A stretch of 64,000 nt of DNA, taken from assembly GCF_028993635.1 (NCBI RefSeq), contig NZ_CP118631.1, positions 3,038,001-3,102,000 on the forward strand, in the 5' to 3' direction. Source of the DNA: Mucilaginibacter sp. SJ. Lineage in GTDB: Bacteria; Bacteroidota; Bacteroidia; Sphingobacteriales; Sphingobacteriaceae. Positions 1 through 64,000 of this stretch are shown piece by piece (the first letter of the stretch is position 1; every line of letters starts with the position of its first letter). The notes under the pieces were generated by a model that had not been told where the DNA came from, ran no database searches, and saw only the letters and a list, made by a program, of their open reading frames with translations. A program made the translations under genes and the position numbers.

Positions 1-2119
1 CAAGCGGATCATCCTCCAGTAACAAATGCGACATACCAATTACGGCATTCAGCGGTGTGCGGATCTCGTGGCTCATTACCGATATGAACATATCTTTAGC
101 GCGGCTCAACTGCACAGCTTCCTCCCTGGCATTGATCAGTTCAATTTCGGCCTTCTTTTTAGCAGTTATATCAATGATAACCTCTATATACTTATCAACC
201 TCGCCTTTACTGTTAATGATCACCGAATTAATTACCGAGATCCACAACGGCTGCCTGTCTTTCCGGTAAACCAGCAGGTCAACCTCAAATGATTGTTTAT
301 TGCGGGATAACTCCCGTGCCTTTTGAATAATAGATACGTCTGTAAGTTCCCCTTTTAGCACATCACCAAGATGATTGTCTTTTACATCAAGCAAAGTATA
401 ACCGGTTATTTGCTCAAAAGCTTTATTTACCCATTCAACCTTACCATCGCTGTTGTTAATTACAACTCCGCTGGCTGTACTACTGGCCACTAATGAAAGC
501 ATGGTTACCTGCTCTTCAGTTTTCTTTCGCTCCGTAATATCAACCATTACGGCAATCTGCCGTTCAACACTACCTGTTTCGTTAAACAACGGGGTATTTG
601 ATAAAAATACCCAAATTGGTGTTTTATCTTTTTTATAAATTTTTATTTCAACTTCGTAACCCCGCTTTTCTTCTACGGCTTTTACTGCCGCTTTAAACAC
701 GCTGATGTCGGTATCTTCGCCAAGCAGCATAGTGCCAAACATTTTACCACGCATTTCGTCGAGCGTATAACCTGTTATATTCTCCAGGGCCTCGTTCATC
801 CAGATCACCTCGCCAGTATTACTGCGGATCAGGATGCCGCTGGGCGATTTACGGGCCGCGAAGGACAGGATCTCCAGTTCCTGTTCTATCTTTTTACGCT
901 GGGTTATATCAATAATAACCCTGATAAATTTATCTGTTTGCCCGGCGCTGTCGCGAATCACCGAGTTAAATACAGAGATCCATACCGGTTCACCATCTTT
1001 TTTATCAATCAGCAGGTCCACTTCGTAGGATACCTGGTTGCGGATGGCTTCATCCAACCGTTTTACAGCTTCGGCATCCAGCGGTACGCCTTTAAGTACA
1101 TCGCGCAAACGCCGGTTTTCTACATCGGCCCGGCTGTAACCTGTTATCTGCTCAAAAGCTTCATTGGTCCATATCACCTCATCGGCCGCATTGCTGATCA
1201 CCACACCACTGGTAACTTTACTTGCAACCAATGATAGTAATGCTACCTCATCGGCTACCTTTTTTTGATAGCTGATATCGCGCCCGCTGGCAAACCATTT
1301 ATCACTTTTAAAAGTTACCGACCAGCTAATGCATTTAACATCGCCCGATGGTGTTATGATATTCGCTTCTATTTCAAAATGGCGTTGCTGCCTGCTCAAG
1401 CCTTTTTTCAGTACCGACAGCAATGTAGCCTGCTCTTCTTCAGGAAAAAAACTCCAGATGGGCTTGCCTTTAACCTCAGCAGCTAAATAACCCAAAATCG
1501 GTTTAGCAGAGCGGTTGATTTGCTCAATATTAAAATCCCTGTCCATGATACAATGGATATCGGGCGAACTGTCAAAAAGATCGTGAAACTCCTGGTGGCT
1601 TTTCAAATTTTTCTCCAATTCAAGCTTCTGTTTCCGGAGTAGCAGGTGCGACATGACCTCATCAGCCAGCGTGCGGAGCGCGTCACGCTGTTCGGCTGTG
1701 AGCTTACGCGGCTTTGTATCGATCACGCATAATGAACCGAGCCTGTGGCCATCCGGATCAATCAATGGCGCGCCGGCATAAAAGCGTACGCCCATTTCAC
1801 TGGCTATGGGGTTATCCTTGAATTCCTCATCCGCCTTAGAATCGGTTATTTCAAGAAGCGCGTCGGATTGGATAGTGCGGTTGCAAAAAGCGTCGGCGCG
1901 GGGTGTTTCCCCCACGTCGACGCCGTATGTTGATTTAAACCATTGCCTTTCGGCATCAAGCAGCGATATCAGCGCTGCCGGTACCTGGCATATATAGGAG
2001 GCTAAACGCGTAATGGCGTCGTACTCCTTTTCGGGCATGGTATCCAAAACATTGTATGATCTAAGCGCAGCTAAACGCTTATTTTCTATGTTTGATGGAT
2101 CTTCCTGCCTTGGTGTCAT
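1..2119 (-). CDS. GAF-PAS4 sensor histidine kinase (C-terminus beyond window)
   Basis: Read on the minus strand from ATG 2119-2117, open to the left edge, so the catalytic ATPase domain lies outside. Order by translation: an N-terminal GAF domain (about residues 20-165, of the type with a FCNRTI motif), then four PAS domains (about 173-286, 286-408, 408-530, 530-650), then a short linker and the HisKA phosphoacceptor motif MSHEIRTPLNAVIGM with the histidine near residue 684 (codon 70-68). No signal peptide or membrane segment is visible, so it is a cytosolic sensor. PAS2, PAS3 and PAS4 are similar to each other (each carries an EVIWTNEAFEQITGY-like core), which suggests tandem duplication. 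It starts 2 bp after the glyA stop, so it may be co-transcribed with glyA. Ligand unknown; a hybrid kinase is possible because the end is not seen. Confidence 0.88.
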   Translation of the reverse strand, partial: MTPRQEDPSNIENKRLAALRSYNVLDTMPEKEYDAITRLASYICQVPAALISLLDAERQWFKSTYGVDVGETPRADAFCNRTIQSDALLEITDSKADEEFKDNPIASEMGVRFYAGAPLIDPDGHRLGSLCVIDTKPRKLTAEQRDALRTLADEVMSHLLLRKQKLELEKNLKSHQEFHDLFDSSPDIHCIMDRDFNIEQINRSAKPILGYLAAEVKGKPIWSFFPEEEQATLLSVLKKGLSRQQRHFEIEANIITPSGDVKCISWSVTFKSDKWFASGRDISYQKKVADEVALLSLVASKVTSGVVISNAADEVIWTNEAFEQITGYSRADVENRRLRDVLKGVPLDAEAVKRLDEAIRNQVSYEVDLLIDKKDGEPVWISVFNSVIRDSAGQTDKFIRVIIDITQRKKIEQELEILSFAARKSPSGILIRSNTGEVIWMNEALENITGYTLDEMRGKMFGTMLLGEDTDISVFKAAVKAVEEKRGYEVEIKIYKKDKTPIWVFLSNTPLFNETGSVERQIAVMVDITERKKTEEQVTMLSLVASSTASGVVINNSDGKVEWVNKAFEQITGYTLLDVKDNHLGDVLKGELTDVSIIQKARELSRNKQSFEVDLLVYRKDRQPLWISVINSVIINSKGEVDKYIEVIIDITAKKKAEIELINAREEAVQLSRAKDMFISVMSHEIRTPLNAVIGMSHLLLEDDPL

Positions 2120-2121
2120 TT

Positions 2122-3408
2122 TTATTCCGAATCCTTATCTCTGTACAACGGGAAGTCGTACATTAACTTGTGAACCCTTTTACGAATTTTCTTGATAGAA
2201 TGTTCATTTTCAGGATCAGAAATTACAGCATCTATCAATTCAACAATATGCTCCATATGTTTTTCCTTCATTCCGCGGGTAGTGATGGCCGCAGTACCTA
2301 CACGGATACCTGAAGTTACAAATGGCGATTTATCATCATATGGCACCATGTTTTTATTCACAGTGATATCGGCAGTTACCAAAGCATTTTCGGCAGCTTT
2401 GCCTGTAATATTTTTATTACGAAGATCGATCAGCATTAAGTGGTTATCGGTACCGCCGGATATGATCTGGTAGCCCAGTTTCACAAATGCTTCGGCCATA
2501 GCGTCGGCATTCTTCTTAACCTGCACAATGTATTTCATATAGTTTTCGCTCAAAGCCTCACCAAAAGCAACTGCTTTGGCGGCAATGATATGCTCCAACG
2601 GACCACCCTGCGTACCCGGGAATACGGCCATATCCAATAATGACGACATCATCCTGATTTCGCCTTTAGGGGTTTTGATACCAAATGGGTTTTCAAAATC
2701 TTTACCCATCATGATTAAACCACCACGCGGACCGCGTAAAGTTTTGTGGGTAGTGGTAGTAACAATATGGCAATGCGGCAGCGGATCTGTCAGTAAACCG
2801 CGGGCGATTAAACCTGCAGGGTGCGAGATATCGGCCAATACCAGCGCACCAACTTCATCAGCTACCTTGCGGATAAACTCATAATCCCAATCGCGTGAGT
2901 AAGCCGACGCGCCTGCAATGATCAGTTTCGGTTTTTCGCGCAGGGCTACTTCTTTTAACTGAGCATAGTCAACCAAACCAGTTTCTTTACTTACACCATA
3001 AAAATGAGGTTCATACAATTTACCCGAAAAGTTAACAGGCGAACCGTGTGTTAAGTGACCACCATGTGAAAGGTCAAAACCTAATATTTTATCGCCCGGC
3101 TGCAATACAGCAAGCATAACCGCGGCGTTTGCCTGCGCACCAGAATGTGGTTGTACGTTAACCCACTCGGCGTTAAACAATTGCTTGGCACGTTCAATAG
3201 CTATGGTTTCAATTTCGTCAACCACCTGGCAGCCGCCGTAATAGCGCTTGCCCGGTAAACCTTCGGCATATTTGTTGGTTGCAACAGAACCTGCAGCTTC
3301 CATAACCTGCCTGCTTACAAAATTCTCAGATGCTATAAGTTCAATGCCCTCTTCCTGGCGTTGCTGCTCTTCATCCAATAGCTTAAATATCAGTTTGTCT
3401 CTTTTCAT
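2122..3408 (-). CDS. glyA: serine hydroxymethyltransferase
   Basis: PLP enzyme that interconverts serine and glycine while loading tetrahydrofolate with a one-carbon unit; cytosolic, feeds purine, thymidylate and methionine synthesis. The 428-residue length fits bacterial GlyA. The N-terminal IELIASENF motif, the YYGGC stretch that contributes to the active site, [10 protein letters not shown], and the PLP-lysine motif [15 protein letters not shown] (lysine near residue 223) are all present. The C-terminus is complete. The start ATG is directly before the conserved N-terminal region. The sensor kinase gene follows after 2 bp, so glyA is probably the first gene of a two-gene unit. Confidence 0.97.
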
Positions 3409-3447
3409 TGTGTGTTTTTAACGGCGCTAAGTTACGCAATTGATATA

Positions 3448-3478
3448 GATTTGAGATGTGAGATATGAGATTTGAGAC
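3448..3478. repeat. left arm of GAGATATGAG-word inverted repeat
   Basis: About 30 bp built from the iterated word GAGATNTGAGA. An imperfect reverse-complement copy lies at 3822-3854. The two arms flank the small antitoxin-like ORF. Typical of the word-type intergenic repeats found elsewhere in this window. Confidence 0.7.
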
Positions 3479-3657
3479 AAGAGTAATGTTAGATTTTACT
3501 TAGATAAGAACAAGCACAATATAATTTGCCACTCAAGGGTTTATAGCAAATAAATTATCCAAAATGAATAGATATACTTATACTATTGAAGATCAATTTA
3601 ACCAATAAACAAGCATATAACTCCAATTATCGCTTTATTCACCAGGAAATCTGGATT

Positions 3658-3828
3658 TTATTCTTTCATCACCAGATCATGAGCAATCCCTTCGCCCATA
3701 TCAAGTTGTTCTTTAGCTTTTTGAATAGCCCGCTTGATTTCCCCGGGAACATCAGTCCAAAAATCAGCCTCCGATAAACTAACCGATGGCCTCCTGTTTT
3801 TTAAAACACTTGGCTTATTCTGTCTCAT
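3658..3828 (-). CDS. small antitoxin-like protein (orphan)
   Basis: A 56-residue ORF starting at ATG 3828-3826 and ending at TAA 3660-3658. The C-terminal part, with WTDVPGEIKRAIQKAKEQLD followed by GEGIAHDLVMKE, resembles the short antitoxins that accompany RelE/ParE-type toxins in Bacteroidota (pattern: P.EIK..I.....Q...GEG..H..VM). No toxin ORF follows: the 180 bp downstream on the minus strand contain stops in all frames. It is therefore an orphan or the remnant of a toxin-antitoxin pair. Its start codon lies inside the right arm of a word-type inverted repeat that also covers the scpA stop. Function inferred from pattern only. Confidence 0.5.
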   Translation of the reverse strand: MRQNKPSVLKNRRPSVSLSEADFWTDVPGEIKRAIQKAKEQLDMGEGIAHDLVMKE

Positions 3829-3854
3829 ATCTCAAATCTAATATCTCATATCTC
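3822..3854. repeat. right arm of GAGATATGAG-word inverted repeat
   Basis: Reverse-complement partner of 3448-3478, 33 bp made of TCATATCTC-type words. It overlaps both the last three codons of scpA (stop at 3848-3846) and the start codon of the small antitoxin-like gene. Confidence 0.7.
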
Positions 3855-4592
3855 TTTAGGCGAAATCCAAAAGTTATTATAACCCAATCCAATCTGGATA
3901 TCTATCAGCTCCTGTTGCAACATTTCAAGCACCGCCAAAAAGTTGTATACAAAATGAACTTTGTTTTCAGATTCTTTGGCGATAGCTTTAAAATCGAGCA
4001 TTTTATTGATCTTGAGCAGATCGGCAACTGCCTTCTTTTGTTTTTCAATGGTGTAGGGATACTGTACTACCGTGTGTTTCACCTCCTCGCTGCGCCTGGT
4101 GAAATTGCGGATCATCCGCTCATAAACAACCATAAGGCGGTAAAGGGTTAATTCGGATAACTCTTCGCCGGGCACGGCTACTTTCTCAACCTGTTCGAGG
4201 TCATGTTTGATATTGCCGCGCTTTTCCTGTTTAAAGCGCTCATCTTCCATCGGCCTGATCTCTTCACACACCTCTTTGAACTTTTTATACTCGATGAGTT
4301 TCCTTATCAGGTTTTCTTTGGTGTCCGGGTCATCGCCTGCTTCTTCGGTGCCATAACGCGGCAACAGCATCTTGGCCTTAATACGCATAAGCGTTGCCGC
4401 CACGAAAATAAATTCGCTGGCAATTTCCATATTGAGGCTTGACATCTGGTGCAGGTAGTTCAGAAAATCATCGGCAATTTTGGCTATCGGGATATCGTGG
4501 ATATCCAGCTCATCGCGTTCAATGAAAAACAGCAGCAGGTCAAACGGGCCTTCAAACTGGGGTAACCTAATGGCAAAACTATCGTCGGTCAT
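3846..4592 (-). CDS. scpA: segregation and condensation protein A
   Basis: Kleisin subunit of the SMC-ScpA-ScpB condensin complex, which organises and segregates the nucleoid. The 248-residue length and the N-terminal signature FEGPFDLLLFFIERDELDI followed by IPIAKIADDFL are characteristic of ScpA, as is the C-terminal winged-helix region (about 170-248). The N-terminal domain binds the SMC neck and the C-terminal domain the SMC head. The last residues (PKEI) are encoded by the right arm of a word-type repeat, so the repeat may have modified the C-terminus. No scpB or smc gene is in the window. Divergent from dxs, 233 bp away. Confidence 0.95.
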   Translation of the reverse strand: MTDDSFAIRLPQFEGPFDLLLFFIERDELDIHDIPIAKIADDFLNYLHQMSSLNMEIASEFIFVAATLMRIKAKMLLPRYGTEEAGDDPDTKENLIRKLIEYKKFKEVCEEIRPMEDERFKQEKRGNIKHDLEQVEKVAVPGEELSELTLYRLMVVYERMIRNFTRRSEEVKHTVVQYPYTIEKQKKAVADLLKINKMLDFKAIAKESENKVHFVYNFLAVLEMLQQELIDIQIGLGYNNFWISPKEI

Positions 4593-4825
4593 AAAATCCG
4601 GTCAAAAATAAACATTTCGGCCGGATTCATCACAGCAAGAATTAAGCTGCAAAACACAGGTTTTCAATCTTGAAAACCAATAATCCGCTGTTTCCGTCTG
4701 CCATCATAATATGCCTTAATGTGTCATTTTGTTTGGCATATCCTGTTTGTTAAGTAATTTAATATCTTTATATACCCAGAATTTAACAATAATTACCTTA
4801 TTTTGCAGGTTAAATATCCTTACGA

Positions 4826-6763
4826 ATGTCAATGCAGGTACCGGCCGGGAATTTATTACAAAAAATAAATTATCCATCTGATTTAAAGCTACTTAATGAA
4901 AATGAGCTTGAACAGGCATGCAAGGAGCTACGCCAGTATATTATTGACGTAGTATCAGTTAACGGCGGCCATTTTGCTGCCAGCCTGGGCGTGGTTGAAC
5001 TCACCGTAGCCCTTCAATATGTGCTTAATACACCTTACGACCAGTTAGTTTGGGACGTTGGCCACCAGGCTTACGGGCATAAAATACTTACCGGCCGCCG
5101 TGATGAGTTTCATACCAACCGGATCCACGGCGGTATCAGCGGATTCCCCAAACGGTCGGAAAGTGAATACGATACTTTTGGCGTAGGCCATTCATCAACC
5201 TCTATATCTGCCGCACTGGGCATGGCTGTTGCCTCCCACTATAAAGGCGAAACAGACAGGCAGCACGTAGCCGTAATTGGCGACGGGGCCATGACCGCGG
5301 GTATGGCTTTTGAAGCACTGAACCATGCAGGCATCGAAAACTCCAACTTATTGGTGATCCTGAATGACAATAATATGTCCATCGATCCCAACGTTGGCGC
5401 ATTGAAAGAATACCTGACTGATATCACCACCTCAAAGCCGTATAACCGTTTCAGGGATGACATTGCACATGTGCTTGCCAAACTATCATCAATTGGTCCG
5501 GATGCCTTTAAGATAGCCCAGAAGCTTGAAAAAAGCATTAAAGGCACCCTGCTTAAACGCAGCAACTTTTTTGAAGCGCTTAAGTTCAGGTATTTTGGCC
5601 CTATTGACGGGCATGATGTAAATCACCTGGTAAAAGTATTGAAGGACCTGAGGGATATCCCGGGCCCTAAATTGCTGCATTGCATCACGGTAAAAGGAAA
5701 AGGCTACGCACTGGCCGAAAAAGACCAGACCAAGTGGCATGCTCCCGGCTTGTTTGATAAAATTACCGGCGAGATCAAAAAAACTAAATACGATAAGCCA
5801 CAACCTCCTAAATACCAGGATGTGTTTGGTCATAGTATAATTGAACTTGCCGGGCAAAACCCTAAGATCATGGGTGTTACCCCGGCTATGCCATCGGGCT
5901 GTTCATTAAACCTGATGATGAAGGCCATGCCAAACCGCGCGTTTGACGTGGGTATTGCCGAACAGCATGCGGTAACTTTCTCTGCCGGTTTAGCCACACA
6001 AGGACTTGTTCCGTTCTGCAACATTTATTCCAGCTTTATGCAGCGGGCTTATGACCAGGTGATCCATGATGTGGCCATACAAAAGCTCAATGTAGTGTTT
6101 TGCCTTGACCGCGCCGGATTTGCCGGAGCTGACGGCGCCACGCACCACGGTGCTTATGACATTGCATATATGCGCTGTATCCCTAATATGGTTGTATCAG
6201 CGCCAATGAATGAGGAAGAGCTGCGCAACCTGATGTATACTGCCCAGCAGGAGAACATGGGGCCGTTTGTAATCAGGTATCCACGCGGCAACGGTGTTAT
6301 GGTTGACTGGCAGCGACCGTTCAAAGCCATCCCCGTAGGCAAAGGCCGTAAGGTTTCTGATGGGGATGATGTGGCGATCCTGTCTGTTGGCGCTATCGGC
6401 AACGAAGTAGTTAAAGCTACTACCGAACTTAATGCCGAAGGCTACAACCCGGCTCATTACGATTTGCGTTTTGTAAAGCCGCTTGATGAGGCTTTGCTGC
6501 ACGACGTATTCAAAAAGTTTAATAAAATAATTACTGTTGAGGATGGCTGCATTGAAGGCGGTATGGGCAGCGCGGTGCTTGAATTTATGATTGATAACGG
6601 CTATACCAATATCCAGGTTAAACGCCTGGGTATCCCTGACAAATTTATTGAACATGGCGACCAGCCCGAACTATGGGCCGAATGCGGTTTCGACGCCCAT
6701 GGCATAGCCGAACAGGTTCGCAATATGGCAGAGAAAAGGAATGTGAATACGATAGCATCGTAA
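4826..6763 (+). CDS. dxs: 1-deoxy-D-xylulose-5-phosphate synthase
   Basis: First enzyme of the MEP isoprenoid pathway: condenses pyruvate and glyceraldehyde 3-phosphate using thiamine diphosphate; cytosolic. At 645 residues it is full length. The TPP-binding motif GDGAMTAG is near residue 151 and continues to NDNNMSI; GHSSTS and the transketolase-type pyrimidine-binding region with [17 protein letters not shown] are present, followed by the C-terminal domain ([16 protein letters not shown]). The start ATG could also be the second methionine two codons later. Monocistronic: a strong bidirectional hairpin terminator follows 22 bp after the stop. Confidence 0.97.
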
Positions 6764-6784
6764 TGCAAAATTGTTATTACGTAT

Positions 6785-6823
6785 AAAACATAAAAAGCGA
6801 CCGATGGTCGCTTTTTATGTTTT
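6785..6823. terminator. bidirectional Rho-independent terminator
   Basis: Perfect hairpin with an 18-bp stem and loop GAT at 6803-6805; core AAAAAGCGACC / GGTCGCTTTTT. A and T tracts on the two sides make it work for dxs (+) and the convergent barrel gene (-). Confidence 0.92.
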
Positions 6824-6854
6824 GTTAAAATTCTTTAATCATGCAGAGCCCCAA

Positions 6855-8441
6855 TTAATTCGCTTTATACCTCGCCAAATCATTATATATAGCACGGAAT
6901 GAACTGCGGATACCAAAGGTTAACATTGATGTTTTATCATTAAACTGACTGTTCTTTTCACGGCGTACCAGGCCGCCAAGTTCAAACCTTAAGTTATACT
7001 TAGGGTTAATTAAATAGGCCACCTTTCCCTCCAGGTAAACCATATTGGTGGTTAAGCCCTGCCCGGTGTAGTTGCCATATAACCTTGCCGGGTCACGATA
7101 ACCCTGAAAGGGGTCCTTACCATAGTTCAGGCCATCGATATCAAGCCCGTAATGCCCATAGTCGAGCTCTCCTGAAAAATCAAACCTTTTATATGAATAG
7201 TTAAGCAGTCCAACTACTTCGCGGAAATTGGCACCCCAGGGATGTCCTATCGGCTCGCCATTTTCAGTGTAATTGATCACCGAAGAACGCTCTGAATAGG
7301 TATATGGTTTAACATTATTTGTCTCGAGCAAATAGTTTAAGCCTTTAACATTAAACAGGTTAGCCCCTCTTACACCCAATTGAAATCCGTATTTATTACG
7401 AGAGCTCCCTTTACTTGAAAAGAAGCTTGAAGACTCAAACTCATCAAGCGAAAACTGACCATAAGCGGTGATGCCGTCAGTTAACTTATATTTAGCTGTA
7501 AATCCTATCAAAGCGTTATCGGGTGAGCCATTTGAAGCTTCAACCGGCCTTAAAAATATCACCGGGTTGATGTAAGTAAAATCAAACCCGCGTTTATGGC
7601 CCAAATCATCTTTTGCCGCCCATACCACCGCATCAAAGAAACCGAGTGATAGCCGGTTAGATACGTTCCAGTCTAAATAGTGAAATACACCAAATTTTTT
7701 CCTGTCCCCATTATCTACTTTTACCGAAAGCGGGTCGTTAAAATAAGTCCACATGGCCATATAACGCACATTGCCCAGCGTTGCCGTTAACTTGAAAAAT
7801 GGGTAGGGCGATGCATAATCAGATAATAATAATGACCGGTAGCCATCGCCAACAAAGGTTTTATCGCGCCCCGCGCTGATGTTCAAAAACTTTATCGGTG
7901 TATACGAAACGTTAGCCGTGATATATGACCAGCGGTATTCATTGCCGTAAATACCGGCGTATGCCTGCCCGGGTGCTATGCCAACCTGGTTAACGTAGGT
8001 CTGTAAATAATTAGGTAATACCGCGCGGTTTTCATAACCAGCCACATTATATGAAAAGTTTTTTCCGAAGGTGCCGCCCAACTGGATCCCAAGCGTACCA
8101 AAATTGGTGTTCTTTTTGCCGGAGAAATCACGGCTCAGATTAAAATCGGGCAACAGATCGGCATAGAACGTGGAGTTGCTATTTTTAACATCAATCTGAT
8201 GCTCATTAAAAAAACGCCCTTTAAGATCGTTTAAGTTCATCAATGAATCATAGTGAACTTTCAAAAGTGAGTCATCAACCATAAATGGTTTTAATGAACT
8301 ATGTACCCTTGTTTTGGTGGAATAAACATCCTCATTTAGTTTCTGGTAAAACTGGTAGTTATAAGGTTGATATATTGACTGGGCCTTCGCAAACCCGCTT
8401 ATCAAAAGCAGTAAGATAATGCTTGTAAATATTCTCTTCAT
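6855..8441 (-). CDS. outer-membrane beta-barrel protein, RemB/Wzi-like
   Basis: A 528-residue secreted protein with a clear signal peptide (MKRIFTSIILLLLISGFAKAQ). The rest is rich in alternating hydrophobic/aromatic strands (for example YKRFDFSGELDYGHYGLDI, NLRFELGGLVRR), ending in a strand with an aromatic pattern as in outer-membrane barrels. It looks like the family annotated as gliding-motility RemB or capsule-assembly Wzi-like proteins in Bacteroidota. Its position directly after gmd (28 bp) supports a role in surface polysaccharide display or cell-surface interaction. Exact function is an inference; a plain porin-like protein is possible. Confidence 0.6.
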   Translation of the reverse strand: MKRIFTSIILLLLISGFAKAQSIYQPYNYQFYQKLNEDVYSTKTRVHSSLKPFMVDDSLLKVHYDSLMNLNDLKGRFFNEHQIDVKNSNSTFYADLLPDFNLSRDFSGKKNTNFGTLGIQLGGTFGKNFSYNVAGYENRAVLPNYLQTYVNQVGIAPGQAYAGIYGNEYRWSYITANVSYTPIKFLNISAGRDKTFVGDGYRSLLLSDYASPYPFFKLTATLGNVRYMAMWTYFNDPLSVKVDNGDRKKFGVFHYLDWNVSNRLSLGFFDAVVWAAKDDLGHKRGFDFTYINPVIFLRPVEASNGSPDNALIGFTAKYKLTDGITAYGQFSLDEFESSSFFSSKGSSRNKYGFQLGVRGANLFNVKGLNYLLETNNVKPYTYSERSSVINYTENGEPIGHPWGANFREVVGLLNYSYKRFDFSGELDYGHYGLDIDGLNYGKDPFQGYRDPARLYGNYTGQGLTTNMVYLEGKVAYLINPKYNLRFELGGLVRREKNSQFNDKTSMLTFGIRSSFRAIYNDLARYKAN

Positions 8442-8469
8442 ATAATGGTTTATATGGTTTTATACTTGG

Positions 8470-9606
8470 TTATTCAAAATAATTAGGCGTACTAAACCCG
8501 CCTTTTTTCAGATATTCATCTTTTTTTACCAGTTGCAGATCTGCCAGTACCATATCCGTCACCAATGCCTGCAGGTCATATTTGGGTTTCCAGCCGAGCT
8601 TGTTATAAGCTTTGGCAGCATCTCCAATTAGCAGATCAACCTCTGTCGGCCTGAAATACCTGGGGTCAACTTTTACAACAGTTTGCCCAAACCTCAAAGC
8701 CTCCAGGTTCAATCCAAGCGCTATGGCTCTTTCCTCATCAATATCAATGATCACCCCACGCTCGTTTTCATCCTTTCCGCTAAACTCAATCTCAATGCCC
8801 AGTTCCATGAAAGCCATCCTTATAAAGTCGCGCACGGTAGTGGTTACCCCGGTTGCAATTACAAAGTCTTCGGCGGTTTCCTGCTGCAGCATCAGCCACA
8901 TCGCTTCTATATAATCTTTTGCATGCCCCCAATCGCGCTGTGCCGAAAGGTTACCTACATACAAACAGTTTTGCATGCCCAGGGCTATTTTTGATGCTGC
9001 CCGGGTAATTTTCCGGGTAACAAAAGTTTCGCCTCTTATTGGGCTTTCATGGTTAAACAAAATCCCGTTGCAGGCATACATACCATAGGCTTCGCGATAA
9101 TTAACTACAATCCAGTAGCCATATAGTTTTGCCACCGCGTAAGGAGAGCGTGGATAAAAGGGCGTGGTTTCACTTTGGGGCACAGCCTGTACCAAGCCAT
9201 ACAGCTCGGATGTGGAAGCCTGGTAGATGCGTGTTTTTTTGGTGAGGTCGAGAAGCCTTACTGCTTCAAGAATACGGAGTACACCAACACCATCAGCATT
9301 GGCGGTATATTCGGGGGTTTCAAAGCTCACTTTTACATGGCTTTGTGCTGCAAGGTTATAAATTTCATCGGGCTGAACTTCCTGGATAAGCCTGATCAGG
9401 TTTGTTGAATCGGTGAGGTCGCCATAATGCAGGCTGAATTTGGCGCCTGACTCGTGCGGGTCATGGTATAAATGATCTATCCTGTCGGTATTTAATAAGG
9501 ATGAGCGGCGTTTAACCCCATGTACCTCATAGCCCTTCTTCAGCAAAAACTCTGCTAAATAAGCGCCATCCTGACCCGTTATTCCTGTTATTAAAGCCTT
9601 TTTCAT
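8470..9606 (-). CDS. gmd: GDP-mannose 4,6-dehydratase
   Basis: Converts GDP-D-mannose to GDP-4-keto-6-deoxy-D-mannose, the precursor of GDP-L-fucose and GDP-rhamnose or perosamine for surface glycans. Extended SDR fold: NAD(P)-binding [15 protein letters not shown] at residues 7-21, then the typical [11 protein letters not shown] and [15 protein letters not shown]; catalytic [10 protein letters not shown] with Tyr near 157 and Lys near 161; [10 protein letters not shown] and [14 protein letters not shown] as expected. Full length at 378 residues. No GDP-fucose synthase (fcl) is adjacent, so the product route is not shown here. The barrel protein gene follows on the same strand. Confidence 0.96.
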
Positions 9607-9753
9607 TAATTATGACCGTAGATATTTTAGGTAGTACAATAATATCCAATTTTATTGTAATTACTCCTATGACGCTCAATATATAGGTTTATGCAAGGCG
9701 TTATACTACAATTTAATGAAAAAAATATCCGGCTTAAAAAGTTTTAAAAAAGA

Positions 9754-10317
9754 TTAAATTCCGGCAACGGTATCTTCCAGCTCCCGGTACCAATCTGCTC
9801 CGTATTTACGGATAAGCGGGTCTTTCAAAAATTCGTGAACGCGTACTTTCAGTTCGTCCCCAAATGAACATGCAGGGCTGCAGATATTCCAACGGTCATA
9901 GTTCAAAACATCAAACTCTGGATAAGATGTTATGCGGATAGGATACAAATGGCACGATATGGGTTTTTTCCAATTAACGGCACCTTCTTCATACGCCTTT
10001 TCAATACCGCATTTAGTAATGCCGTTTTCCCATATTACATAGGCGCATTCTTTGTTGGTATCAACACAGGGCGTAGTATAATCGCCCTCAAAATCGGTTA
10101 CGTAAACCCCCTCCTTTTCAATGGTTTTGATACCTTTCGCGGTAAGATAAGGTTTTACTTTGGGATAGATCTCTTTCAGGATGTCAAGTTCATCGGCATT
10201 AAGTGGTGCGCCCGAATCTCCTTCGAGGCAGCAGGCACCTTTGCATTTATTTAAATTACATACAAAATTCTCTTTTACTACATCCTCGTGCAGTAATACA
10301 TTGCCAACCTCAATCAT
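9754..10317 (-). CDS. DUF3109 family Cys-rich protein
   Basis: A 187-residue cytosolic protein. The N-terminal cysteine cluster has Cys at residues 20, 25, 29 and 30 (CX4CX3CC in VCNLNKCKGACC), with more cysteines in TTPCVDTNKEC, TKCGIE, ISCHLYPIR and NICSPACSFG. This matches the DUF3109 family, related to the YkgJ-type zinc/iron-binding proteins; a bound metal or iron-sulfur cluster is likely but function is unknown. Gene lies 12 bp downstream of the DUF3108 gene on the same strand, so the two are probably co-transcribed. Confidence 0.85.
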   Translation of the reverse strand: MIEVGNVLLHEDVVKENFVCNLNKCKGACCLEGDSGAPLNADELDILKEIYPKVKPYLTAKGIKTIEKEGVYVTDFEGDYTTPCVDTNKECAYVIWENGITKCGIEKAYEEGAVNWKKPISCHLYPIRITSYPEFDVLNYDRWNICSPACSFGDELKVRVHEFLKDPLIRKYGADWYRELEDTVAGI

Positions 10318-10329
10318 TATCTTTTAAAA

Positions 10330-11124
10330 TCAATCTTTTATAGGGTTCAAAGGATATTTAAGTCCTGTAGCCGATTTCAGGTCCATTGTTACGCTGCCTA
10401 TCAGCACCTCAACGTGGGCCTTTACCGGGATCCTGTTCTTATCGTTGGTAACCCAAAGGTACAACTTGCTGTTTTTCCGGAAAATCCGCCCCGGAATAAT
10501 TGCCGGGCTAAATTTAAGACAATTAAATTTACCAAGCGAACACTCAACCGTTTCTGTGCCAACATAGGTTATCTGCATACTGTGAAACCCGTCTTCCAAA
10601 AAGTATTGCAGATCAAAGGTATCGCCCTGGTGCAGCTTTGAAACATCAATGGCCCGGGCAAAATAATAGGCTGATACAAAATCAAAGGATTCGCCCTTAT
10701 ACCCGAATGTTCCTTTATTTGCCGTTACCTTCTTGTCTTTCTGATCGAACGTCACATTGTCGGTATGCCTGTACTTGCCTTCGCGCCTGTTTTCGGTATA
10801 AAAATAAGGCATCAGCGTTGTTTGGTCAACGTACGATTCGTAACGGTTACGCACTTTATAAAACAGGTCAAAAGAGCCGGCTGTTTTGCCTTCGGCAACA
10901 AGATGAAATGTCGGGCGGTCATTATATTTCTTATCGCTGGCTTCTACTTTTATTGTAGCTTCGGCAGCAGTAAAAAAACCATATTTCATCTTGTAGTCCA
11001 ATTGTTCACCAGCTTTAAAGATCGACTCGTTGATCTTTTTCAATTCCTGGGCAAATGCGCCCGGGCAACAGGCTATAAAAAGCAGTACAGTAAAAAAATA
11101 TTTATTTATCAGCAGTTTCTTCAT
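10330..11124 (-). CDS. DUF3108 domain-containing secreted protein
   Basis: A 264-residue protein with a signal peptide (MKKLLINKYFFTVLLFIACCPGAFAQ). The mature part starts with FKAGEQLDYKMKYGFFTAAEA and contains SFDLFYKVRNRYESYVD and the ending LKYPL, all typical of the DUF3108 family: a lipocalin-like beta-rich periplasmic or outer-envelope protein of unknown function. Two cysteines near the signal cleavage region (ACCPGA) do not make a convincing lipobox. First gene of a likely operon with the DUF3109 gene (12 bp gap). Confidence 0.85.
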   Translation of the reverse strand: MKKLLINKYFFTVLLFIACCPGAFAQELKKINESIFKAGEQLDYKMKYGFFTAAEATIKVEASDKKYNDRPTFHLVAEGKTAGSFDLFYKVRNRYESYVDQTTLMPYFYTENRREGKYRHTDNVTFDQKDKKVTANKGTFGYKGESFDFVSAYYFARAIDVSKLHQGDTFDLQYFLEDGFHSMQITYVGTETVECSLGKFNCLKFSPAIIPGRIFRKNSKLYLWVTNDKNRIPVKAHVEVLIGSVTMDLKSATGLKYPLNPIKD

Positions 11125-11217
11125 TGGTTAATAGCCCTTTTAGCAGGGCTTGTGATATGACAACTGCTATTATAAATGGTTTAAACTTGTTTTTATTGCG
11201 TACTGCCACTTAAATAC

Positions 11218-11733
11218 TTAGTCCTTACGCTTATAGATGGGAACTGTTGAACACGGTTCACCAAACATGAGGCTTTTAACCACAGCACTTAGTTTTTTAG
11301 TCAACTCAACATAAGCAGATACCGGCACTTCGGTATCACCGCAGCCTTTAAGTACAATGCGCTGCCCGCGGTATTGTTCAAAATCCGCTTTGGCTATTTC
11401 CTTTTCAAAAAGTACGGTCTCCAATACCTCTTTATCACCAAAAACAATTTCGCGGGCGTAAGGGGCCATCCGGTTGGCCAGCAGCATATATGCCCAGGCA
11501 GGTACAATAGCATCGGCAGTGCAGGTGATACCTACATTTTTGCCCTCATATTGCGCCCAGTCATGTTCCTTTATAAAGTCCCTGAAATCTTTTTCGCGAA
11601 GGATCAGGCCATGGAACAGGTTATTTTTAATATCATAAATAACGCGATCGCCGGCAGGATAAAAAGAAGCCGGGTCTAAGGTAACAAGGCCGCTCTGAGC
11701 CACCTTGTTTATTATGTTTTCCTGGATATCCAT
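11218..11733 (-). CDS. DUF2480 family protein
   Basis: The frame is open 16 codons further upstream, but the conserved family N-terminus begins at MDIQENIINKVAQSGLVTLD, so the ATG at 11733-11731 is chosen (171 residues). Recognisable blocks: LDPASFYP, DIKNNLFHGLILREKDFRDFI, DAIVPAWAYMLLANRMAP and VILKGCGDTEVP-like VLKGCGDTEVPVSAYVEL. No signal peptide or membrane segment: cytosolic. The family is nearly confined to Bacteroidota and its function is unknown. The extra upstream codons run into a word-type repeat and are probably not translated. Confidence 0.85.
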   Translation of the reverse strand: MDIQENIINKVAQSGLVTLDPASFYPAGDRVIYDIKNNLFHGLILREKDFRDFIKEHDWAQYEGKNVGITCTADAIVPAWAYMLLANRMAPYAREIVFGDKEVLETVLFEKEIAKADFEQYRGQRIVLKGCGDTEVPVSAYVELTKKLSAVVKSLMFGEPCSTVPIYKRKD

Positions 11734-11737
11734 ATCT

Positions 11738-11850
11738 TTTATATGAAAGCTAAAAGCTGAAGGCATAAAGCCTAAAGCCACTTAGCTTGATTATCAATAT
11801 TTTTATAAACAGCTGAAAGCAGAACGCACAAAGTTTAAAGCTAATACTAC
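11738..11850. repeat. AAAGCTGAAGGCATAAAGC-word repeat
   Basis: Region made of variants of AAAGCTGAAGGC and TAAAGCC. The best unit, 11752-11778, matches the reverse complement of 62073-62099 at 24 of 27 positions by eye; a degenerate third unit is at about 11812-11843. No coding potential apart from the unlikely extension of the DUF2480 frame. Confidence 0.7.
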
Positions 11851-11890
11851 TTAACTGCTCTATATAAAAGCCTAACAGACCGTATATAAA

Positions 11891-11926
11891 CAAAAATCCG
11901 GGAACGGCTTAACGCTGATCCCGGAT
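11891..11926 (-). terminator. Rho-independent terminator of PPIase operon
   Basis: On the minus strand an 8-bp perfect stem (ATCCGGGA / TCCCGGAT at 11896-11903 and 11919-11926) with a GC-rich, partly paired loop, followed by TTTTTG. It lies 23 bp after the PPIase stop. Confidence 0.8.
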
Positions 11927-11948
11927 GCAAATTTACCTTAAATTTTGT

Positions 11949-14075
11949 TTAGAAGAATTTAGCCCTGTTATCTTTTACAATTGCATTATCTTTTAATGCA
12001 TCCAGCACCTGGCCTTGTGAACGTTGTAAAAGCGCCTGGTTAATTTGTTCTTTTTGTTTGATAGCGTTGGTAAGTGCCGGCGGGTTAGTGAAACCATTAA
12101 CCAGGTATACATAAACACCTTGTGCACCATCAACAGGTTTTGAAATTTTGTTGATTGCCGAACCAAAGATTGAACCGATAACTTTATACTCTGCCGATTG
12201 ACCCGGGATAATAGGATTGGCAAACACAATGTTTTCAACCGGAACTACCTTGCTGCCTACTTTTTGGGCAACCTGGTCAATTGAAGTACCACCGCTAAGG
12301 GCTGCGTCAAATTTCTCTTTCAATTGTTTACCTTTAACCTCATTACGTACCATTGGCTCAATTTGCTTTTTAACAGCCTCAAGAGATAATGTACCTTTAG
12401 GTTTAATTTCGGTAAGGCGGCTTACTATATACTGGTCGCCTACGGTAAATACTTTATCGGTAATATCGCCTTTTTCGGCTTTGTAAGCCCATCTAACCAC
12501 GTCACGTGCGTTATCCAGGCCGGGAAGACCAGAAGCTATCGCAGTAACATCTTCGGCAGTACGGGGCTTCAAGCCTTCTTTTTTAGCTTCTGCCTCAAAA
12601 TTATCAGGTGTTAATGAGGCTAAGAATGCCTGGGCTTTGCTGTAAGCTACCGTTTGAGTTTTGCTGCTTGCAGTTAACGGTTTATCAACTACACCAACTT
12701 TAACCAGTTTAACAGAACCTTTCTGATCTTCAACCTGGATAACGTGGTAGCCAAATTGTGATTTCACAACAAGGATATCGCCTTTATTTGCTTTATAAGC
12801 AGCATTGTAATATTCAGGAACTAAATTGCCCTGACCGCCCATTGAGCCATTGGCGTCAAATGAAGGAATTTCACCGCCTTTTACCGCGCTGCCTTTATCG
12901 GCAGAGAATGTAGTTGCCAACTCGGCAAATGATTTACCGCCCTGGATTAATTTCTTAATTGAATCGGCTTTAGCTTTAGCTTTTTCTTCACCGCCCGCCG
13001 ACGCAAGGTCGATCAGGATATGCCTGGTTTTAACCGAATCGAAAGTGGTTTTGGTATCAACCAGCTTAGCTACTTTATAGCTGCCGTTTTCAAGGTAAGG
13101 GCCATAAACAAATCCCTTGGCCGCGCTAAACATGGTAGTATCCAGTTTTGGGTCAAGGCTGCCTTTACGCTGATAAGCTAAAGGGGCTTTTGTTTCGGCA
13201 TTGATCTGTACAAAAAGCGAATCGTTAGGAGTAGTTTTGAATTCATTCGCTAATTTCTCTGCCTGTTGTTTAACTGCCGCCGAATCTTCTTTTGAAGGAG
13301 CCGCGTTAAAACTAACGTATTCAAAATTCCTTAACTCCTGCGGAGTTTTAAATGAAGCTTTGTGTGCATCATAATATGCGCTGTAATCAGCATCAGTTAA
13401 AGTAACTTTAGCGTCAGGGATTGAAGCATAATCAAGCGATACATATTTAAAATTGGCCAGCTTATTTTTTGCTTCGTAATCATCTGTAGCTTCAAGCGAG
13501 TTTACATACAGGCCGTTGGTAACCAAAGTCATGTATTTAGTAGCTTTTTTAGCTTCTATAAGGTCGATCACGAAATCACTCCAGGCTTTTTTCTGAGCAG
13601 GGTCGGCTTTGCCTGATTGCAGGTAGGCTTTGAACTGATCATACCTGCTGCGATCGAACTGACCGGTTTGCTGATCGGCAAACTGGCGGGCTATCTGCGG
13701 GTCGGGATTGTTATCACCGATCATTACGTTCATTTCATCATCACCAACTGTAAGGCCAAGTTTTTCGATTTCTTTGCCTATCAGCAACTGGCTTAAATAC
13801 TGGTTCCAGGTAGTTTCCTGCAGATAGCTTGCTATTTGCGGAGAGATACTTTGTCCCTGTTGTTTAAACTGTGCTGAGTTTTGCTCCAGCTTTTCGTTGA
13901 ATTTGTCATAGGGCACTTTTTCGCCATTAACAATGGCAAGCTCGTTACTATCGTCCCTGAAAAAGGAACCGCCCGATCTTACAACTTCGCTCACAATAAA
14001 TGCAAGCAGCGCGAAACCAATAAAGAATGCGAGAATCTTCCCCATCCTTTCGCGCAAAAAACCCATTATACCCAT
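11949..14075 (-). CDS. PpiD/SurA-type periplasmic peptidylprolyl isomerase
   Basis: Membrane-anchored periplasmic folding factor of 708 residues. A single N-terminal membrane segment (about residues 12-32, ILAFFIGFALLAFIVSEVV) is followed by a SurA/PpiD-like N-terminal helical domain, then a parvulin rotamase domain with TRHILIDL (near residue 350), GKSFAELATTFSADKGSAVKGGEIPSF and SQFGYHVIQVED. A second degenerate rotamase-like segment follows, as in PpiD. It should help outer-membrane proteins to fold. It is the last gene of the block coaX-barrel-lptC-PPIase, 94 bp after lptC, with a terminator behind it. Confidence 0.92.
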   Translation of the reverse strand: MGIMGFLRERMGKILAFFIGFALLAFIVSEVVRSGGSFFRDDSNELAIVNGEKVPYDKFNEKLEQNSAQFKQQGQSISPQIASYLQETTWNQYLSQLLIGKEIEKLGLTVGDDEMNVMIGDNNPDPQIARQFADQQTGQFDRSRYDQFKAYLQSGKADPAQKKAWSDFVIDLIEAKKATKYMTLVTNGLYVNSLEATDDYEAKNKLANFKYVSLDYASIPDAKVTLTDADYSAYYDAHKASFKTPQELRNFEYVSFNAAPSKEDSAAVKQQAEKLANEFKTTPNDSLFVQINAETKAPLAYQRKGSLDPKLDTTMFSAAKGFVYGPYLENGSYKVAKLVDTKTTFDSVKTRHILIDLASAGGEEKAKAKADSIKKLIQGGKSFAELATTFSADKGSAVKGGEIPSFDANGSMGGQGNLVPEYYNAAYKANKGDILVVKSQFGYHVIQVEDQKGSVKLVKVGVVDKPLTASSKTQTVAYSKAQAFLASLTPDNFEAEAKKEGLKPRTAEDVTAIASGLPGLDNARDVVRWAYKAEKGDITDKVFTVGDQYIVSRLTEIKPKGTLSLEAVKKQIEPMVRNEVKGKQLKEKFDAALSGGTSIDQVAQKVGSKVVPVENIVFANPIIPGQSAEYKVIGSIFGSAINKISKPVDGAQGVYVYLVNGFTNPPALTNAIKQKEQINQALLQRSQGQVLDALKDNAIVKDNRAKFF

Positions 14076-14169
14076 ATTACATTTATAATTATTCTATTCT
14101 TTTTAAGAGGGCGCAAGATACAATTTTTAACAAAATTCTATAACACAAAATTTTCGTTAAAAAAAGTCA

Positions 14170-14748
14170 TTATTGTGTCGCTTTTTCATCTACGTGAAAC
14201 AGCCCGGTGCTGCTTTTAAAAGTAGGGTTTAAAAGCTTATCATCACTTTCAAAGGTATTGCCGTTCATGACATTACCGCCGCTAAGTGTGGCCTGAACAG
14301 GTTTATTAGAGTAAACCCGCTTGGTTACCTGGTCCCAAAATAACTCGTTTGATTTAAAGGTTTCGCCTTTGGCGTTGGTTGCAACTACGTTACCATGAAA
14401 TTCGATCAGTTTTTCCTGCTCGCGCTGGATACCTGTGTCGGCAATTATATCACCGGCAAACTGGCCTGTGCCGCGGTCATAGTAATCTATCTTTACACCT
14501 TTAGGCATAATTTTATAAGGCTTCTTGATTTGGTATTCGATCATCAGCGGGGCAGTAAGATGGATCTCAACCTTGGTCGAATCACTCATGATCAGATCAA
14601 GCCCGGTGGTGCGCTGGGCTACCGTATCAACCTCATTAGCTGAAATTTCCCTAACCTTTTTCAGGTCATTTTCGCATGAAGAGATGAAAGCCGCCAATGG
14701 CAACAGTAACAGGCATAAAGCCGGTATGTTAACTGCAGGGCGGCTCAT
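14170..14748 (-). CDS. lptC: LPS export periplasmic protein LptC
   Basis: 192 residues with an N-terminal lipoprotein-like signal (LLLPLAAFISSCEN, lipobox cysteine near 25). The beta-jellyroll LptC domain is recognisable: VHL/EIHLTAPLMIEYQ, YKIMPKGVKIDYYD, ADTGIQREQEKLIEFHGNVVATNAKGE and NELFWDQVTKRVYS, the pattern of LptA/LptC-like proteins that carry LPS from the inner membrane across the periplasm. In Bacteroidota this protein is often annotated as 'LPS export ABC transporter periplasmic protein LptC'. It sits 9 bp after the barrel gene and upstream of the PPIase, consistent with an envelope biogenesis operon. Confidence 0.9.
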   Translation of the reverse strand: MSRPAVNIPALCLLLLPLAAFISSCENDLKKVREISANEVDTVAQRTTGLDLIMSDSTKVEIHLTAPLMIEYQIKKPYKIMPKGVKIDYYDRGTGQFAGDIIADTGIQREQEKLIEFHGNVVATNAKGETFKSNELFWDQVTKRVYSNKPVQATLSGGNVMNGNTFESDDKLLNPTFKSSTGLFHVDEKATQ

Positions 14749-14757
14749 GACAACAAA

Positions 14758-16080
14758 TTAGTCGAATTTATACTTGGTAAACCACTTATCGTTAAGGGTA
14801 AAGCCGAGGTGAATGTTAACGTAGTTTTCTTTAACCAAACCGTTAACCAACGAACCGCGCTGACCTATCTCTGCCGCGATATTGATTTTGTAGTAACTGC
14901 CGTTATTTGAGCGTAAAGGCAGGCCCACACCTACAGTACCGGCATACCGTTTAATTGTAGTACCGTTAATGTGCATATAGGTTTGATCATATATGGCACC
15001 TATGCGGTAGTCAACAGTGGCAAGGTAGTTTCTGATGGTTGCTATGTTTGGGGTATATGAACCACCGATATTAAATGTTTTGCTATCCTGTAAGCCCTGG
15101 TTTACGCCAGCAATTGATAAGTCGGACCATTTACCCATGGAGTAATCGGCACCCACCAAAAATTTACCATCGCTTTGAAAAGAGATCCCGAACCTGTTGA
15201 TCTGCGGTAATTTTAATTTTGATTTAGGCCCGGTTGTGCTAACCACGCTATCGGCAGCTACGTTCTGGTTGCCGTTTGCGTCATTAAAATACTGGCTGAC
15301 AATAAAGCTGCTTTGCGTATGCAGTTTTGAACCCGCCGATGCCGAATAGCCAAATACAAGGTGCTTGGTTTCAGAAAAATCAAATGAATACTGCAAGCCG
15401 TAATCATAGTTTATACCGCCTATGGCATTGCTCGATTCAATTTTTGAGTTGATGGCACCTGCCAGGCCGGGAATTTCGGTAGTAGCGATATCTTTAATAT
15501 TACCAAATATATACGATACGTTTGCCCCTAATAACAAGTGCTTACCGATGCCAAAACCATATCCAAAATATGCTTTTGATAAGCTGCCATCACCGCTGTA
15601 GGTATAGTTTGTAACGTTGGTATCCGCAGGTGAACCTGAAGTACCTAATTTATTTACCGTTTTTTTATAATTATAGCCGCGCTCGCTGTATGGCAATAAA
15701 CCAAAGCTCAGTGCCGAACGTTTTGAGGTAGGGATAGCGAATGCGATGTGGTTAAGCCTGAAATTGCTGTTTTTTTGGCTTGCCGAACCGGTTTGCGACA
15801 GGTTTAAAAAGTTTGCATATAAGCCAACATCAATAGTTGTAAGATTAATGGCACCGTATGAAGCCGGATTTATTACGTTGATATTGTTAAAAAGGCTTAT
15901 CCTGTTTGTAGCTACAGCTATACCGCCCATACCTATGTTTTGGCCCATCAGTTGAGGATCAATATCACCAATACCGTAACGTGAATATGGAGAGCTTGAA
16001 GTTGCCGTTGATTGCGCATGTGCTGAAAAAGCGGCAACAGCCAATAAAAGTGTTATAAAAAACCGGGTATATTTAATCAT
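14758..16080 (-). CDS. outer-membrane beta-barrel protein (FadL/OmpP1-like)
   Basis: 440 residues with a signal peptide ending in AFSAHAQ. The mature start SSSPYSRYGIGDIDPQLMGQ and NPASYGAINLTTIDVGLYANF are typical of a Bacteroidota barrel family weakly related to FadL-type long-chain fatty-acid or hydrophobic-compound transporters. The pattern of beta strands continues to the end (GVGLPLRSNNGSYYKINIAAEIGQRG, HLGFTLNDKWFTKYKFD). It overlaps the coaX stop by 8 bp and lies 9 bp before lptC, so it is translationally linked to both. Cargo unknown. Confidence 0.75.
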   Translation of the reverse strand: MIKYTRFFITLLLAVAAFSAHAQSTATSSSPYSRYGIGDIDPQLMGQNIGMGGIAVATNRISLFNNINVINPASYGAINLTTIDVGLYANFLNLSQTGSASQKNSNFRLNHIAFAIPTSKRSALSFGLLPYSERGYNYKKTVNKLGTSGSPADTNVTNYTYSGDGSLSKAYFGYGFGIGKHLLLGANVSYIFGNIKDIATTEIPGLAGAINSKIESSNAIGGINYDYGLQYSFDFSETKHLVFGYSASAGSKLHTQSSFIVSQYFNDANGNQNVAADSVVSTTGPKSKLKLPQINRFGISFQSDGKFLVGADYSMGKWSDLSIAGVNQGLQDSKTFNIGGSYTPNIATIRNYLATVDYRIGAIYDQTYMHINGTTIKRYAGTVGVGLPLRSNNGSYYKINIAAEIGQRGSLVNGLVKENYVNIHLGFTLNDKWFTKYKFD

Positions 16081-16816
16081 TATGCTTTTGTATAGCTGCG
16101 TTTAATCCTTTTAAAACCAAATATGGTTCAATTTTTATGTAGCGGGCAAAGATGCTATTTTTCAATAGAGTATCAAAAAAAATGCTGTCGCCCCCGCTTA
16201 GTATAATGTTCAGTTGCCCATCGCCGGTTTTATAACTTTCAATAAAACCGGTAAGCTCATATTTTATTCCGTTTTGCACTCCCGAACGGATGGCTGTGGT
16301 TGTATTGTTTCCGTATGGCGTATCAAAACCGGCATCGGGTTCAATAAGCGGCAAACCTGCCGTATAATTGTTCAAAGCCTTATAACGCATATTTAAGCCC
16401 GGCGATATGCTGCCGCCAAAATAATTTCCCGCGGTGTCAACACCATCATAAGTAATGGCCGTGCCCCCGGTTATTACCAGGCTATTTTGTCCCGGGAACA
16501 TATGATATGCACCAATAACAGCTGCCAGCCTGTCGGGCCCAAGGGTTTCAGGGGTTAAATAATGGTTATTTATTCCGCTTGTCATTAATGTATTAAAATG
16601 CGTCAGCGAAATTTTTTGCCCCAGCCCGGCCTGCCATGCTTCTGCATTTTTTTTTACCGATGATATGATTGCCTTAACAGGATGGTATTTGTTAAGCAAA
16701 GCATCCAGTACCGGCATATCAATGGTTTCATATTGGCTAACCTCAAGTATTTCGTCCAGTTTAAAAACCGCGATTTTGATGAGTGTATTACCAATATCGA
16801 TAACCAGGCTGGTCAT
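16073..16816 (-). CDS. coaX: type III pantothenate kinase
   Basis: First step of coenzyme A synthesis: phosphorylates pantothenate, with no CoA feedback in the type III class; cytosolic. ASKHA fold: the phosphate-1 loop VIDIGNTLIK at residues 5-14, the type III hallmark GPDRLAAVIGA near residue 97, ITGGTAITYDGVD for phosphate 2 and ILSGGDS near the C-terminus. 247 residues, the normal length. Its ATG overlaps the purQ TGA by one base (TGATG), and the stop overlaps the barrel gene, so translation is probably coupled along the block. Confidence 0.95.
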   Translation of the reverse strand: MTSLVIDIGNTLIKIAVFKLDEILEVSQYETIDMPVLDALLNKYHPVKAIISSVKKNAEAWQAGLGQKISLTHFNTLMTSGINNHYLTPETLGPDRLAAVIGAYHMFPGQNSLVITGGTAITYDGVDTAGNYFGGSISPGLNMRYKALNNYTAGLPLIEPDAGFDTPYGNNTTTAIRSGVQNGIKYELTGFIESYKTGDGQLNIILSGGDSIFFDTLLKNSIFARYIKIEPYLVLKGLNAAIQKHND

Positions 16817-17508
16817 CAGGCCCTAACTATTGATAATATTGATTCAAAAATAGCTAAACCATCTTCATTGGCTAACAAGCCGTCGGCAGCACGCTCCGGG
16901 TGCGGCATTAAGCCAAATACATTCCTGCCTAAGTTTGTAACACCTGCAATGTTTTCCAATGACCCGTTAGGGTTCGCGTCGGCAGTGATATTACCGGCCT
17001 CATCGCAATACCTGAACATTACCTGGTCGTTATCGTTAAGGGCTTTGATCACATCTGCATCAGCAAAATAATTGCCTTCACCATGTGCAATCGGGATCCT
17101 TAGGGGTTGCTGCGGATCAAGCTGAGCGGTAAGTAATGATTGTGTTGTTTGCGGTTTTAAGTAAATGTTGCGGCAAATAAATTTGCGGTTGGTGTTGTGC
17201 AATAAAGCACCTGGCAACAAACCGGCCTCGGTCAATATCTGGAAGCCATTGCAAATACCCATTACATAACCACCTTTGGCAGCAAACTGGATAACCTCCT
17301 GCATAATTGGCGAAAAACGGGAAATAGCGCCCGAACGCAGGTAATCGCCAAATGAAAAACCACCGGGTAAAACAACAAAGTCAACACCCTGCAGGTCATG
17401 ATCTTTATGCCATAACCTTACCACTTGCTGACCCATCACTTTCTCTAATACATATATGATATCCTCATCACAATTAGAACCGGGAAATATAACTACTCCA
17501 AACTTCAT
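16816..17508 (-). CDS. purQ: phosphoribosylformylglycinamidine synthase, glutaminase subunit
   Basis: Glutaminase subunit of FGAM synthase (purine synthesis step 4), supplying ammonia to PurL. Class I amidotransferase: PGSNCDEDI at residues 9-17, GGFSFGDYLRSGAI, the nucleophile cysteine in MGICNGFQIL (near residue 101), HGEGNYFAD and the C-terminal MPHPERA that provides the catalytic His and Glu. 230 residues: small PurQ, so a separate PurL and PurS should exist elsewhere. Upstream partner genes are not in the window; downstream coaX is coupled. Confidence 0.96.
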   Translation of the reverse strand: MKFGVVIFPGSNCDEDIIYVLEKVMGQQVVRLWHKDHDLQGVDFVVLPGGFSFGDYLRSGAISRFSPIMQEVIQFAAKGGYVMGICNGFQILTEAGLLPGALLHNTNRKFICRNIYLKPQTTQSLLTAQLDPQQPLRIPIAHGEGNYFADADVIKALNDNDQVMFRYCDEAGNITADANPNGSLENIAGVTNLGRNVFGLMPHPERAADGLLANEDGLAIFESILSIVRA

Positions 17509-17608
17509 CAGAATTATTTTTTAAATTGGGGTTGAACCTAAATAGCTTATTATATAGTTTCAGGCTACAAAACTAACATAACCGCCGAAATAAGGACGAA
17601 TGTAAAAG

Positions 17609-18598
17609 TTAAAATTTGTTAAACTGAAAGTAAATGATGCTGATAAACAACAACAAATACAGTATTTCATAAAACCAGCGCTTGGTCGCATACAAAAAAT
17701 AATAGGCAAAAAACACCGTTACCGGCACTGCGCAAAGCAAAAAATGGCTCAGGCGAAATTCCGAATTGAGATAAAATGAAAGTGCTGTGATCAGAAAAAT
17801 AAAAAACAACAGCTGAAATGTTTTACGGATCTGCACGTAGCTTTTAAAGAAATTTTGCTGCAGCTTAAAAAAACAAAGCACTAATATTACAATTACCGGC
17901 ACCAACAGCAGGTAGTTGTAAGAATTTATGCTGATATGATCGGGAAATTTTTTGCCTAAGGGCGACCAGATATGGCTAAACCGGGGCAGCATATCATTCA
18001 TAAAATAAATAACCGCAAGAAAAAAGAACACGGTTACATAACCTAATATCGAAATAACCCACTCGCGCCAGTTAAACGGCCTGAATATCATAAGCGCTAT
18101 CCATATAATCAGGAACAAATAAATAAACGGGAAATAAACAAGCGACCCCACCGCTACAATCAAACCCAGGTCATAAGTTGTTGATTTAACGTCCTCCCCC
18201 TTATACAGGTTGAATAATTTAAACAACATCCAGATGAGCAAGAAATTACATAAAAGCGGGGCACTTAAAGTTAAAAAGGGCGTAAACAAGCCCGAAAGAG
18301 TGATATACATCAGCGCCGGCAAAAAGGTTGGCTTGCCTAATAAATTATGATGATTAATTAACGAATTAAGCAATAAAGCCTGGATAAATACAAGCCCGCC
18401 GGCCAGTATCACATTAAGCAACGGCGAAAACGCGTATTCATATTTTACGGGTACCAGCAGCCGTGCAAAGGGTTCTACAAAAATAAACTCAACCTTTTCG
18501 GGAACCTGCACCATGAAACCAATCCGGAGCACGAACAGCAAAATAGCCAGCCATATAACATTAAGGGGATTATAGTTCCTGAAAAGATTGATCATCAT
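17609..18598 (-). CDS. multi-pass membrane protein (DUF6427-like)
   Basis: About 329 residues, very hydrophobic, with about 9-10 predicted membrane segments spread along its length (for example VIWLAILLFVLRIGFMV, LLNVILAGGLVFIQALLL, VISILGYVTVFFFLAVIYFM). The MINLFRNYNPLNVIWL start is typical of a Bacteroidota membrane family I associate with DUF6427. ATG at 18598-18596 is chosen because the longer frame starts at a TTG without support. Function unknown. It faces the purQ start 100 bp away and lies 60 bp downstream of the glycosyltransferase gene on the same strand. Confidence 0.7.
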   Translation of the reverse strand: MMINLFRNYNPLNVIWLAILLFVLRIGFMVQVPEKVEFIFVEPFARLLVPVKYEYAFSPLLNVILAGGLVFIQALLLNSLINHHNLLGKPTFLPALMYITLSGLFTPFLTLSAPLLCNFLLIWMLFKLFNLYKGEDVKSTTYDLGLIVAVGSLVYFPFIYLFLIIWIALMIFRPFNWREWVISILGYVTVFFFLAVIYFMNDMLPRFSHIWSPLGKKFPDHISINSYNYLLLVPVIVILVLCFFKLQQNFFKSYVQIRKTFQLLFFIFLITALSFYLNSEFRLSHFLLCAVPVTVFFAYYFLYATKRWFYEILYLLLFISIIYFQFNKF

Positions 18599-18658
18599 GT
18601 GCGGCCGTGTTTGCGGTTGCAAAATTAGCAGAAAAACCGCTTAAGTTGCAATGCTTTA

Positions 18659-19648
18659 CTACCTTGTATACTGCTTTACCAGTTTATCAACAATAGCGGC
18701 GGTTTCATCCGGAAAATCAACTACAATCTTTTTACTGTCGTTTATCCAGTGGTTTAAATGTCCGTTAAACTTATCATTTATTTCGCTCACCACCGGAACC
18801 CCCAACCTGGAGGCCGAAAGCGCGTTACACTGCTGTTCGTATTGCCCTTTCATGGGTATCATCATTACCTTTTTCTGTAAAAACAGGGCTTCGGCCGGCC
18901 CTTCAAAACCGCCCCCGGTAAGCAAACCTGTACAGCTTGCCAGGCTCTTATTAAAAGCTTCATTATTTACGGGGAAGATCTCCACGTTTCCTGATTTGTA
19001 GGCCTGCTTTTGCCGTTTTGAAAACACCTGCCATTTAACCTCTTTTTCGGCACTTAAATATTTCAGCAGGGTTTTGTCATCATAAGCCGGCAGGTAAACT
19101 GTATAATGGCCCAGGTCGGAGGTTTCCATCTGCCTGATCTCACTGCGGATTACCGGCGTATTGATAAAAGTGTCATAACGCTCAAAATGGAAGCCGACAT
19201 GATAGGTAGTAGGCGAATAGTTTTTTAAAAGCCATTGCGCAAAAGGGTCTTTTTTTTCGGGGCGCGGTGTTTTAGGTGATACAAACGAACATTGATGACT
19301 TAAAGATACCGACGGTACACCCCGCAATTTACAAGCCCAGGCGCTTACAGGTTCAAAATCATTGATGATGAGGTCATATTGTTTCAGGGGAAGGCTCCGC
19401 AGATCCCGCTGAAACTGGCGCAGGTTCATGATTTTCCAGGTAGCCCAGTTATCCACCCCGCCATTGGTACCAAATACAAAACTTACGCCATGAAAGCGAT
19501 ATTTCAGGGGTTGTGATAATGATACTTCGGCTTCGGTGCCGCTTACCAGCAAATCAACCTCGCCGTATTGTTGCAGCAGGGGCACAATTTCCCTTGCCCG
19601 GCTTATATGCCCGTTACCTGTTCCCTGTATACCAAACAGTATCTTCAT
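18659..19648 (-). CDS. glycosyltransferase, MJ1255/VC2487-like
   Basis: 329 residues, GT-B type. The N-terminal MKILFGIQGTGNGHISRAREI is the donor-sugar Rossmann start typical of the MJ1255/VC2487 family of UDP-glycosyltransferase-like proteins (GT1/GT28-like). The C-terminal region CTGLLTGGGFEGPAEALFLQKKVMMIPMKGQYEQQCNA carries the nucleotide-sugar binding GGGF..P.EA and Q.EQ..NA blocks. Likely cytosolic or membrane-associated and active in glycolipid or exopolysaccharide assembly. Acceptor unknown. The upstream neighbour encodes an LpxH-like phosphoesterase, which fits an envelope setting. Confidence 0.85.
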   Translation of the reverse strand: MKILFGIQGTGNGHISRAREIVPLLQQYGEVDLLVSGTEAEVSLSQPLKYRFHGVSFVFGTNGGVDNWATWKIMNLRQFQRDLRSLPLKQYDLIINDFEPVSAWACKLRGVPSVSLSHQCSFVSPKTPRPEKKDPFAQWLLKNYSPTTYHVGFHFERYDTFINTPVIRSEIRQMETSDLGHYTVYLPAYDDKTLLKYLSAEKEVKWQVFSKRQKQAYKSGNVEIFPVNNEAFNKSLASCTGLLTGGGFEGPAEALFLQKKVMMIPMKGQYEQQCNALSASRLGVPVVSEINDKFNGHLNHWINDSKKIVVDFPDETAAIVDKLVKQYTR

Positions 19649-19771
19649 TAAAATAAATTGTTTTCAAATAGGATGATGATTGTGCGGCGCAGATACAACG
19701 GATACACTGATTTATCCGCACCAATATTCAGGGGCTTAATTTAATAAAGAAAAATGTTTTCGGTAAGTAAT

Positions 19772-20626
19772 TTAATCGTGTTCGTGCTTAAAGCGCTCCA
19801 ACAAGTTTTTAACATCGAGCATAGCGTTCAGATCTTCCGAATCGGTTTTGTCATCTTCATCAGCATCTGTATTGAAATCATCCGGCTTGTATTTAAACAC
19901 TTCCCATTTGCCGTTGTGATATTCAAGAGCGCTTAAACTTTCCACCCAATCGCCCGAGTTGAGGTAAAGCACCGAGCCTGTATTTTGAGTGGAGGTAATT
20001 TCCCTGATTTCGGCATGGTGAATGTGACCGCAGATCACGTAGCCGTATTGTTTATCCACGGCCAGATCGGCCGCGGTTTGCTCAAATTGGTTAATGAATT
20101 TTACCGCCTCTTTAAAACTGGCTTTCACCTTTTGCGAAAAGCTCATTTTTTGCCTGCCAATAGCGGTAAGGAACCAGTTTACAAAACTGTTGATCAAAAT
20201 CAATGTGTCATAACCAACAGCCCCGAGTTTAGCCAGCCATTTGGAGTGCTGCATGGTAACGTCAAACACATCGCCATGAAAGATCCAGGCTTTTTTGCCA
20301 TCGATATTTAACACGAGCTTATCAAGCAGCTGAAAAGTGCCCATGTTAAAATCGGTAAACTTGCGCAGCATTTCGTCATGGTTGCCGGTTAAATAATAAA
20401 CCGGGATGCCATCGGTAACAAACTTCAGGATGCGGCGCACCACTTTCATGTGCGCTTCGGGCCAGTATGATTTACTAAATTGCCAAATATCAATAATATC
20501 GCCGTTAAGGATAAGGATTTTGGGCTTGATGCTTTTTAAATATTTAAGCAATTCTTTTGCGTGACAGCCGTAAGTACCAAGGTGCACATCAGATATTACT
20601 ACAATATCAACTTCGCGTTTTGCCAT
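19772..20626 (-). CDS. UDP-2,3-diacylglucosamine diphosphatase-like metallophosphoesterase
   Basis: 284 residues of the calcineurin-like phosphoesterase fold with all metal motifs: ISDVHLG (Asp13, His15), NGDIIDIW, LTGNHDEMLRK, FHGDVFD and CGHIHHAE. The arrangement, including LPS-related GDVFD, fits LpxH-type enzymes that remove UMP from UDP-2,3-diacylglucosamine in lipid A synthesis, and Bacteroidota homologues carry that annotation. The C-terminal tail is acidic (DEDDKTDSEDLNAM) and probably disordered. A different phosphoesterase substrate cannot be excluded; I leave the symbol empty. Confidence 0.82.
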   Translation of the reverse strand: MAKREVDIVVISDVHLGTYGCHAKELLKYLKSIKPKILILNGDIIDIWQFSKSYWPEAHMKVVRRILKFVTDGIPVYYLTGNHDEMLRKFTDFNMGTFQLLDKLVLNIDGKKAWIFHGDVFDVTMQHSKWLAKLGAVGYDTLILINSFVNWFLTAIGRQKMSFSQKVKASFKEAVKFINQFEQTAADLAVDKQYGYVICGHIHHAEIREITSTQNTGSVLYLNSGDWVESLSALEYHNGKWEVFKYKPDDFNTDADEDDKTDSEDLNAMLDVKNLLERFKHEHD

Positions 20627-20698
20627 TAAATTAAGGGGGCTATTTTACAGGCCGGCAAGATATGCCGGAAAACAACATTTTCATTAATAAAGCAACGA

Positions 20699-20809
20699 TT
20701 ACTCGTCGTCCTCATCTTCGTTAACAGTCAATTCATATGGACTTGCATAGAAGCAGCCGACCAGGATCAGCAACCCTATAACTACCAAATAAGCATACTC
20801 AAAATTCAT
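20699..20809 (-). CDS. 36-residue small membrane protein with acidic tail
   Basis: ATG 20809-20807 to TAA 20701-20699. One hydrophobic helix (AYLVVIGLLILVGCFYA, about residues 5-21) is followed by PYELTVNEDEDDE. The clean membrane segment plus an acidic end suggests a real small inner-membrane protein; the CFYA cysteine is not a lipobox in the usual position. Lies alone between the DinB gene and the phosphoesterase gene. Function unknown; only the composition and an uninterrupted frame support it. Confidence 0.45.
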   Translation of the reverse strand: MNFEYAYLVVIGLLILVGCFYASPYELTVNEDEDDE

Positions 20810-20879
20810 CACAAAGATTTTTACAAATGTCTGAAATTTAACATTATCCTACTGTTAAGACTACATTAAATATAAAAGG

Positions 20880-21413
20880 TTACTTTGCTGTATTAAATTT
20901 ATTTTTGATCCTGTTAAGTTGTTTCAAGTGGTGCTGCAAATGAATGCGGATAAATTTAAACCATTGCCTGGCATTAAGCATTCCCATACGCGGGTGCTTG
21001 TATCTGTTAGCCGGCGATGATTGAGCAATGAGTGGCATAGTCGTTTCAATCCGTTTGCGGCATTTGATGATCAGGTTTTTGGCATCTTCCTTACTGATCT
21101 TATTGGCAGCCATTTTATCGCTTACCGCATTGGGCACCGTTGTTTTAACCGGCGGAAATTTACCTAACAACAGCAAGATCCGGCCTTCCCAATTAATGCC
21201 TTTTTTTGTTGGCTCGCAATTGCCGTGGGTGCAACGTTCAAGCGCGATTGATGACCCCAGCGTAGCCTGCATAATATGGCTGTAAACCTCGGCAAACGAC
21301 CAGCCGCCATCCTCCGGGGTGACATCAAACAACTCATCGGGGATAACATCCAGTTGTTTGCGGTATTCATCAAGGGCCGCATCAATAGCTTTACGTTCTT
21401 TGGCGATGCTCAT
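20880..21413 (-). CDS. DinB-family putative metalloenzyme
   Basis: 177 residues, a four-helix DinB/DUF664-like protein. The metal-ligand histidines expected for the superfamily are visible: one in FAEVYSHIMQA (near residue 47) and a pair in IRIHLQHHLKQLNRI (near 158-162). The family includes mycothiol- and bacillithiol-dependent transferases and DNA-damage-inducible proteins; the true substrate here is unknown. Its start overlaps the stop of the HAD phosphatase gene by 4 bp, so the two form a translationally coupled pair. Confidence 0.8.
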   Translation of the reverse strand: MSIAKERKAIDAALDEYRKQLDVIPDELFDVTPEDGGWSFAEVYSHIMQATLGSSIALERCTHGNCEPTKKGINWEGRILLLLGKFPPVKTTVPNAVSDKMAANKISKEDAKNLIIKCRKRIETTMPLIAQSSPANRYKHPRMGMLNARQWFKFIRIHLQHHLKQLNRIKNKFNTAK

Positions 21414-22114
21414 AAAAGTAAAGTTAACTCTTTTAAATGAGCAATCTGCACCGGCACATCCTGAGGTTTTTCCGCATTAAAAGGATTAAAATAAATAGCA
21501 TCCATCCCAAAACCAAGCGCCCCGCGGATATCAGCTTCAATGCTGTCACCAATCATCACACTTTCTTCTTTTGATGCCCCGGCCAGGTCAAGCGCATGCT
21601 GAAATATGGCCCTGTCGGGCTTGTTCACACCTACATCTTCGGAGATGATGATATGCTGAAAGTATTTTGCCAGATCGGTCCCCGCGATTTTTATCCGCGT
21701 TGAATCTTTAAACCCATTTGAGATCAGGTGCAGGGTATATTTTGATTGCAGATATTGCAATGTTTCGTGCGCATGCGGAAACAGGTTGGTTTTGGTAGGG
21801 CAAAGTTTTACATAAGCATCCTCAAAATCAAGCGGCATCAGGTCGGGATGCAAACCAAGATCAGTAAAAGTTGATTTGAAGCGGGCCTCCCGCAGTTCAT
21901 CTTTAGTGATCTCACCAATATGATACTGTGCCCAAAGACGGTGATTGTTACGGGTATAAGTTTCGATGAACAATTCGGCAGATTGCAGGCCAATTTCGCC
22001 AAGCTGGTGAATAACATATAACTCATGCAGGGCCTCTTCGGCATTTTTATCGAAATCCCAGATGGTATGGTCGAGATCAAAGAAGATGTGTTTATACTTT
22101 ATATCGGATTTCAT
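21410..22114 (-). CDS. YjjG-type HAD pyrimidine nucleotidase
   Basis: 234 residues of the HAD superfamily with all four motifs: motif I FFDLDHTIWDFD (nucleophile Asp near 13), motif II LISNGF, motif III lysine in VNKPDRAIF, motif IV IGDSIEADIRGA. Such YjjG-like enzymes hydrolyse noncanonical pyrimidine nucleoside monophosphates, a housecleaning role that fits with upp next door. Coupled to the DinB gene by a 4-bp overlap. Upstream lies a word-type inverted repeat (22121-22239). Confidence 0.88.
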   Translation of the reverse strand: MKSDIKYKHIFFDLDHTIWDFDKNAEEALHELYVIHQLGEIGLQSAELFIETYTRNNHRLWAQYHIGEITKDELREARFKSTFTDLGLHPDLMPLDFEDAYVKLCPTKTNLFPHAHETLQYLQSKYTLHLISNGFKDSTRIKIAGTDLAKYFQHIIISEDVGVNKPDRAIFQHALDLAGASKEESVMIGDSIEADIRGALGFGMDAIYFNPFNAEKPQDVPVQIAHLKELTLLL

Positions 22115-22120
22115 TTTTAT

Positions 22121-22239
22121 TTCGGATTTCGGATGTTCGATTTCGGAATTTTTTTATTCCTTGATTTAAAAATCGAAAATTCAAAATTAAAAAATCTTAA
22201 TTACTAAATCCGAAATCGGACATCCGAAATCCCAAATCA
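22121..22239. repeat. TTTCGGATTTCGG-word inverted repeat
   Basis: Left arm 22126-22152 and right arm 22207-22232 are reverse complements over about 26 bp with two differences (core GATTTCGGATGTYCGATTT). The centre is AT-rich. Sits between the upp and YjjG genes, both on the minus strand, so a transcript would fold into a long hairpin. The same word recurs at 38442-38470. Confidence 0.75.
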
Positions 22240-22241
22240 AA

Positions 22242-22886
22242 TCACGCTTTTTCCCCAAATGCCAGGTCCCCCGCATCACCTAAACCCGGTACGATATATG
22301 ATTTGCTGGTCATCTCGTCGTCAACAGCGCAGAGCCAGAGTTTGGCTTTTGGGAGATTGGCCTTAACATGCGCCACACCTTCGGTGCTGGCAATTACAGA
22401 GGCAATGTGCAGATCCTTTATTTTATACTGCGCCATTAACTCCTTACAAACCGTTACAATACTTTGCCCGGTAGCCAGCATGGTATCGCACAAAATAAAG
22501 ATCTTATCGTCCAGGTTAGGGGTTGAGATATGATCAACCTGGATCAAAAAGCTACCGTTGCGTTTCACCTTGCGATAAGCTGTGATAAATGCAGAAGGTG
22601 ACCGGTCAAAAAACTGCATAAAACCCTGGTGAAAAGGGAGCCCTGCCCGCAATATAATACCCAGCACCGGTTCATCGGCCGGCATGTTAACGCTGGCTGT
22701 ACCCAAGGGGGTTTGAATTTCTTTGGTTTCGTAATGTAATGATTTGCTCAACTCATAAGCCAGTATGGCTCCTAACCTTTCCTGGTTCTGCCTGAAACGT
22801 GCCTTATCCTGCTGAATAACGGCATCCCGTAATTCGGCAAGGAACTGGTTGGCAATGGTATTGGTTTTATTGAGGATAAAAATCAT
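22242..22886 (-). CDS. upp: uracil phosphoribosyltransferase
   Basis: Salvage enzyme: uracil + PRPP to UMP. 214 residues. The PRPP-binding loop CDTMLATGQSIV is near residue 128-139, the N-terminal ILRAGLPFHQGF and the C-terminal uracil-binding YIVPGLGDAGDLAFG complete the signature of type I Upp. Cytosolic. Placed next to the YjjG-type nucleotidase. The distance to the diverging GNAT gene is 132 bp. Confidence 0.95.
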   Translation of the reverse strand: MIFILNKTNTIANQFLAELRDAVIQQDKARFRQNQERLGAILAYELSKSLHYETKEIQTPLGTASVNMPADEPVLGIILRAGLPFHQGFMQFFDRSPSAFITAYRKVKRNGSFLIQVDHISTPNLDDKIFILCDTMLATGQSIVTVCKELMAQYKIKDLHIASVIASTEGVAHVKANLPKAKLWLCAVDDEMTSKSYIVPGLGDAGDLAFGEKA

Positions 22887-22968
22887 GCTTAAATTTAAGC
22901 GTTTTTGAGCAATAGTATCACTATTTGTTTATTAAATGTCATACCGCACCATGGGAAGGATAATAAAT

Positions 22969-23000
22969 TTTGAATATATGTAGTTAACTACGTAGATTTG
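22969..23000 (+). promoter_or_regulatory. Bacteroidota sigma-A type promoter of GNAT-MarR
   Basis: -33 element TTTG at 22969-22972 and a perfect -7 element TAGATTTG at 22993-23000 with 20 bp between. Predicted transcription start near 23006, 13 bp before the GNAT ATG. Confidence 0.7.
22980..22991. promoter_or_regulatory. palindromic candidate MarR operator
   Basis: Perfect 12-bp palindrome GTAGTTAACTAC placed between the -33 and -7 elements, where a bound MarR dimer would block RNA polymerase. The MarR gene is second in the transcript, so autoregulation is likely. No binding data. Confidence 0.55.
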
Positions 23001-23018
23001 TACATAAATATTAAAGTT

Positions 23019-23516
23019 ATGGATACTACACCTGTTATCAGCTCACTCAACAATACTTATTGCCAGCAGATCATTGATATCATTTTACCAATTCAGCAAA
23101 TTGAATTTAACGTGCCTATCACGCTTGAAGCCCAGCCCGACCTGCTTGATATTGAAACCAATTACCACCAAACCGGCGGAGATTTTTGGGGAGCGATATA
23201 TAACGAACAACTTGTTGGCACCATTGCCCTTATTGCTTTTGATAACAATGCGGCGGCCATACGCAAAATGTTTGTGCTTAAAGAATACCGGGGAAAAGAG
23301 CTGGGCATCGCGCAGTTACTACTTAATAATCTTATTGATTATTGTAAACGCAACAACATTACCGACATTTATTTAGGCACAGTTGAGATGCTGAAAGCCG
23401 CTCATCGCTTTTATGAAAAAAATGGCTTTACACGCCTTGCCAAACAGGATTTGCCCGAATCATTCCCGCTTATGGCTGCAGATACCATTTTTTATCAGTT
23501 ACATTTGAACAATTAA
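23019..23516 (+). CDS. GNAT-family N-acetyltransferase
   Basis: 165 residues from ATG 23019. The acetyl-CoA binding region is clear: MFVLKEYRGKELGIAQLLLNNLI (motif A with R..G.A), followed by YLGTVEMLKAAHRFYEKNGF (motif B, with the terminal YEKNGF). ATG 23019 is chosen over the TTG at 22998, because that TTG lies within the -7 element. Substrate unknown; with MarR behind it, a role in antibiotic or small-molecule modification is possible. MarR starts 10 bp after the stop. Confidence 0.85.
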   Translation: MDTTPVISSLNNTYCQQIIDIILPIQQIEFNVPITLEAQPDLLDIETNYHQTGGDFWGAIYNEQLVGTIALIAFDNNAAAIRKMFVLKEYRGKELGIAQLLLNNLIDYCKRNNITDIYLGTVEMLKAAHRFYEKNGFTRLAKQDLPESFPLMAADTIFYQLHLNN

Positions 23517-23526
23517 CAGCGGTATA

Positions 23527-24006
23527 ATGAATGTTATTGACGAATCGGGAATTTTAGCAATTTCAACAAGGTTGCAGCGCCTGGCCGAGCAGCTGCGCAA
23601 AGATGGTGTGCTCGTGTACAAAGCCAGTAATATTGATTTTGAACCCAAATGGTTCCCTGTTATTTACACTTTACACTTTAAGCCGCTTTTAAGCGTAGTG
23701 GAAATCGCCGCTGAAATTGGCTACACCCACCCTTCAACCATCAGTCTGTTAAAGGAATTGGAAAAAGAGAAATTGATCCGATCAAAAAAGGACAAGGCCG
23801 ATGAAAGGAAGCGTCTTATCATGTTAACAACAAAAGGCCAGGAACTTATTGAACGGATGAAACCCGTTTGGGAAATTATGAAAGCGGCCGCCGCGGAAAT
23901 TGCCGATACCCAAAACAACCTGATGAAGGCTATTATTGAAGCTGAAGAGAAAATAAAGCAACAGAGTTTTTTGGACAGGGCATTGCGTTTAAAGGCTGAA
24001 ATGTGA
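23527..24006 (+). CDS. MarR-family transcriptional regulator
   Basis: 159 residues with a winged helix-turn-helix: the recognition region AAEIGYTHPSTISLLKELEKEKLIRSKKDKADERKRLIMLTTKGQEL is split as helix AAEIGYTHPSTISLL, then wing KKDKADERKRLI. The DERKR motif is the MarR wing signature. Flanking N- and C-terminal helices form the dimer. It probably represses its own promoter through the palindrome at 22980-22991. Ligand unknown. Second gene of a two-gene unit; the space behind it (641 bp) holds nested repeats. Confidence 0.9.
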   Translation: MNVIDESGILAISTRLQRLAEQLRKDGVLVYKASNIDFEPKWFPVIYTLHFKPLLSVVEIAAEIGYTHPSTISLLKELEKEKLIRSKKDKADERKRLIMLTTKGQELIERMKPVWEIMKAAAAEIADTQNNLMKAIIEAEEKIKQQSFLDRALRLKAEM

Positions 24007-24079
24007 GTTATTGTAACTAAAAACCATGTCATTTCCTTTGTTTAAATCCGGGGGCCTCTGAAGGTAAATGACAAAAGAG

Positions 24080-24360
24080 GGCCTGTCAGTCTGAGCCTGT
24101 CGAAGACTCGCGCGCAGAGGCCTACCCACCATGCTTCGACGGGCTCAGCATGCAATGTCATTAAGTTAAGAGATTGACAAGCTGCACCAGAGGTGCAAAA
24201 GGTTTGTAGAAACCATTTTGAATAGATTTTTGGTGTGCCAGCGGTACACAACTCCGGTGTTCCGTACCTCTGGCACGGTTGTTATCGGTATAATATTTTG
24301 CTACAAACCTGTTCCCCCTCTGGGGGATTTTCCTTAACTTAATGACATTGCTCAGCATGA
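24080..24360. repeat. REP element (family A), interrupted by a MITE
   Basis: 24080-24152 matches the reverse complement of 41061-41137 across about 70 bp (blocks GGCCTGTCA, CTGAGCCNGTCGAAG, GCGCAGAGGCCT, CATGCTTCGACG). The continuation GACACCCG, expected right after CTCAGCATG by comparison with the second copy, appears only after the 198-bp insertion (24359 on). Internal TCGAAG/CTTCGA arms give it a hairpin. Confidence 0.8.
24153..24350. mobile_element. 198-bp MITE with 18-bp TIRs and 9-bp TSD
   Basis: Perfect 18-bp terminal inverted repeats CAATGTCATTAAGTTAAG at 24153-24170 and 24333-24350. The element is flanked by a perfect 9-bp direct repeat CTCAGCATG (24144-24152 and 24351-24359), read as target-site duplication. 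It carries no ORF; inside are nested arms (AGGTTTGTAG / CTACAAACCT and GTGCCAG / CTGGCAC). Size, TIR and 9-bp duplication fit a non-autonomous element moved by an IS (perhaps IS4-like), whose transposase is not in the window. Confidence 0.88.
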
Positions 24361-24366
24361 CACCCG

Positions 24367-24517
24367 TTTTAAGTTGTCATGGGTAGCGATAGCGCGGTAA
24401 TCTCGTAGCTATGCTTAGCGGCTTTGCATATCGCACAGGCCTAACCACGAGATTGCCACGTCGCACCAGATGCTCTTTATCCACGCTGCTCCTTATAATG
24501 ACATGGCTTTTAAGTTG
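24367..24517. repeat. small palindromic element flanked by 10-bp direct repeats
   Basis: TTTTAAGTTG occurs at 24367-24376 and 24508-24517, bracketing 131 bp. The inside contains inverted arms GGTAATCTCGT (24396-24406) and ACGAGATTGCC (24447-24457), related to REP palindromes. Could be a third small inserted element; the ends have no strong TIR. Confidence 0.5.
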
Positions 24518-24597
24518 GCTTTAACTTATGCTTGGCGTAATTTATTCCCCCCCGGCATAACAATGTTGACATACGGTTGTCATTACCATGTACTTAT

Positions 24598-24630
24598 TTT
24601 GATTTACAAACCCTGTTTCTGGATTATTTG
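24598..24630 (+). promoter_or_regulatory. candidate uvrB promoter
   Basis: TTTG at 24598-24601 (-33) and ATTATTTG at 24623-24630 (-7, one mismatch to TAnnTTTG), 21 bp apart and 17 bp before the uvrB ATG. Confidence 0.4.
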
Positions 24631-24647
24631 TATTTTTACATAACAAC

Positions 24648-26672
24648 ATGGATTTTCAATTAACATCTCAATATAAACCAACCGGCGACCAACCTGAAGC
24701 TATAAGGCAGCTGGTTGAAGGTATCAATAACGGCGACCCCTATCAAACCCTTTTGGGGGTTACCGGATCGGGCAAAACCTTTACAGTTGCCAATATTATA
24801 GCACAAACACAAAAACCTACGCTGATTCTGAGCCACAACAAAACATTAGCGGCACAGCTTTATGGCGAGTTTAAGCAGTTTTTTCCCGAAAACGCGGTGA
24901 ACTACTTTGTGTCGTACTACGACTATTATCAGCCGGAGGCATTTATTCCTACAACAAATACTTACATTGAAAAGGACCTGCAGATAAACGAGGAAATAGA
25001 AAAACTTCGTTTACGCACTACCTCGGCATTAATGTCGGGCAGGCGCGATGTGATCGTAGTGTCGTCAATATCCTGCATTTACGGTATGGGCAACCCCGAT
25101 GATTTTGCCGACTCGGTTTTCAAATTTGCCGTAGGTACGCGCATCAGCAGGAATGCTTTTTTACACCGGCTTGTAGAGATTCTATACGCCCGCACCACTG
25201 CCGATTTTAAACGCGGTACATTTAGGGTTAAGGGTGATACAGTGGATATTTTTCCGGCTTACCTGGATTATGCCTACCGCATCTCCTTTTTTGGCGACGA
25301 TATTGAAGAGTTAAGCGCTTTTGATATTGGCACAGGCAAAACCATCGAAAAGATGACGCACATGGTGGTTTATCCCGCCAACCTGTATGTTGCCCCCCGC
25401 GAACGTTTTTTACAATCTATATGGGCGATACAGGAAGAGTTGGAAACCCGCAAAAAACAGTTTATTGATGACGGTCGGTTCCTGGAAGCCAAACGTTTGG
25501 AGGAACGGGTTAATTATGATCTGGAAATGATCCGCGAATTGGGTTACTGTTCGGGAATAGAAAACTACTCCCGCTTTTTTGACGGACGTAAGCCCGGTGC
25601 AAGGCCGTTCTGTTTGCTTGACTATTTCCCGGAAGATTACCTGATGGTGATTGACGAAAGCCACGTAACAGTTCCGCAGATCAGGGCCATGTATGGAGGT
25701 GACCGTTCGCGCAAGATCTCGCTGGTTGATTATGGCTTCCGCCTGCCGGCAGCTTTGGATAACCGTCCGCTTAATTTCCAGGAGTTTGAAAATCTTGCTC
25801 CACAAACCGTTTATGTAAGCGCCACGCCAGGCGATTTTGAACTGGAAAAATCAGGCGGTGTGGTGGTTGAACAGGTGATCCGTCCGACAGGTCTGCTTGA
25901 TCCGGTGATTGACGTTCGCCCTGTAATAAACCAGGTGGATGACCTGCTGGATGAAGTAGATAAAACCATTAAAAAGGGCGACCGCGTACTGGTAACCACC
26001 CTTACCAAACGTATGGCCGAGGAACTGGCCAAATACATGGACAGACTGGGCATTAAATGCCGCTACATCCACTCGGAGGTTAAAACCCTGCAGCGTGTGG
26101 AAATTTTACGTGGATTGCGACTTGGTGAATTTGACGTATTGATAGGTATCAACTTATTGCGCGAAGGATTGGATTTACCTGAAGTATCCTTAGTAGCCAT
26201 TTTAGATGCGGATAAAGAAGGTTTCTTGCGATCAGAGCGTTCATTGATCCAAACCATAGGCCGCGCAGCACGTAATGACCGTGGCCGTGTGATCATGTAT
26301 GCTGATACCATAACCGATTCGATGCAGATCACGATGGATGAAACCAACCGCCGCCGCGAAATTCAGATCGCATATAACACGCAACATGGCATTACACCGC
26401 TAACGGTTGGCAAAACGCGCGAGGAAATTATGGAGCAAACATCAGTGGTCGACTTTAAGGGCGGTGTACAGCAGGCTTATGTAGAAACTGATACCCTAAC
26501 CCTTGCCGCTGATCCGATAGTTCAGTATATGACCAAAGCCGACCTGAAAAAATCAATCGACAACACCAAAAAAGATATGCTCGCCGCCGCCAAAAACATG
26601 GATTTCCTGCTGGCTGCCAAACTACGCGACGAAATGTTTGCTTTGGAAAAAATGATGGAGGAGAAGTTTTAA
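24648..26672 (+). CDS. uvrB: excinuclease ABC subunit B
   Basis: Helicase-like damage-verification subunit of nucleotide excision repair; acts with UvrA and UvrC on DNA. 674 residues. Walker A GVTGSGKT at 37-44; the beta-hairpin region with YYDYYQPEAFIP and YIEKDLQINEEIEKLR; SSISCIYGMG; DESHVT (Walker B, near 338); SATPGDFEL; helicase motifs V/VI GINLLREGLDLPEVSLV and QTIGRAARN; the C-terminal UVR domain (AAKNMDFLLAAKLRDEM). All complete. Not followed by a terminator but by word-type repeats. Confidence 0.97.
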   Translation: MDFQLTSQYKPTGDQPEAIRQLVEGINNGDPYQTLLGVTGSGKTFTVANIIAQTQKPTLILSHNKTLAAQLYGEFKQFFPENAVNYFVSYYDYYQPEAFIPTTNTYIEKDLQINEEIEKLRLRTTSALMSGRRDVIVVSSISCIYGMGNPDDFADSVFKFAVGTRISRNAFLHRLVEILYARTTADFKRGTFRVKGDTVDIFPAYLDYAYRISFFGDDIEELSAFDIGTGKTIEKMTHMVVYPANLYVAPRERFLQSIWAIQEELETRKKQFIDDGRFLEAKRLEERVNYDLEMIRELGYCSGIENYSRFFDGRKPGARPFCLLDYFPEDYLMVIDESHVTVPQIRAMYGGDRSRKISLVDYGFRLPAALDNRPLNFQEFENLAPQTVYVSATPGDFELEKSGGVVVEQVIRPTGLLDPVIDVRPVINQVDDLLDEVDKTIKKGDRVLVTTLTKRMAEELAKYMDRLGIKCRYIHSEVKTLQRVEILRGLRLGEFDVLIGINLLREGLDLPEVSLVAILDADKEGFLRSERSLIQTIGRAARNDRGRVIMYADTITDSMQITMDETNRRREIQIAYNTQHGITPLTVGKTREEIMEQTSVVDFKGGVQQAYVETDTLTLAADPIVQYMTKADLKKSIDNTKKDMLAAAKNMDFLLAAKLRDEMFALEKMMEEKF

Positions 26673-26673
26673 T

Positions 26674-26738
26674 CTTCAAATCTTCAAATTGTCTTATTTT
26701 CAAATTAAAGAAGCTACAGGTATCTTCAAATCATAATA
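26674..26738. repeat. TCTTCAAAT direct word repeats
   Basis: Short intergenic space with the word TCTTCAAAT repeated three times (26675, 26683, 26724) plus a related TTTTCAAATT. Belongs to the same class of locus-specific iterated words. Confidence 0.55.
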
Positions 26739-26742
26739 AAAC

Positions 26743-26770
26743 ATTTTTAACGTTATATACCTTATATTTG
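26743..26770 (+). promoter_or_regulatory. promoter of the small membrane-protein pair
   Basis: Perfect -7 element TATATTTG at 26763-26770, 20 bp before the ATG at 26790; the -33 region (ATTTTT near 26743) is weak. Confidence 0.5.
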
Positions 26771-26789
26771 TAAGCTCAAAATTAACAGT

Positions 26790-27044
26790 ATGATTCTTAT
26801 TCGTTTCCTGATCATATCTATTTGTATATTATACATTATCCGCAGCCTGGTACGCTACCTGCTGCCGTTCCTGTTTGAAAGTGTTGTAAACAAAGCTCAA
26901 CAGCAATATCAGCAACAACAACGTAATTATAACGAAGGCCCAAAACCTGATGGAAAAATCAGGATTGATCATGTTCCGCAACCAAAAAAAGGCAGCGTAC
27001 CTGATAGCGAAGGTGAGTTTATTGACTATGAAGAAGTAAAATAA
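26790..27044 (+). CDS. DUF4834-like small membrane protein
   Basis: 84 residues. One N-terminal membrane helix (LIRFLIISICILYIIRSLVRYLLPFLF), then a hydrophilic glutamine-rich stretch and a C-terminus with GKIRIDHVPQP and EGEFIDYEEVK, which matches the Bacteroidota family DUF4834 as I remember it. Function unknown; probably inner-membrane. A second small membrane protein gene follows after 10 bp. Confidence 0.75.
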   Translation: MILIRFLIISICILYIIRSLVRYLLPFLFESVVNKAQQQYQQQQRNYNEGPKPDGKIRIDHVPQPKKGSVPDSEGEFIDYEEVK

Positions 27045-27054
27045 ATCAATAAAT

Positions 27055-27351
27055 ATGGACAATAATCCGGTATTTAACAGGCGGCAGAACCATAACAATA
27101 CACCCGAGTCTATTACGCTGATTATTACCAATGTCATCGTATTTATAGTGGCCACTCAAATTTTTGCCAATTGCACTAAGATCAGCACTTTTTACTGGGT
27201 GATCATGGGTGCGCTGGGCGTTTATAACTTTTTCAACATCCGCAAATACCGCGAAGATTACGGCAAAGTGCAGGTTATTGCTTATGTGATATCTATTATT
27301 GTGCTGATTACCATGTTTTTCCTGCTGCGCAGCCGTGCGCAAACTTGTTAA
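27055..27351 (+). CDS. 98-residue three-helix membrane protein
   Basis: A hydrophilic start (MDNNPVFNRRQNHNN) is followed by three hydrophobic segments (ITLIITNVIVFIVATQIF, FYWVIMGALGVYNFF, VQVIAYVISIIVLITMFFLL). Family not recognised. In-frame start ATG lies 10 bp after the DUF4834-like stop, so both are probably one transcript, read towards the YfhO gene. No function can be assigned. Confidence 0.65.
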   Translation: MDNNPVFNRRQNHNNTPESITLIITNVIVFIVATQIFANCTKISTFYWVIMGALGVYNFFNIRKYREDYGKVQVIAYVISIIVLITMFFLLRSRAQTC

Positions 27352-27397
27352 GTTATTCCTTAACAAAACTTATAATTCCTATTCTCATTGTAATTTC

Positions 27398-27405
27398 TAT
27401 TTTTG
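27398..27405 (+). promoter_or_regulatory. -7 element upstream of yfhO-like gene
   Basis: TATTTTTG fits TAnnTTTG, 31 bp before the ATG; no clear -33 element. Confidence 0.3.
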
Positions 27406-27436
27406 AGGAATATAATATCCATTTCAAAAAACTTAA

Positions 27437-29917
27437 ATGAATAACTGGTTTAAGCGTAACGGCATTCATTTTGCCATAGCTGCAATTTTTTTAGTGATCT
27501 GCTTTATCTATTTAACCCCGGCTTTCCAGGGAAAAACATTAGGTGGTAACGACGTTACAAGGGCTCAATCAACCCAAAAAGAAATCAACGATTACAAAGC
27601 TAAAGACACTACGATACTCTGGACCAACCAAATCTATGGCGGTATGCCCACCTACCAGATATGGGCACCTTATAAAGCTAACTTAACATCATGGGTTGTA
27701 ACCGGTATAAACTATACTTTCCCTGCTCCGGTTGGTACAGTATTGATGTTTTTATTAGGTACTTACTTTTTATTTATCGTGTTAAAGGTTAACCCATGGC
27801 TTGCGGCGGCGGGTGCGGTGGCGTTTACTTTTTCATCGTATAATATTATCCTGCTAACTGCAGGGCATGCCAACCAGGCGTTCGCCATTGCATTTTTTGG
27901 GCCGATACTTGCCGGGATTATCCTTACCCTTCGCGGTAAATATTTATTAGGTTTTTCTGTAACAGCTTTATTTCTTGCCCTGGAGATCAGGGCTAACCAC
28001 GTGCAGATGACCTACTACCTGATGCTGGCCTTATTGATCATGGTTGGTATTGAACTTTACCATGCCATTAAAAACAAAACCTTAAATGCCTTTTTAAAAT
28101 CGTTGGGATATATTGCCGCCGCAGTTTTATTGAGCATAGCAGTAAACGCCTCTATTCTTTGGAGCACTGCAGACTATGGCAACGAAACCATTCGCGGTAA
28201 ATCCAACCTTACCCAGCATACTACTGAGCCGAGCAATGGTTTGCCTAAAGACTATGCTTATGAGTGGAGCCAGGGCGTTGGCGAATGTATCACATTCCTG
28301 ATCCCTAATGCATACGGCGGCGGCGAGCAAGGTTCCACAGACCCTGATTCGCATGTGATAAAAGCTTTAAACGCAAGTGGTGCCGATCCTAACCAGGTTA
28401 CCGGTATCTCTGCCAATTACCTGCCGCTTTACTGGGGTAATAAACCGTTCACCGCTGGTCCGTTTTATTTTGGCGCAGTAATTTGCCTACTGTTTGTATG
28501 GGGTTTAATGATTGTTAAAAACCGTATTAAATGGTGGCTGCTTGGCGCAGTGGTTTTAACCATGCTGTTATCTTTCGGCAGAAACTGGCCTTATTTATCC
28601 GATCTTTTCTTCAATTATTTCCCGCTTTACAATAAGTTCCGCGCGGTTGAATCAATACTGGCAGTTGCAGGTTTTTGCTTTCCAATCCTTGCTGTACTGG
28701 CGGTTAATGAGGCCATTGTAAATGAGGACAAAGCAAACCTGTTCAAAAAATTAAAAATCGCATTTTATATTACAGGTGGTATTGTATTGACTGTGGCTGT
28801 GGTACCTTCACTGCTTTTATCTTTCAGCGTAAGTGAGCAGCAGGCTGGTGTTATTGCACAAATAAGTCAGGCGCTTAAAACTGACAGCTCAGCCCTTACC
28901 CGCGCCCTAATTGCCGACAGGGAATCAATGGCGCAGGCCGACGCTGTCCGCTCACTTATCTTCATAGCTATTGCATTTGGGATTGCCTGGGCGTTCCTTA
29001 AAAAGAAGATCAATCCAACTGTTGCATCGCTTGCTTTCCTGGCGCTGATCCTTGTTGACCTTTGGGGTATCGATAAACGCTATTTAAATCAAGATCACTT
29101 TGCACCGAGACAGGATAATGAAACACCACAGCCGCGCGAAGTTGACCAGTTTATCATGAAAGATAAAGATCCTGATTTTAGGGTATTTGACGCCACACAA
29201 TCAATCAAAGGCGATGGTCTTACACCATTTTTCTACAAGTCATTGGGTGGTTACTCGGCAGCAAGGCTAAAACGCTGGGAAGAGCTTGTTGATAATCAAC
29301 TAAGCAAAAGCATTAACCAGGATGTTTTGGATATGATGAACGTGAAGTACATTATTAATTCTGATCCAAAAACACAAAACGTAGGCATGCAGGTAAATCA
29401 AACAGCCTGTGGCCACGCATGGTTTGTTAAAAGTATTAAATATGCCGACAATGCAGACCAGGAAATGGTAGCCATCAGCAGCTTTACACCAAAAGATGAA
29501 GCTATTGTTGATAAACAATACAAAAGCATTATCGACGAAAAAACTTTGGGAGCAGGTGCCGGCGAAGGCAAAATTGAGCTTACCAGCTACTCGCCCGACC
29601 ATATGGTTTACACAAGCGGTTCTACCGCCTCACAAATTGCGGTTTTCTCCGAAGTATATTACAACAAAGGCTGGAAAATGTATATCGACGGTGTTGAAAA
29701 ACCTTATTTCCGCGCCGATTATCTTCTGCGCGCAGCTCAGATCCCAATCGGCAACCACAAAATTGAATTTATTTTCCACCCGGCATCCTATTACACCGGC
29801 GAGAATATTTCGTTGGCGGGTTCAATTTTGCTGGTGCTTGCGCTGGGTGGTGCCGCATATACCGAAAACAAAAAGAAAGCTCCTGCTGCAAAACCGGCGG
29901 ATAAGAAAAAAGCATAA
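27437..29917 (+). CDS. YfhO-family membrane protein
   Basis: 826 residues of a polytopic inner-membrane protein with a large C-terminal soluble part. About 12-13 hydrophobic segments in residues 1-550, then a region up to 770 with MNVKYIINSDPK and YNKGWKMYIDGVEKPYFRADYLLRAAQIPIGNHKIEFIFHPASYYTG split by motifs typical of YfhO, and a last membrane segment (ISLAGSILLVLALGG). The family is related to GT-C-type glycosyltransferases and is linked to lipoteichoic acid or cell-surface glycosylation in Firmicutes; in Bacteroidota the substrate is unknown. Lysine-rich C-terminus. Followed by a terminator. Confidence 0.85.
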   Translation: MNNWFKRNGIHFAIAAIFLVICFIYLTPAFQGKTLGGNDVTRAQSTQKEINDYKAKDTTILWTNQIYGGMPTYQIWAPYKANLTSWVVTGINYTFPAPVGTVLMFLLGTYFLFIVLKVNPWLAAAGAVAFTFSSYNIILLTAGHANQAFAIAFFGPILAGIILTLRGKYLLGFSVTALFLALEIRANHVQMTYYLMLALLIMVGIELYHAIKNKTLNAFLKSLGYIAAAVLLSIAVNASILWSTADYGNETIRGKSNLTQHTTEPSNGLPKDYAYEWSQGVGECITFLIPNAYGGGEQGSTDPDSHVIKALNASGADPNQVTGISANYLPLYWGNKPFTAGPFYFGAVICLLFVWGLMIVKNRIKWWLLGAVVLTMLLSFGRNWPYLSDLFFNYFPLYNKFRAVESILAVAGFCFPILAVLAVNEAIVNEDKANLFKKLKIAFYITGGIVLTVAVVPSLLLSFSVSEQQAGVIAQISQALKTDSSALTRALIADRESMAQADAVRSLIFIAIAFGIAWAFLKKKINPTVASLAFLALILVDLWGIDKRYLNQDHFAPRQDNETPQPREVDQFIMKDKDPDFRVFDATQSIKGDGLTPFFYKSLGGYSAARLKRWEELVDNQLSKSINQDVLDMMNVKYIINSDPKTQNVGMQVNQTACGHAWFVKSIKYADNADQEMVAISSFTPKDEAIVDKQYKSIIDEKTLGAGAGEGKIELTSYSPDHMVYTSGSTASQIAVFSEVYYNKGWKMYIDGVEKPYFRADYLLRAAQIPIGNHKIEFIFHPASYYTGENISLAGSILLVLALGGAAYTENKKKAPAAKPADKKKA

Positions 29918-29938
29918 GCAGCTTCATATTTAAAAGAA

Positions 29939-29969
29939 AGCGGTGGGTTAATACTCATCGCTTTTTTTG
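29939..29969 (+). terminator. Rho-independent terminator after yfhO-like gene
   Basis: AAGCGGTGGG ... CTCATCGCTT stem (10 bp with GU pairs), loop TTAATA, then a run of seven T. Confidence 0.8.
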
Positions 29970-29993
29970 TGGGATTTTTTGTAAATTTACGAT

Positions 29994-30224
29994 ATGAGTA
30001 ATCTACTTGACAGAATTACAGTTGATCCAAACATATGCCATGGGAAAGCGTGTATCAGGCATATGCGCTGGCCGGTTGAAGTTATTATTGACCTCATAGC
30101 ATCTGGTATGTCATTTGATGATATCTTAAACGACCATCCGGAATTAGAAAAGGACGACATACTCGCTTCTTTATCTTATGCTAAGATTAGTTTATCGGGT
30201 AAATCTTTAGAAGAAGTACATTAA
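29994..30224 (+). CDS. DUF433 antitoxin-like protein
   Basis: 76 residues, small helix-turn-helix type protein. VDPNICHGKACIRHMRWPVEVIIDLIASGMSFDDIL contains the DUF433 pattern (D P.I.HGKP.I....PV..I...). Such genes usually precede a DUF5615 PIN-like toxin gene, as here. The stop TAA shares one base with the next ATG (TAATG). Likely antitoxin and autorepressor, by family association only. Confidence 0.85.
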   Translation: MSNLLDRITVDPNICHGKACIRHMRWPVEVIIDLIASGMSFDDILNDHPELEKDDILASLSYAKISLSGKSLEEVH

Positions 30225-30582
30225 TGGACTTCCTGATTGATGTGCATCTGCCAATAGCTCTTTCTAAATATCTGGACAAACAGAACGATTGCAGTTCTTT
30301 ACACGTCAATCAAATACTTCAAAAATGGAATACTACAGATGCTGAAATCTGCAAATATGCGGATGAAAAGAATCTCGTAGTGATCACCAAAGATCAGGAT
30401 TTTAAAAACTCACATTTCATAAATAAGACCCTAAAAAGATCATAAGGATAATATTAGGAAATATTTCAAACAGCGAACTTCTTCAACTTATTGAAGTAAA
30501 CCTGCCTCTTATTCTGCAGTTGTCAACAAAAGACTCCTTTTATTTAGAATTGGGGACAGGACACATTATCGCGTTCGATTAA
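30224..30582 (+). pseudogene. DUF5615 PIN-like toxin, frameshifted
   Basis: The first 73 codons encode an N-terminal PIN-like start (MDFLIDVHLPIALSKYLD, DAEICKYADEKNLVVITKDQDFKNS) and stop at 30445. The remaining family sequence (RIILGNISNSELLQLIEVNLP, ending GTGHIIAFD) continues in the -1 frame to TAA 30580-30582. Reading is restored by one additional A in the run of five A at about 30433-30437. Either an indel pseudogene, programmed slippage (AAA A-site context) or a sequencing error in a homopolymer. Start codon overlaps the antitoxin stop by one base. Ends overlap the GT2 gene tail-to-tail by 4 bp. Confidence 0.8.
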
Positions 30583-31331
30583 TCATTCGTCCTCCTGTTC
30601 TTCAACCAGTACCAACCCAAATTAAAGGCGATAACAAAATGGTTAAAAACAGTGGGGATCAAGCCATAATTTCGCTTCATGATCTCAAAACGCTCCATCA
30701 AGCTTTGGCGGTGTTTTTTCTTCGACATGCCGCCTACCAGATATTTGGCCACGTAGCAGTTAACGTTGACTATCTTCGTAGCTTTTTTTGCTGCGCGGAT
30801 TATCCAGTCGATATCTGAACTCAATTGATATCGGCGATCATAAGGTTCCGTCAGCGAACGCCTGATATAGATAGCCTGGTGGCTAATGCTCATGCCATAT
30901 TTAAATCCGCGCCAGGTAAACGTTTCCGGTGCTTTGTGACGGCGCTGTCCTAAACTGCTGCCGTCTTCGGCTATCATTTCTGTCTCACCATAATAAATGT
31001 CGGCATCTTCTGCAGAAGCAAAAACAGCGGCAACAGTTTCGTGATCATAAAACTCATCTCCCGAGTTCATGAAGATCACATAATCACCGGTTGCCAGGGC
31101 AAGTCCTTTATTCATGGCATCGTAAATACCCTGGTCTTTTTCGCTGATGAACGCTGCAATTTGATTTTTGTATTTGTCGATTACCTGTAAAGTACCATCG
31201 TTGGATAAACCATCAACAATAACATATTCAATATTGGTATAAGTTTGATTAACTACCGACTGAATAGTACGCTCAATATCCCTTACGTTATTATAAACAA
31301 TAGTGATAACGCTTAAGCGCGGATTAAACAT
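30579..31331 (-). CDS. family 2 glycosyltransferase
   Basis: 250 residues, GT-A fold. N-terminus LSVITIVYNNVRDIERTIQSVVNQTY is the GT2 nucleotide-binding start; YVIVDGLSNDGTL, KDQGIYDAMNKGLALATGDYVIFMNSGD contains the DxD-like/acceptor elements (here SGDE). Resembles WcaA/colanic acid-type transferases with an N-terminal catalytic domain and a small C-terminal helix. Cytosolic face of the membrane, polysaccharide assembly. Start overlaps the stop of the GT4 gene by 8 bp, so the two act as a unit. Confidence 0.9.
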   Translation of the reverse strand: MFNPRLSVITIVYNNVRDIERTIQSVVNQTYTNIEYVIVDGLSNDGTLQVIDKYKNQIAAFISEKDQGIYDAMNKGLALATGDYVIFMNSGDEFYDHETVAAVFASAEDADIYYGETEMIAEDGSSLGQRRHKAPETFTWRGFKYGMSISHQAIYIRRSLTEPYDRRYQLSSDIDWIIRAAKKATKIVNVNCYVAKYLVGGMSKKKHRQSLMERFEIMKRNYGLIPTVFNHFVIAFNLGWYWLKNRRTND

Positions 31332-32607
31332 TGCTACCTCCTTTGCTCAGTAATTGTTTATAAACTTCGACATGCTTTTTAGCGATCACCTCCTCTGAAA
31401 AACCGTCTATTACAGTTTGCCGGGCTTGTTGGTTCAACTTATCCCTTTCAGGATGTTTAATGATCCATTCCATCCCATCAGTAAAACTTTCGGACGAGCG
31501 ATAAGTAGCAAGGTAGCCATTATACTGGTGCTGCACCATATCCGGGATACCACCTGTAGTAAAAGCGATTACAGGTGTACCGCAGCTCAGACTTTCCATT
31601 ACGGTGTAAGGTAAATTATCCTCAAGCGAAGGGATCAAAAAAGCATCCGCCGCGGCGTAATGCACGGCGAGTTTCTCATCGTTATTGATGGTTCCTAAAA
31701 AGCTGGTTTTGAAAGGGAAGTCGGGCAGGTTCTCTGTGCCGCGGTTTCCAAAAACCACCAATTCTATCTGATCGGTTTCTGTACCCAAACGCTGCCTGAG
31801 CAATTCCATACTTTCCAACAGGTATTGAGTGCCTTTATGCAGATCCTTACGCGACGGCATAAATCCGCTTAAAAAAATAAATTTATCCGTTGGTAAGCCT
31901 GCCTTGGTTTTCGCTTCCTTTTTGTCTATCGGTTTAAAAACATCGGTTTCCAGCGTATTTGGAATATTGCTTGCGGCTTTGCCTCGCATCAAACTACTTT
32001 TCTTTACAGAAGCTTGCATCCATAAACTTGGGGCGATAATGTTGAAGTCGAGTTGTTGATAAGCCTTATTTTTTTGCTGCCAGATGCGGTGCGAAATATC
32101 ATCATCGGCAGAGTTGATTAACAGCGGGCAGTTACCGCATTGTTGCTGGTAATGATCGCAGGTATAGCGCACATGACAACCACCGGTAAAGGCATTGCTG
32201 TCGTGAAAGGTCCACACCACAGGCTTGCCCAGCTTTCTAATTTCGGCTATATGTTTGGGATCCAGAAAGCCGTGATTAATCCAATGCAGGTGAATGATAT
32301 CGGCGTTTTTAACATCGGGATATTTGATTACCGAACGGCCAAACCAGGTAAAGGAAAAAGGTGTACGGCTATGGGGTTTTAGAAACCGTTTAGCCAATAT
32401 CCGCTCCAGAATAATAGTTGCGGCCGTATATGATTTTTGGATAATATTACGGTTAAAAGTCTTGATATCAGGATTATTTCCAAATTTATAATGTACTATA
32501 ATTTTAGAATCGATATTTTGGCTAAGTAATGCCCGGTTAAGGCGCATGCAGGCCCTGCCCGCTCCGCCATTGCCGTCATACGTATTGAGGTGCACCACTT
32601 TTAACAT
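31324..32607 (-). CDS. family 4 glycosyltransferase
   Basis: 427 residues, GT-B fold. N-terminus LKVVHLNTYDGNGGAGRACMRLNRAL matches GT4 enzymes with G-rich donor-side loop; the C-terminal domain has SGFMPSRKDLHKGTQYLLESM, then the sugar-nucleotide motif LIPSLEDNLPYTVMESLSCGTPVIAFTTGGIPDMV (E-x7-E type). A Cys-rich insertion HVRYTCDHYQQQCGNCPLL (about residues 143-161) could bind zinc and recurs in some GT4 members. Coupled to the GT2 gene; the divergent tricorn-like gene begins 37 bp away. Confidence 0.9.
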   Translation of the reverse strand: MLKVVHLNTYDGNGGAGRACMRLNRALLSQNIDSKIIVHYKFGNNPDIKTFNRNIIQKSYTAATIILERILAKRFLKPHSRTPFSFTWFGRSVIKYPDVKNADIIHLHWINHGFLDPKHIAEIRKLGKPVVWTFHDSNAFTGGCHVRYTCDHYQQQCGNCPLLINSADDDISHRIWQQKNKAYQQLDFNIIAPSLWMQASVKKSSLMRGKAASNIPNTLETDVFKPIDKKEAKTKAGLPTDKFIFLSGFMPSRKDLHKGTQYLLESMELLRQRLGTETDQIELVVFGNRGTENLPDFPFKTSFLGTINNDEKLAVHYAAADAFLIPSLEDNLPYTVMESLSCGTPVIAFTTGGIPDMVQHQYNGYLATYRSSESFTDGMEWIIKHPERDKLNQQARQTVIDGFSEEVIAKKHVEVYKQLLSKGGSNV

Positions 32608-32644
32608 GGCTCAAAAATACATTTATTCATAAAACTTAAACCAT

Positions 32645-35600
32645 ATGAAGAAACTATACATCGTATTGTTTTTGGCAACATTGTGCCAAACAAACCTTAA
32701 AGCCCAAACCACAAGCTATTTTACATCTAACCCAACCCTAACACCCGATGGCAAAACCGTAATTTTCACTTACGAAGGCGATCTTTGGAAAGCCGATATC
32801 AACAGCCCAGCCGCCACGCGATTGACCGCCATGCAGGGAGAAGAAACCAGTCCGCGGGTATCGCCCGACGGGCAATGGCTGGCCTTTTCATCAAACCAGT
32901 TTGGCAATAACGATGTATACGTAATGCCGCTTGCCGGCGGCGATATCAGGCAGCTTACCTATAACGATTCCGGCGATAATGTAGATTCCTGGACCTGGGA
33001 CTCCAAATCCATTTACTTTAACTCAAGCCGTTACAATGGTTTCAGTGAATACAAAGTAGCGGCTACCGGCGGAACACCGGTGCGGTTGTTCGGTCATTAT
33101 TTTAATACCATTCACGGCATTGTTGAACATCCGCAAACCGGCGAGCTGTTTTTCAGCAATACTTGGGAGAGTATTTATTTCCCAACCCGTAAGCATTATA
33201 AAGGCGCTTACAATCCCGATATTCAATCATACAATCCTAAAACCAAAGCCTATAAAAAATATACCGACTGGCAGGGAAAGGATTTCTGGACCACCGTTGA
33301 TCAAAAAGGCAATATCTATTTTGTATCCGACGAGGGCAACGAGGAATATAACTTGTACACCTTTATCGACGGTAAAAAAACTGCTTTAACCCAGTTCCCG
33401 ACATCCATTAAACGCCCGCAGGTTAGTGCCGATGGCAGTAAGGTTGTTTTTGAAAAGGATTACCAGATTTTTGTGTACGATGTGGCATCCAAACAAACGC
33501 GGAAGTTTAGCCTAAACCTGTTCCGCAATAATGTACTGCCTAAAGACCAATCGTTTGAAACAGGCGGTAAAATTGAGGGAGCAGCTTTATCACCCGACGG
33601 CAAAAAGCTGGCTTTTGTATCCCGCGGCGAATTATTTGTAAGCGATGCCGAAGGTAAATTCGGCAAAAAACTGGAGCGCAATACCACCGAACGCATTACT
33701 GAAGTAAGCTGGATGAGCGATAACAAAACCCTCATTTTTGGTCAAACCCTGGGTGGCTATCCCAACTGGTACACTATCACAGCAGATGGTACCGGAGCCG
33801 GAAAACAGCTCACATCAGATAAAGGCAGTAACCGCCTGTTGAGCATGAATAAAGACCGTACACAGGCCATTTATCTGAGCGGCCGTAATGAACTGAAACT
33901 TTTGGATCTGAAAACACTCACATCAAAAACTATTGTTACCGATGAGTTTTGGGGATTCTACAACCCTCCTCCGCGCTTTTCGCCAAATGGCGAGTACGTG
34001 GTATACAACGCTTACCGCAATTTTGAGATGGACGTTTTTGTTTATGAGATAAAAACCGGGAAAATACTGAACCTTACCAATAGCGGTGTTACAGAATCGG
34101 CGCCATTTTGGTCGCCGGATGGTAAGTATATTTATTTTGCGTCATCCCGTACACAGCCCGAGTATCCTTACGGCTCAAAAGATGCCCACGTTTACCGGAT
34201 GCCTTTGCAAAAGTATGATGATCCTTTTAAGATGGATAAGTTTACGGCCCTGTTTAAAGAGGAGAAAAAAGACGACGATAAAAACAAAAAGGATAAGGAC
34301 AAAAAAGCGTCTAACAAAAAGAAACCTTTATCTGAGCAGCCAACGCCTAAACCGCCTGCCGATATTGTGATAGACACCGAAGAACCGATGAAAAGACTGG
34401 AACGCATCAGCCCGGAGTTTGGCCAGGCCCAGGGACCTTATGTGATTCAAAAAGGAGATAAAACATTGGTTTACTATGCCTCAAACCATAGCGAAGGTAA
34501 GGGGGCGCTTTACCGTACCACCCTTGAAGCTTTTGAAAACCCTAAAACTGAAAAAGTTGGCAACGGCGACTTCGGCAATTACAACATTTTTGGCAATGGC
34601 GATAAATATTTTGTGCTGGCCGGAGGCAATATCTACAACCTAAACATCGATGCTAACAAAGTGGATAAGTTAGATATCAATTACAGCTTTACCCGTAACA
34701 TGGCCGGGGAATTTACGCAGATGTTTGACGAAACCTGGGCCGGTCTGGATGAAAACTATTACGACGGCAATTTCCACGGGGCCGACTGGAAAAAGGTTCA
34801 TGATTCTTACAAAGCATTTGTGCCCTATATTAACAATCGCTCAGATCTTCGCCTGTTGCTAAACGATATGCTTGGCGAGCTCAATTCATCGCACCAGGGC
34901 TTTTACTCAAACGGCAGCGAGGAAAAGAAAACCCTCAGCTACCGCACCATGGAAACCGGAATTATTTTTGACAATGATTCACCATACAAAGTCAGCAGTA
35001 TAGTCATCCATAGTAATGCCGATAAAGCAGGTATCGATGTAAAACCGGGTGATATCCTGAAAGCAGTGAACGGCGTCACGGTTGATGAAAAACAGGACCG
35101 TAACTATTACTTCAGCAAACCGTCGCTTGATAAGGAAATTGAGCTAACCTTTAGCCGCGGCGGCAAAGATATTAAAGTGAAGCTACACCCGGAGTCAACC
35201 GGTGACCTGTCAGGCAATCTTTACGACGACTGGATCAAATCAAATGCTAAAACAGTTGCCGAAAAAAGTAAAAACCGCATCGCTTACTCATACATGAAAA
35301 ACATGGGTGATGGCGCCCTGGAAGATTTCCTGGAAGATATGGTTGATGATGCTTATAATAAAGACGCGCTCATCCTCGACCTAAGATATAACACAGGCGG
35401 TAACGTGCATGATAATGTGTTGAGGTTCTTGTCGCAAAAGCCATATTTGCAATGGGCCTACCGCGATGGCAAAAAAACACAGCAATCAAACTTCGCGCCG
35501 GCGGCCAAACCGATCATCCTGCTCATGAACGAGCAAACCTTGAGCGATGGCGAGATGACCTCACAAGGCTTTAAGCAATTAGGCTTAGGCAAAATCGTCG

Positions 35601-35827
35601 GCACCGAAACTTACCGCTGGATCATTTTTACAAGCGGCAAAGGCTTAGTTGACGGTTCTTTTTACCGTATCCCTGCTTGGGGCTGCTACACCCTTGATGG
35701 CAAGGACATTGAAAAAACAGGTGTAACACCGGATATTTATGTAAAAACAGATTTTGCTGACAGGATTGAAAATAAAGACCCGCAGCTGGATAGGGCTATT
35801 GAGGAGATATTGAAACAATTTAAGTAA
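32645..35827 (+). CDS. secreted tricorn-like S41 peptidase
   Basis: 1060 residues with a signal peptide (MKKLYIVLFLATLCQTNLKAQ). Residues 25-540 hold PD40/WD40-type propeller repeats with the pattern LTPDGK, SPDGQWLAFSSN, SPDGKKLAFVS, SPDGKYIYFASS. A lysine/aspartate-rich linker (KKDDDKNKKDKDKKASNKKK) lies near 540-560. Then come the tricorn core, a PDZ domain (about 775-850, GIIFDNDSPYKVSSI and KAGIDVKPGDIL) and an S41 peptidase domain with ALILDLRYNTGGNVHD and the nucleophile serine in LSDGEMTSQG (near 966). Periplasmic protein or peptide degradation is the expected role. The divergent GT4 gene is only 37 bp away, so promoter elements overlap that gene. Confidence 0.92.
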   Translation: MKKLYIVLFLATLCQTNLKAQTTSYFTSNPTLTPDGKTVIFTYEGDLWKADINSPAATRLTAMQGEETSPRVSPDGQWLAFSSNQFGNNDVYVMPLAGGDIRQLTYNDSGDNVDSWTWDSKSIYFNSSRYNGFSEYKVAATGGTPVRLFGHYFNTIHGIVEHPQTGELFFSNTWESIYFPTRKHYKGAYNPDIQSYNPKTKAYKKYTDWQGKDFWTTVDQKGNIYFVSDEGNEEYNLYTFIDGKKTALTQFPTSIKRPQVSADGSKVVFEKDYQIFVYDVASKQTRKFSLNLFRNNVLPKDQSFETGGKIEGAALSPDGKKLAFVSRGELFVSDAEGKFGKKLERNTTERITEVSWMSDNKTLIFGQTLGGYPNWYTITADGTGAGKQLTSDKGSNRLLSMNKDRTQAIYLSGRNELKLLDLKTLTSKTIVTDEFWGFYNPPPRFSPNGEYVVYNAYRNFEMDVFVYEIKTGKILNLTNSGVTESAPFWSPDGKYIYFASSRTQPEYPYGSKDAHVYRMPLQKYDDPFKMDKFTALFKEEKKDDDKNKKDKDKKASNKKKPLSEQPTPKPPADIVIDTEEPMKRLERISPEFGQAQGPYVIQKGDKTLVYYASNHSEGKGALYRTTLEAFENPKTEKVGNGDFGNYNIFGNGDKYFVLAGGNIYNLNIDANKVDKLDINYSFTRNMAGEFTQMFDETWAGLDENYYDGNFHGADWKKVHDSYKAFVPYINNRSDLRLLLNDMLGELNSSHQGFYSNGSEEKKTLSYRTMETGIIFDNDSPYKVSSIVIHSNADKAGIDVKPGDILKAVNGVTVDEKQDRNYYFSKPSLDKEIELTFSRGGKDIKVKLHPESTGDLSGNLYDDWIKSNAKTVAEKSKNRIAYSYMKNMGDGALEDFLEDMVDDAYNKDALILDLRYNTGGNVHDNVLRFLSQKPYLQWAYRDGKKTQQSNFAPAAKPIILLMNEQTLSDGEMTSQGFKQLGLGKIVGTETYRWIIFTSGKGLVDGSFYRIPAWGCYTLDGKDIEKTGVTPDIYVKTDFADRIENKDPQLDRAIEEILKQFK

Positions 35828-35828
35828 T

Positions 35829-36001
35829 TAGTAGCAGTTTTTAGTGGCAGTAGCAGTTATAATAGTTTTATGAATTATTGTGACTGCTGCTATCATTTCA
35901 AGACAGCAGCAATGTGGTCTTGGTGGCTCCAAACTACAAATGCTACTAAAAACTGACGCTAATCGATTCCGACTGCCACTGCCACTACAAACTGCTACTG
36001 A
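35829..36001. repeat. GTAGCAGT/GTGGCAGT-word inverted repeat
   Basis: Space of 344 bp (35828-36171) between the tricorn-like gene and aconitase. Left arm about 35829-35866 and right arm about 35966-36001 are imperfect inverted repeats of TAGTAGCAGTTTNTAGTGG and related words; the centre contains further CAGCAGC/GCTGCT palindromes. No coding potential. Confidence 0.7.
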
Positions 36002-36050
36002 CCAATCTCTAACCACTAACCTCCAATCACTTATTTAGAACATATCCAAA

Positions 36051-36088
36051 TAACATTTGTATAAAGCACTAACCGCTTTCAAATGTTA
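36051..36088. promoter_or_regulatory. 9-bp inverted repeat upstream of aconitase
   Basis: TAACATTTG at 36051-36059 and CAAATGTTA at 36080-36088, separated by 20 bp, 84 bp before the ATG. Possible operator; the arm TTTG also resembles a -33 element, but no matching -7 is at the correct distance. Confidence 0.35.
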
Positions 36089-36171
36089 TTTTTTGTAAAT
36101 TCGCCGCTCTAAGGCCGGATAACGGGCTTAACGTCAATTTCTTTTACTTTTCACCTAAAAATCAAATACAA

Positions 36172-38439
36172 ATGGCTTTTGATTTAGATATGATCAAAAA
36201 GGTTTACGACCGCTACAGCACACGTGTTGATGCTGCCCGTAAAGCGACCGGTAAACCCCTAACTTTAACCGAAAAGATTTTATATGCCCACCTTAGCGAA
36301 GGCGATGCTCAAAAAGCATTTGGTCGCGGGGTAGATTATGTTGATTTTGCACCAGACCGCGTAGCTATGCAGGATGCTACCGCGCAGATGGCCCTTTTGC
36401 AGTTTATGCAAGCCGGTCGCCCGCAGGTTGCCGTTCCATCTACCGTACATTGTGATCACTTAATACAGGCAAAAATTGGCGCTGTTGAAGATTTAAATAC
36501 TGCTGTTGACGTTAACCGTGAAGTTTATGACTTCCTGGCTTCAGTATCTGATAAATATGGTATTGGTTTCTGGAAAGCCGGTGCAGGTATCATTCACCAG
36601 GTAGTGTTGGAAAACTACGCTTTCCCGGGTGGTATGATGATCGGTACCGACTCACATACACCTAATGCTGGTGGTTTAGGTATGATTGCTATTGGTGTTG
36701 GTGGCGCTGATGCTTGCGACGTAATGGCCGGCTTACCATGGGAGCTTAAATTCCCTAAACTTATCGGTGTTAAATTAACCGGTAAACTTTCTGGCTGGAC
36801 TTCAGCTAAAGACGTTATCCTGCGTGTTGCTGGTATCCTTACCGTAAAAGGTGGTACCGGTGCTATTGTTGAGTACTTTGGCGAAGGCGCACGTTCAATG
36901 TCAGCAACCGGTAAAGGTACTATTTGTAACATGGGTGCCGAAATCGGTGCTACTACCTCTATCTTCGGTTACGACGAAAAAGCTGCTGCTTACTTAAAAG
37001 GTACAAAACGTGCCGATATCGCTGAACTTGCTGACGCTATCGCAGAACACCTAACCGGCGACGAAGAAGTTTACGCTAATCCAGAGCAATATTTCGACCA
37101 GGTTATCGAAATCAACCTGAGCGAGCTTGAACCACATGTAAACGGTCCGTTCACTCCGGATTTGGCATGGCCTATCTCTAAATTTGCAACCGCTGTTAAA
37201 GAAAACGGTTGGCCTACTAAATTAGAAGTTGGTTTGATTGGTTCATGTACCAACTCATCATACGAGGATATTACCCGTTCTGCTTCTATCGCTAAACAGG
37301 CTATCGATAAAAAATTAAAAACTCAGGCCGAGTTTACCATTACTCCGGGTTCTGAGCAGGTACGTTACACTGTTGACCGCGACGGTTATCTTGATACTTT
37401 TGCTCAAATGGGCGGTGTGGTATTGGCTAACGCCTGCGGACCATGTATTGGCCAGTGGGCCCGTCATACTGATGATCCTACCCGTAAAAACTCTATCATC
37501 ACTTCGTTTAACCGTAACTTCGCTAAACGCCAGGATGGTAACCCTAACACCCACGCTTTCGTAGCGTCTCCTGAAATTGTTACCGCTTTCGCTATCGCGG
37601 GTGACTTAACCTTTAACCCACTTACCGATACTTTAACTAACGAAGCCGGTGAGCAAGTTAAATTTGATGAGCCTCAAGGCATCGAACTACCTGTAAAAGG
37701 TTTCGCTGTTGAAGATGCAGGCTACCAGGCACCAGCCGAGGACGGCAGCAAAGTTGAAGTTATCGTTTCTCCAACTTCATCACGTTTACAATTACTTGAG
37801 CCATTTAAAGCATGGGAAGGTACCGACATTACAGGCCTGAAATTACTGATCAAAGCTAAAGGTAAATGTACTACCGACCATATTTCGATGGCTGGTCCAT
37901 GGTTGAAATTCCGCGGTCACCTGGATAACATTTCAAACAACATGCTCATTGGTGCTATCAACTACTTTAACCTTACTGCCGATAGCGTTAAAAACGAATT
38001 AACCGGCGAATACGGTCCGGTTCCGGCTACTCAACGTGCTTACAAAGCAGCAGGTATCGGTTCGATAGTAGTAGGCGACGAAAACTACGGCGAAGGTTCA
38101 TCACGTGAGCACGCGGCTATGGAACCACGTCACCTTGGTGTACGTGCCATATTGGTAAAATCATTTGCCCGTATCCACGAAACCAACCTTAAAAAACAAG
38201 GTATGCTTGGTATCACGTTCGCCGATCCTAACGATTACGAAAAGATCCAGGAAGATGACAACATCGATATCACCGGCTTAACTACTTTTGCCCCAGGCCA
38301 GCAGTTAACCGTGGTATTACACCATAAAGATGGTTCAACCGAATCATTCCCTGTAAACCACACTTACAATGCTCAGCAGATTGAGTGGTTTAAAGCAGGC
38401 GGTGCGTTGAATATCATCCGCAAGCAAATGGCATCTTAA
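36172..38439 (+). CDS. acn: aconitate hydratase (mitochondrial/AcnA-like type)
   Basis: TCA-cycle enzyme isomerising citrate to isocitrate through cis-aconitate, using a 4Fe-4S cluster; cytosolic. 755 residues, the length of the mitochondrial-type family. Cluster ligands: Cys near 358 in [10 protein letters not shown] and CX2C in ACGPCIGQW (near 422/425). Further blocks: [37 protein letters not shown] and the swivel domain starting near 560. Codon usage is strongly regular (highly expressed type). A terminator follows the stop. Confidence 0.95.
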
Positions 38440-38478
38440 TTTCGGATATCGGAATTTTGATTTCGGATTTAATATTGA

Positions 38479-38508
38479 AGGCCTTCCCATTTTGGGGAGG
38501 CTTTTTTG
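38479..38508 (+). terminator. Rho-independent terminator after aconitase
   Basis: GCCTTCCC / GGGGAGGC stem (8 bp, one GU) with ATTTT loop, then six T at 38502-38507. Confidence 0.82.
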
Positions 38509-38528
38509 TTGGGTAAAAATATAAATAA

Positions 38529-38624
38529 GCGTCATTGCGAGGTACGAAGCAATCCCCGATTTGCAGAGCGACTATACAAGTGCCTCTGTACGGTTCGCGA
38601 TTGCTTCGTACCTCGCAATGACGC
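38529..38624. repeat. REP palindrome with perfect 26-bp arms
   Basis: Left arm 38529-38554 and right arm 38599-38624 are exact reverse complements over 26 bp (core ATTGCGAGGTACGAAGCAAT). The 44-bp centre has no further structure seen. The word GTCATTGCGAGG-ACGAAGCAATC is a widespread REP-like sequence in many bacterial genomes. Confidence 0.9.
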
Positions 38625-38676
38625 GCGATAAAGCTTTGTCCTTTCCCTGGCCGTGTCCCTGCGGCCAACTATTTAC

Positions 38677-38706
38677 AAAAAAAAACGCCCGTGATAACAC
38701 GGACGC
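38677..38706 (-). terminator. Rho-independent terminator after nagB fusion gene
   Basis: On the minus strand AGCGTCCGTG-TTAT-CACGGGCGTT, 9-10 bp stem, followed by nine T. Lies 58 bp beyond the nagB stop. Confidence 0.85.
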
Positions 38707-38764
38707 TGGGGGTAGATGTATTTTTCAATTCTATGAACCATCAACCATGATCCATGAACTAATT

Positions 38765-40684
38765 TTAGAATTTATATCTCACAAACGCTTCCATAGCTTC
38801 GTATTCAGCCAAACCAAGGCGGTCATAACGTTGAGCAGTGTCGCGGGTGCGGTCTTCTGCACGTACCCAGAACTCCCTTGCATCATCACCAGGGAACACC
38901 GGAGTATCTTTTTGCGACTGGTGTTTGAAGATCGCATTTCGCTTCCTGATCACTTCCTGTGGCGACAATGGTACGGCCATTTCTATCTCATAAGTCTCAA
39001 ACTCATGCCATGCACCACGGTACATCCACAACCAGCAATCTTCTACCCAGGTTTCCTTGCCTTTTAATCGTTCTAATGCCGCTAAGATGATCTTGAAGCA
39101 TACCAGGTGGGTACCGTTGGGATCTGCAAAATCGCCCGCTGCAAAGATCTGCTGTGGTTTTACTTTCTGAAGCAGGTCGATGGTCAACTGGATATCTTCC
39201 TCACCTACCGAGTTCTTTTTGGTTTTACCGGTTTCGTAAAACGGCAGCGCCATAAAGTGGATATGGTCATCCTGTAAACCTGCATACCTTGCGCCTGAAA
39301 TCGCTTCTGTTTTCCTGATAAAGCCTTTTACGTTCCTGATCTCCTGGGTATCGATCTCGTTCGGCTGTTTGGTTGGAAAAAAGGTACGCATATCTTCATA
39401 GGATTTTTGAAGATGAGCAGTTTCTTCGCCGATGCTCTTTGTAAAGTCGATGGCAAATTCCATGTACCTCAAAACGTCGTCATCCCATACGGCGGTATTG
39501 CCGGATGTTTGGTAGGCCACGTGTACATCATGCCCCTGGTCTACCAAACGGATAAATGTACCCCCCATCGAAATCACATCATCATCGGGGTGCGGTGAAA
39601 AGATGATACTTCTCTTTTTGGCAGGCAACGCCCTTTCCGGTCTTTGCGAATCATCCGCATCCGGTTTACCGCCCGGCCAGCCGGTAATGGTATGCTGGAT
39701 CTGGTTAAAAATATCAATGTTGATATTATATACCGGGCCCTGCTCTACCGCAAGTTGGGCCATGCCGTGGTTATTATAATCTTCTTCTGTTAGTTTCAGT
39801 ACCGGTTTGTTAACCTCATTCGCCAACCAGATCACGGCCTTTTTCTTTAACCGGTTATCCCATACACAATCTTTCACCAGCCATGGGGTATCAAACCGGG
39901 TTAGTTCTGACGCTGCATCTGCATCCAGTACAAACTCTACATGTTGTGACAATTGCAGGTAGGTTGCAGGTACTTCGCCTGAGATCTCTCCTTCTACGGC
40001 TTTCTTGATGATCGGCGCTTTCTTCTTGTTCCAGGCCATCAATATGATTTCCCTGGCTTTGAAGATTGTGCCAATCCCCATGGTAATGGCCTTAGTTGGC
40101 ACATCAGCTTTACCACCGAAATCGCGGGCAGCGTCACGTCTGGTCAGGTCGTCAAGCGTTACCATCCTTGTGCCTGAGTTTGGTGCAGATCCCGGTTCGT
40201 TGAAGCCGATGTGACCTGTACGACCGATACCCAAGATTTGAAGGTCTAACCCGCCAAGTTCTTCTATCTGCTTTTCATAGGCTAAACAGAACGCAACAAC
40301 TTCGTCTTTATCCAAAGTACCATCAGGGATGTGAACATTGGCTTTATCGATATCTATATGGCTGAACAAGTTTTCGTACATGAAGGTTACATAGCTTTGC
40401 GCTGCTGTGGGTTTCATGGGGTAATACTCATCCAGATTGAAAGTGATCACATTCTTAAAGCTTAAGCCTGCTTCTTTGTGCTGCCTTACCAGTTCGGCAT
40501 ATACCCCTATCGGGGTTACACCGGTGGCAAGCCCTAATACCGCTTTTTCGCCTTTAGCTTGTTTCGCGCGGATCAGATCTGCTATCCGGTTCGCTACCGC
40601 TACCGAGGCTTCCTGTTGGTTGTTGTATACGCTTACCGGTAACTTCTCGTAACGTGTCTCTTCCAATAAATTTAATCGTGCCAT
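38765..40684 (-). CDS. nagB: glucosamine-6-phosphate deaminase fused to PIG-L/LmbE deacetylase
   Basis: 639 residues with two catalytic domains. Residues 1-265 form a NagB deaminase/isomerase (GlcN6P to Fru6P + ammonia): VITFNLDEYYPM with Asp near 81, GIGRTGHIGFNEPGS with His near 157 and Glu further on. Residues 355-600 form a PIG-L/LmbE-type zinc deacetylase: IIFSPHPDDDVISMGGTFIRL. The fusion is known in Bacteroidota. The position equivalent to E. coli Asp141 is threonine here (RTGH instead of NDGH), see findings. Cytosolic amino-sugar catabolism; the second domain could deacetylate GlcNAc-6-P. Upstream lies an attenuator-like leader. Confidence 0.92.
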   Translation of the reverse strand: MARLNLLEETRYEKLPVSVYNNQQEASVAVANRIADLIRAKQAKGEKAVLGLATGVTPIGVYAELVRQHKEAGLSFKNVITFNLDEYYPMKPTAAQSYVTFMYENLFSHIDIDKANVHIPDGTLDKDEVVAFCLAYEKQIEELGGLDLQILGIGRTGHIGFNEPGSAPNSGTRMVTLDDLTRRDAARDFGGKADVPTKAITMGIGTIFKAREIILMAWNKKKAPIIKKAVEGEISGEVPATYLQLSQHVEFVLDADAASELTRFDTPWLVKDCVWDNRLKKKAVIWLANEVNKPVLKLTEEDYNNHGMAQLAVEQGPVYNINIDIFNQIQHTITGWPGGKPDADDSQRPERALPAKKRSIIFSPHPDDDVISMGGTFIRLVDQGHDVHVAYQTSGNTAVWDDDVLRYMEFAIDFTKSIGEETAHLQKSYEDMRTFFPTKQPNEIDTQEIRNVKGFIRKTEAISGARYAGLQDDHIHFMALPFYETGKTKKNSVGEEDIQLTIDLLQKVKPQQIFAAGDFADPNGTHLVCFKIILAALERLKGKETWVEDCWLWMYRGAWHEFETYEIEMAVPLSPQEVIRKRNAIFKHQSQKDTPVFPGDDAREFWVRAEDRTRDTAQRYDRLGLAEYEAMEAFVRYKF

Positions 40685-40737
40685 AATTTGTTCAGAACCT
40701 ATATGTTATATGTTAATGTTTAAAAAAGTCGCTATAC

Positions 40738-40763
40738 AAAAAACCCCCGCCAAGGGCGAGGAT
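40738..40763 (-). terminator. leader terminator of nagB (candidate attenuator)
   Basis: Minus-strand stem CCTCGCC-CTT-GGCGGGG (7 bp, one GU), then six T (plus-strand A at 40738-40743), located 54 bp before the nagB ATG. The 5' arm (AUCCUCGCC, 40763-40755) can pair instead with GGUGAGGAU from 40801-40793, an antiterminator, while CCTCA (40810-40806) can sequester that strand. Confidence 0.65.
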
Positions 40764-40853
40764 TTTTATCAAACCAATTAACAAAAATGTTTATCCTCAC
40801 CGACATGAGGGTAAAGTAAAGTGCGTATAATAATATGCTGTGCATTATCAATA

Positions 40854-40861
40854 CAAACTTA
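40854..40861 (-). promoter_or_regulatory. -7 element of nagB leader
   Basis: TAAGTTTG on the minus strand matches TAnnTTTG exactly; predicted start near 40847, giving a leader of about 160 nt. No convincing -33 element. Confidence 0.4.
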
Positions 40862-41060
40862 CTAAAACAAAATTTGAATTAAAAGAACTTTTTAAATTTT
40901 TTTAATAAGTATTTTATCCGGGAAAGGATAGGATGGGGTTCATTTTGGCTAAAATTCACACATATTAGTGAAGCTTATCCTAAGTAATAGTAAGAATCCT
41001 CTTTTCTTTCGCATCGTGACTTACGAAAATCATCATTCCCCTGGCTCAATCAAAATCGGG

Positions 41061-41137
41061 TGTCATGCAGAGCTCGTCGAAGCATGGCGGGCAAGGCCTC
41101 TGCGCACGACCCTTCGACGGGCTCAGGGTGACAGGCC
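41061..41137. repeat. REP element (family A), intact copy
   Basis: Inverted relative to 24080-24152/24351-24366, about 75 bp with blocks CATGCAGAGCTCGTCGAAGC and CTTCGACGGGCTCAGGGTG. The two TCGAAG arms form an imperfect hairpin of about 60 bp. This copy lacks the MITE and shows what the 24-kb copy looked like before insertion. Confidence 0.8.
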
Positions 41138-41209
41138 TTCTTTGATTAATTTATTTTTCCGTTAGAGTCATATAATTTAACATCCCACTTAGACCCTCCC
41201 AAAAAAGGC

Positions 41210-41243
41210 AAAAGAGTTCCTGATGGGCAGGAATACTCTTTTT
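41210..41243. terminator. hairpin terminator (either direction)
   Basis: AAAAGAGTTCCTG / CAGGAA-TA-CTCTTTT, 13 paired bases with a 2-nt bulge and loop ATGGG, followed by T on plus and by CTCTTTTGCCTTTTTT on minus. Best candidate 3' end for the small RNA on the minus strand. Confidence 0.6.
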
Positions 41244-41283
41244 GCTAACCAATTATAAAACATAAATCATGAGATGAGAAGAG

Positions 41284-41366
41284 ATGCAGGGGTGGAATCG
41301 AACCATCCATTTGCTGCCGGCCAGCTCCTGCCATTTAGTTTAAAATGAACCCCGTTCGCAAACTAA
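41284..41366 (-). ncRNA. candidate small RNA with mini-tRNA-like fold
   Basis: On the minus strand: stem TTAGTTT/AAACTAA (7 bp; 41366-41360 with 41341-41335) with inner GAAC/GTTC; then an acceptor-like helix ATGGCAGG (41334-41327) with CCTGCAT (41290-41284), enclosing a GCTG/CAGC hairpin and a T-arm GATGG-TTCGATT-CCACC (41307-41291) with canonical TTCRANY loop. There is no normal D-arm or anticodon arm, so it is not an ordinary tRNA. A perfect -7 element is just upstream and a hairpin terminator downstream. Could equally be a decayed tRNA or integration remnant. Confidence 0.38.
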
Positions 41367-41373
41367 TCTGTTA

Positions 41374-41381
41374 CAAATATA
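41374..41381 (-). promoter_or_regulatory. -7 element upstream of candidate RNA
   Basis: TATATTTG on the minus strand, an exact TAnnTTTG match, 8 bp from the first paired base of the RNA. The -33 position is AT-rich without TTTG. Confidence 0.4.
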
Positions 41382-41556
41382 TAAATATTCTATTAAATCT
41401 ATATATTTAGTAGAATTTATTCATAAAAAATTCATCTTATTTATAAAACAAGTCTATTAAGTATTAAATATCACTGATAATCAAAATATTAACTCTAAGC
41501 TTCGTGCATTCTGCTTTAGCTTTCGTATAAAAACCCATTAATTACCGGGGCTATTA

Positions 41557-44118
41557 TCAGCGCGGGTCAGACTTATTAGAACAGATCTTTTCGAAGGGGA
41601 CCGGGTACTCTTCGCCTAATGACTTTTCATATTCAGCGCTAAACTCCTCATAAATTTTTCGGGCATGTTCAATGCCTTTGGTACGCCGCAGGGCTTTGAG
41701 TTTAAACTTAATGCCGATATCATTAAACGGATCGATATTCAGCACAATGCGCGAAATCTCCAGCGCTTTTTTATAATCAAAGGCATCGTAAGCTTTTTTT
41801 ATTACCGGCAAAATAACCGGCATCAGCACCTCTTCATACTCCTGCTTAAAATCATCAAGCCAAATTTCAGGGATTTGCTGCAACAGCCCGCCACGGGCAA
41901 CTAAGTCGAGGTAACTGAACGCGGAAGGTTCACCAACATTAGTTTGTTTAAGTGCTTCCCTCACCACAAAATAATCGCAATAAAAATGTTCGGTGCTGAT
42001 AAAACTATAGGTATCGTTTAAAAAAGCAAGTTCCAGGCCATCTATATCCGAAAGGATGTTACGAAGGTGATTGATGGTTACACCGCGAATATTCTTAGTT
42101 TTGACTACATCCTTATCCGGCCATAGTGTAGTGGAGATTTTTTTTGATACCACACCGTTCTTTTCGCGACTGTTCAACAAAATAAGGATAAACAGCTGCT
42201 TGATCTTGGGACTAAACAGGTAAGTAATATCCCGCTTATTTTTATCATAAACAGTGAACTCGCCAAGGAGGTAAACAGCGTTGGCCTTGTTGCCTATTTC
42301 AGGTTCTATTTTTTGTTCGGCAAAACGCTCTTCGTTAACAGCAGCAGGTTCATCGTTATCCTTTTTCCGCCTTAAGAAAAATACAACAATTCCGTATAAC
42401 AACACAAATGCAGACGCGCCACCCAATATCCTGTATAAAGTAAAAGATTTGCTTTTGGGTTGGTGGGCGGCCACAAATGCCTCCTGGCTCACAGGCGGCG
42501 CGGTAAGTGCGAAGATTTTTATGGTAGACCGGGATGGTGTTTCAAACTCCTGGGTAGTGCAGTAAAATACATCCTGCCCGGCATTATAAAACAGGTTATG
42601 GTCAGTTTCTATCCGTTCGGACACAACCGGGATGGTACCGCTTACTACCTGGTACGAACCATCTTTTATTGAAAATTTGTACAGACGCAAACTGGTTTTA
42701 GGCCGTTCATGCGGATAGCATAGCACATAAAAAAACTGCTTATCTTTGGATACAATGAGATTATTGGCTGGTACAAATGCTTCTTCATCCGGTTTGATCT
42801 CCCAGAGCTTTTTAATGCTATGCTTATCCAGGTTAACCCGGTACAGGTCATAATAGTGCATCCCGCCTACTACCTGGTTGCCCGACTGGTTGCCGTAGCC
42901 GCCAAAAATGTAAACATCATTGTTTTGATCAGCTGTACTTGCTGCCGAAAAAAACCGGGGGTTGATCACATCGCCAGTAAAACTTTGTTGCTGCCAGGTA
43001 TCTGCGGCTTTATCATATTTAAAAAAGTTATTATAGTATTTAAAAGAGCCGTACCCGCCAAAAAGGTAAAAGTTGTTAAAGTCCTTATCGTAAAAAATAT
43101 TATGATGATGCCTTTGCTCCGTTATGGTCGCCTTACCATAAAAATCCCAGCTAAGGCTGTCCAGGCTAAAAGCAGCGATACTTGGAGCAGGTTGTGGGGC
43201 CTTGAGCACTTCATACAAATAACATTCATTCTCCTTAAGGTTTACGATACTTTTGCCCAGGTGCAAAGGCACTGCCAGTTTATTTTTGAATGGTTTTGTT
43301 CCTACTGCATCCCGCCCGGCATCATAAAACATCAGGGAATCACTTTTGAAGATAAAGAACTGTTCATTTCTTTCATTAAAGTTGATCCCTGCAACCTCGT
43401 TAAAAGTATGCACGAACTTCTGTTTCCAAAAGTATGATTCGTTGATAAGCCATGCCGGGTTATCAACATGCCCCAGGTTATCTCCCTCAACCGTAAAAAC
43501 ATCATTGCCGGTCCATTCACTAAGCAGAAAGGTATAGGTTTTATCATCGTTGCTGACAACCAGGTTTTTAATGGCCATATTCGGCACATCCGAATAATGT
43601 TCGTTTTTGCCAAAGGTGATCTTCGCGGTTAATTTACCGTTAAAACCCAATCCTGTAGCCCGGTGCCATTTTCCGTTTACGGAAATGCCTACTTTATCAC
43701 CTTTGAGATCAAGATCAACTATCACCTTAAACCATTTACGCCGTTTCAGCATAGTATCGGCAAGGGGGATGCTGAGCTTATTACTCCGGCTATCAATATT
43801 GAAGTTGAGGAACGAGCCATGATTGTAAATCGCACTCAGGCTGTAGGAGTTACCCTTATCATCGGTTAAGTTTAAAATATAGCCAAGGTGCTGATTATCC
43901 CACAATGAAAGGTCGAAACCAATGACCAGGTGATCATGAAAGGTTGGCAGATCATCCTTAAAAACCTGGTAAGAGGTGCGCTTGCTCATCAGGCTGTCAT
44001 TTGAACCAAACTGCAACCCCTGCCCCCTGCTCTCAGTTGCAGACAGCAGTATAATAAAAAGCAATACAAGCTTACATGCCCTTTTTGAAAGCATTAAAAC
44101 CTTACTTTTTTCCACCAT
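41557..44118 (-). CDS. membrane-spanning LamG/Kelch transcriptional regulator (SARP-like output)
   Basis: 853 residues. Signal or first membrane segment at about 10-30 (ACKLVLLFIILLSATESRGQ); then a LamG-like jellyroll (about 35-205: VIGFDLSLWDN, FKVIVDLDLKGDKVGISVNGKWH); then Kelch-type repeats (about 335-545: NFYLFGGYGSFKYYNNFFKYD, DVYIFGGYGNQSGN); a second membrane helix (about 560-585: ILGGASAFVLLYGIVVFFLRRKK); and a cytosolic winged-helix DNA-binding domain (about 618-700: VYLLGEFTVYDKNKRDITYLFSPKIKQ) with a BTAD-like helical end (about 720-845). Read as a one-component sensor: extracytoplasmic ligand, cytosolic DNA binding. Diverges from a TolC-MacAB operon, its likely target. Confidence 0.8.
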   Translation of the reverse strand: MVEKSKVLMLSKRACKLVLLFIILLSATESRGQGLQFGSNDSLMSKRTSYQVFKDDLPTFHDHLVIGFDLSLWDNQHLGYILNLTDDKGNSYSLSAIYNHGSFLNFNIDSRSNKLSIPLADTMLKRRKWFKVIVDLDLKGDKVGISVNGKWHRATGLGFNGKLTAKITFGKNEHYSDVPNMAIKNLVVSNDDKTYTFLLSEWTGNDVFTVEGDNLGHVDNPAWLINESYFWKQKFVHTFNEVAGINFNERNEQFFIFKSDSLMFYDAGRDAVGTKPFKNKLAVPLHLGKSIVNLKENECYLYEVLKAPQPAPSIAAFSLDSLSWDFYGKATITEQRHHHNIFYDKDFNNFYLFGGYGSFKYYNNFFKYDKAADTWQQQSFTGDVINPRFFSAASTADQNNDVYIFGGYGNQSGNQVVGGMHYYDLYRVNLDKHSIKKLWEIKPDEEAFVPANNLIVSKDKQFFYVLCYPHERPKTSLRLYKFSIKDGSYQVVSGTIPVVSERIETDHNLFYNAGQDVFYCTTQEFETPSRSTIKIFALTAPPVSQEAFVAAHQPKSKSFTLYRILGGASAFVLLYGIVVFFLRRKKDNDEPAAVNEERFAEQKIEPEIGNKANAVYLLGEFTVYDKNKRDITYLFSPKIKQLFILILLNSREKNGVVSKKISTTLWPDKDVVKTKNIRGVTINHLRNILSDIDGLELAFLNDTYSFISTEHFYCDYFVVREALKQTNVGEPSAFSYLDLVARGGLLQQIPEIWLDDFKQEYEEVLMPVILPVIKKAYDAFDYKKALEISRIVLNIDPFNDIGIKFKLKALRRTKGIEHARKIYEEFSAEYEKSLGEEYPVPFEKICSNKSDPR

Positions 44119-44507
44119 TTATAATACATGTTTAAACTTGCTGATCAGGACAGCATTACAGGTTAGAATAATGTGCTAAATTATACATTTTTTTGAGTAC
44201 CGCAGGTGGGGGATTTTCATCATTTCGGCTGTCTGTTTGCCGCAACCGCGGCCCTTATATCCTAATACCGCAGTGCTGATTATTCAATCGTAAAAAACTT
44301 TTTACACAAGCGCGTTAAACCCGCCGCAAGCGCATCTAAGCGCACATTTTCAACTATAAACCTACCTGTCAGGCACTTACGGTAATAAAAATAATACATT
44401 ACTTACAGGCCCTGGCGTAGTCATATTAAAACATTTTGCCCGAAGCCGATATTCTTACTTGCACAAATGAGTAAATATCGACCGCTACGGGTATAATTTT
44501 AAAAACT
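44119..44507. other. intergenic region between regulator and efflux operon
   Basis: 389 bp between divergent genes. No ORF with family resemblance and no repeat family seen. A weak promoter candidate for the operon is TTTG at 44435-44438 with TTACTTG at 44455-44461 (degenerate -7). A binding site for the regulator would be expected here, but no clear palindrome stands out. Confidence 0.4.
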
Positions 44508-45854
44508 ATGCCATTGAAAATAAAACATATCATAACGTTCTTTTTATTGCTCACGGGCAGTTCATATCTTCAGGCGCAGGATAGCACGCTGGTGGGTAAA
44601 TCGCTTAAGTGGGACCTGGCTAAATGTATCGACTATGCCAAAAAGAACAACATCCAGATCAATTCGTTGCGCCTGTCGCAGCAAACCAGTCAGCAGGAAT
44701 ATTTATTAGCCAGGGCCGCCCGCCTGCCCGATCTTTCGGCCACGGGTTCACAAACCTTTGCGCATGGTAATAATTTCAGCAACGGCGATAACGGCAGGCA
44801 TTCGGGTTATAACGTATCGGGCTCATACGGGATAAGCTCAAATGTTACATTGTATAATGGCAGTTACATCAACAACAATATCCAGCAAAAAAACCTGCAG
44901 GTGCAGTCGGCCAACCTGGGCATCCTTCAACAGGAAAACGATATTGTTTTACAAATTACCCAGGCCTACCTTACCGTACTGCTGGATAAGGAAACCGTAA
45001 TCTACAATACCGATCTGCTCAGCACCACCCAGGCACAGGTTAAGTTGCAGCAACAGCGCTACAATGTAGGCAGCGTGGCCCGTAAGGATCTGATCCAGCT
45101 ACAGGCCCAGCAAGCTACCGACCAATACACGCTGGTAAATTCAAAAAACGCCGTACGCAATGATCTGCTTACCCTAAAGCAATTATTGGTATTGCCAACT
45201 GATTTGAGTTTCGATATTATGCAGCCCGATACGGTGATGGCTCCGATTGACAGTATTTCCTCTTTTCGCGAAGCTGAACAAACAGCCCTGCAAAACCGCC
45301 CTGAAGTTAAGAGCGGCGAGTTAGGTGTTAAGATAGCACAATACGACGTGGAGAAAGCGAAGGCTGGTTATAAACCTACACTTACCGCAGGTGCATCACT
45401 TAATACCGGGTATGCCAACGGGCAGGGAGTTTCATTCGGCAACCAGATCAATAATAACTTTTACCAGCAATTGGGGCTTACCCTGGCTATCCCAATCTTC
45501 ACCAAAAGGGTGGTAAAAACCCAGGTTGAAGAAGCAAAGATCAGCGTAAAGCAATCGCAGCTTGATCTTAAAAATACGAAGGTCACCTTATCACAAACAG
45601 TTGAGCGGGCTTACATCAATGTACAAAATGCGCGCAGCCAGTTTGATGCCGCCGCCGAAGAATATAAATACAGCAAGGAAAGCTACCGTATTGCCAGCGA
45701 ACAGCTTAAAGTTGGCGTAGCCAATACCGTTGATTTTCTGTTGCAGAAGAACTTGTTTGTGCAGGCACAGCAATCATTTGTGCAGGCTAAATACAATGCC
45801 CTGCTCACGTTAAAGATCTATGATTTTTACAGGGGTGTACCTATTACTTTATAA
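44508..45854 (+). CDS. TolC-family outer-membrane efflux protein
   Basis: 448 residues with a signal peptide (MPLKIKHIITFFLLLTGSSYLQAQ). Two internally similar halves of long helices, as in TolC: ALDLSLAKCIDYAKKNNIQ-like WDLAKCIDYAKKNNIQINSLR, LLARAARLPDLSATGSQ, LTQAYLTVLLDKETV and in the second half AEQTALQNRPEVKSGELGVKIAQ, ERAYINVQNARSQFDAAAEEYKYSKESYRIASEQLKVG (split). Builds the outer-membrane tunnel for the MacAB-type exporter encoded next. First gene of a four-gene operon; the next gene begins 11 bp later. Confidence 0.93.
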   Translation: MPLKIKHIITFFLLLTGSSYLQAQDSTLVGKSLKWDLAKCIDYAKKNNIQINSLRLSQQTSQQEYLLARAARLPDLSATGSQTFAHGNNFSNGDNGRHSGYNVSGSYGISSNVTLYNGSYINNNIQQKNLQVQSANLGILQQENDIVLQITQAYLTVLLDKETVIYNTDLLSTTQAQVKLQQQRYNVGSVARKDLIQLQAQQATDQYTLVNSKNAVRNDLLTLKQLLVLPTDLSFDIMQPDTVMAPIDSISSFREAEQTALQNRPEVKSGELGVKIAQYDVEKAKAGYKPTLTAGASLNTGYANGQGVSFGNQINNNFYQQLGLTLAIPIFTKRVVKTQVEEAKISVKQSQLDLKNTKVTLSQTVERAYINVQNARSQFDAAAEEYKYSKESYRIASEQLKVGVANTVDFLLQKNLFVQAQQSFVQAKYNALLTLKIYDFYRGVPITL

Positions 45855-45865
45855 TACCGGATATC

Positions 45866-47191
45866 ATGAAAAGCAGTTATAAAAAGATACTCATTATTGC
45901 AGGCATAGTAGCAGCACTGGTGCTCATCTGGTTCCTGTTCATCAAAAAAAAGGAAGAACCTGTTGTGCTGCAAACCCAAAAGCCGGCCAAAGGCTATATA
46001 GCCCAAAGCGTAACAGCAACAGGCCGTATCGAGCCGGTTGACACCGTAACAGTAGGTACGCAGGTATCGGGCATTATCAAATACGTTTATGCCGATTTTA
46101 ATTCGAAAGTTAAAAAAGGCCAGCTCATTGCCGAACTGGATAAGTCGCTTTTACAGGCCACGGTTGATCAGGCTAAGGGAACGTTACTTAACGCACAAAG
46201 CCAGCTTGTATTTGCGCAAAATAACTTCGGCAGGCAAAACCTGTTGTTCAAAACCGATGCCATCAGTAAGGCTGATTATGATACTGCCCTGAATACGCTG
46301 AATGCCGCAAAAGCTTCGGTTAAAAGTGCCGAAGCGCAGATACGTTCGGCCGAAAAGAATTTATCATATGCGGATATCTACTCACCTATTGATGGGGTAG
46401 TGCTTAACCGTAACGTAAGCGTGGGCCAAACCGTCGCGGCAAGTTTTAGCACTCCAACGCTGTTTGTGCTTGCCAAAGATATCACTAAAATGGAAGTTGA
46501 AGCCAATGTGGATGAAGCCGATATAGGCGATGTAAAAGCGGGTAACAGGGCTTCATTTACGGTTGATGCTTTTATTAACGATCAGTTTGCCGGTACGGTT
46601 GAAGATATCAGGCTGCACCCTTCTGTATCATCAAATGTAGTTACTTATACAACCATTATTAATGCACCTAACGATGATATGAAACTGAAGCCTGGCATGA
46701 CCGCCAGTATCATCATTTATACCAAAGAAGTTAACAGCGCCCTGCTGATCCCGGCCAAAGCATTAAGCTTTATGCCCGATTCGACATTGATGAAGGATTA
46801 TGAGATAGTAGGTAAAATAGGGCACAAGGGCAATAAGAAAAGAAGTGGCGGACAAGGCGGAAATAGTACCGCGGGGAGTACCAGTAACGGTGGAGCCAAT
46901 GATAACGCAGCAGCCATACATACCGCAAAAAGCCGCAAAGATAGCAGCGGCGTAAATAAACAAACAGCTATTGTATGGGTATTAAAGGGTAAAAAAATAG
47001 TGCGTAAAAAAATCCAGACAGGCTTGAATGACAATACCCAGGTTGAGGTATTGTCAGGCTTAACTGCCGATGATGCAGTGATCACCGGTATTACCGGTGG
47101 CTCTTCAAGCTCATCAACAGTTGCTGCTAAACCAGCCGGTAGTCCGTTTATGCCGCAAAGGCCGCGTGGCGGAGGGGGAGGACGCCGGTAA
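45866..47191 (+). CDS. MacA-like periplasmic adaptor
   Basis: 441 residues; N-terminal membrane anchor (ILIIAGIVAALVLIWFLFI, about 7-25). Barrel-sandwich/lipoyl halves with ATGRIEPVDTVTVGTQVSGIIKYVYADFN and DIYSPIDGVVLNRNVSVGQTVAASF (segments), a coiled helical hairpin (about 95-155) and beta-barrel part (VDEADIGDVKAGNRASFTVDAF). Bridges TolC and the MacB permease in the periplasm. Unusual: a low-complexity Gly/Ser/Lys insertion (about 315-370, HKGNKKRSGGQGG..) and a Gly-rich C-terminus (PRGGGGGRR). Stop shares one base with the ATPase ATG. Confidence 0.92.
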   Translation: MKSSYKKILIIAGIVAALVLIWFLFIKKKEEPVVLQTQKPAKGYIAQSVTATGRIEPVDTVTVGTQVSGIIKYVYADFNSKVKKGQLIAELDKSLLQATVDQAKGTLLNAQSQLVFAQNNFGRQNLLFKTDAISKADYDTALNTLNAAKASVKSAEAQIRSAEKNLSYADIYSPIDGVVLNRNVSVGQTVAASFSTPTLFVLAKDITKMEVEANVDEADIGDVKAGNRASFTVDAFINDQFAGTVEDIRLHPSVSSNVVTYTTIINAPNDDMKLKPGMTASIIIYTKEVNSALLIPAKALSFMPDSTLMKDYEIVGKIGHKGNKKRSGGQGGNSTAGSTSNGGANDNAAAIHTAKSRKDSSGVNKQTAIVWVLKGKKIVRKKIQTGLNDNTQVEVLSGLTADDAVITGITGGSSSSSTVAAKPAGSPFMPQRPRGGGGGRR

Positions 47192-47940
47192 TGAGCAAGA
47201 AGATTTTAGATATACGTGAGCTGAAGCGCGAATTTCAGATGGGCAGTGAAACTGTACGCGCGCTTAAAGGGATTTCTTTTGATGTAGAAGCAGGCGAATT
47301 TGTAACCATTATGGGAAGCAGCGGCAGCGGTAAAACCACCCTGCTTAATATTTTAGGCTGTTTGGACAAGCCTTCTATAGGTGATTATTTTTTAGATGGC
47401 GTAGACGTAAAAAAGTTATCGCGCGATGAATTGGCCCAACTGCGCAACCGCAAAATAGGTTTCGTTTTCCAGGCTTATAACCTGCTCCCGCGTACATCGG
47501 CATTGGAAAATGTGGAGCTGCCACTTTTGTACAACAGGGAGATCAGTGTAAGCGAGCGCCGTGACAGGGCTATTCATGCATTAGAAGCAGTAAAACTGGC
47601 CGAACGTTTGGATCATACACCAAGCCAGCTTTCGGGTGGGCAACAGCAACGTGTAGCCATAGCCCGTGCCCTGGTGAACGAACCTGTAATGATCCTGGCC
47701 GATGAGGCAACGGGTAACCTGGATAGCCGCACTTCATATGAGATCATGTCATTAATGCAGGAGCTCAACTCGCAGCAGGGCAAAACCATTGTGTTTGTAA
47801 CGCACGAGCCTGATATCGCTTCTTTCAGTAGCCGTACCATTCAGTTACGCGATGGCAGGATCCAGAAGGATACCCCGAATACCAATCAACGCTCGGCAAA
47901 AGAAGTGCTTGCAGGCTTACCTGTTACCGATGATTATTAA
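47191..47940 (+). CDS. MacB/LolD-type ABC transporter ATPase
   Basis: 249 residues. Walker A GSSGSGKTT near 43-51, Q-loop VFQAYNLLPRTSALENVELPLLY, signature LSGGQQQRVAIARALVNEP near 147, Walker B MILADEATGNLD near 168, H-loop FVTHEPDIA. Of the three-component MacB/LolD/FtsE type. Drives export together with the separate permease 12 bp downstream. ATG overlaps the adaptor stop by one base, indicating coupled translation. Confidence 0.95.
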   Translation: MSKKILDIRELKREFQMGSETVRALKGISFDVEAGEFVTIMGSSGSGKTTLLNILGCLDKPSIGDYFLDGVDVKKLSRDELAQLRNRKIGFVFQAYNLLPRTSALENVELPLLYNREISVSERRDRAIHALEAVKLAERLDHTPSQLSGGQQQRVAIARALVNEPVMILADEATGNLDSRTSYEIMSLMQELNSQQGKTIVFVTHEPDIASFSSRTIQLRDGRIQKDTPNTNQRSAKEVLAGLPVTDDY

Positions 47941-47952
47941 AGTTAAGCAGCC

Positions 47953-49170
47953 ATGAATTTATTTAACCTGATAAGGATAGCTTACAAAGCATTGCAACGA
48001 AATAAACTAAGGGCCTTTTTAACGATGCTGGGTATTATTATCGGTGTAGCATCGGTAATAGCGATGGTGGCCATCGGGCAGGGATCAAAACAAAGCATCC
48101 ATGACCAGTTATCAAGCATGGGCTCAAACATGATCACTGTGCTGCCGAGCAGTAACCTCAACGGCGGTGTGCGTATTGCAGGTTCAAGCTTTCAAACCCT
48201 CACTCAAAAAGATATTGTTGCCCTGCAAAAAGCACAATATATTACGGAGCTTTCGCCTTCAATAACCTCAAAAGGCCAGGCTATTAATGGCGCATTAAAC
48301 TGGCCTACAACTATACAGGGTGTCAGCCCGGATTACCTCGACATTCGCAAGCTGAGCTTAAAAGACGGCATCGCCTTTACCGAACAGGATGTCCTAACAT
48401 CGGCAAAGGTTTGTTTAATAGGCCAAACAGTTATTGACAACCTGTTCCCCAATGGTGAAAACCCAATAGGCAAAGTAATCCGGTTTAATAAAATCCCGTT
48501 CCAGATCATTGGCATCCTCAATCCAAAGGGACAAAACGCCTTCGGCCAGGATCAGGACGATATCCTGATAGCGCCCTATACTACCATTCAAAAGAGGATC
48601 CTGGCAACTATCTACTATCAAAATATCTATGCATCAGCAGCCAATGAACAAGTGACAGATGCGGCCGTAACCGAAATGACCCGGATCATCCGCGATTCGC
48701 ACCGTTTGCGCGATAGTGAAGATAATGACTTCACCGTGCGTACCCAGGCCGAACTGATCAATACCCTAAGCTCAACCAGCGGATTACTTACCGTGCTGCT
48801 TACTGTAATTGCCGGGATCTCGCTGGTGATAGGAGGTATCGGCATCATGAATATCATGTACGTTTCGGTAACAGAACGCACGCGAGAGATCGGTCTGCGT
48901 ATGTCTATCGGAGCCCGGGGGAAAGATATTATGCTTCAATTTCTGATGGAAGCCATCCTGATTAGTATCACCGGTGGCATTATTGGCGTAGTGCTGGGCA
49001 TTGTATCGTCAAACCTCGTTACCCTTACTTTGTCTTGGCCGACTATCGTATCTGAATCATCGGTATTGCTATCGTTTGTGGTTTGCGCAATTACAGGAAT
49101 CTTTTTTGGGTATTACCCTGCGCAGAAGGCAGCAAGGCTGGATCCTATTGAGGCGTTGAGGTATGAATAG
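47953..49170 (+). CDS. MacB/FtsX-type ABC transporter permease
   Basis: 405 residues. N-terminal membrane helix with ALQRNKLRAFLTMLGIIIGVASVIAMVAIGQG (the MacB signature), a large periplasmic domain (about 60-270), then three C-terminal helices (LLTVLLTVIAGISLVIGGIGIMNIMYVSV, ISITGGIIGVVLGIVSS, LSFVVCAITGIFFGYYPAQKAARLDPIEALRYE). The ATPase is a separate gene, so the transporter is the split MacB type. Substrate unknown; expected to be a peptide, lipid-linked compound or antibiotic pushed through TolC. Confidence 0.94.
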   Translation: MNLFNLIRIAYKALQRNKLRAFLTMLGIIIGVASVIAMVAIGQGSKQSIHDQLSSMGSNMITVLPSSNLNGGVRIAGSSFQTLTQKDIVALQKAQYITELSPSITSKGQAINGALNWPTTIQGVSPDYLDIRKLSLKDGIAFTEQDVLTSAKVCLIGQTVIDNLFPNGENPIGKVIRFNKIPFQIIGILNPKGQNAFGQDQDDILIAPYTTIQKRILATIYYQNIYASAANEQVTDAAVTEMTRIIRDSHRLRDSEDNDFTVRTQAELINTLSSTSGLLTVLLTVIAGISLVIGGIGIMNIMYVSVTERTREIGLRMSIGARGKDIMLQFLMEAILISITGGIIGVVLGIVSSNLVTLTLSWPTIVSESSVLLSFVVCAITGIFFGYYPAQKAARLDPIEALRYE

Positions 49171-49210
49171 ATTTTAAAAAATATACCACACGCTCGCTAA
49201 AGGCCGGGAG

Positions 49211-49323
49211 ATAGTTGCCACTCGGTTGAAACCGAGCGGCGGCGGGGAAGTTTATCAATTTAATTGCTGTAACAGCGTAATAAAACAAAGGCCGCTGCCA
49301 CTCGCGAGGACGCGAGTGGCAGC
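49211..49323. repeat. double REP hairpin (GCCACTCG family)
   Basis: First hairpin GCCACTCGGT-TGAA-ACCGAGCGGC (49217-49240, one mismatch); second, perfect 13-bp stem GCTGCCACTCGCG-AGGA-CGCGAGTGGCAGC (49294-49323); between them a small GCTG/CAGC hairpin. A pair of related palindromes in one intergenic space, typical of bacterial REP doublets. No T tail, so not simply a terminator. Confidence 0.85.
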
Positions 49324-49380
49324 TATTAACCGCCGTGCATATCACCTACAAACAACATTTAACACATCCATCCACTACCA

Positions 49381-49433
49381 AATGTTAAATTTTGGCGATG
49401 AAATGTTAAATCTACAGTATAAAATGTTAAATC
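49381..49433 (+). promoter_or_regulatory. three 21-bp-phased direct repeats AAATGTTAAAT
   Basis: Exact 11-bp copies at 49381-49391, 49402-49412 and 49423-49433, each starting 21 bp after the previous (two DNA turns). A related word in inverted orientation (CATTTAAC) is at 49366-49373. Located 50-103 bp before the ATG of the barrel gene. Phasing suggests an array bound by a dimeric or oligomeric regulator on one face of the helix. Confidence 0.65.
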
Positions 49434-49483
49434 GCTTGCACAACTAATTATTTAGTTATATTTTGGCTTTCATAACAGACCTT

Positions 49484-52285
49484 ATGAAAATCACAATTAT
49501 TGGACTACTGCTATTTTTCGTGGGCACAGCAAGCTTATCAGCCCAAACCAATTACAGCATCAAAGGAACGATAGCCGATACCGTTTCCAATTCTAAGTTA
49601 GCCAACGCAAGCATCAGCGTTATAACTGCTAAAGATTCTATCCTCCAAAAATTTACGCGCGTTAAGGACGATGGTACTTTTACCATTAACAATTTAAGCA
49701 AGGGCAAGTTCATTGTACTGGCCACTTACCCCGGTTATGCCGACTTTGTAGAACGTTTTACTTTAGATTCGGCACACACCACCCACAATTTCGGCCGTAT
49801 CAATATGCTGCTCAAAGAAAGGCTTTTGCAGGAAGTTATTGTAAAGGGAAAAGCGGCGGCCATCAAAATTAAAGGCGATACTACCGAGTTTAACCCGGCA
49901 GCCTACAATATCCAGCCCAACTCAAAGGTTGAGGACCTGCTGAAACAGCTGCCAGGTATCGAGGTAGATAAAGACGGCAAGATCACGGCACAGGGCCAAA
50001 CGGTAAAAAAAGTGTTGGTTGATGGCGAAGAGTTTTTTGGCGATGACCCTACCCTGGTTACCAAAAACCTGCGCGCCGATATGGTGGATAAGGTACAACT
50101 TTATGATAAAAAGAGCGATCAGGCTGCCTTTACGGGCATCGATGATGGCGTAAAGGATAAAACCATCAACATTAAACTTAAGGAAGATAAAAAGAACGGC
50201 TACTTTGGTAAGCTTGACGGCGGTATAGGTACCGATGGCTATTACCAGGGGCAGGCCTTGTTTAACCGCTTTAAAGGCAAACAAAAATTTTCACTTTACG
50301 GCACTCTCGGCAATACAGGCAAAACAGGTTTAGGCTGGGAGGATAATAACAAATATGGCGGCGGTGGCGGCATGGAGTTTGGCGACGATGGTGGTATTTA
50401 TATCTTCGGCGGTGGTGGTGATGATCTGGATAGTTTTGACGGCAGGTACAACGGAAAGGGGAAACCCGTAGCGCGTACCGGCGGTGCGCATTATGATACC
50501 AAATGGAACAGCGATAAGGAATCGTTAAACACCAATTATAAAATAGGTTCGTTAACCGTTGATGGAACGAGCAATACCCAGCAGCAAAATAATTTCCCGG
50601 GTAATGTATCAAACACCAACAGCGATCAGAACAATCATAATTACATGTTCCGCCAAAAGGTAGATGTAAACTATCAGGTAAAACTCGATTCGATGCAGAA
50701 CCTGAAGATCACTGCCGACGGGACGTTAAGGAACAGCAATACCAGGAGCAATTTCGCAACGCAAACCCGTCGTTTGGATGGCAGCCTCATCAACAGCAAC
50801 GACCGTGAAAACAGCGCCGATGTTGATGGCAAGGTATTTAACGCCAATGCCTTCTACACCAAAAAGTTTAAAAAGAAAAGCCGTACGCTTTCTGTAAACT
50901 TTAAAACCGCTTTCAACGAAAGCGACTCTAAAGGTTTCCTGAGATCAAACACCCAGTTTTATGATTCGGTTGGTACCTATGTGAGCAAAGACACCATCGA
51001 TCAGTACAAGGTAAATAAAACCAAAAGCACCAATATCAATACCAACGTAACCTATACCGAACCATTGGCCAAGGATTTTACCCTTGCCGTTAGCTATGCC
51101 TTATCGGTAAACAACGCTACTGCCGACAGGCGCACGTTCAACAAAGATGCAGGCAGCGGGCCTTATAATATGCTCGATAACATTTACAGCAGCGATTATA
51201 AACTGAACCAGTTGTCAAACCAGGGGGGTATGGTATTTAATGTACAAAAACAGAAATATTCGTTCAACTTCGGTACAAAAGTGGCAGGAGTAAGGTTTAA
51301 GCAGGTTGATGAATTTGGACGGCTTGCCGATCTGGTGCGTAACTTTACGAACTGGTATCCGCAGGCCTCATTCCAATACAAATTCACGAAACAATCAAGC
51401 TTAAGGTTGAACTACAACGGGAATACCACACAACCCAATATAGACCAGATCCAACCGGTACGTGTTAATACCGACCCGCTGAACATACAGGTAGGTAACG
51501 CAGGGCTTAAGCCATCGTTCACCAACAGGTATAATATCAGTTACAACTCATACAAGGTGATCAGCAACCAGTATATCTGGATCAGCGGATCATACTCAAC
51601 TACCAGTAATCCTATCGTGAGCAATGTAACGCGCGATACTACTACCGGTATCAGCACATATCAATCGTCAAATCTTAAAAACAAATCAACCAGCAATTTC
51701 TGGGTTAATGCTTACTTTGACAGAAAGATCCCCGGCCTGGACATTAACGCAGGGCTTGGACTTAATGGTAATGGCAATACATACTACAACCTGTCAAACG
51801 ATGTGCTTAATGAAACTAAATCATATAGTTATTCGGGCAACATCAGGCTATCTAAATACAAGGAAAAAAAGTATGATGCCTGGATCTCGGCAGGGCCTAC
51901 CTATACCATTAACTCTTCATCACTTAATACTGTACTGAATAACAACGGTCGCGGGTTTAATGCTAACGGAGGGTTCAATATTTACCTGCCCGGCAAATTC
52001 CAGATCGGTTCAGATGGCAACTATACTTATAACGCGCCTACAAAATCGTTCCCGCAAGATTTTAAAAGGTTTCTGCTGAATGCTAACATATCAAGAACAT
52101 TCATGAAAGATGCTTTAAAAGCTACCGTATCAGGCAATGACCTGCTAAATCAAAATACCGGCTATAACCGCACAGGATCGGCCAATGTGCTTACCCAGGA
52201 GCGTTATACCACTATCAGGAGATATTTTATGTTTTCCCTTACCTGGGATTTTAACAAAGTTGGAGGCGGTGCGCCTAAAAAATAA
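49484..52285 (+). CDS. outer-membrane beta-barrel, TonB-receptor-like
   Basis: 933 residues from ATG 49484 (the longer frame begins with a TTG and is not preferred). Signal peptide MKITIIGLLLFFVGTASLSAQ. Carboxypeptidase-regulatory-like domain (about 25-105: SIKGTIADTV, SKGKFIVLATYPGYADF), then a plug-like region (about 125-215: QPNSKVEDLLKQLPGIEVDKDGKI, VKKVLVDGEEFFGDDPTL) and a large barrel (outer-membrane protein beta-barrel family). A very Gly-rich segment lies near 287-305 (KYGGGGGMEFGDDGG). Lacks an obvious TonB box. Paired with a GLPGLI gene 6 bp downstream. Confidence 0.88.
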   Translation: MKITIIGLLLFFVGTASLSAQTNYSIKGTIADTVSNSKLANASISVITAKDSILQKFTRVKDDGTFTINNLSKGKFIVLATYPGYADFVERFTLDSAHTTHNFGRINMLLKERLLQEVIVKGKAAAIKIKGDTTEFNPAAYNIQPNSKVEDLLKQLPGIEVDKDGKITAQGQTVKKVLVDGEEFFGDDPTLVTKNLRADMVDKVQLYDKKSDQAAFTGIDDGVKDKTINIKLKEDKKNGYFGKLDGGIGTDGYYQGQALFNRFKGKQKFSLYGTLGNTGKTGLGWEDNNKYGGGGGMEFGDDGGIYIFGGGGDDLDSFDGRYNGKGKPVARTGGAHYDTKWNSDKESLNTNYKIGSLTVDGTSNTQQQNNFPGNVSNTNSDQNNHNYMFRQKVDVNYQVKLDSMQNLKITADGTLRNSNTRSNFATQTRRLDGSLINSNDRENSADVDGKVFNANAFYTKKFKKKSRTLSVNFKTAFNESDSKGFLRSNTQFYDSVGTYVSKDTIDQYKVNKTKSTNINTNVTYTEPLAKDFTLAVSYALSVNNATADRRTFNKDAGSGPYNMLDNIYSSDYKLNQLSNQGGMVFNVQKQKYSFNFGTKVAGVRFKQVDEFGRLADLVRNFTNWYPQASFQYKFTKQSSLRLNYNGNTTQPNIDQIQPVRVNTDPLNIQVGNAGLKPSFTNRYNISYNSYKVISNQYIWISGSYSTTSNPIVSNVTRDTTTGISTYQSSNLKNKSTSNFWVNAYFDRKIPGLDINAGLGLNGNGNTYYNLSNDVLNETKSYSYSGNIRLSKYKEKKYDAWISAGPTYTINSSSLNTVLNNNGRGFNANGGFNIYLPGKFQIGSDGNYTYNAPTKSFPQDFKRFLLNANISRTFMKDALKATVSGNDLLNQNTGYNRTGSANVLTQERYTTIRRYFMFSLTWDFNKVGGGAPKK

Positions 52286-52291
52286 CCTATC

Positions 52292-53068
52292 ATGAAAAAG
52301 ATTTTAACCTTAACAACCATACTGCTATTAAGCGCGAACCTTTTGCTTGCGCAGGGCAATAAGCACTTTACTTTTCACGGTACCATTGAATATGACAAAA
52401 CCTCAAATGTATGGGCAATGTTGCAAAAAGCCATTAATAAAGATAACGAAATGTGGTACCAGCCGAGGTATGAACAATATAAAAAAACTAAGCCCCAGTT
52501 TAAGGTATTAAAAAGCACCTTGAAATTTGGCAACAACCAAACGCTGTTTACACCTGTTGAACCGGAAACACCAACAGCCAATTTCTGGAGTGAGCCAATG
52601 ATGACTGCTCAAAACAGCACCATATTTTCTGATTTTAATACCGGAATGAGCACCAGCCAAAAAAGTGTATTTGAAGAAACCTTTTTAGTGAAAGACACCA
52701 CTCGTCATATCAAATGGAAACTTACCGGCGAAACCCGTGAAATTGCCGGCTATCCATGTCGCCGGGCTAACGGCCTGATTCTTGATTCGATTTATGTAGT
52801 AGCTTTTTATACTGAAGAGATCCCTGTTTCGGGTGGTCCTGAATCATTTAATGGCTTACCAGGGATGATATTAGGCGTAGCTCTCCCGCACGAAAACGTA
52901 ACCTGGTTTGCCACTAAAGTTACCGAACAGCCTATCGATGAAAAATCATTAACAGCACCTAAGAAAGGCAAAGCTGCCACTAACAAAAGTTTCATGACTG
53001 TATTGCAAAATGCCATGAAAGATTGGGGTACGGAGGGAAAAGAGTATTTGAAGGGATTTTCATTGTAG
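52292..53068 (+). CDS. GLPGLI-family secreted protein
   Basis: 258 residues with signal peptide ending in LLAQG. Contains the family signature FNGLPGMILGVALPH near residue 183-197 and PQFKVLKSTLKFG-like features. GLPGLI proteins in Bacteroidota are usually encoded right after a TonB-dependent or barrel protein, as here with a 6-bp gap; function unknown but probably periplasmic or surface-linked assistance to the barrel. Same operon as the barrel gene; followed by a perfect hairpin (53078-53110). Confidence 0.9.
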   Translation: MKKILTLTTILLLSANLLLAQGNKHFTFHGTIEYDKTSNVWAMLQKAINKDNEMWYQPRYEQYKKTKPQFKVLKSTLKFGNNQTLFTPVEPETPTANFWSEPMMTAQNSTIFSDFNTGMSTSQKSVFEETFLVKDTTRHIKWKLTGETREIAGYPCRRANGLILDSIYVVAFYTEEIPVSGGPESFNGLPGMILGVALPHENVTWFATKVTEQPIDEKSLTAPKKGKAATNKSFMTVLQNAMKDWGTEGKEYLKGFSL

Positions 53069-53077
53069 AATTTCGAA

Positions 53078-53110
53078 AGACTTACGAAGTTTCAGAAACT
53101 TCGTAAGTCT
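53078..53110. repeat. 16-bp perfect palindrome (ACTTACGAAGTTTC family)
   Basis: AGACTTACGAAGTTTC-A-GAAACTTCGTAAGTCT, perfect 16-bp arms with a single-base centre, no T tail. It may still terminate the barrel/GLPGLI transcript, but form fits a REP-like element. Confidence 0.8.
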
Positions 53111-53204
53111 GATCACAGTTCGTTTATACAATCTGGGTTAAAAATTTGCCACCAGAACTTGTTTCAACTTCAAATATTTCTTCATCTATTTCTTTATCAA
53201 AAAG

Positions 53205-53233
53205 CCTTTGCGTCTTAGCGCCTTCGCGTGCTT
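53205..53233. repeat. CTTTGCGTCTTAGCG-word repeat
   Basis: GCGTCTTAGCGCCTTCGCG in the space between GLPGLI and SDR genes; a similar word CTTTGCGTCTTTGCGGG is at 61764-61780. Short words only; family membership is by eye. Confidence 0.45.
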
Positions 53234-53237
53234 AAAA

Positions 53238-54026
53238 CTATGCATTCGCCAGCGCCCTGTCCAAATGTACATAACCGCCATCAACATAAATTAGCTGACC
53301 GGTGGTATGGCTTGATACCGGCGACAATAAAAACGCCACGGTATTGGCAATTTCCTCGGCGGTGGTCATCCGGTTACCCAGCGGAATTTTTGATTCGATC
53401 TCCTTCAGCTTGGCTTCCGGGTCGGGCAGGGTTTTGATCCAGTTGGCGTAAAGCGGTGTCCAGCATTCGGCCACTACCAGCGCGTTTACACGGATACCGT
53501 ATTTCAAAAGCTCAACCGCCCATTCGCGGGTAAGCGCGTTACGGCCACCGTTTGATGCCGCGTAACCTGAAGTATGCCCCTGACCGGTATCGGCAGTTTT
53601 TGAGGTAATGTTCAGGATAGCGCCTTTTGATTTTTTTAGCTCGGGCAGGGCATGATGCGCCATCAGGTAATAATGCACCACGTTCTTATGCAGAGAGGCC
53701 ATGAACCCTTCATAATCACCGCTTTCCAGGCCAACCCCATCGTTAACACCGGCGTTGTTTACCAATCCGTCGATACGGCTAAATTTGGCTATAACTTCAT
53801 TCACCGCGTTTTCGCATGCTTTAGGATCAGTAAGTTCGGCTACCACCTGGTATGCCCTGTGGCCTGCAACCTCGACAGCTTCAACCGTTTTCAGGTTATC
53901 AGCCTCTCCGCGACCTATTATAACCGGGATAGCCCCTTCAGCAGCTAACACCTTCACTATGCCCTCGCCTATGCCCTTGGCGCCTCCGGTAACTATAATT
54001 ACCTTATCTGTAAGTTGTAAATTCAT
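53238..54026 (-). CDS. SDR-family oxidoreductase (L-fucose dehydrogenase-like)
   Basis: 262 residues, NAD(P)-binding SDR: cofactor motif TGGAKGIGEG at 13-22, VNNAGVNDG, and the catalytic region ILNITSKTADTGQGHTSGYAASNGGRNALTREWAVELLKYGIRVNAL (serine, tyrosine present). The lysine of the YxxxK motif is asparagine here (YAASN). Sits in a cluster with a FucP-like transporter and an FAH-family hydrolase, which suggests oxidation of fucose or a similar sugar. Assignment to L-fucose dehydrogenase rests on context and overall similarity in memory. 19 bp separate it from the transporter gene stop. Confidence 0.8.
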   Translation of the reverse strand: MNLQLTDKVIIVTGGAKGIGEGIVKVLAAEGAIPVIIGRGEADNLKTVEAVEVAGHRAYQVVAELTDPKACENAVNEVIAKFSRIDGLVNNAGVNDGVGLESGDYEGFMASLHKNVVHYYLMAHHALPELKKSKGAILNITSKTADTGQGHTSGYAASNGGRNALTREWAVELLKYGIRVNALVVAECWTPLYANWIKTLPDPEAKLKEIESKIPLGNRMTTAEEIANTVAFLLSPVSSHTTGQLIYVDGGYVHLDRALANA

Positions 54027-54045
54027 TTTTAGTATGATAGATATA

Positions 54046-55326
54046 TTAATGACTGCCGGCCATTACCAGCTTCTTAACTTTGTGATTATTGATGGCAAAT
54101 ATTAAAATGCCCAGGAAACAAAAGCCCGGTACTATATAAGCCATCTGGATGTTATGTGTAGCGTCAGATACCCTACCCATGATCACCGGGAATATAGCCC
54201 CCCCCACAATCCCCATGATCACCAATGATGAACCGAGTTTGGTTTTAGCGCCCAAGCCACGGATACTTAACGAGAAAATAGTTGGGAACATGATCGACAT
54301 GAAGAACCAGGTACACATTAACGCGTAAACAGCCACTTCGCCTTTTAGCGTTACCGCCATAGCTATCAGGAAAATGTTAATAATCGCATAAGTGATGAGC
54401 AGTTTAACCGGGTTAAAATAACGCATGAGTAATGTACCAATAAACCTGCCTGCCATGAAACCCGCAGAAGCTATAGTGAGGTAAAAAGAAGCTGGTTTTT
54501 CAGCAAATCCGGCTACTTTTTCTGAATAGCGGATAAAGAAACTGCTTATACCAGCCTGTGCCCCTACATATAAAAACTCTGCAAAGATACCGGCCCTTAA
54601 ACTTTTCACGTGCAACAGCTCGCCTATCCTTACACCAAGCGAACGATTGTCGTTAACTGCCTCCTCACTGGTTTCTTCAACAATTGGCGGGAAGTGCGTA
54701 CGATAAATTAAGAATGCAACTACAAGCACCACTGCGCCAATTACCACAAAAGGAATTTGTACAGACGATGCTTCATGATTAAGATATTCATTCAGCTGCT
54801 CGGGCGACATTTTGCTTGATTCCGCATCTGTTAATACTTTGCCCGATAAAATATATTTACCCCCAATAAGCGGAGCTAAGGTGGCAGCCAATCCGTTAAA
54901 TGATTGTGAAAAGTTGATCCTTCTTTCAGCCCCAGCCGGGTCACCTAATACCGTTATATAGGGATTAGCGGCTGTTTCCAAAAAGGCCGCTCCCGAAAAT
55001 ACGATGAATAACGCTGCTAAAAAGAACGAATAGTTGCGCACCGCAGCAGCAGGGAAAAACAGGAATGCTCCTGTTGAAAAAAGTATCAAACCTAAGATGA
55101 TCCCGCCCTTATAGCCATATTTTTTCATGAACTGCGCGGCCGGGATAGGTAATATGAAATAAGCTATATAAGATGCTGAATCGATAAGTGATGATTGCAG
55201 GTCATTAAGCTGGCAGGCTTTTTTTAAGTGCGGAATTAAGATTGGGTTAAGATTGAGCGCGAATCCCCAGATAAAAAACAGGGAAGTGATTAATGCGACT
55301 GCTACCAGGGCGTTGTTTTTTGACAT
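54046..55326 (-). CDS. fucP: FucP-like sugar:proton symporter (MFS)
   Basis: 426 residues, 12 membrane segments in two halves. MFS start ALITSLFFIWGFALNLNPILIPHLKKAC matches FucP (G-F-N/A-x-L-N pattern), then AQFMKKYGYKGGIILGL and the long central loop (about 190-240). AANPYITVLG is a conserved FucP block. Family includes L-fucose, glucose/galactose and other hexose permeases; true sugar unproven. In the cluster with SDR, FAH and DUF2961/GH172 genes. Confidence 0.88.
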   Translation of the reverse strand: MSKNNALVAVALITSLFFIWGFALNLNPILIPHLKKACQLNDLQSSLIDSASYIAYFILPIPAAQFMKKYGYKGGIILGLILFSTGAFLFFPAAAVRNYSFFLAALFIVFSGAAFLETAANPYITVLGDPAGAERRINFSQSFNGLAATLAPLIGGKYILSGKVLTDAESSKMSPEQLNEYLNHEASSVQIPFVVIGAVVLVVAFLIYRTHFPPIVEETSEEAVNDNRSLGVRIGELLHVKSLRAGIFAEFLYVGAQAGISSFFIRYSEKVAGFAEKPASFYLTIASAGFMAGRFIGTLLMRYFNPVKLLITYAIINIFLIAMAVTLKGEVAVYALMCTWFFMSIMFPTIFSLSIRGLGAKTKLGSSLVIMGIVGGAIFPVIMGRVSDATHNIQMAYIVPGFCFLGILIFAINNHKVKKLVMAGSH

Positions 55327-55358
55327 TAGTGTTTATTGGTTGATTATATATTGATCTG

Positions 55359-56570
55359 TTATTTAAATGCTGCTGAAATACCATCCAGTGAAATCCCCAG
55401 TGTTTTTAATGCTATTTTGTTTAATGCGGCTTTATTACCGGTAAAATGGAATACGCTATGTTTATGTGTAAGCTTTTCGCCCGGTTTCAGGAAGGCGGCG
55501 GGTGATACGCTTTCTATCTCATAAAAAGGCCCCATTTGCTTACCATCGGCCAGTGGGCCATCGTTATAAGCATTTACCGCGTCGCCGCTGTAAGGCGCAG
55601 TATCTGTTTTCCATTCCTGGTTTAGGTAGGATGCTGTGCTATCCACATCAAACATAGTTATGGTTAAAACATCGTTCTCTGCATCATAGCTACCGGCCAT
55701 ATTTTTTGCCCGATGAGGAGGAATACCTAATTTCCCCCTGCTTTTGCCATCGGCCTTAAACAGCAGAATGCCGTTTTTATAAGTGATCCTGTCTTTCGGG
55801 ATCTCGCCAAAATAATTGGTAGTAGCTATTTTACCGGTAGCACTTTCATTATATGGCACTACGATCACCACTTTTGGCGACGGGGTAAACATATCTAAAT
55901 TCCAAAGGCATGGCGCACCGGTTATTTTATCCCAGGCCTTATCACCTGTATTTATGATAGTATTCAGCGTATTGAAGCCTACTGCCTTTACCGATGTGTC
56001 GGCATCAATACCAAGTACCTGCTGTATAGCTTTTGGCTCCATGATCTCCACATCCCGCTCCAGCTTTATTGATAATTCGGCACCGGCATAATTTTGCAGA
56101 TGCGTGCTTTTGCTCATCGATACCTTTTTATCCGAAGCTGAAACGAGTTCCCAGCTTTCATTATCAACAGCAGCCGGCGTATGCCAATTGGCAAACTCCA
56201 TTTTGGTGCCGGGCTTAAAGAAAAGCGAGAATTGCCCGCCTTCCGGCCCAAGCCACAGGCGATCTTCGCCGCCAAAGGCATTCATATGCGGGTCGGGCTG
56301 TTTCTGATCGAAAGTTTCGTATTTGATCCAACCGAAACTTTTACCGAAAGAGCCTTCTGCTGTTGATGTAAATACCTTGCCCTGATATTTTGGAGATACC
56401 ATAACCATTCCTAAGCCACCGTCACTTAAAACTATCAGACTATCGTCCCTCTTCCGCAGAAACTCCTCGTCATATTCAAAACTTCCTTTTTTTACAGGTG
56501 GTTTATACATAGTGCATGCAGCCAAACCGGCAATCAGCAAAACTAATGATGACTTTTTTAAAAGCTGCAT
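55359..56570 (-). CDS. DUF6786-like lipoprotein
   Basis: 403 residues. Type II signal peptide with lipobox LAGLAAC (Cys19), so a lipoprotein of the inner or outer membrane. The rest is beta-rich (GGLGMVMVSPKYQGKV, EGGQFSLFFKPGTKMEFANWHTPAAVD) and looks like a galactose-mutarotase-like or DUF6786 type fold, which would make sense in a sugar cluster. No catalytic motif can be named. Between the transporter and FAH genes (32 and 8 bp gaps). Confidence 0.65.
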   Translation of the reverse strand: MQLLKKSSLVLLIAGLAACTMYKPPVKKGSFEYDEEFLRKRDDSLIVLSDGGLGMVMVSPKYQGKVFTSTAEGSFGKSFGWIKYETFDQKQPDPHMNAFGGEDRLWLGPEGGQFSLFFKPGTKMEFANWHTPAAVDNESWELVSASDKKVSMSKSTHLQNYAGAELSIKLERDVEIMEPKAIQQVLGIDADTSVKAVGFNTLNTIINTGDKAWDKITGAPCLWNLDMFTPSPKVVIVVPYNESATGKIATTNYFGEIPKDRITYKNGILLFKADGKSRGKLGIPPHRAKNMAGSYDAENDVLTITMFDVDSTASYLNQEWKTDTAPYSGDAVNAYNDGPLADGKQMGPFYEIESVSPAAFLKPGEKLTHKHSVFHFTGNKAALNKIALKTLGISLDGISAAFK

Positions 56571-56578
56571 GATACTGC

Positions 56579-57430
56579 TTATTTATGTTTAGGGTTTAAA
56601 CCGATAACATTTACCATAGTACCGATATGGTCAATACTGATTTCCACAACATCGCCGGCTTGCAAAGTAAAACTTGGCGGGGGCACCAGGCAGGTGCCCG
56701 TCATTAAAAAGCATCCGTTAGGAAAATCACATTCACTATATAAATAGCCGGTAAGTTCGGTAAAAGAGCGTTTGATCCGCGATACGGTAGTTTCATCTTC
56801 AAAAACCAGCTTTCCATCGCGTTTGATATTCATACTGATCATCGTTTCGCCGGGAATGGGCGATGAAGTAACATATAAGCATGGCCCAAGCGCGGCGCTT
56901 TTTTCATAAACTTTAGCCTGCGGAAGGTACAAAGCATTTTCGCCCTCGATACTCCGCGAGCTCATATCATTGCCAATGGTATATCCCTGGATATTACCAT
57001 CGCTATTCACAAATAGTGTAAGCTCAGGCTCCGGCACGTCCCACTCCGAGTCTTTGCGGATGTAAACCTCGCCGTTATGCCCGGATACCCGATGAGCAAG
57101 GGCTTTGAAAAAAAGCTCCGGGCGCGGCGCATCATAAACCTTATCATATAAGCTCGCGCCTGTTTCTGATTCCTCCATGCGGGCATCACGGCTACGTAAA
57201 TAAGTTACGCCGGCGGCCCATACTTCCTGGGTACCAATCGGCGGTAATATTTTGCCGTTTAGATATTCATTCTCCACCTCGGCGCTTAAAGCTGTAGTAT
57301 CAGCAGTGATCGATTCCAGGTAAGCGGCTAAACCATCCCTGTTGATCAGTTTGTCCCATTCATCATCAATAATATATGATGAACCGTTATGTTGCAATAG
57401 GCTGCCCTTGGCAAGTTTGTATAGTTTCAT
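56579..57430 (-). CDS. fumarylacetoacetate hydrolase-family protein
   Basis: 283 residues. FAH catalytic fold: GVTYLRSRDARM, RPELFFKALAHRVSGHNGEV and metal ligands in EWDVPEPELTLFVNSDGNIQGYTIGNDMSSRSIEGENALYLPQAKVYEKSA split, with SRSIEGEN and the LYLPQAKVY block. In sugar clusters such proteins cleave 2-keto-3-deoxy acids or diketo acids (L-2,4-diketo-3-deoxyfuconate hydrolase type). Start overlaps the DUF2961 stop by one base (TAATG). Confidence 0.85.
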   Translation of the reverse strand: MKLYKLAKGSLLQHNGSSYIIDDEWDKLINRDGLAAYLESITADTTALSAEVENEYLNGKILPPIGTQEVWAAGVTYLRSRDARMEESETGASLYDKVYDAPRPELFFKALAHRVSGHNGEVYIRKDSEWDVPEPELTLFVNSDGNIQGYTIGNDMSSRSIEGENALYLPQAKVYEKSAALGPCLYVTSSPIPGETMISMNIKRDGKLVFEDETTVSRIKRSFTELTGYLYSECDFPNGCFLMTGTCLVPPPSFTLQAGDVVEISIDHIGTMVNVIGLNPKHK

Positions 57431-58602
57431 TAGTTTACTTCCAGTTCGTCTTTTGAGGGAAATTTAGGGAAAGGGCCGTGTTCGCCGGTTTGATACCAAA
57501 ACACGGTTGAAGCGATATCATCCTGCAAGGGCATGTAACGGCCATCATGCCGCCAGCCTAAGGCTTGTATGGTAACTTTTAAACTTTTTTCAAAGCGAAT
57601 GGGGTCAACGATATGCCAGCGGTACATGCCGAAACGTTGCGCAATATTGTAATGCCCGTCACCACGGATCACCTGTGGCAAGCCGCTATAGGGGCTGCAA
57701 AATTCGGTGTATTCGGTACCCGGCTTCTCCTTTCCATCGGCATCTTTGTGGCGGGTATCAAAATCATATGATCCGCAGAAATAGTCCTCCGTACCGGTTC
57801 CGTTTATAGTAGGGAATTTGGTATCACCATCCATAAAAAATTTGATCTCTCCTTCGCCCCACCAGCCATTTTTATTTGAGCCATAAGCGATGTAAGTACC
57901 GACGTATTGTCCTTTGCCTTTAATGCTATCCACCAAAACAAAATCTTTTTTATACGGCAGTGGGTTTACCCTGCGAAACTGCGCATGAAAATACCCGGCA
58001 TCTTCAGGTACATCGGTCAGGGTATAATCAACCTGGTAATAGAGCACCATATCCGCATCGTCGATGTTTTCCATAGTGATGCGGCATTTTTTTCGGAACG
58101 GCATTGGCCAGTAGCAATTAAATGCACTGCCAGGATTAACCGCCACTGCGAGGGAACTTACCGGTGCATATTTACCCCATCCCATACAAAAGAAATCGCC
58201 CACGGGCACCTCAACTGATGGGGTGGTTTCATCGTCCCAGTAAAAACGAATAATTGAATAGCGCCAGTTACCGGTAGGGGTCATCCAAATGTGCTGAATA
58301 GCGCCCGATCCATTAATTTCGGCAACGGTAAAAGTTGTATGTTTTTTGATGACAACGCTTGGGCTTACTTTCCAGGTCTGGCCTAAGTCGCGGGATGCGT
58401 TAGCGCCTGTACCTGTTGTGGCCATACCACCTTTACCTTTTTCGCCGGTAAAATTTTCCGGACTGATAGATCTTGTTTTGGCATCAGATGTACGATAAAG
58501 GTTGCTGAGCCCAACATCAAGACCATTAAATTTTTGCTGCGCATTAACAAACGAAGCAACAATAACACACAGGCAGATCGTTAAAAAATAATTTTTCACC
58601 AT
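57430..58602 (-). CDS. secreted DUF2961/GH172 glycoside hydrolase
   Basis: Start at ATG 58602 chosen, because MVKNYFLTICLCVIVASFVNAQQ forms a normal signal peptide; 7 codons further upstream are open but lack support. 390 residues. Blocks FNGLDVGLSNLYR, GSGAIQHIWMTPTG, GTGTEDYFCGSYDF, FFMDGDTKFPTINGTGTEDYF and FCSPYSGLPQVI fit DUF2961, now recognised as glycoside hydrolase family 172 (difructose dianhydride or furanosidase activity in described members). Exported enzyme releasing the sugar taken up by FucP-like transport is a plausible reading. First gene of the minus-strand cluster. Confidence 0.85.
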   Translation of the reverse strand: MVKNYFLTICLCVIVASFVNAQQKFNGLDVGLSNLYRTSDAKTRSISPENFTGEKGKGGMATTGTGANASRDLGQTWKVSPSVVIKKHTTFTVAEINGSGAIQHIWMTPTGNWRYSIIRFYWDDETTPSVEVPVGDFFCMGWGKYAPVSSLAVAVNPGSAFNCYWPMPFRKKCRITMENIDDADMVLYYQVDYTLTDVPEDAGYFHAQFRRVNPLPYKKDFVLVDSIKGKGQYVGTYIAYGSNKNGWWGEGEIKFFMDGDTKFPTINGTGTEDYFCGSYDFDTRHKDADGKEKPGTEYTEFCSPYSGLPQVIRGDGHYNIAQRFGMYRWHIVDPIRFEKSLKVTIQALGWRHDGRYMPLQDDIASTVFWYQTGEHGPFPKFPSKDELEVN

Positions 58603-58886
58603 AAAACTTATCTTTAAAATCATTTAACGCAGTAATTGGTAATGCGCTCCAGGTTTATTTGTTTATGCTTCAGGCCTCGGTTAAAAAGCCATTCACAATC
58701 ATATTGATAATTTTTTGCTATCCATACCGCTTTATAAGCATAACATGCGCATATTTTGGCATGGCTTACCTGCGGTTGATAAAGCTACTTTAAAAATTAT
58801 TAAATACTGCCCTGTACCTGTAAAAAACAGGATAGATTAATTCTCCATTCTTCGGTAAATAAGCTAAATAAACCACATTTTTGCAT

Positions 58887-59471
58887 ATGCCGCTTAATCT
58901 GATACTTAACAATCTCGAAAAACACATCCACTTAACCCGCGAAGAACAGGAAATTTTTACGGCTTATTTACAGCCTAAAAAAATAAAACGCAAACAGTTT
59001 TTGCTAACTTATGGTGAAGTGTGCAAGTATTCGGCTTTTGTAACGGCCGGTTGTTTACGGGGCTACACGGTAGATAAAAATGGTATCGAACACGTGCTCA
59101 GCTTTGCTCCTGCCGATTGGTGGATTGCCGACATGTACAGCCTCATTTCGCAGAAACCAGGCATACAGAATATCGAAGCTTTAGAAGATACCGATGTGCT
59201 GTTGCTATCAAAAGCAAACCAGGAAAAATTATATATACAGATCCCTAAGTTTGAACACTTTTTCCGGGTCCTGACCGAAAACTCACTGGTAGCCAGTCAG
59301 CAACGCCTTATTGATAGCCTGAGCCTTACTGCCGAAGAACGTTACAATAACTTTTGTAAACGCTACCCCACCTTAATTGATCATCTGCCGCAAAAACAAA
59401 TAGCATCTTATATCGGTGTAACCCCCGAATTTTTTAGCCGGATGAAAAGCGAAATGGTGAGGAAAAGATAG
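58887..59471 (+). CDS. Crp/Fnr-family regulator
   Basis: 195 residues from ATG 58887. Cyclic-nucleotide-binding-like beta-roll (YGEVCKYSAFVTAGCLRGYTVDKNGIEHVLSFAPADWWIADMYSLISQ split) and a C-terminal HTH KQIASYIGVTPEFFSRMKSEM. The usual cAMP-binding RxS pattern is not evident, so ligand unknown. Stands upstream of the pirin gene, 159 bp away with a repeat between; typical Bacteroidota Crp-like regulators are short like this. Confidence 0.88.
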   Translation: MPLNLILNNLEKHIHLTREEQEIFTAYLQPKKIKRKQFLLTYGEVCKYSAFVTAGCLRGYTVDKNGIEHVLSFAPADWWIADMYSLISQKPGIQNIEALEDTDVLLLSKANQEKLYIQIPKFEHFFRVLTENSLVASQQRLIDSLSLTAEERYNNFCKRYPTLIDHLPQKQIASYIGVTPEFFSRMKSEMVRKR

Positions 59472-59555
59472 GTGAATGGTTGATTGGGTTGATTAGAGAG
59501 TGGTTTTATACGCAATAAACAACTACTCTCCACCCACCTAATCAACTACTCTCCA
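59472..59555. repeat. GTTGATTAG/GAGAGT-word inverted repeat
   Basis: Words GTTGATTAGAGAGTGG (59490-59504) and their reverse complements CTAATCAACTACTCTCC (59538-59554) in the 159-bp space between the Crp and pirin genes. Transcripts would fold into an imperfect hairpin. Confidence 0.6.
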
Positions 59556-59597
59556 ATTTTCTTAACCTACATCAAGTGCCGCCAACCAACGTCCCTT

Positions 59598-59605
59598 TAA
59601 CTTTG
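59598..59605 (+). promoter_or_regulatory. -7 element of pirin gene
   Basis: TAACTTTG, exact TAnnTTTG match, 25 bp before the ATG; an AAAGGA purine run (59618-59623) could serve as ribosome binding site. No -33 element is clear. Confidence 0.4.
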
Positions 59606-59630
59606 TATTACAATTTAAAGGAAACACACC

Positions 59631-60347
59631 ATGGCACAGACCATTTTACATAAAGCCAACACCCGCGGACATGCAGACCACGGATGGTTACACAGCTACC
59701 AATCATTTAGTTTTGCTGGTTATTACAATCCTCAACGGATGAACTTTGGCGCGTTGAGGGTGTTGAACGATGACACCGTTGATCCGGGTATGGGTTTCGG
59801 TAAACACCCGCATGATAACATGGAGATTATCTCCATTCCGCTGGAGGGTGATCTGGAGCATAAGGACAGCATGAACAATGTAGCTGTTATCAAAAACGGA
59901 GATATCCAGGCTATGAGCGCCGGCACCGGAATTTTTCATAGCGAATACAACTTTGACCGTACCAGCGAAGTTAAGTTTCTTCAAATCTGGATTTACCCCA
60001 ACAAACGGAATGTTGAACCACGTTACGATCAGATTTCATTAAATCTTGAACACCGTCATAATAAATTACAGCAGGTATTATCTCCCAATCCGGATGATGC
60101 CGGTGTATGGATCCACCAGGATGCGTGGTTTCATTTAGGCAAATTTGACAAAGGGGTTAGTACCGAATATAACCTCAAGAAAGAGGGCAACGGAGTTTAT
60201 GCATTTGTTTTAAACGGAGAAGTAAATATCAACGGAGAAACATTGAACAGCCGGGATGCTTTAGGTATTTGGGACACCGACAAGTTCACTATTGAAGCAG
60301 GTACCGATGCGGAATTTTTACTGATAGATGTACCGATGAAATTTTAA
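59631..60347 (+). CDS. pirin-family bicupin
   Basis: 238 residues of the pirin fold. N-terminal cupin metal site: HPHDNMEIISIPLEGDLEHKD (His pair near 56/58) and GIFHSEYN (His/Glu near 101-103). Second cupin less conserved, GNGVYAFVLNGEVNINGETL. Also NANTRGHADHGWLHSYQSFSFAGYYNP-like start (ANTRGHADHGWL). Pirins of this type include quercetin dioxygenases and redox-responsive proteins; the substrate is unknown. The 100-residue receiver-like gene follows after 4 bp. Confidence 0.92.
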   Translation: MAQTILHKANTRGHADHGWLHSYQSFSFAGYYNPQRMNFGALRVLNDDTVDPGMGFGKHPHDNMEIISIPLEGDLEHKDSMNNVAVIKNGDIQAMSAGTGIFHSEYNFDRTSEVKFLQIWIYPNKRNVEPRYDQISLNLEHRHNKLQQVLSPNPDDAGVWIHQDAWFHLGKFDKGVSTEYNLKKEGNGVYAFVLNGEVNINGETLNSRDALGIWDTDKFTIEAGTDAEFLLIDVPMKF

Positions 60348-60351
60348 GATC

Positions 60352-60654
60352 ATGGAAAAAATTCACATATTGGTAGTTGGCCGTCACCCCGAAATATTAG
60401 CTACGGTAGTGAGATTAGTGAATAATAATCCCGACTGGAACGCAACCGGCTGCCTCAGCGATGAGGAAGCCATTGCGGCGTTCAGCACGCAGGATTTCAA
60501 AGTGGTGTTATTAGGAGGCGGCGTTGATGAGGTATCGGAATATAAATTGAATGAATATTTTTTTGCCGAAAAACCCAACATTAAAATAGTTCAGCATTTT
60601 GGTGGAGGGAGTGGGTTGTTAAGTGCCGAGATCTTTGAGGCGTTAGATAGATAG
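60352..60654 (+). CDS. receiver-like small protein without acceptor aspartate
   Basis: 100 residues. Pattern of a Rossmann-like receiver domain: IHILVVGRHPEILATVVRLV, NATGCLSDEEAIAAFS, FKVVLLGGGV, IKIVQHFGGG. The position after the third strand that normally has the phosphorylated Asp is glycine (VVLLGGGVD). So either an inactive pseudo-receiver or another flavodoxin-like fold. Lies 4 bp after pirin and probably in one transcript with it. No family name given. Confidence 0.65.
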   Translation: MEKIHILVVGRHPEILATVVRLVNNNPDWNATGCLSDEEAIAAFSTQDFKVVLLGGGVDEVSEYKLNEYFFAEKPNIKIVQHFGGGSGLLSAEIFEALDR

Positions 60655-60663
60655 ACATTTCTA

Positions 60664-61497
60664 TTAATCCCCACCGCTACAGCCTGAAGATGAGCAGCCC
60701 GAACAACCACTGCCGCAGCCGCTGTGTCCCCCGCAACCGGAATGTCCTCCGCTGTGACAGCCACTCCCCGAATGATCTGAATGATCACCATGATGCCCGG
60801 AATGAAAATTTCCGTCGGCACCGCAACTTGCTGAATTGCAGCTCGCACCGCCTTTATCATCCCTATTCTGCCCTCTCTTTTTATAGCTAAACGCAGCAAT
60901 CAGTATAAAAACTCCTAAAAAGATCAGCGCAAAGATCTCATTGTCGGATGCCTGTATAAATATCAATCCGGTTATTACTACCGTTAATGCCGTGCAGATG
61001 GTTTTACTGACTCCAGGCTTACGAATAAGCCAATACCTATCCATATTTACCCGTTGAAAGTTGATCTCAGAAAATCGCGTTTGGTTGATAGGCCATATAT
61101 CAGCTGGCGGAGAACCTGCAAAGCTTTTTTCATATAATTTATGAGTACCGGTATAAAATCCATCATATTTTAAAGCTTCGTTATTGCCCCCTTTAGTCGG
61201 GTTATGATGAATTTCTTTACCAAGTGTTTCGCGGCAAAAATCTCCCCAGTACGACTTTGTAAAAGTTAAATGCAGGTGCCAGGCCTGGTCAACCGCATCA
61301 GAAGGGGTAACTCCATTTTCAGCTATGCAACAAAGGAAGATAAAACGTTTATATTCTGTGATCACCCGATTAGTATAATCTTTGCTCCAACCATTCTCAC
61401 GCGCCAGCCGTTCCGAAAATTTAAAAACAGCATCCGGGTCATCTATTTGAAAATCGAGGATCTTTTGCCAAAGTACGCCTTGTTCTGCTGTAAGCAT
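60664..61497 (-). CDS. TIGR04222-like membrane protein with Cys/His-rich tail
   Basis: 277 residues from ATG 61497 (a TTG start 10 codons earlier would give 287). N-terminal glycine-rich-protein-like helical domain (VDQAWHLHLTFTKSYW near residue 90-105, PSDAVDQAWH). A two-helix membrane part near 180-215 (TALTVVITGLIFIQ, FALIFLGVFILIAAFSY). The last about 60 residues are packed with Cys, His, Gly and Ser (NSASCGADGNFHSGHHGDHS, then GCSGCSSSGCSGGD). Resembles TIGR04222 'near uncomplexed Cys' proteins. Likely metal-binding or a disulfide-rich extracytoplasmic tail; function unknown. Converges with the receiver-like gene. Confidence 0.7.
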   Translation of the reverse strand: MLTAEQGVLWQKILDFQIDDPDAVFKFSERLARENGWSKDYTNRVITEYKRFIFLCCIAENGVTPSDAVDQAWHLHLTFTKSYWGDFCRETLGKEIHHNPTKGGNNEALKYDGFYTGTHKLYEKSFAGSPPADIWPINQTRFSEINFQRVNMDRYWLIRKPGVSKTICTALTVVITGLIFIQASDNEIFALIFLGVFILIAAFSYKKRGQNRDDKGGASCNSASCGADGNFHSGHHGDHSDHSGSGCHSGGHSGCGGHSGCGSGCSGCSSSGCSGGD

Positions 61498-61876
61498 ATG
61501 TTTAGGTATATAGCTTAAATTTAGCAAAATAATATCAAATGAGAAATTGGGACATCACTCTTCGATTTTGAATTCTCATTTACACTTGTAAGATAATTAT
61601 CAGGGCGTTGCCTGCGGCCGGGCTATGCGCTCATACGCCTGCAGGCCTTACGCACATTGGCCGGTACCCGCTACTATCCCTAACGCGGTTTTAAGGTGAG
61701 TGGTGAACAGAGAATGGAGAATAGTTAGCTTTCTGTAAAGTGTGTACCCGCGTAAACGCATTGCTTTGCGTCTTTGCGGGACTGGCTCGGGCGGCTACTG
61801 AAAAGCCTATCAACGCAAAAAGCCTTAGTGATTAGCTAAGGCTTTTGCATTTGTAGCACTATTGAAAGTGATAAAG
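61498..61876. other. rRNA operon downstream space with repeat
   Basis: 379 bp without a protein gene. Contains a GC-rich repetitive stretch (about 61613-61690, GCCTGCGGCCGGGC and CGCCTGCAGGC arms), a CTTTGCGTCTTTGCGGG word (61764-61780) and the rRNA terminator. Nothing else seen. Confidence 0.55.
61815..61848 (-). terminator. rRNA operon terminator
   Basis: Minus-strand stem GCAAAAGCCTTAG / CTAAGGCTTTTTGC, 13 bp, loop of 7-8 nt, T-rich 3' side. Located 29 bp after the 5S end. Confidence 0.8.
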
Positions 61877-61984
61877 GGTGGCACCGACCTACTCTCCCAC
61901 GTTTTACCGCAGTACCATCGGCTCTGGCGGGCTTGACTTCTCTGTTCGGAATGGGAAGAGGTAGACACCGCCGATATAGGCACC
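61877..61984 (-). rRNA. rrf: 5S ribosomal RNA
   Basis: Minus-strand sequence begins GGTGCCTATATCGGCGG and ends GGTCGGTGCCACC, with the conserved CCTCTTCCCATTCCGAAC and GGGAGAGTAGG segments. Length about 108 nt, 5' and 3' ends pair over the first bases. Boundaries accurate to a few bases. Follows the 23S gene in the usual order. Confidence 0.95.
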
Positions 61985-61996
61985 TGAATTTCTTTT

Positions 61997-62106
61997 GAGC
62001 TTAATGCTCAAGGCTGAAAGCTCAAAGCTTTTTTGCCAATTCTTTTATTATTTTATTTGTTTCGCATCCCCGCTTTAAGCTTTACGCCTTTAGCTTTTTG
62101 CTCAAC
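61997..62106. repeat. GCTTTAAGC/AAGCTCAAAGC-word inverted repeat
   Basis: Left part 61997-62030 (GAGCTTAATGCTCAAGGCTG) and right part 62072-62103 (GCTTTAAGCTTTACGCC) are imperfect inverted repeats in the 5S-23S spacer. Right part matches 11752-11778 in reverse complement at 24 of 27 positions. Confidence 0.7.
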
Positions 62107-62183
62107 AATGACATATTATTGAAAGAAGTGATTGAAGTTAAGAGAAAACAACAGATCATTGTTGTTTATCTGTTTTTTTCGCG

Positions 62184-62226
62184 GATCAGAGGTAGCGACT
62201 AATCTCTTAATCTCTAACCTCTGATC
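62184..62226. repeat. 10-bp inverted repeat in 23S-5S spacer
   Basis: GATCAGAGGT (62184-62193) and ACCTCTGATC (62217-62226), with ATCTC-type words between. Close to the 23S 3' end, a possible processing stem or word repeat. Confidence 0.55.
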
Positions 62227-62235
62227 TCTGATACG

Positions 62236-64000
<1,765 letters not shown>

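Follow-up and report, generated by a model that had tools for sequence, protein, structure and literature searches.

Leader-peptide attenuation of transcription is best known from genes of amino-acid biosynthesis and of the antibiotic response. Attenuators of the trp, his and phe type follow a 1:2, 2:3, 3:4 arrangement of pairing strands, in which the position of the ribosome decides the outcome. In Bacteroidota, mRNAs do without Shine-Dalgarno sequences. Within this phylum, leader-peptide attenuators have been suggested 5' of amino-acid biosynthesis operons of Flavobacterium psychrophilum, a species for which the promoter consensus TAnnTTTG at -12 to -5 is also described (excerpts of PMC9723704). 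In the bmrB leader of Bacillus subtilis bmrCD, removal of the start lowers read-through, and translation is needed for efficient read-through (excerpts of PMC4191407). Bacteroides thetaiotaomicron possesses GibS, a GlcNAc-induced small RNA (sRNA) of 145 nt which is intergenic and trans-acting (excerpts of PMC7366714). The literature that we searched, which took in few subscription journals, yielded no account of any leader peptide or riboswitch for the nagB of Bacteroidota, and excerpts of two papers mention nagB only in other contexts.

Our analysis concerns a window, that is, the whole stretch of 64,000 nt analyzed from Mucilaginibacter sp. SJ (NZ_CP118631.1, positions 3,038,001 to 3,102,000), which is part of a single 6.8-Mb contig. 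We consider it fairly probable, from sequence comparison and folding, that its nagB-deacetylase gene, which serves the breakdown of the amino sugar GlcNAc in these soil bacteria, is preceded by a ribosome-mediated (leader-peptide) transcription attenuator acting on that gene, under probable GlcNAc-regulon control. In window coordinates, its features are the following.

40887 to 40910, minus strand: palindromic operator-like box ACTTATTAAAAAAATTTAAAAAGT, probable site of a GlcNAc-regulon regulator
40854 to 40861, minus strand: TAAGTTTG, Bacteroidota sigma-A -7 element, from the sequence and the TAnnTTTG consensus
40849, minus strand: predicted transcription start (+1), from the -12/-5 rule
40732 to 40845, minus strand: leader ORF of 37 codons plus stop, MHSILLYALYFTLMSVRINIFVNWFDKNPRPWRGFFV, with its ATG at about +5, crossing P1 and the terminator
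40790 to 40815, minus strand: P1 hairpin (1:2, "anti-antiterminator") within the leader ORF, from covariation, RNAalifold and single-sequence folds
40810 to 40805 with 40800 to 40795, minus strand: P1 core, CCTCAT with GTGAGG
40810 to 40806, minus strand: CCTCA, read from the sequence
40801 to 40793, minus strand: strand 2, GGTGAGGAT, of the alternative (antiterminator) pairing, from sequence, pairing counts and duplex energy
40772 to 40782, minus strand: GTTAATTGGTT, the most conserved linear stretch, directly 5' of the terminator; V-N-W codons of the window ORF
40738 to 40766, minus strand: intrinsic terminator (stem-loop plus six T), with 99.5% of cells paired in 19 leaders
40763 to 40755, minus strand: strand 3, ATCCTCGCC, which pairs with strand 2 and is also the terminator 5' arm
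40754 to 40752, minus strand: terminator loop CTT
40751 to 40744, minus strand: terminator 3' arm GGCGGGGG
40743 to 40738, minus strand: the six T of the terminator
38765 to 40684, minus strand: nagB-PIG-L fusion gene, with Pfam Glucosamine_iso and GlcNAc-PI de-N-acetylase (PIG-L) domains

By analogy of layout, bmrB of B. subtilis is the closest working model: both leaders combine a short ORF, a terminator placed inside that ORF (here, in the case of the window) and a predicted antiterminator and anti-antiterminator, although bmrB belongs to a Gram-positive bacterium, controls a drug exporter and reacts to antibiotics that target the ribosome (excerpts of PMC4191407). The F. psychrophilum attenuators share with the nagB leader the phylum, a leader peptide and a structured 5' region, but they concern amino-acid biosynthesis operons, and nagB is not mentioned in the excerpts of that paper (PMC9723704). 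GibS resembles the layout of the terminated leader in its size, hairpin, linear part, terminator and link to GlcNAc, whereas the leader stays with nagB and contains an ORF (excerpts of PMC7366714). With the trp, his and phe type the leader has in common the predicted 1:2, 2:3, 3:4 arrangement and a P1 which overlaps the ORF; unlike them, it precedes amino-sugar catabolism instead of amino-acid synthesis, and none of the leader peptides contains the run of one amino acid's codons that marks attenuators of this type. The best match to the leader in Rfam is a weak one to Phe_leader (RF01859), at 27 bits against a cut-off of 55, and Leu_leader (RF00512) also matches below threshold. Since the leader is thus a member of no Rfam family, we describe it as predicted to work like a ribosome-mediated attenuator.

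In the window, the terminator, the 9-bp alternative pairing, the 5' hairpin and the TAAGTTTG box lie where a preliminary description of this DNA had placed them. The pairing between strand 2 and strand 3 includes one G-U, and their duplex (-12.4 kcal/mol) exceeds that of shuffles in strength by 4 to 5 SD; folding of the 109-nt leader gives a z score of -2.95, with 1 of 200 shuffles equally stable. The T run is followed, after 53 nt, by the nagB ATG, which begins at 40684. The preliminary description would fall with a transcription start downstream of 40738, but such a start is unlikely, because the spacing between operator and -7 element is conserved upstream of the leader and no TAnnTTTG occurs between the terminator and the nagB ATG in the window.

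In the best segment, the protein encoded by the window gene shares 97 to 98% identity with its counterparts in M. kameinonensis, M. endophyticus, Mucilaginibacter sp. SMC90 and M. gossypiicola. From 315 relatives found for the gene, 80 were kept, and the upstream comparison left out seven loci with less than 150 nt upstream; among the loci listed, many relatives have a homologous leader composed of promoter, variable 5' part, hairpin, GTTAATTGGTT and terminator. A covariance model of P1 and the terminator, built on 19 aligned leaders (alignment A1), has one clear match in the genome of strain SJ, at 112 bits, followed by the next at 29 bits. Matches were obtained in 106 of 149 genomes of the genus at E values up to 0.1, and in 86 of the 117 genomes of good quality. 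The 90 matched loci that were fetched comprise those down to an E value of 2.2e-4 and two weaker ones, the remainder up to 0.1 being left out. Directly 5' of a nagB-deacetylase gene lie 86 of these 90 (85 by tblastn and one more at a contig end). The other four are weaker matches which resemble plain terminators after other genes (L190, L191, L193 and L194; 42.8 to 46.1 bits); they were left out, as lacking nagB, when the 86 loci were given to the model.

The search beyond the genus covered 30 nagB loci, six of which proved to be from Mucilaginibacter or the window itself. A leader from Hufsiella arboris (L219, the same as L066) has the box and the terminator, but, by eye, an ORF of only 8 codons. 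In the other 23 loci, no attenuator-type leader was seen by eye within 300 nt upstream; three of them (L236, L238 and L239) have a box-like palindrome close to the promoter. On these sequences, the leader unit seems to be absent outside Mucilaginibacter.

Comparison of related leaders had been proposed in the preliminary description as the check on its three mutually exclusive helices. In the 19 aligned leaders, P1 is paired in 89.3% of cells, against 73.2% in shuffles, with a covariation of 0.642 against 0.381 and changes on both sides at 5 of its 6 pairs, and the terminator is paired in 99.5% of cells, against 97.8%. The 9-bp antiterminator, however, is paired in 77.8% of cells against 77.3% in shuffles, and its covariation score (0.185 against 0.180) gives no covariation in that register across these leaders. 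Two of the three helices are therefore conserved, and lack of covariation, named in the preliminary description as a refuting outcome, is seen for the 9-bp antiterminator and not for P1. RNAalifold, run without structure input, likewise returns P1 and the terminator, with the antiterminator absent, and in leader L024 the two-sided change which keeps a P1 pair is the same that breaks an antiterminator pair. From the counts for the named structures and the conflict in L024, it follows that the picture of three helices is valid for the window and for its close relatives, while elsewhere the antiterminator register is not kept. By clade, the duplex of strands 2 and 3 gives mixed results, with weak pairing in clade 1b (mean z -0.4) and in clade 3 (-1.1).

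Outside P1, the terminator and GTTAATTGGTT, the leader is variable between clades. As for GTTAATTGGTT, we rejected its reading as a general pre-terminator element, since it precedes 1 of the 8 terminators that our script found in the window. Over all loci, TTGGTT lies 5' of 24 of 99 terminators, against 3.9 in shuffles; it is present in 71 of 79 nagB leaders, and the excess before terminators is probably due mostly to these.

The leader ORF, absent from the preliminary description, was defined as an ATG frame of at least 16 codons which ends within 25 nt of the terminator or runs through it. The set scored comprises 79 distinct leaders, four duplicates having been dropped and three leaders left out as failing the terminator pattern, although their terminator is visible by eye. 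Such an ORF, spanning the hairpin region, is present in 77 of the 79, against a mean of 19 and a maximum of 26 in 40 rounds of dinucleotide shuffles, a count which, like the others over these leaders, is not one of independent cases, as the leaders are related to one another. The 77 ORFs have 21 to 62 codons and end at most 24 nt from the terminator stem or run through: 33 stop 1 to 10 nt before the stem, 26 stop 11 to 18 nt before it, three further away, and 15 run through. The two leaders without an ATG ORF are L151, which has a GTG at the same place, and L192, which has none. The ATG lies at most 12 nt from the -7 box in 65 of 79 leaders, against 4 (maximum 8) in shuffled leaders; when the true start was kept and the remainder shuffled, the expectation was 15.8 (maximum 25) against the 65 observed.

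Because the stop-free frame 0 in our codon comparison (33/33, 20/20 and 10/10) follows in part from the selection of the ORFs, the unbiased frame counts are those from leaders grouped by nucleotides regardless of openness, in which frame 0, counted from the first ATG, is open in 39 of 41 leaders of clade 1 (other frames, 2 and 9) and in 24 of 24 of clade 2 (other frames, 2 and 8). Insertions and deletions in the ORF keep the frame: the distance from start to hairpin is divisible by 3 in 38 of 41 clade 1 segments, two of the three exceptions having a second, in-frame ATG, and that from start to TCA in 21 of 22 anchorable clade 2 segments. In the codon comparison, from which six odd ORFs (L136, L163, L174, L184, L188 and L189) and L164 were left out, differing codons in frame 0 score +0.86/+0.47/+0.18 by BLOSUM, and those in the other frames score below 0. 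The excess of synonymous changes is weak in a strict test of the synonymous rate (1.22, 1.22 and 0.81), so that what seems to be selected is that the frame is present, together with some positions, rather than the entire peptide. The peptides of the three main clades, containing ...LYFSLMSVR... in clade 1, ...SLKYAYFLSSLRDLNFIVNWL in clade 2 and ...LLIVSPVMWNNLIVKLV-stop in clade 3, are different and partly alignable, with strong change between clades and at the C terminus. A non-coding reading of the ORF, suggested by a few substitutions in the sister species of the window, was overturned by the wider set of leaders. Nascent-peptide arrest at a stop codon, of which TnaC is an example, was rejected too, as KLV-stop is found only in part of clade 1 and in clade 3 and the stop positions differ.

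The effect of a ribosome on the competing pairings was modeled in silico by folding each leader up to the terminator 5' arm while a ribosome footprint of 31 nt was masked, codon after codon (the long leaders, namely, those of clade 3, L184, L188 and L189, being folded only from 8 nt before the ORF). The antiterminator pairing is higher with codons 8 to 13 in the A site than with codons 15 to 19, and within these two ranges the terminator 5' arm is in most cases paired to upstream RNA most strongly at codon 11. This difference has a mean of 0.42, against 0.125 when the upstream parts were dinucleotide shuffled, and it exceeds the mean of the leader's own shuffles in 74 of 77 leaders; the P value of this comparison should not be read literally, as the leaders are related to one another and P1 is destroyed by the shuffling. 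On this folding model, the footprint result is the geometry of a trp-type attenuator, with different base-pair registers per clade. Other folding results fit a simple switch badly: in the window subgroup the antiterminator is favored also in ribosome-free RNA as long as the terminator is incomplete (0.97 to 1.0); among the 19 leaders displayed, the complete terminator mostly wins at equilibrium except when the ribosome occupies it; and L126 and L134 are leaders in which it loses even when no ribosome is present. A kinetic switch would therefore have to be assumed. At the critical place, most leaders of clades 1 and 2 have a Tyr or Phe codon (an aromatic residue in 29 of 33 and 15 of 20 peptides, respectively) but hardly any of clade 3, in which codon 10 encodes Leu (9 of 10) or Phe and codon 11 encodes Ile or Val, i.e., an aromatic residue in one of ten peptides at codon 10 and in none at codon 11.

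Upstream of the leader, the palindromic box and the -7 element are 49 or 50 bp apart in 76 of the 79 leaders measured, with one at 48 bp and two outside the pattern; six of 85 loci failed the motif pattern and have no distance. The box, ACTTWTTAAANNNNTTTAAWAAGT, has 13 sites at up to two mismatches in the genome (contig G000:C1; L086 to L098), against 0 for the reversed pattern, and none of the sites lies within an ORF of more than 150 aa in the 3-kb loci. Ten proteins were scanned beside nine of the twelve other sites (L091, L094 and L097 being without a neighbor scan): three GH20 hexosaminidases, whose genes the box precedes, an MFS transporter, a polysaccharide deacetylase, an AMP-binding acetyl-CoA synthetase-like enzyme, an alpha-L-fucosidase, an FAD-linked oxidase, an AI-2E-family transporter and a protein that matches no Pfam family. 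Judging from these neighbor genes, the box marks a probable GlcNAc/chitin amino-sugar regulon. Several of the other sites differ in that the box, by eye, seems to adjoin the -7 region directly, in contrast to the 49 bp at leaders.

The attenuator reading is supported by sequence comparison and folding, which give the conserved ORF, the covarying P1, the conserved terminator, the linkage to nagB and the dependence of the competing pairing on ribosome position; we infer translation itself, the antitermination step, GlcNAc as the inducer of the promoter and a signal that slows the ribosome. In the proposed mechanism, an amino-sugar-responsive regulator at the palindromic box would drive transcription of the leader, the AUG of which, in 65 of 79 leaders, would coincide with the predicted start of the RNA or follow it by a few nt, and a ribosome would translate the short ORF behind the polymerase. 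Lingering with codons about 9 to 12 in the A site, the ribosome would cover the 5' arm of P1, the 3' arm could then pair with the terminator 5' arm, and transcription would proceed into nagB. With the ribosome at codons about 13 to 23, the 3' arm of P1 would be covered and the terminator would form, and without a ribosome P1 and the terminator would be expected.

The open frame and the terminator also admit another reading, in which the terminator is constant and unregulated, the ORF is a small-protein gene sharing the nagB promoter, and the terminator sets the ratio of small-protein to full-length mRNA. An ORF open in nearly all leaders, conservative differing codons and a complete terminator predicted to win in most leaders displayed unless a ribosome is on top of it would suit such a gene, but the peptide changes strongly between clades and at its C terminus, the synonymous excess is weak, and neither covariation of P1 inside the ORF nor a ribosome-position effect above shuffles would be needed; we hold this reading to be unlikely. 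The frame also bears on a metabolite riboswitch, responding, e.g., to GlcN6P or GlcNAc6P. The preliminary description had left the choice between attenuator and riboswitch open on account of the mutually exclusive helices in the window sequence, and of these halves the attenuator has gained support. Of Rfam riboswitches, including the glmS ribozyme, none scored above the gathering threshold, the only matches in the 64 kb being to rRNA; across clades no conserved aptamer-like core was seen by eye, and the conserved reading frame spans the entire putative sensor. With an open frame and no visible conserved core, we rejected the riboswitch, to which we grant very little probability.

Two further readings were considered. 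If the terminated leader, of about 110 nt in the window, were a trans-acting small RNA like GibS, nagB would be transcribed by read-through; its size, hairpin, linear stretch and terminator are indeed like the published layout of GibS (excerpts of PMC7366714), and its promoter box is common to hexosaminidase genes. The fetched matches away from nagB, however, are only four, which look like plain terminators, the strain's own genome has one clear copy, and the 5' part, in which a seed would be expected, differs between clades yet keeps an open frame. A free small RNA was rejected as the main reading because the fetched matches of the model stay with nagB (86 of 90 directly 5' of it) instead of forming a free-standing unit, and we regard it as quite improbable. 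Alternatively, translation of the short ORF could feed ribosomes to nagB by reinitiation, an increase in the expression of downstream genes having been proposed as an effect of short leader genes (excerpts of PMC4833913); against this stand the terminator between the promoter and nagB in the leaders, which our parsing required, and the gap from terminator to ATG, which in the leaders measured ranges between 27 and 196 nt, and reinitiation appears to us highly unlikely. A site for an RNA-binding protein of the RbpB type was discarded, the excerpts of the RbpB paper (PMC11697453) containing no matching motif.

Returning to the leader-peptide attenuator, we tentatively suggest, as a possibility that the evidence leaves short of probable, that this almost leaderless attenuator joins two inputs, namely, a GlcNAc-regulon operator and the speed of the ribosome over the position marked by Tyr or Phe, or over any codon there. 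If so, the operator would decide on synthesis of the leader and ribosome speed on the entry of the polymerase into nagB, and sugar breakdown would be tied to translation or to amino-acid status. Across a genus, an enzyme of sugar catabolism seems to be guarded by this design, with the AUG near the predicted RNA start in most species, and the locus would offer a compact and testable case of transcription-translation coupling in Bacteroidota, together with a predicted GlcNAc regulon and its operator.

Some further observations concern the surroundings of the gene. A second copy of nagB-deacetylase in the same genome (L002, G000:C1:4228744-4230660), the protein of which is 97% identical, has a plain short promoter without an attenuator-type leader. 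In several related assemblies the contig breaks directly 3' of the leader, as is to be expected if two nagB copies are near-identical repeats. In some Mucilaginibacter (L022, L028, L037, L039 and L054 to L056) nagB-deacetylase lies 3' of a gene that, by eye, looks like one of the susD type, with a terminator in between. The adjoining protein of 853 aa in the window (41557 to 44118, minus strand) matches kelch and beta-propeller models only; its C-terminal part we take, by eye, to look like a DNA-binding activator. Between this gene and the leader, at 41208 to 41395 on the minus strand, there is a second RNA-like unit with a promoter-like box TATATTTG, a segment resembling a tRNA T arm, GGATGGTTCGATTCCACCC, a pyrimidine stretch TCTCTTCTC, and then TTTATAATTGGTTAG and a terminator. 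ARAGORN detected no tRNA in it, and no Rfam family matched it at E values up to 1. The unit is conserved in several clade 1 relatives and has a diverged copy in the strain's own genome (L101), and some of its matches across the genus may be true tRNA genes.
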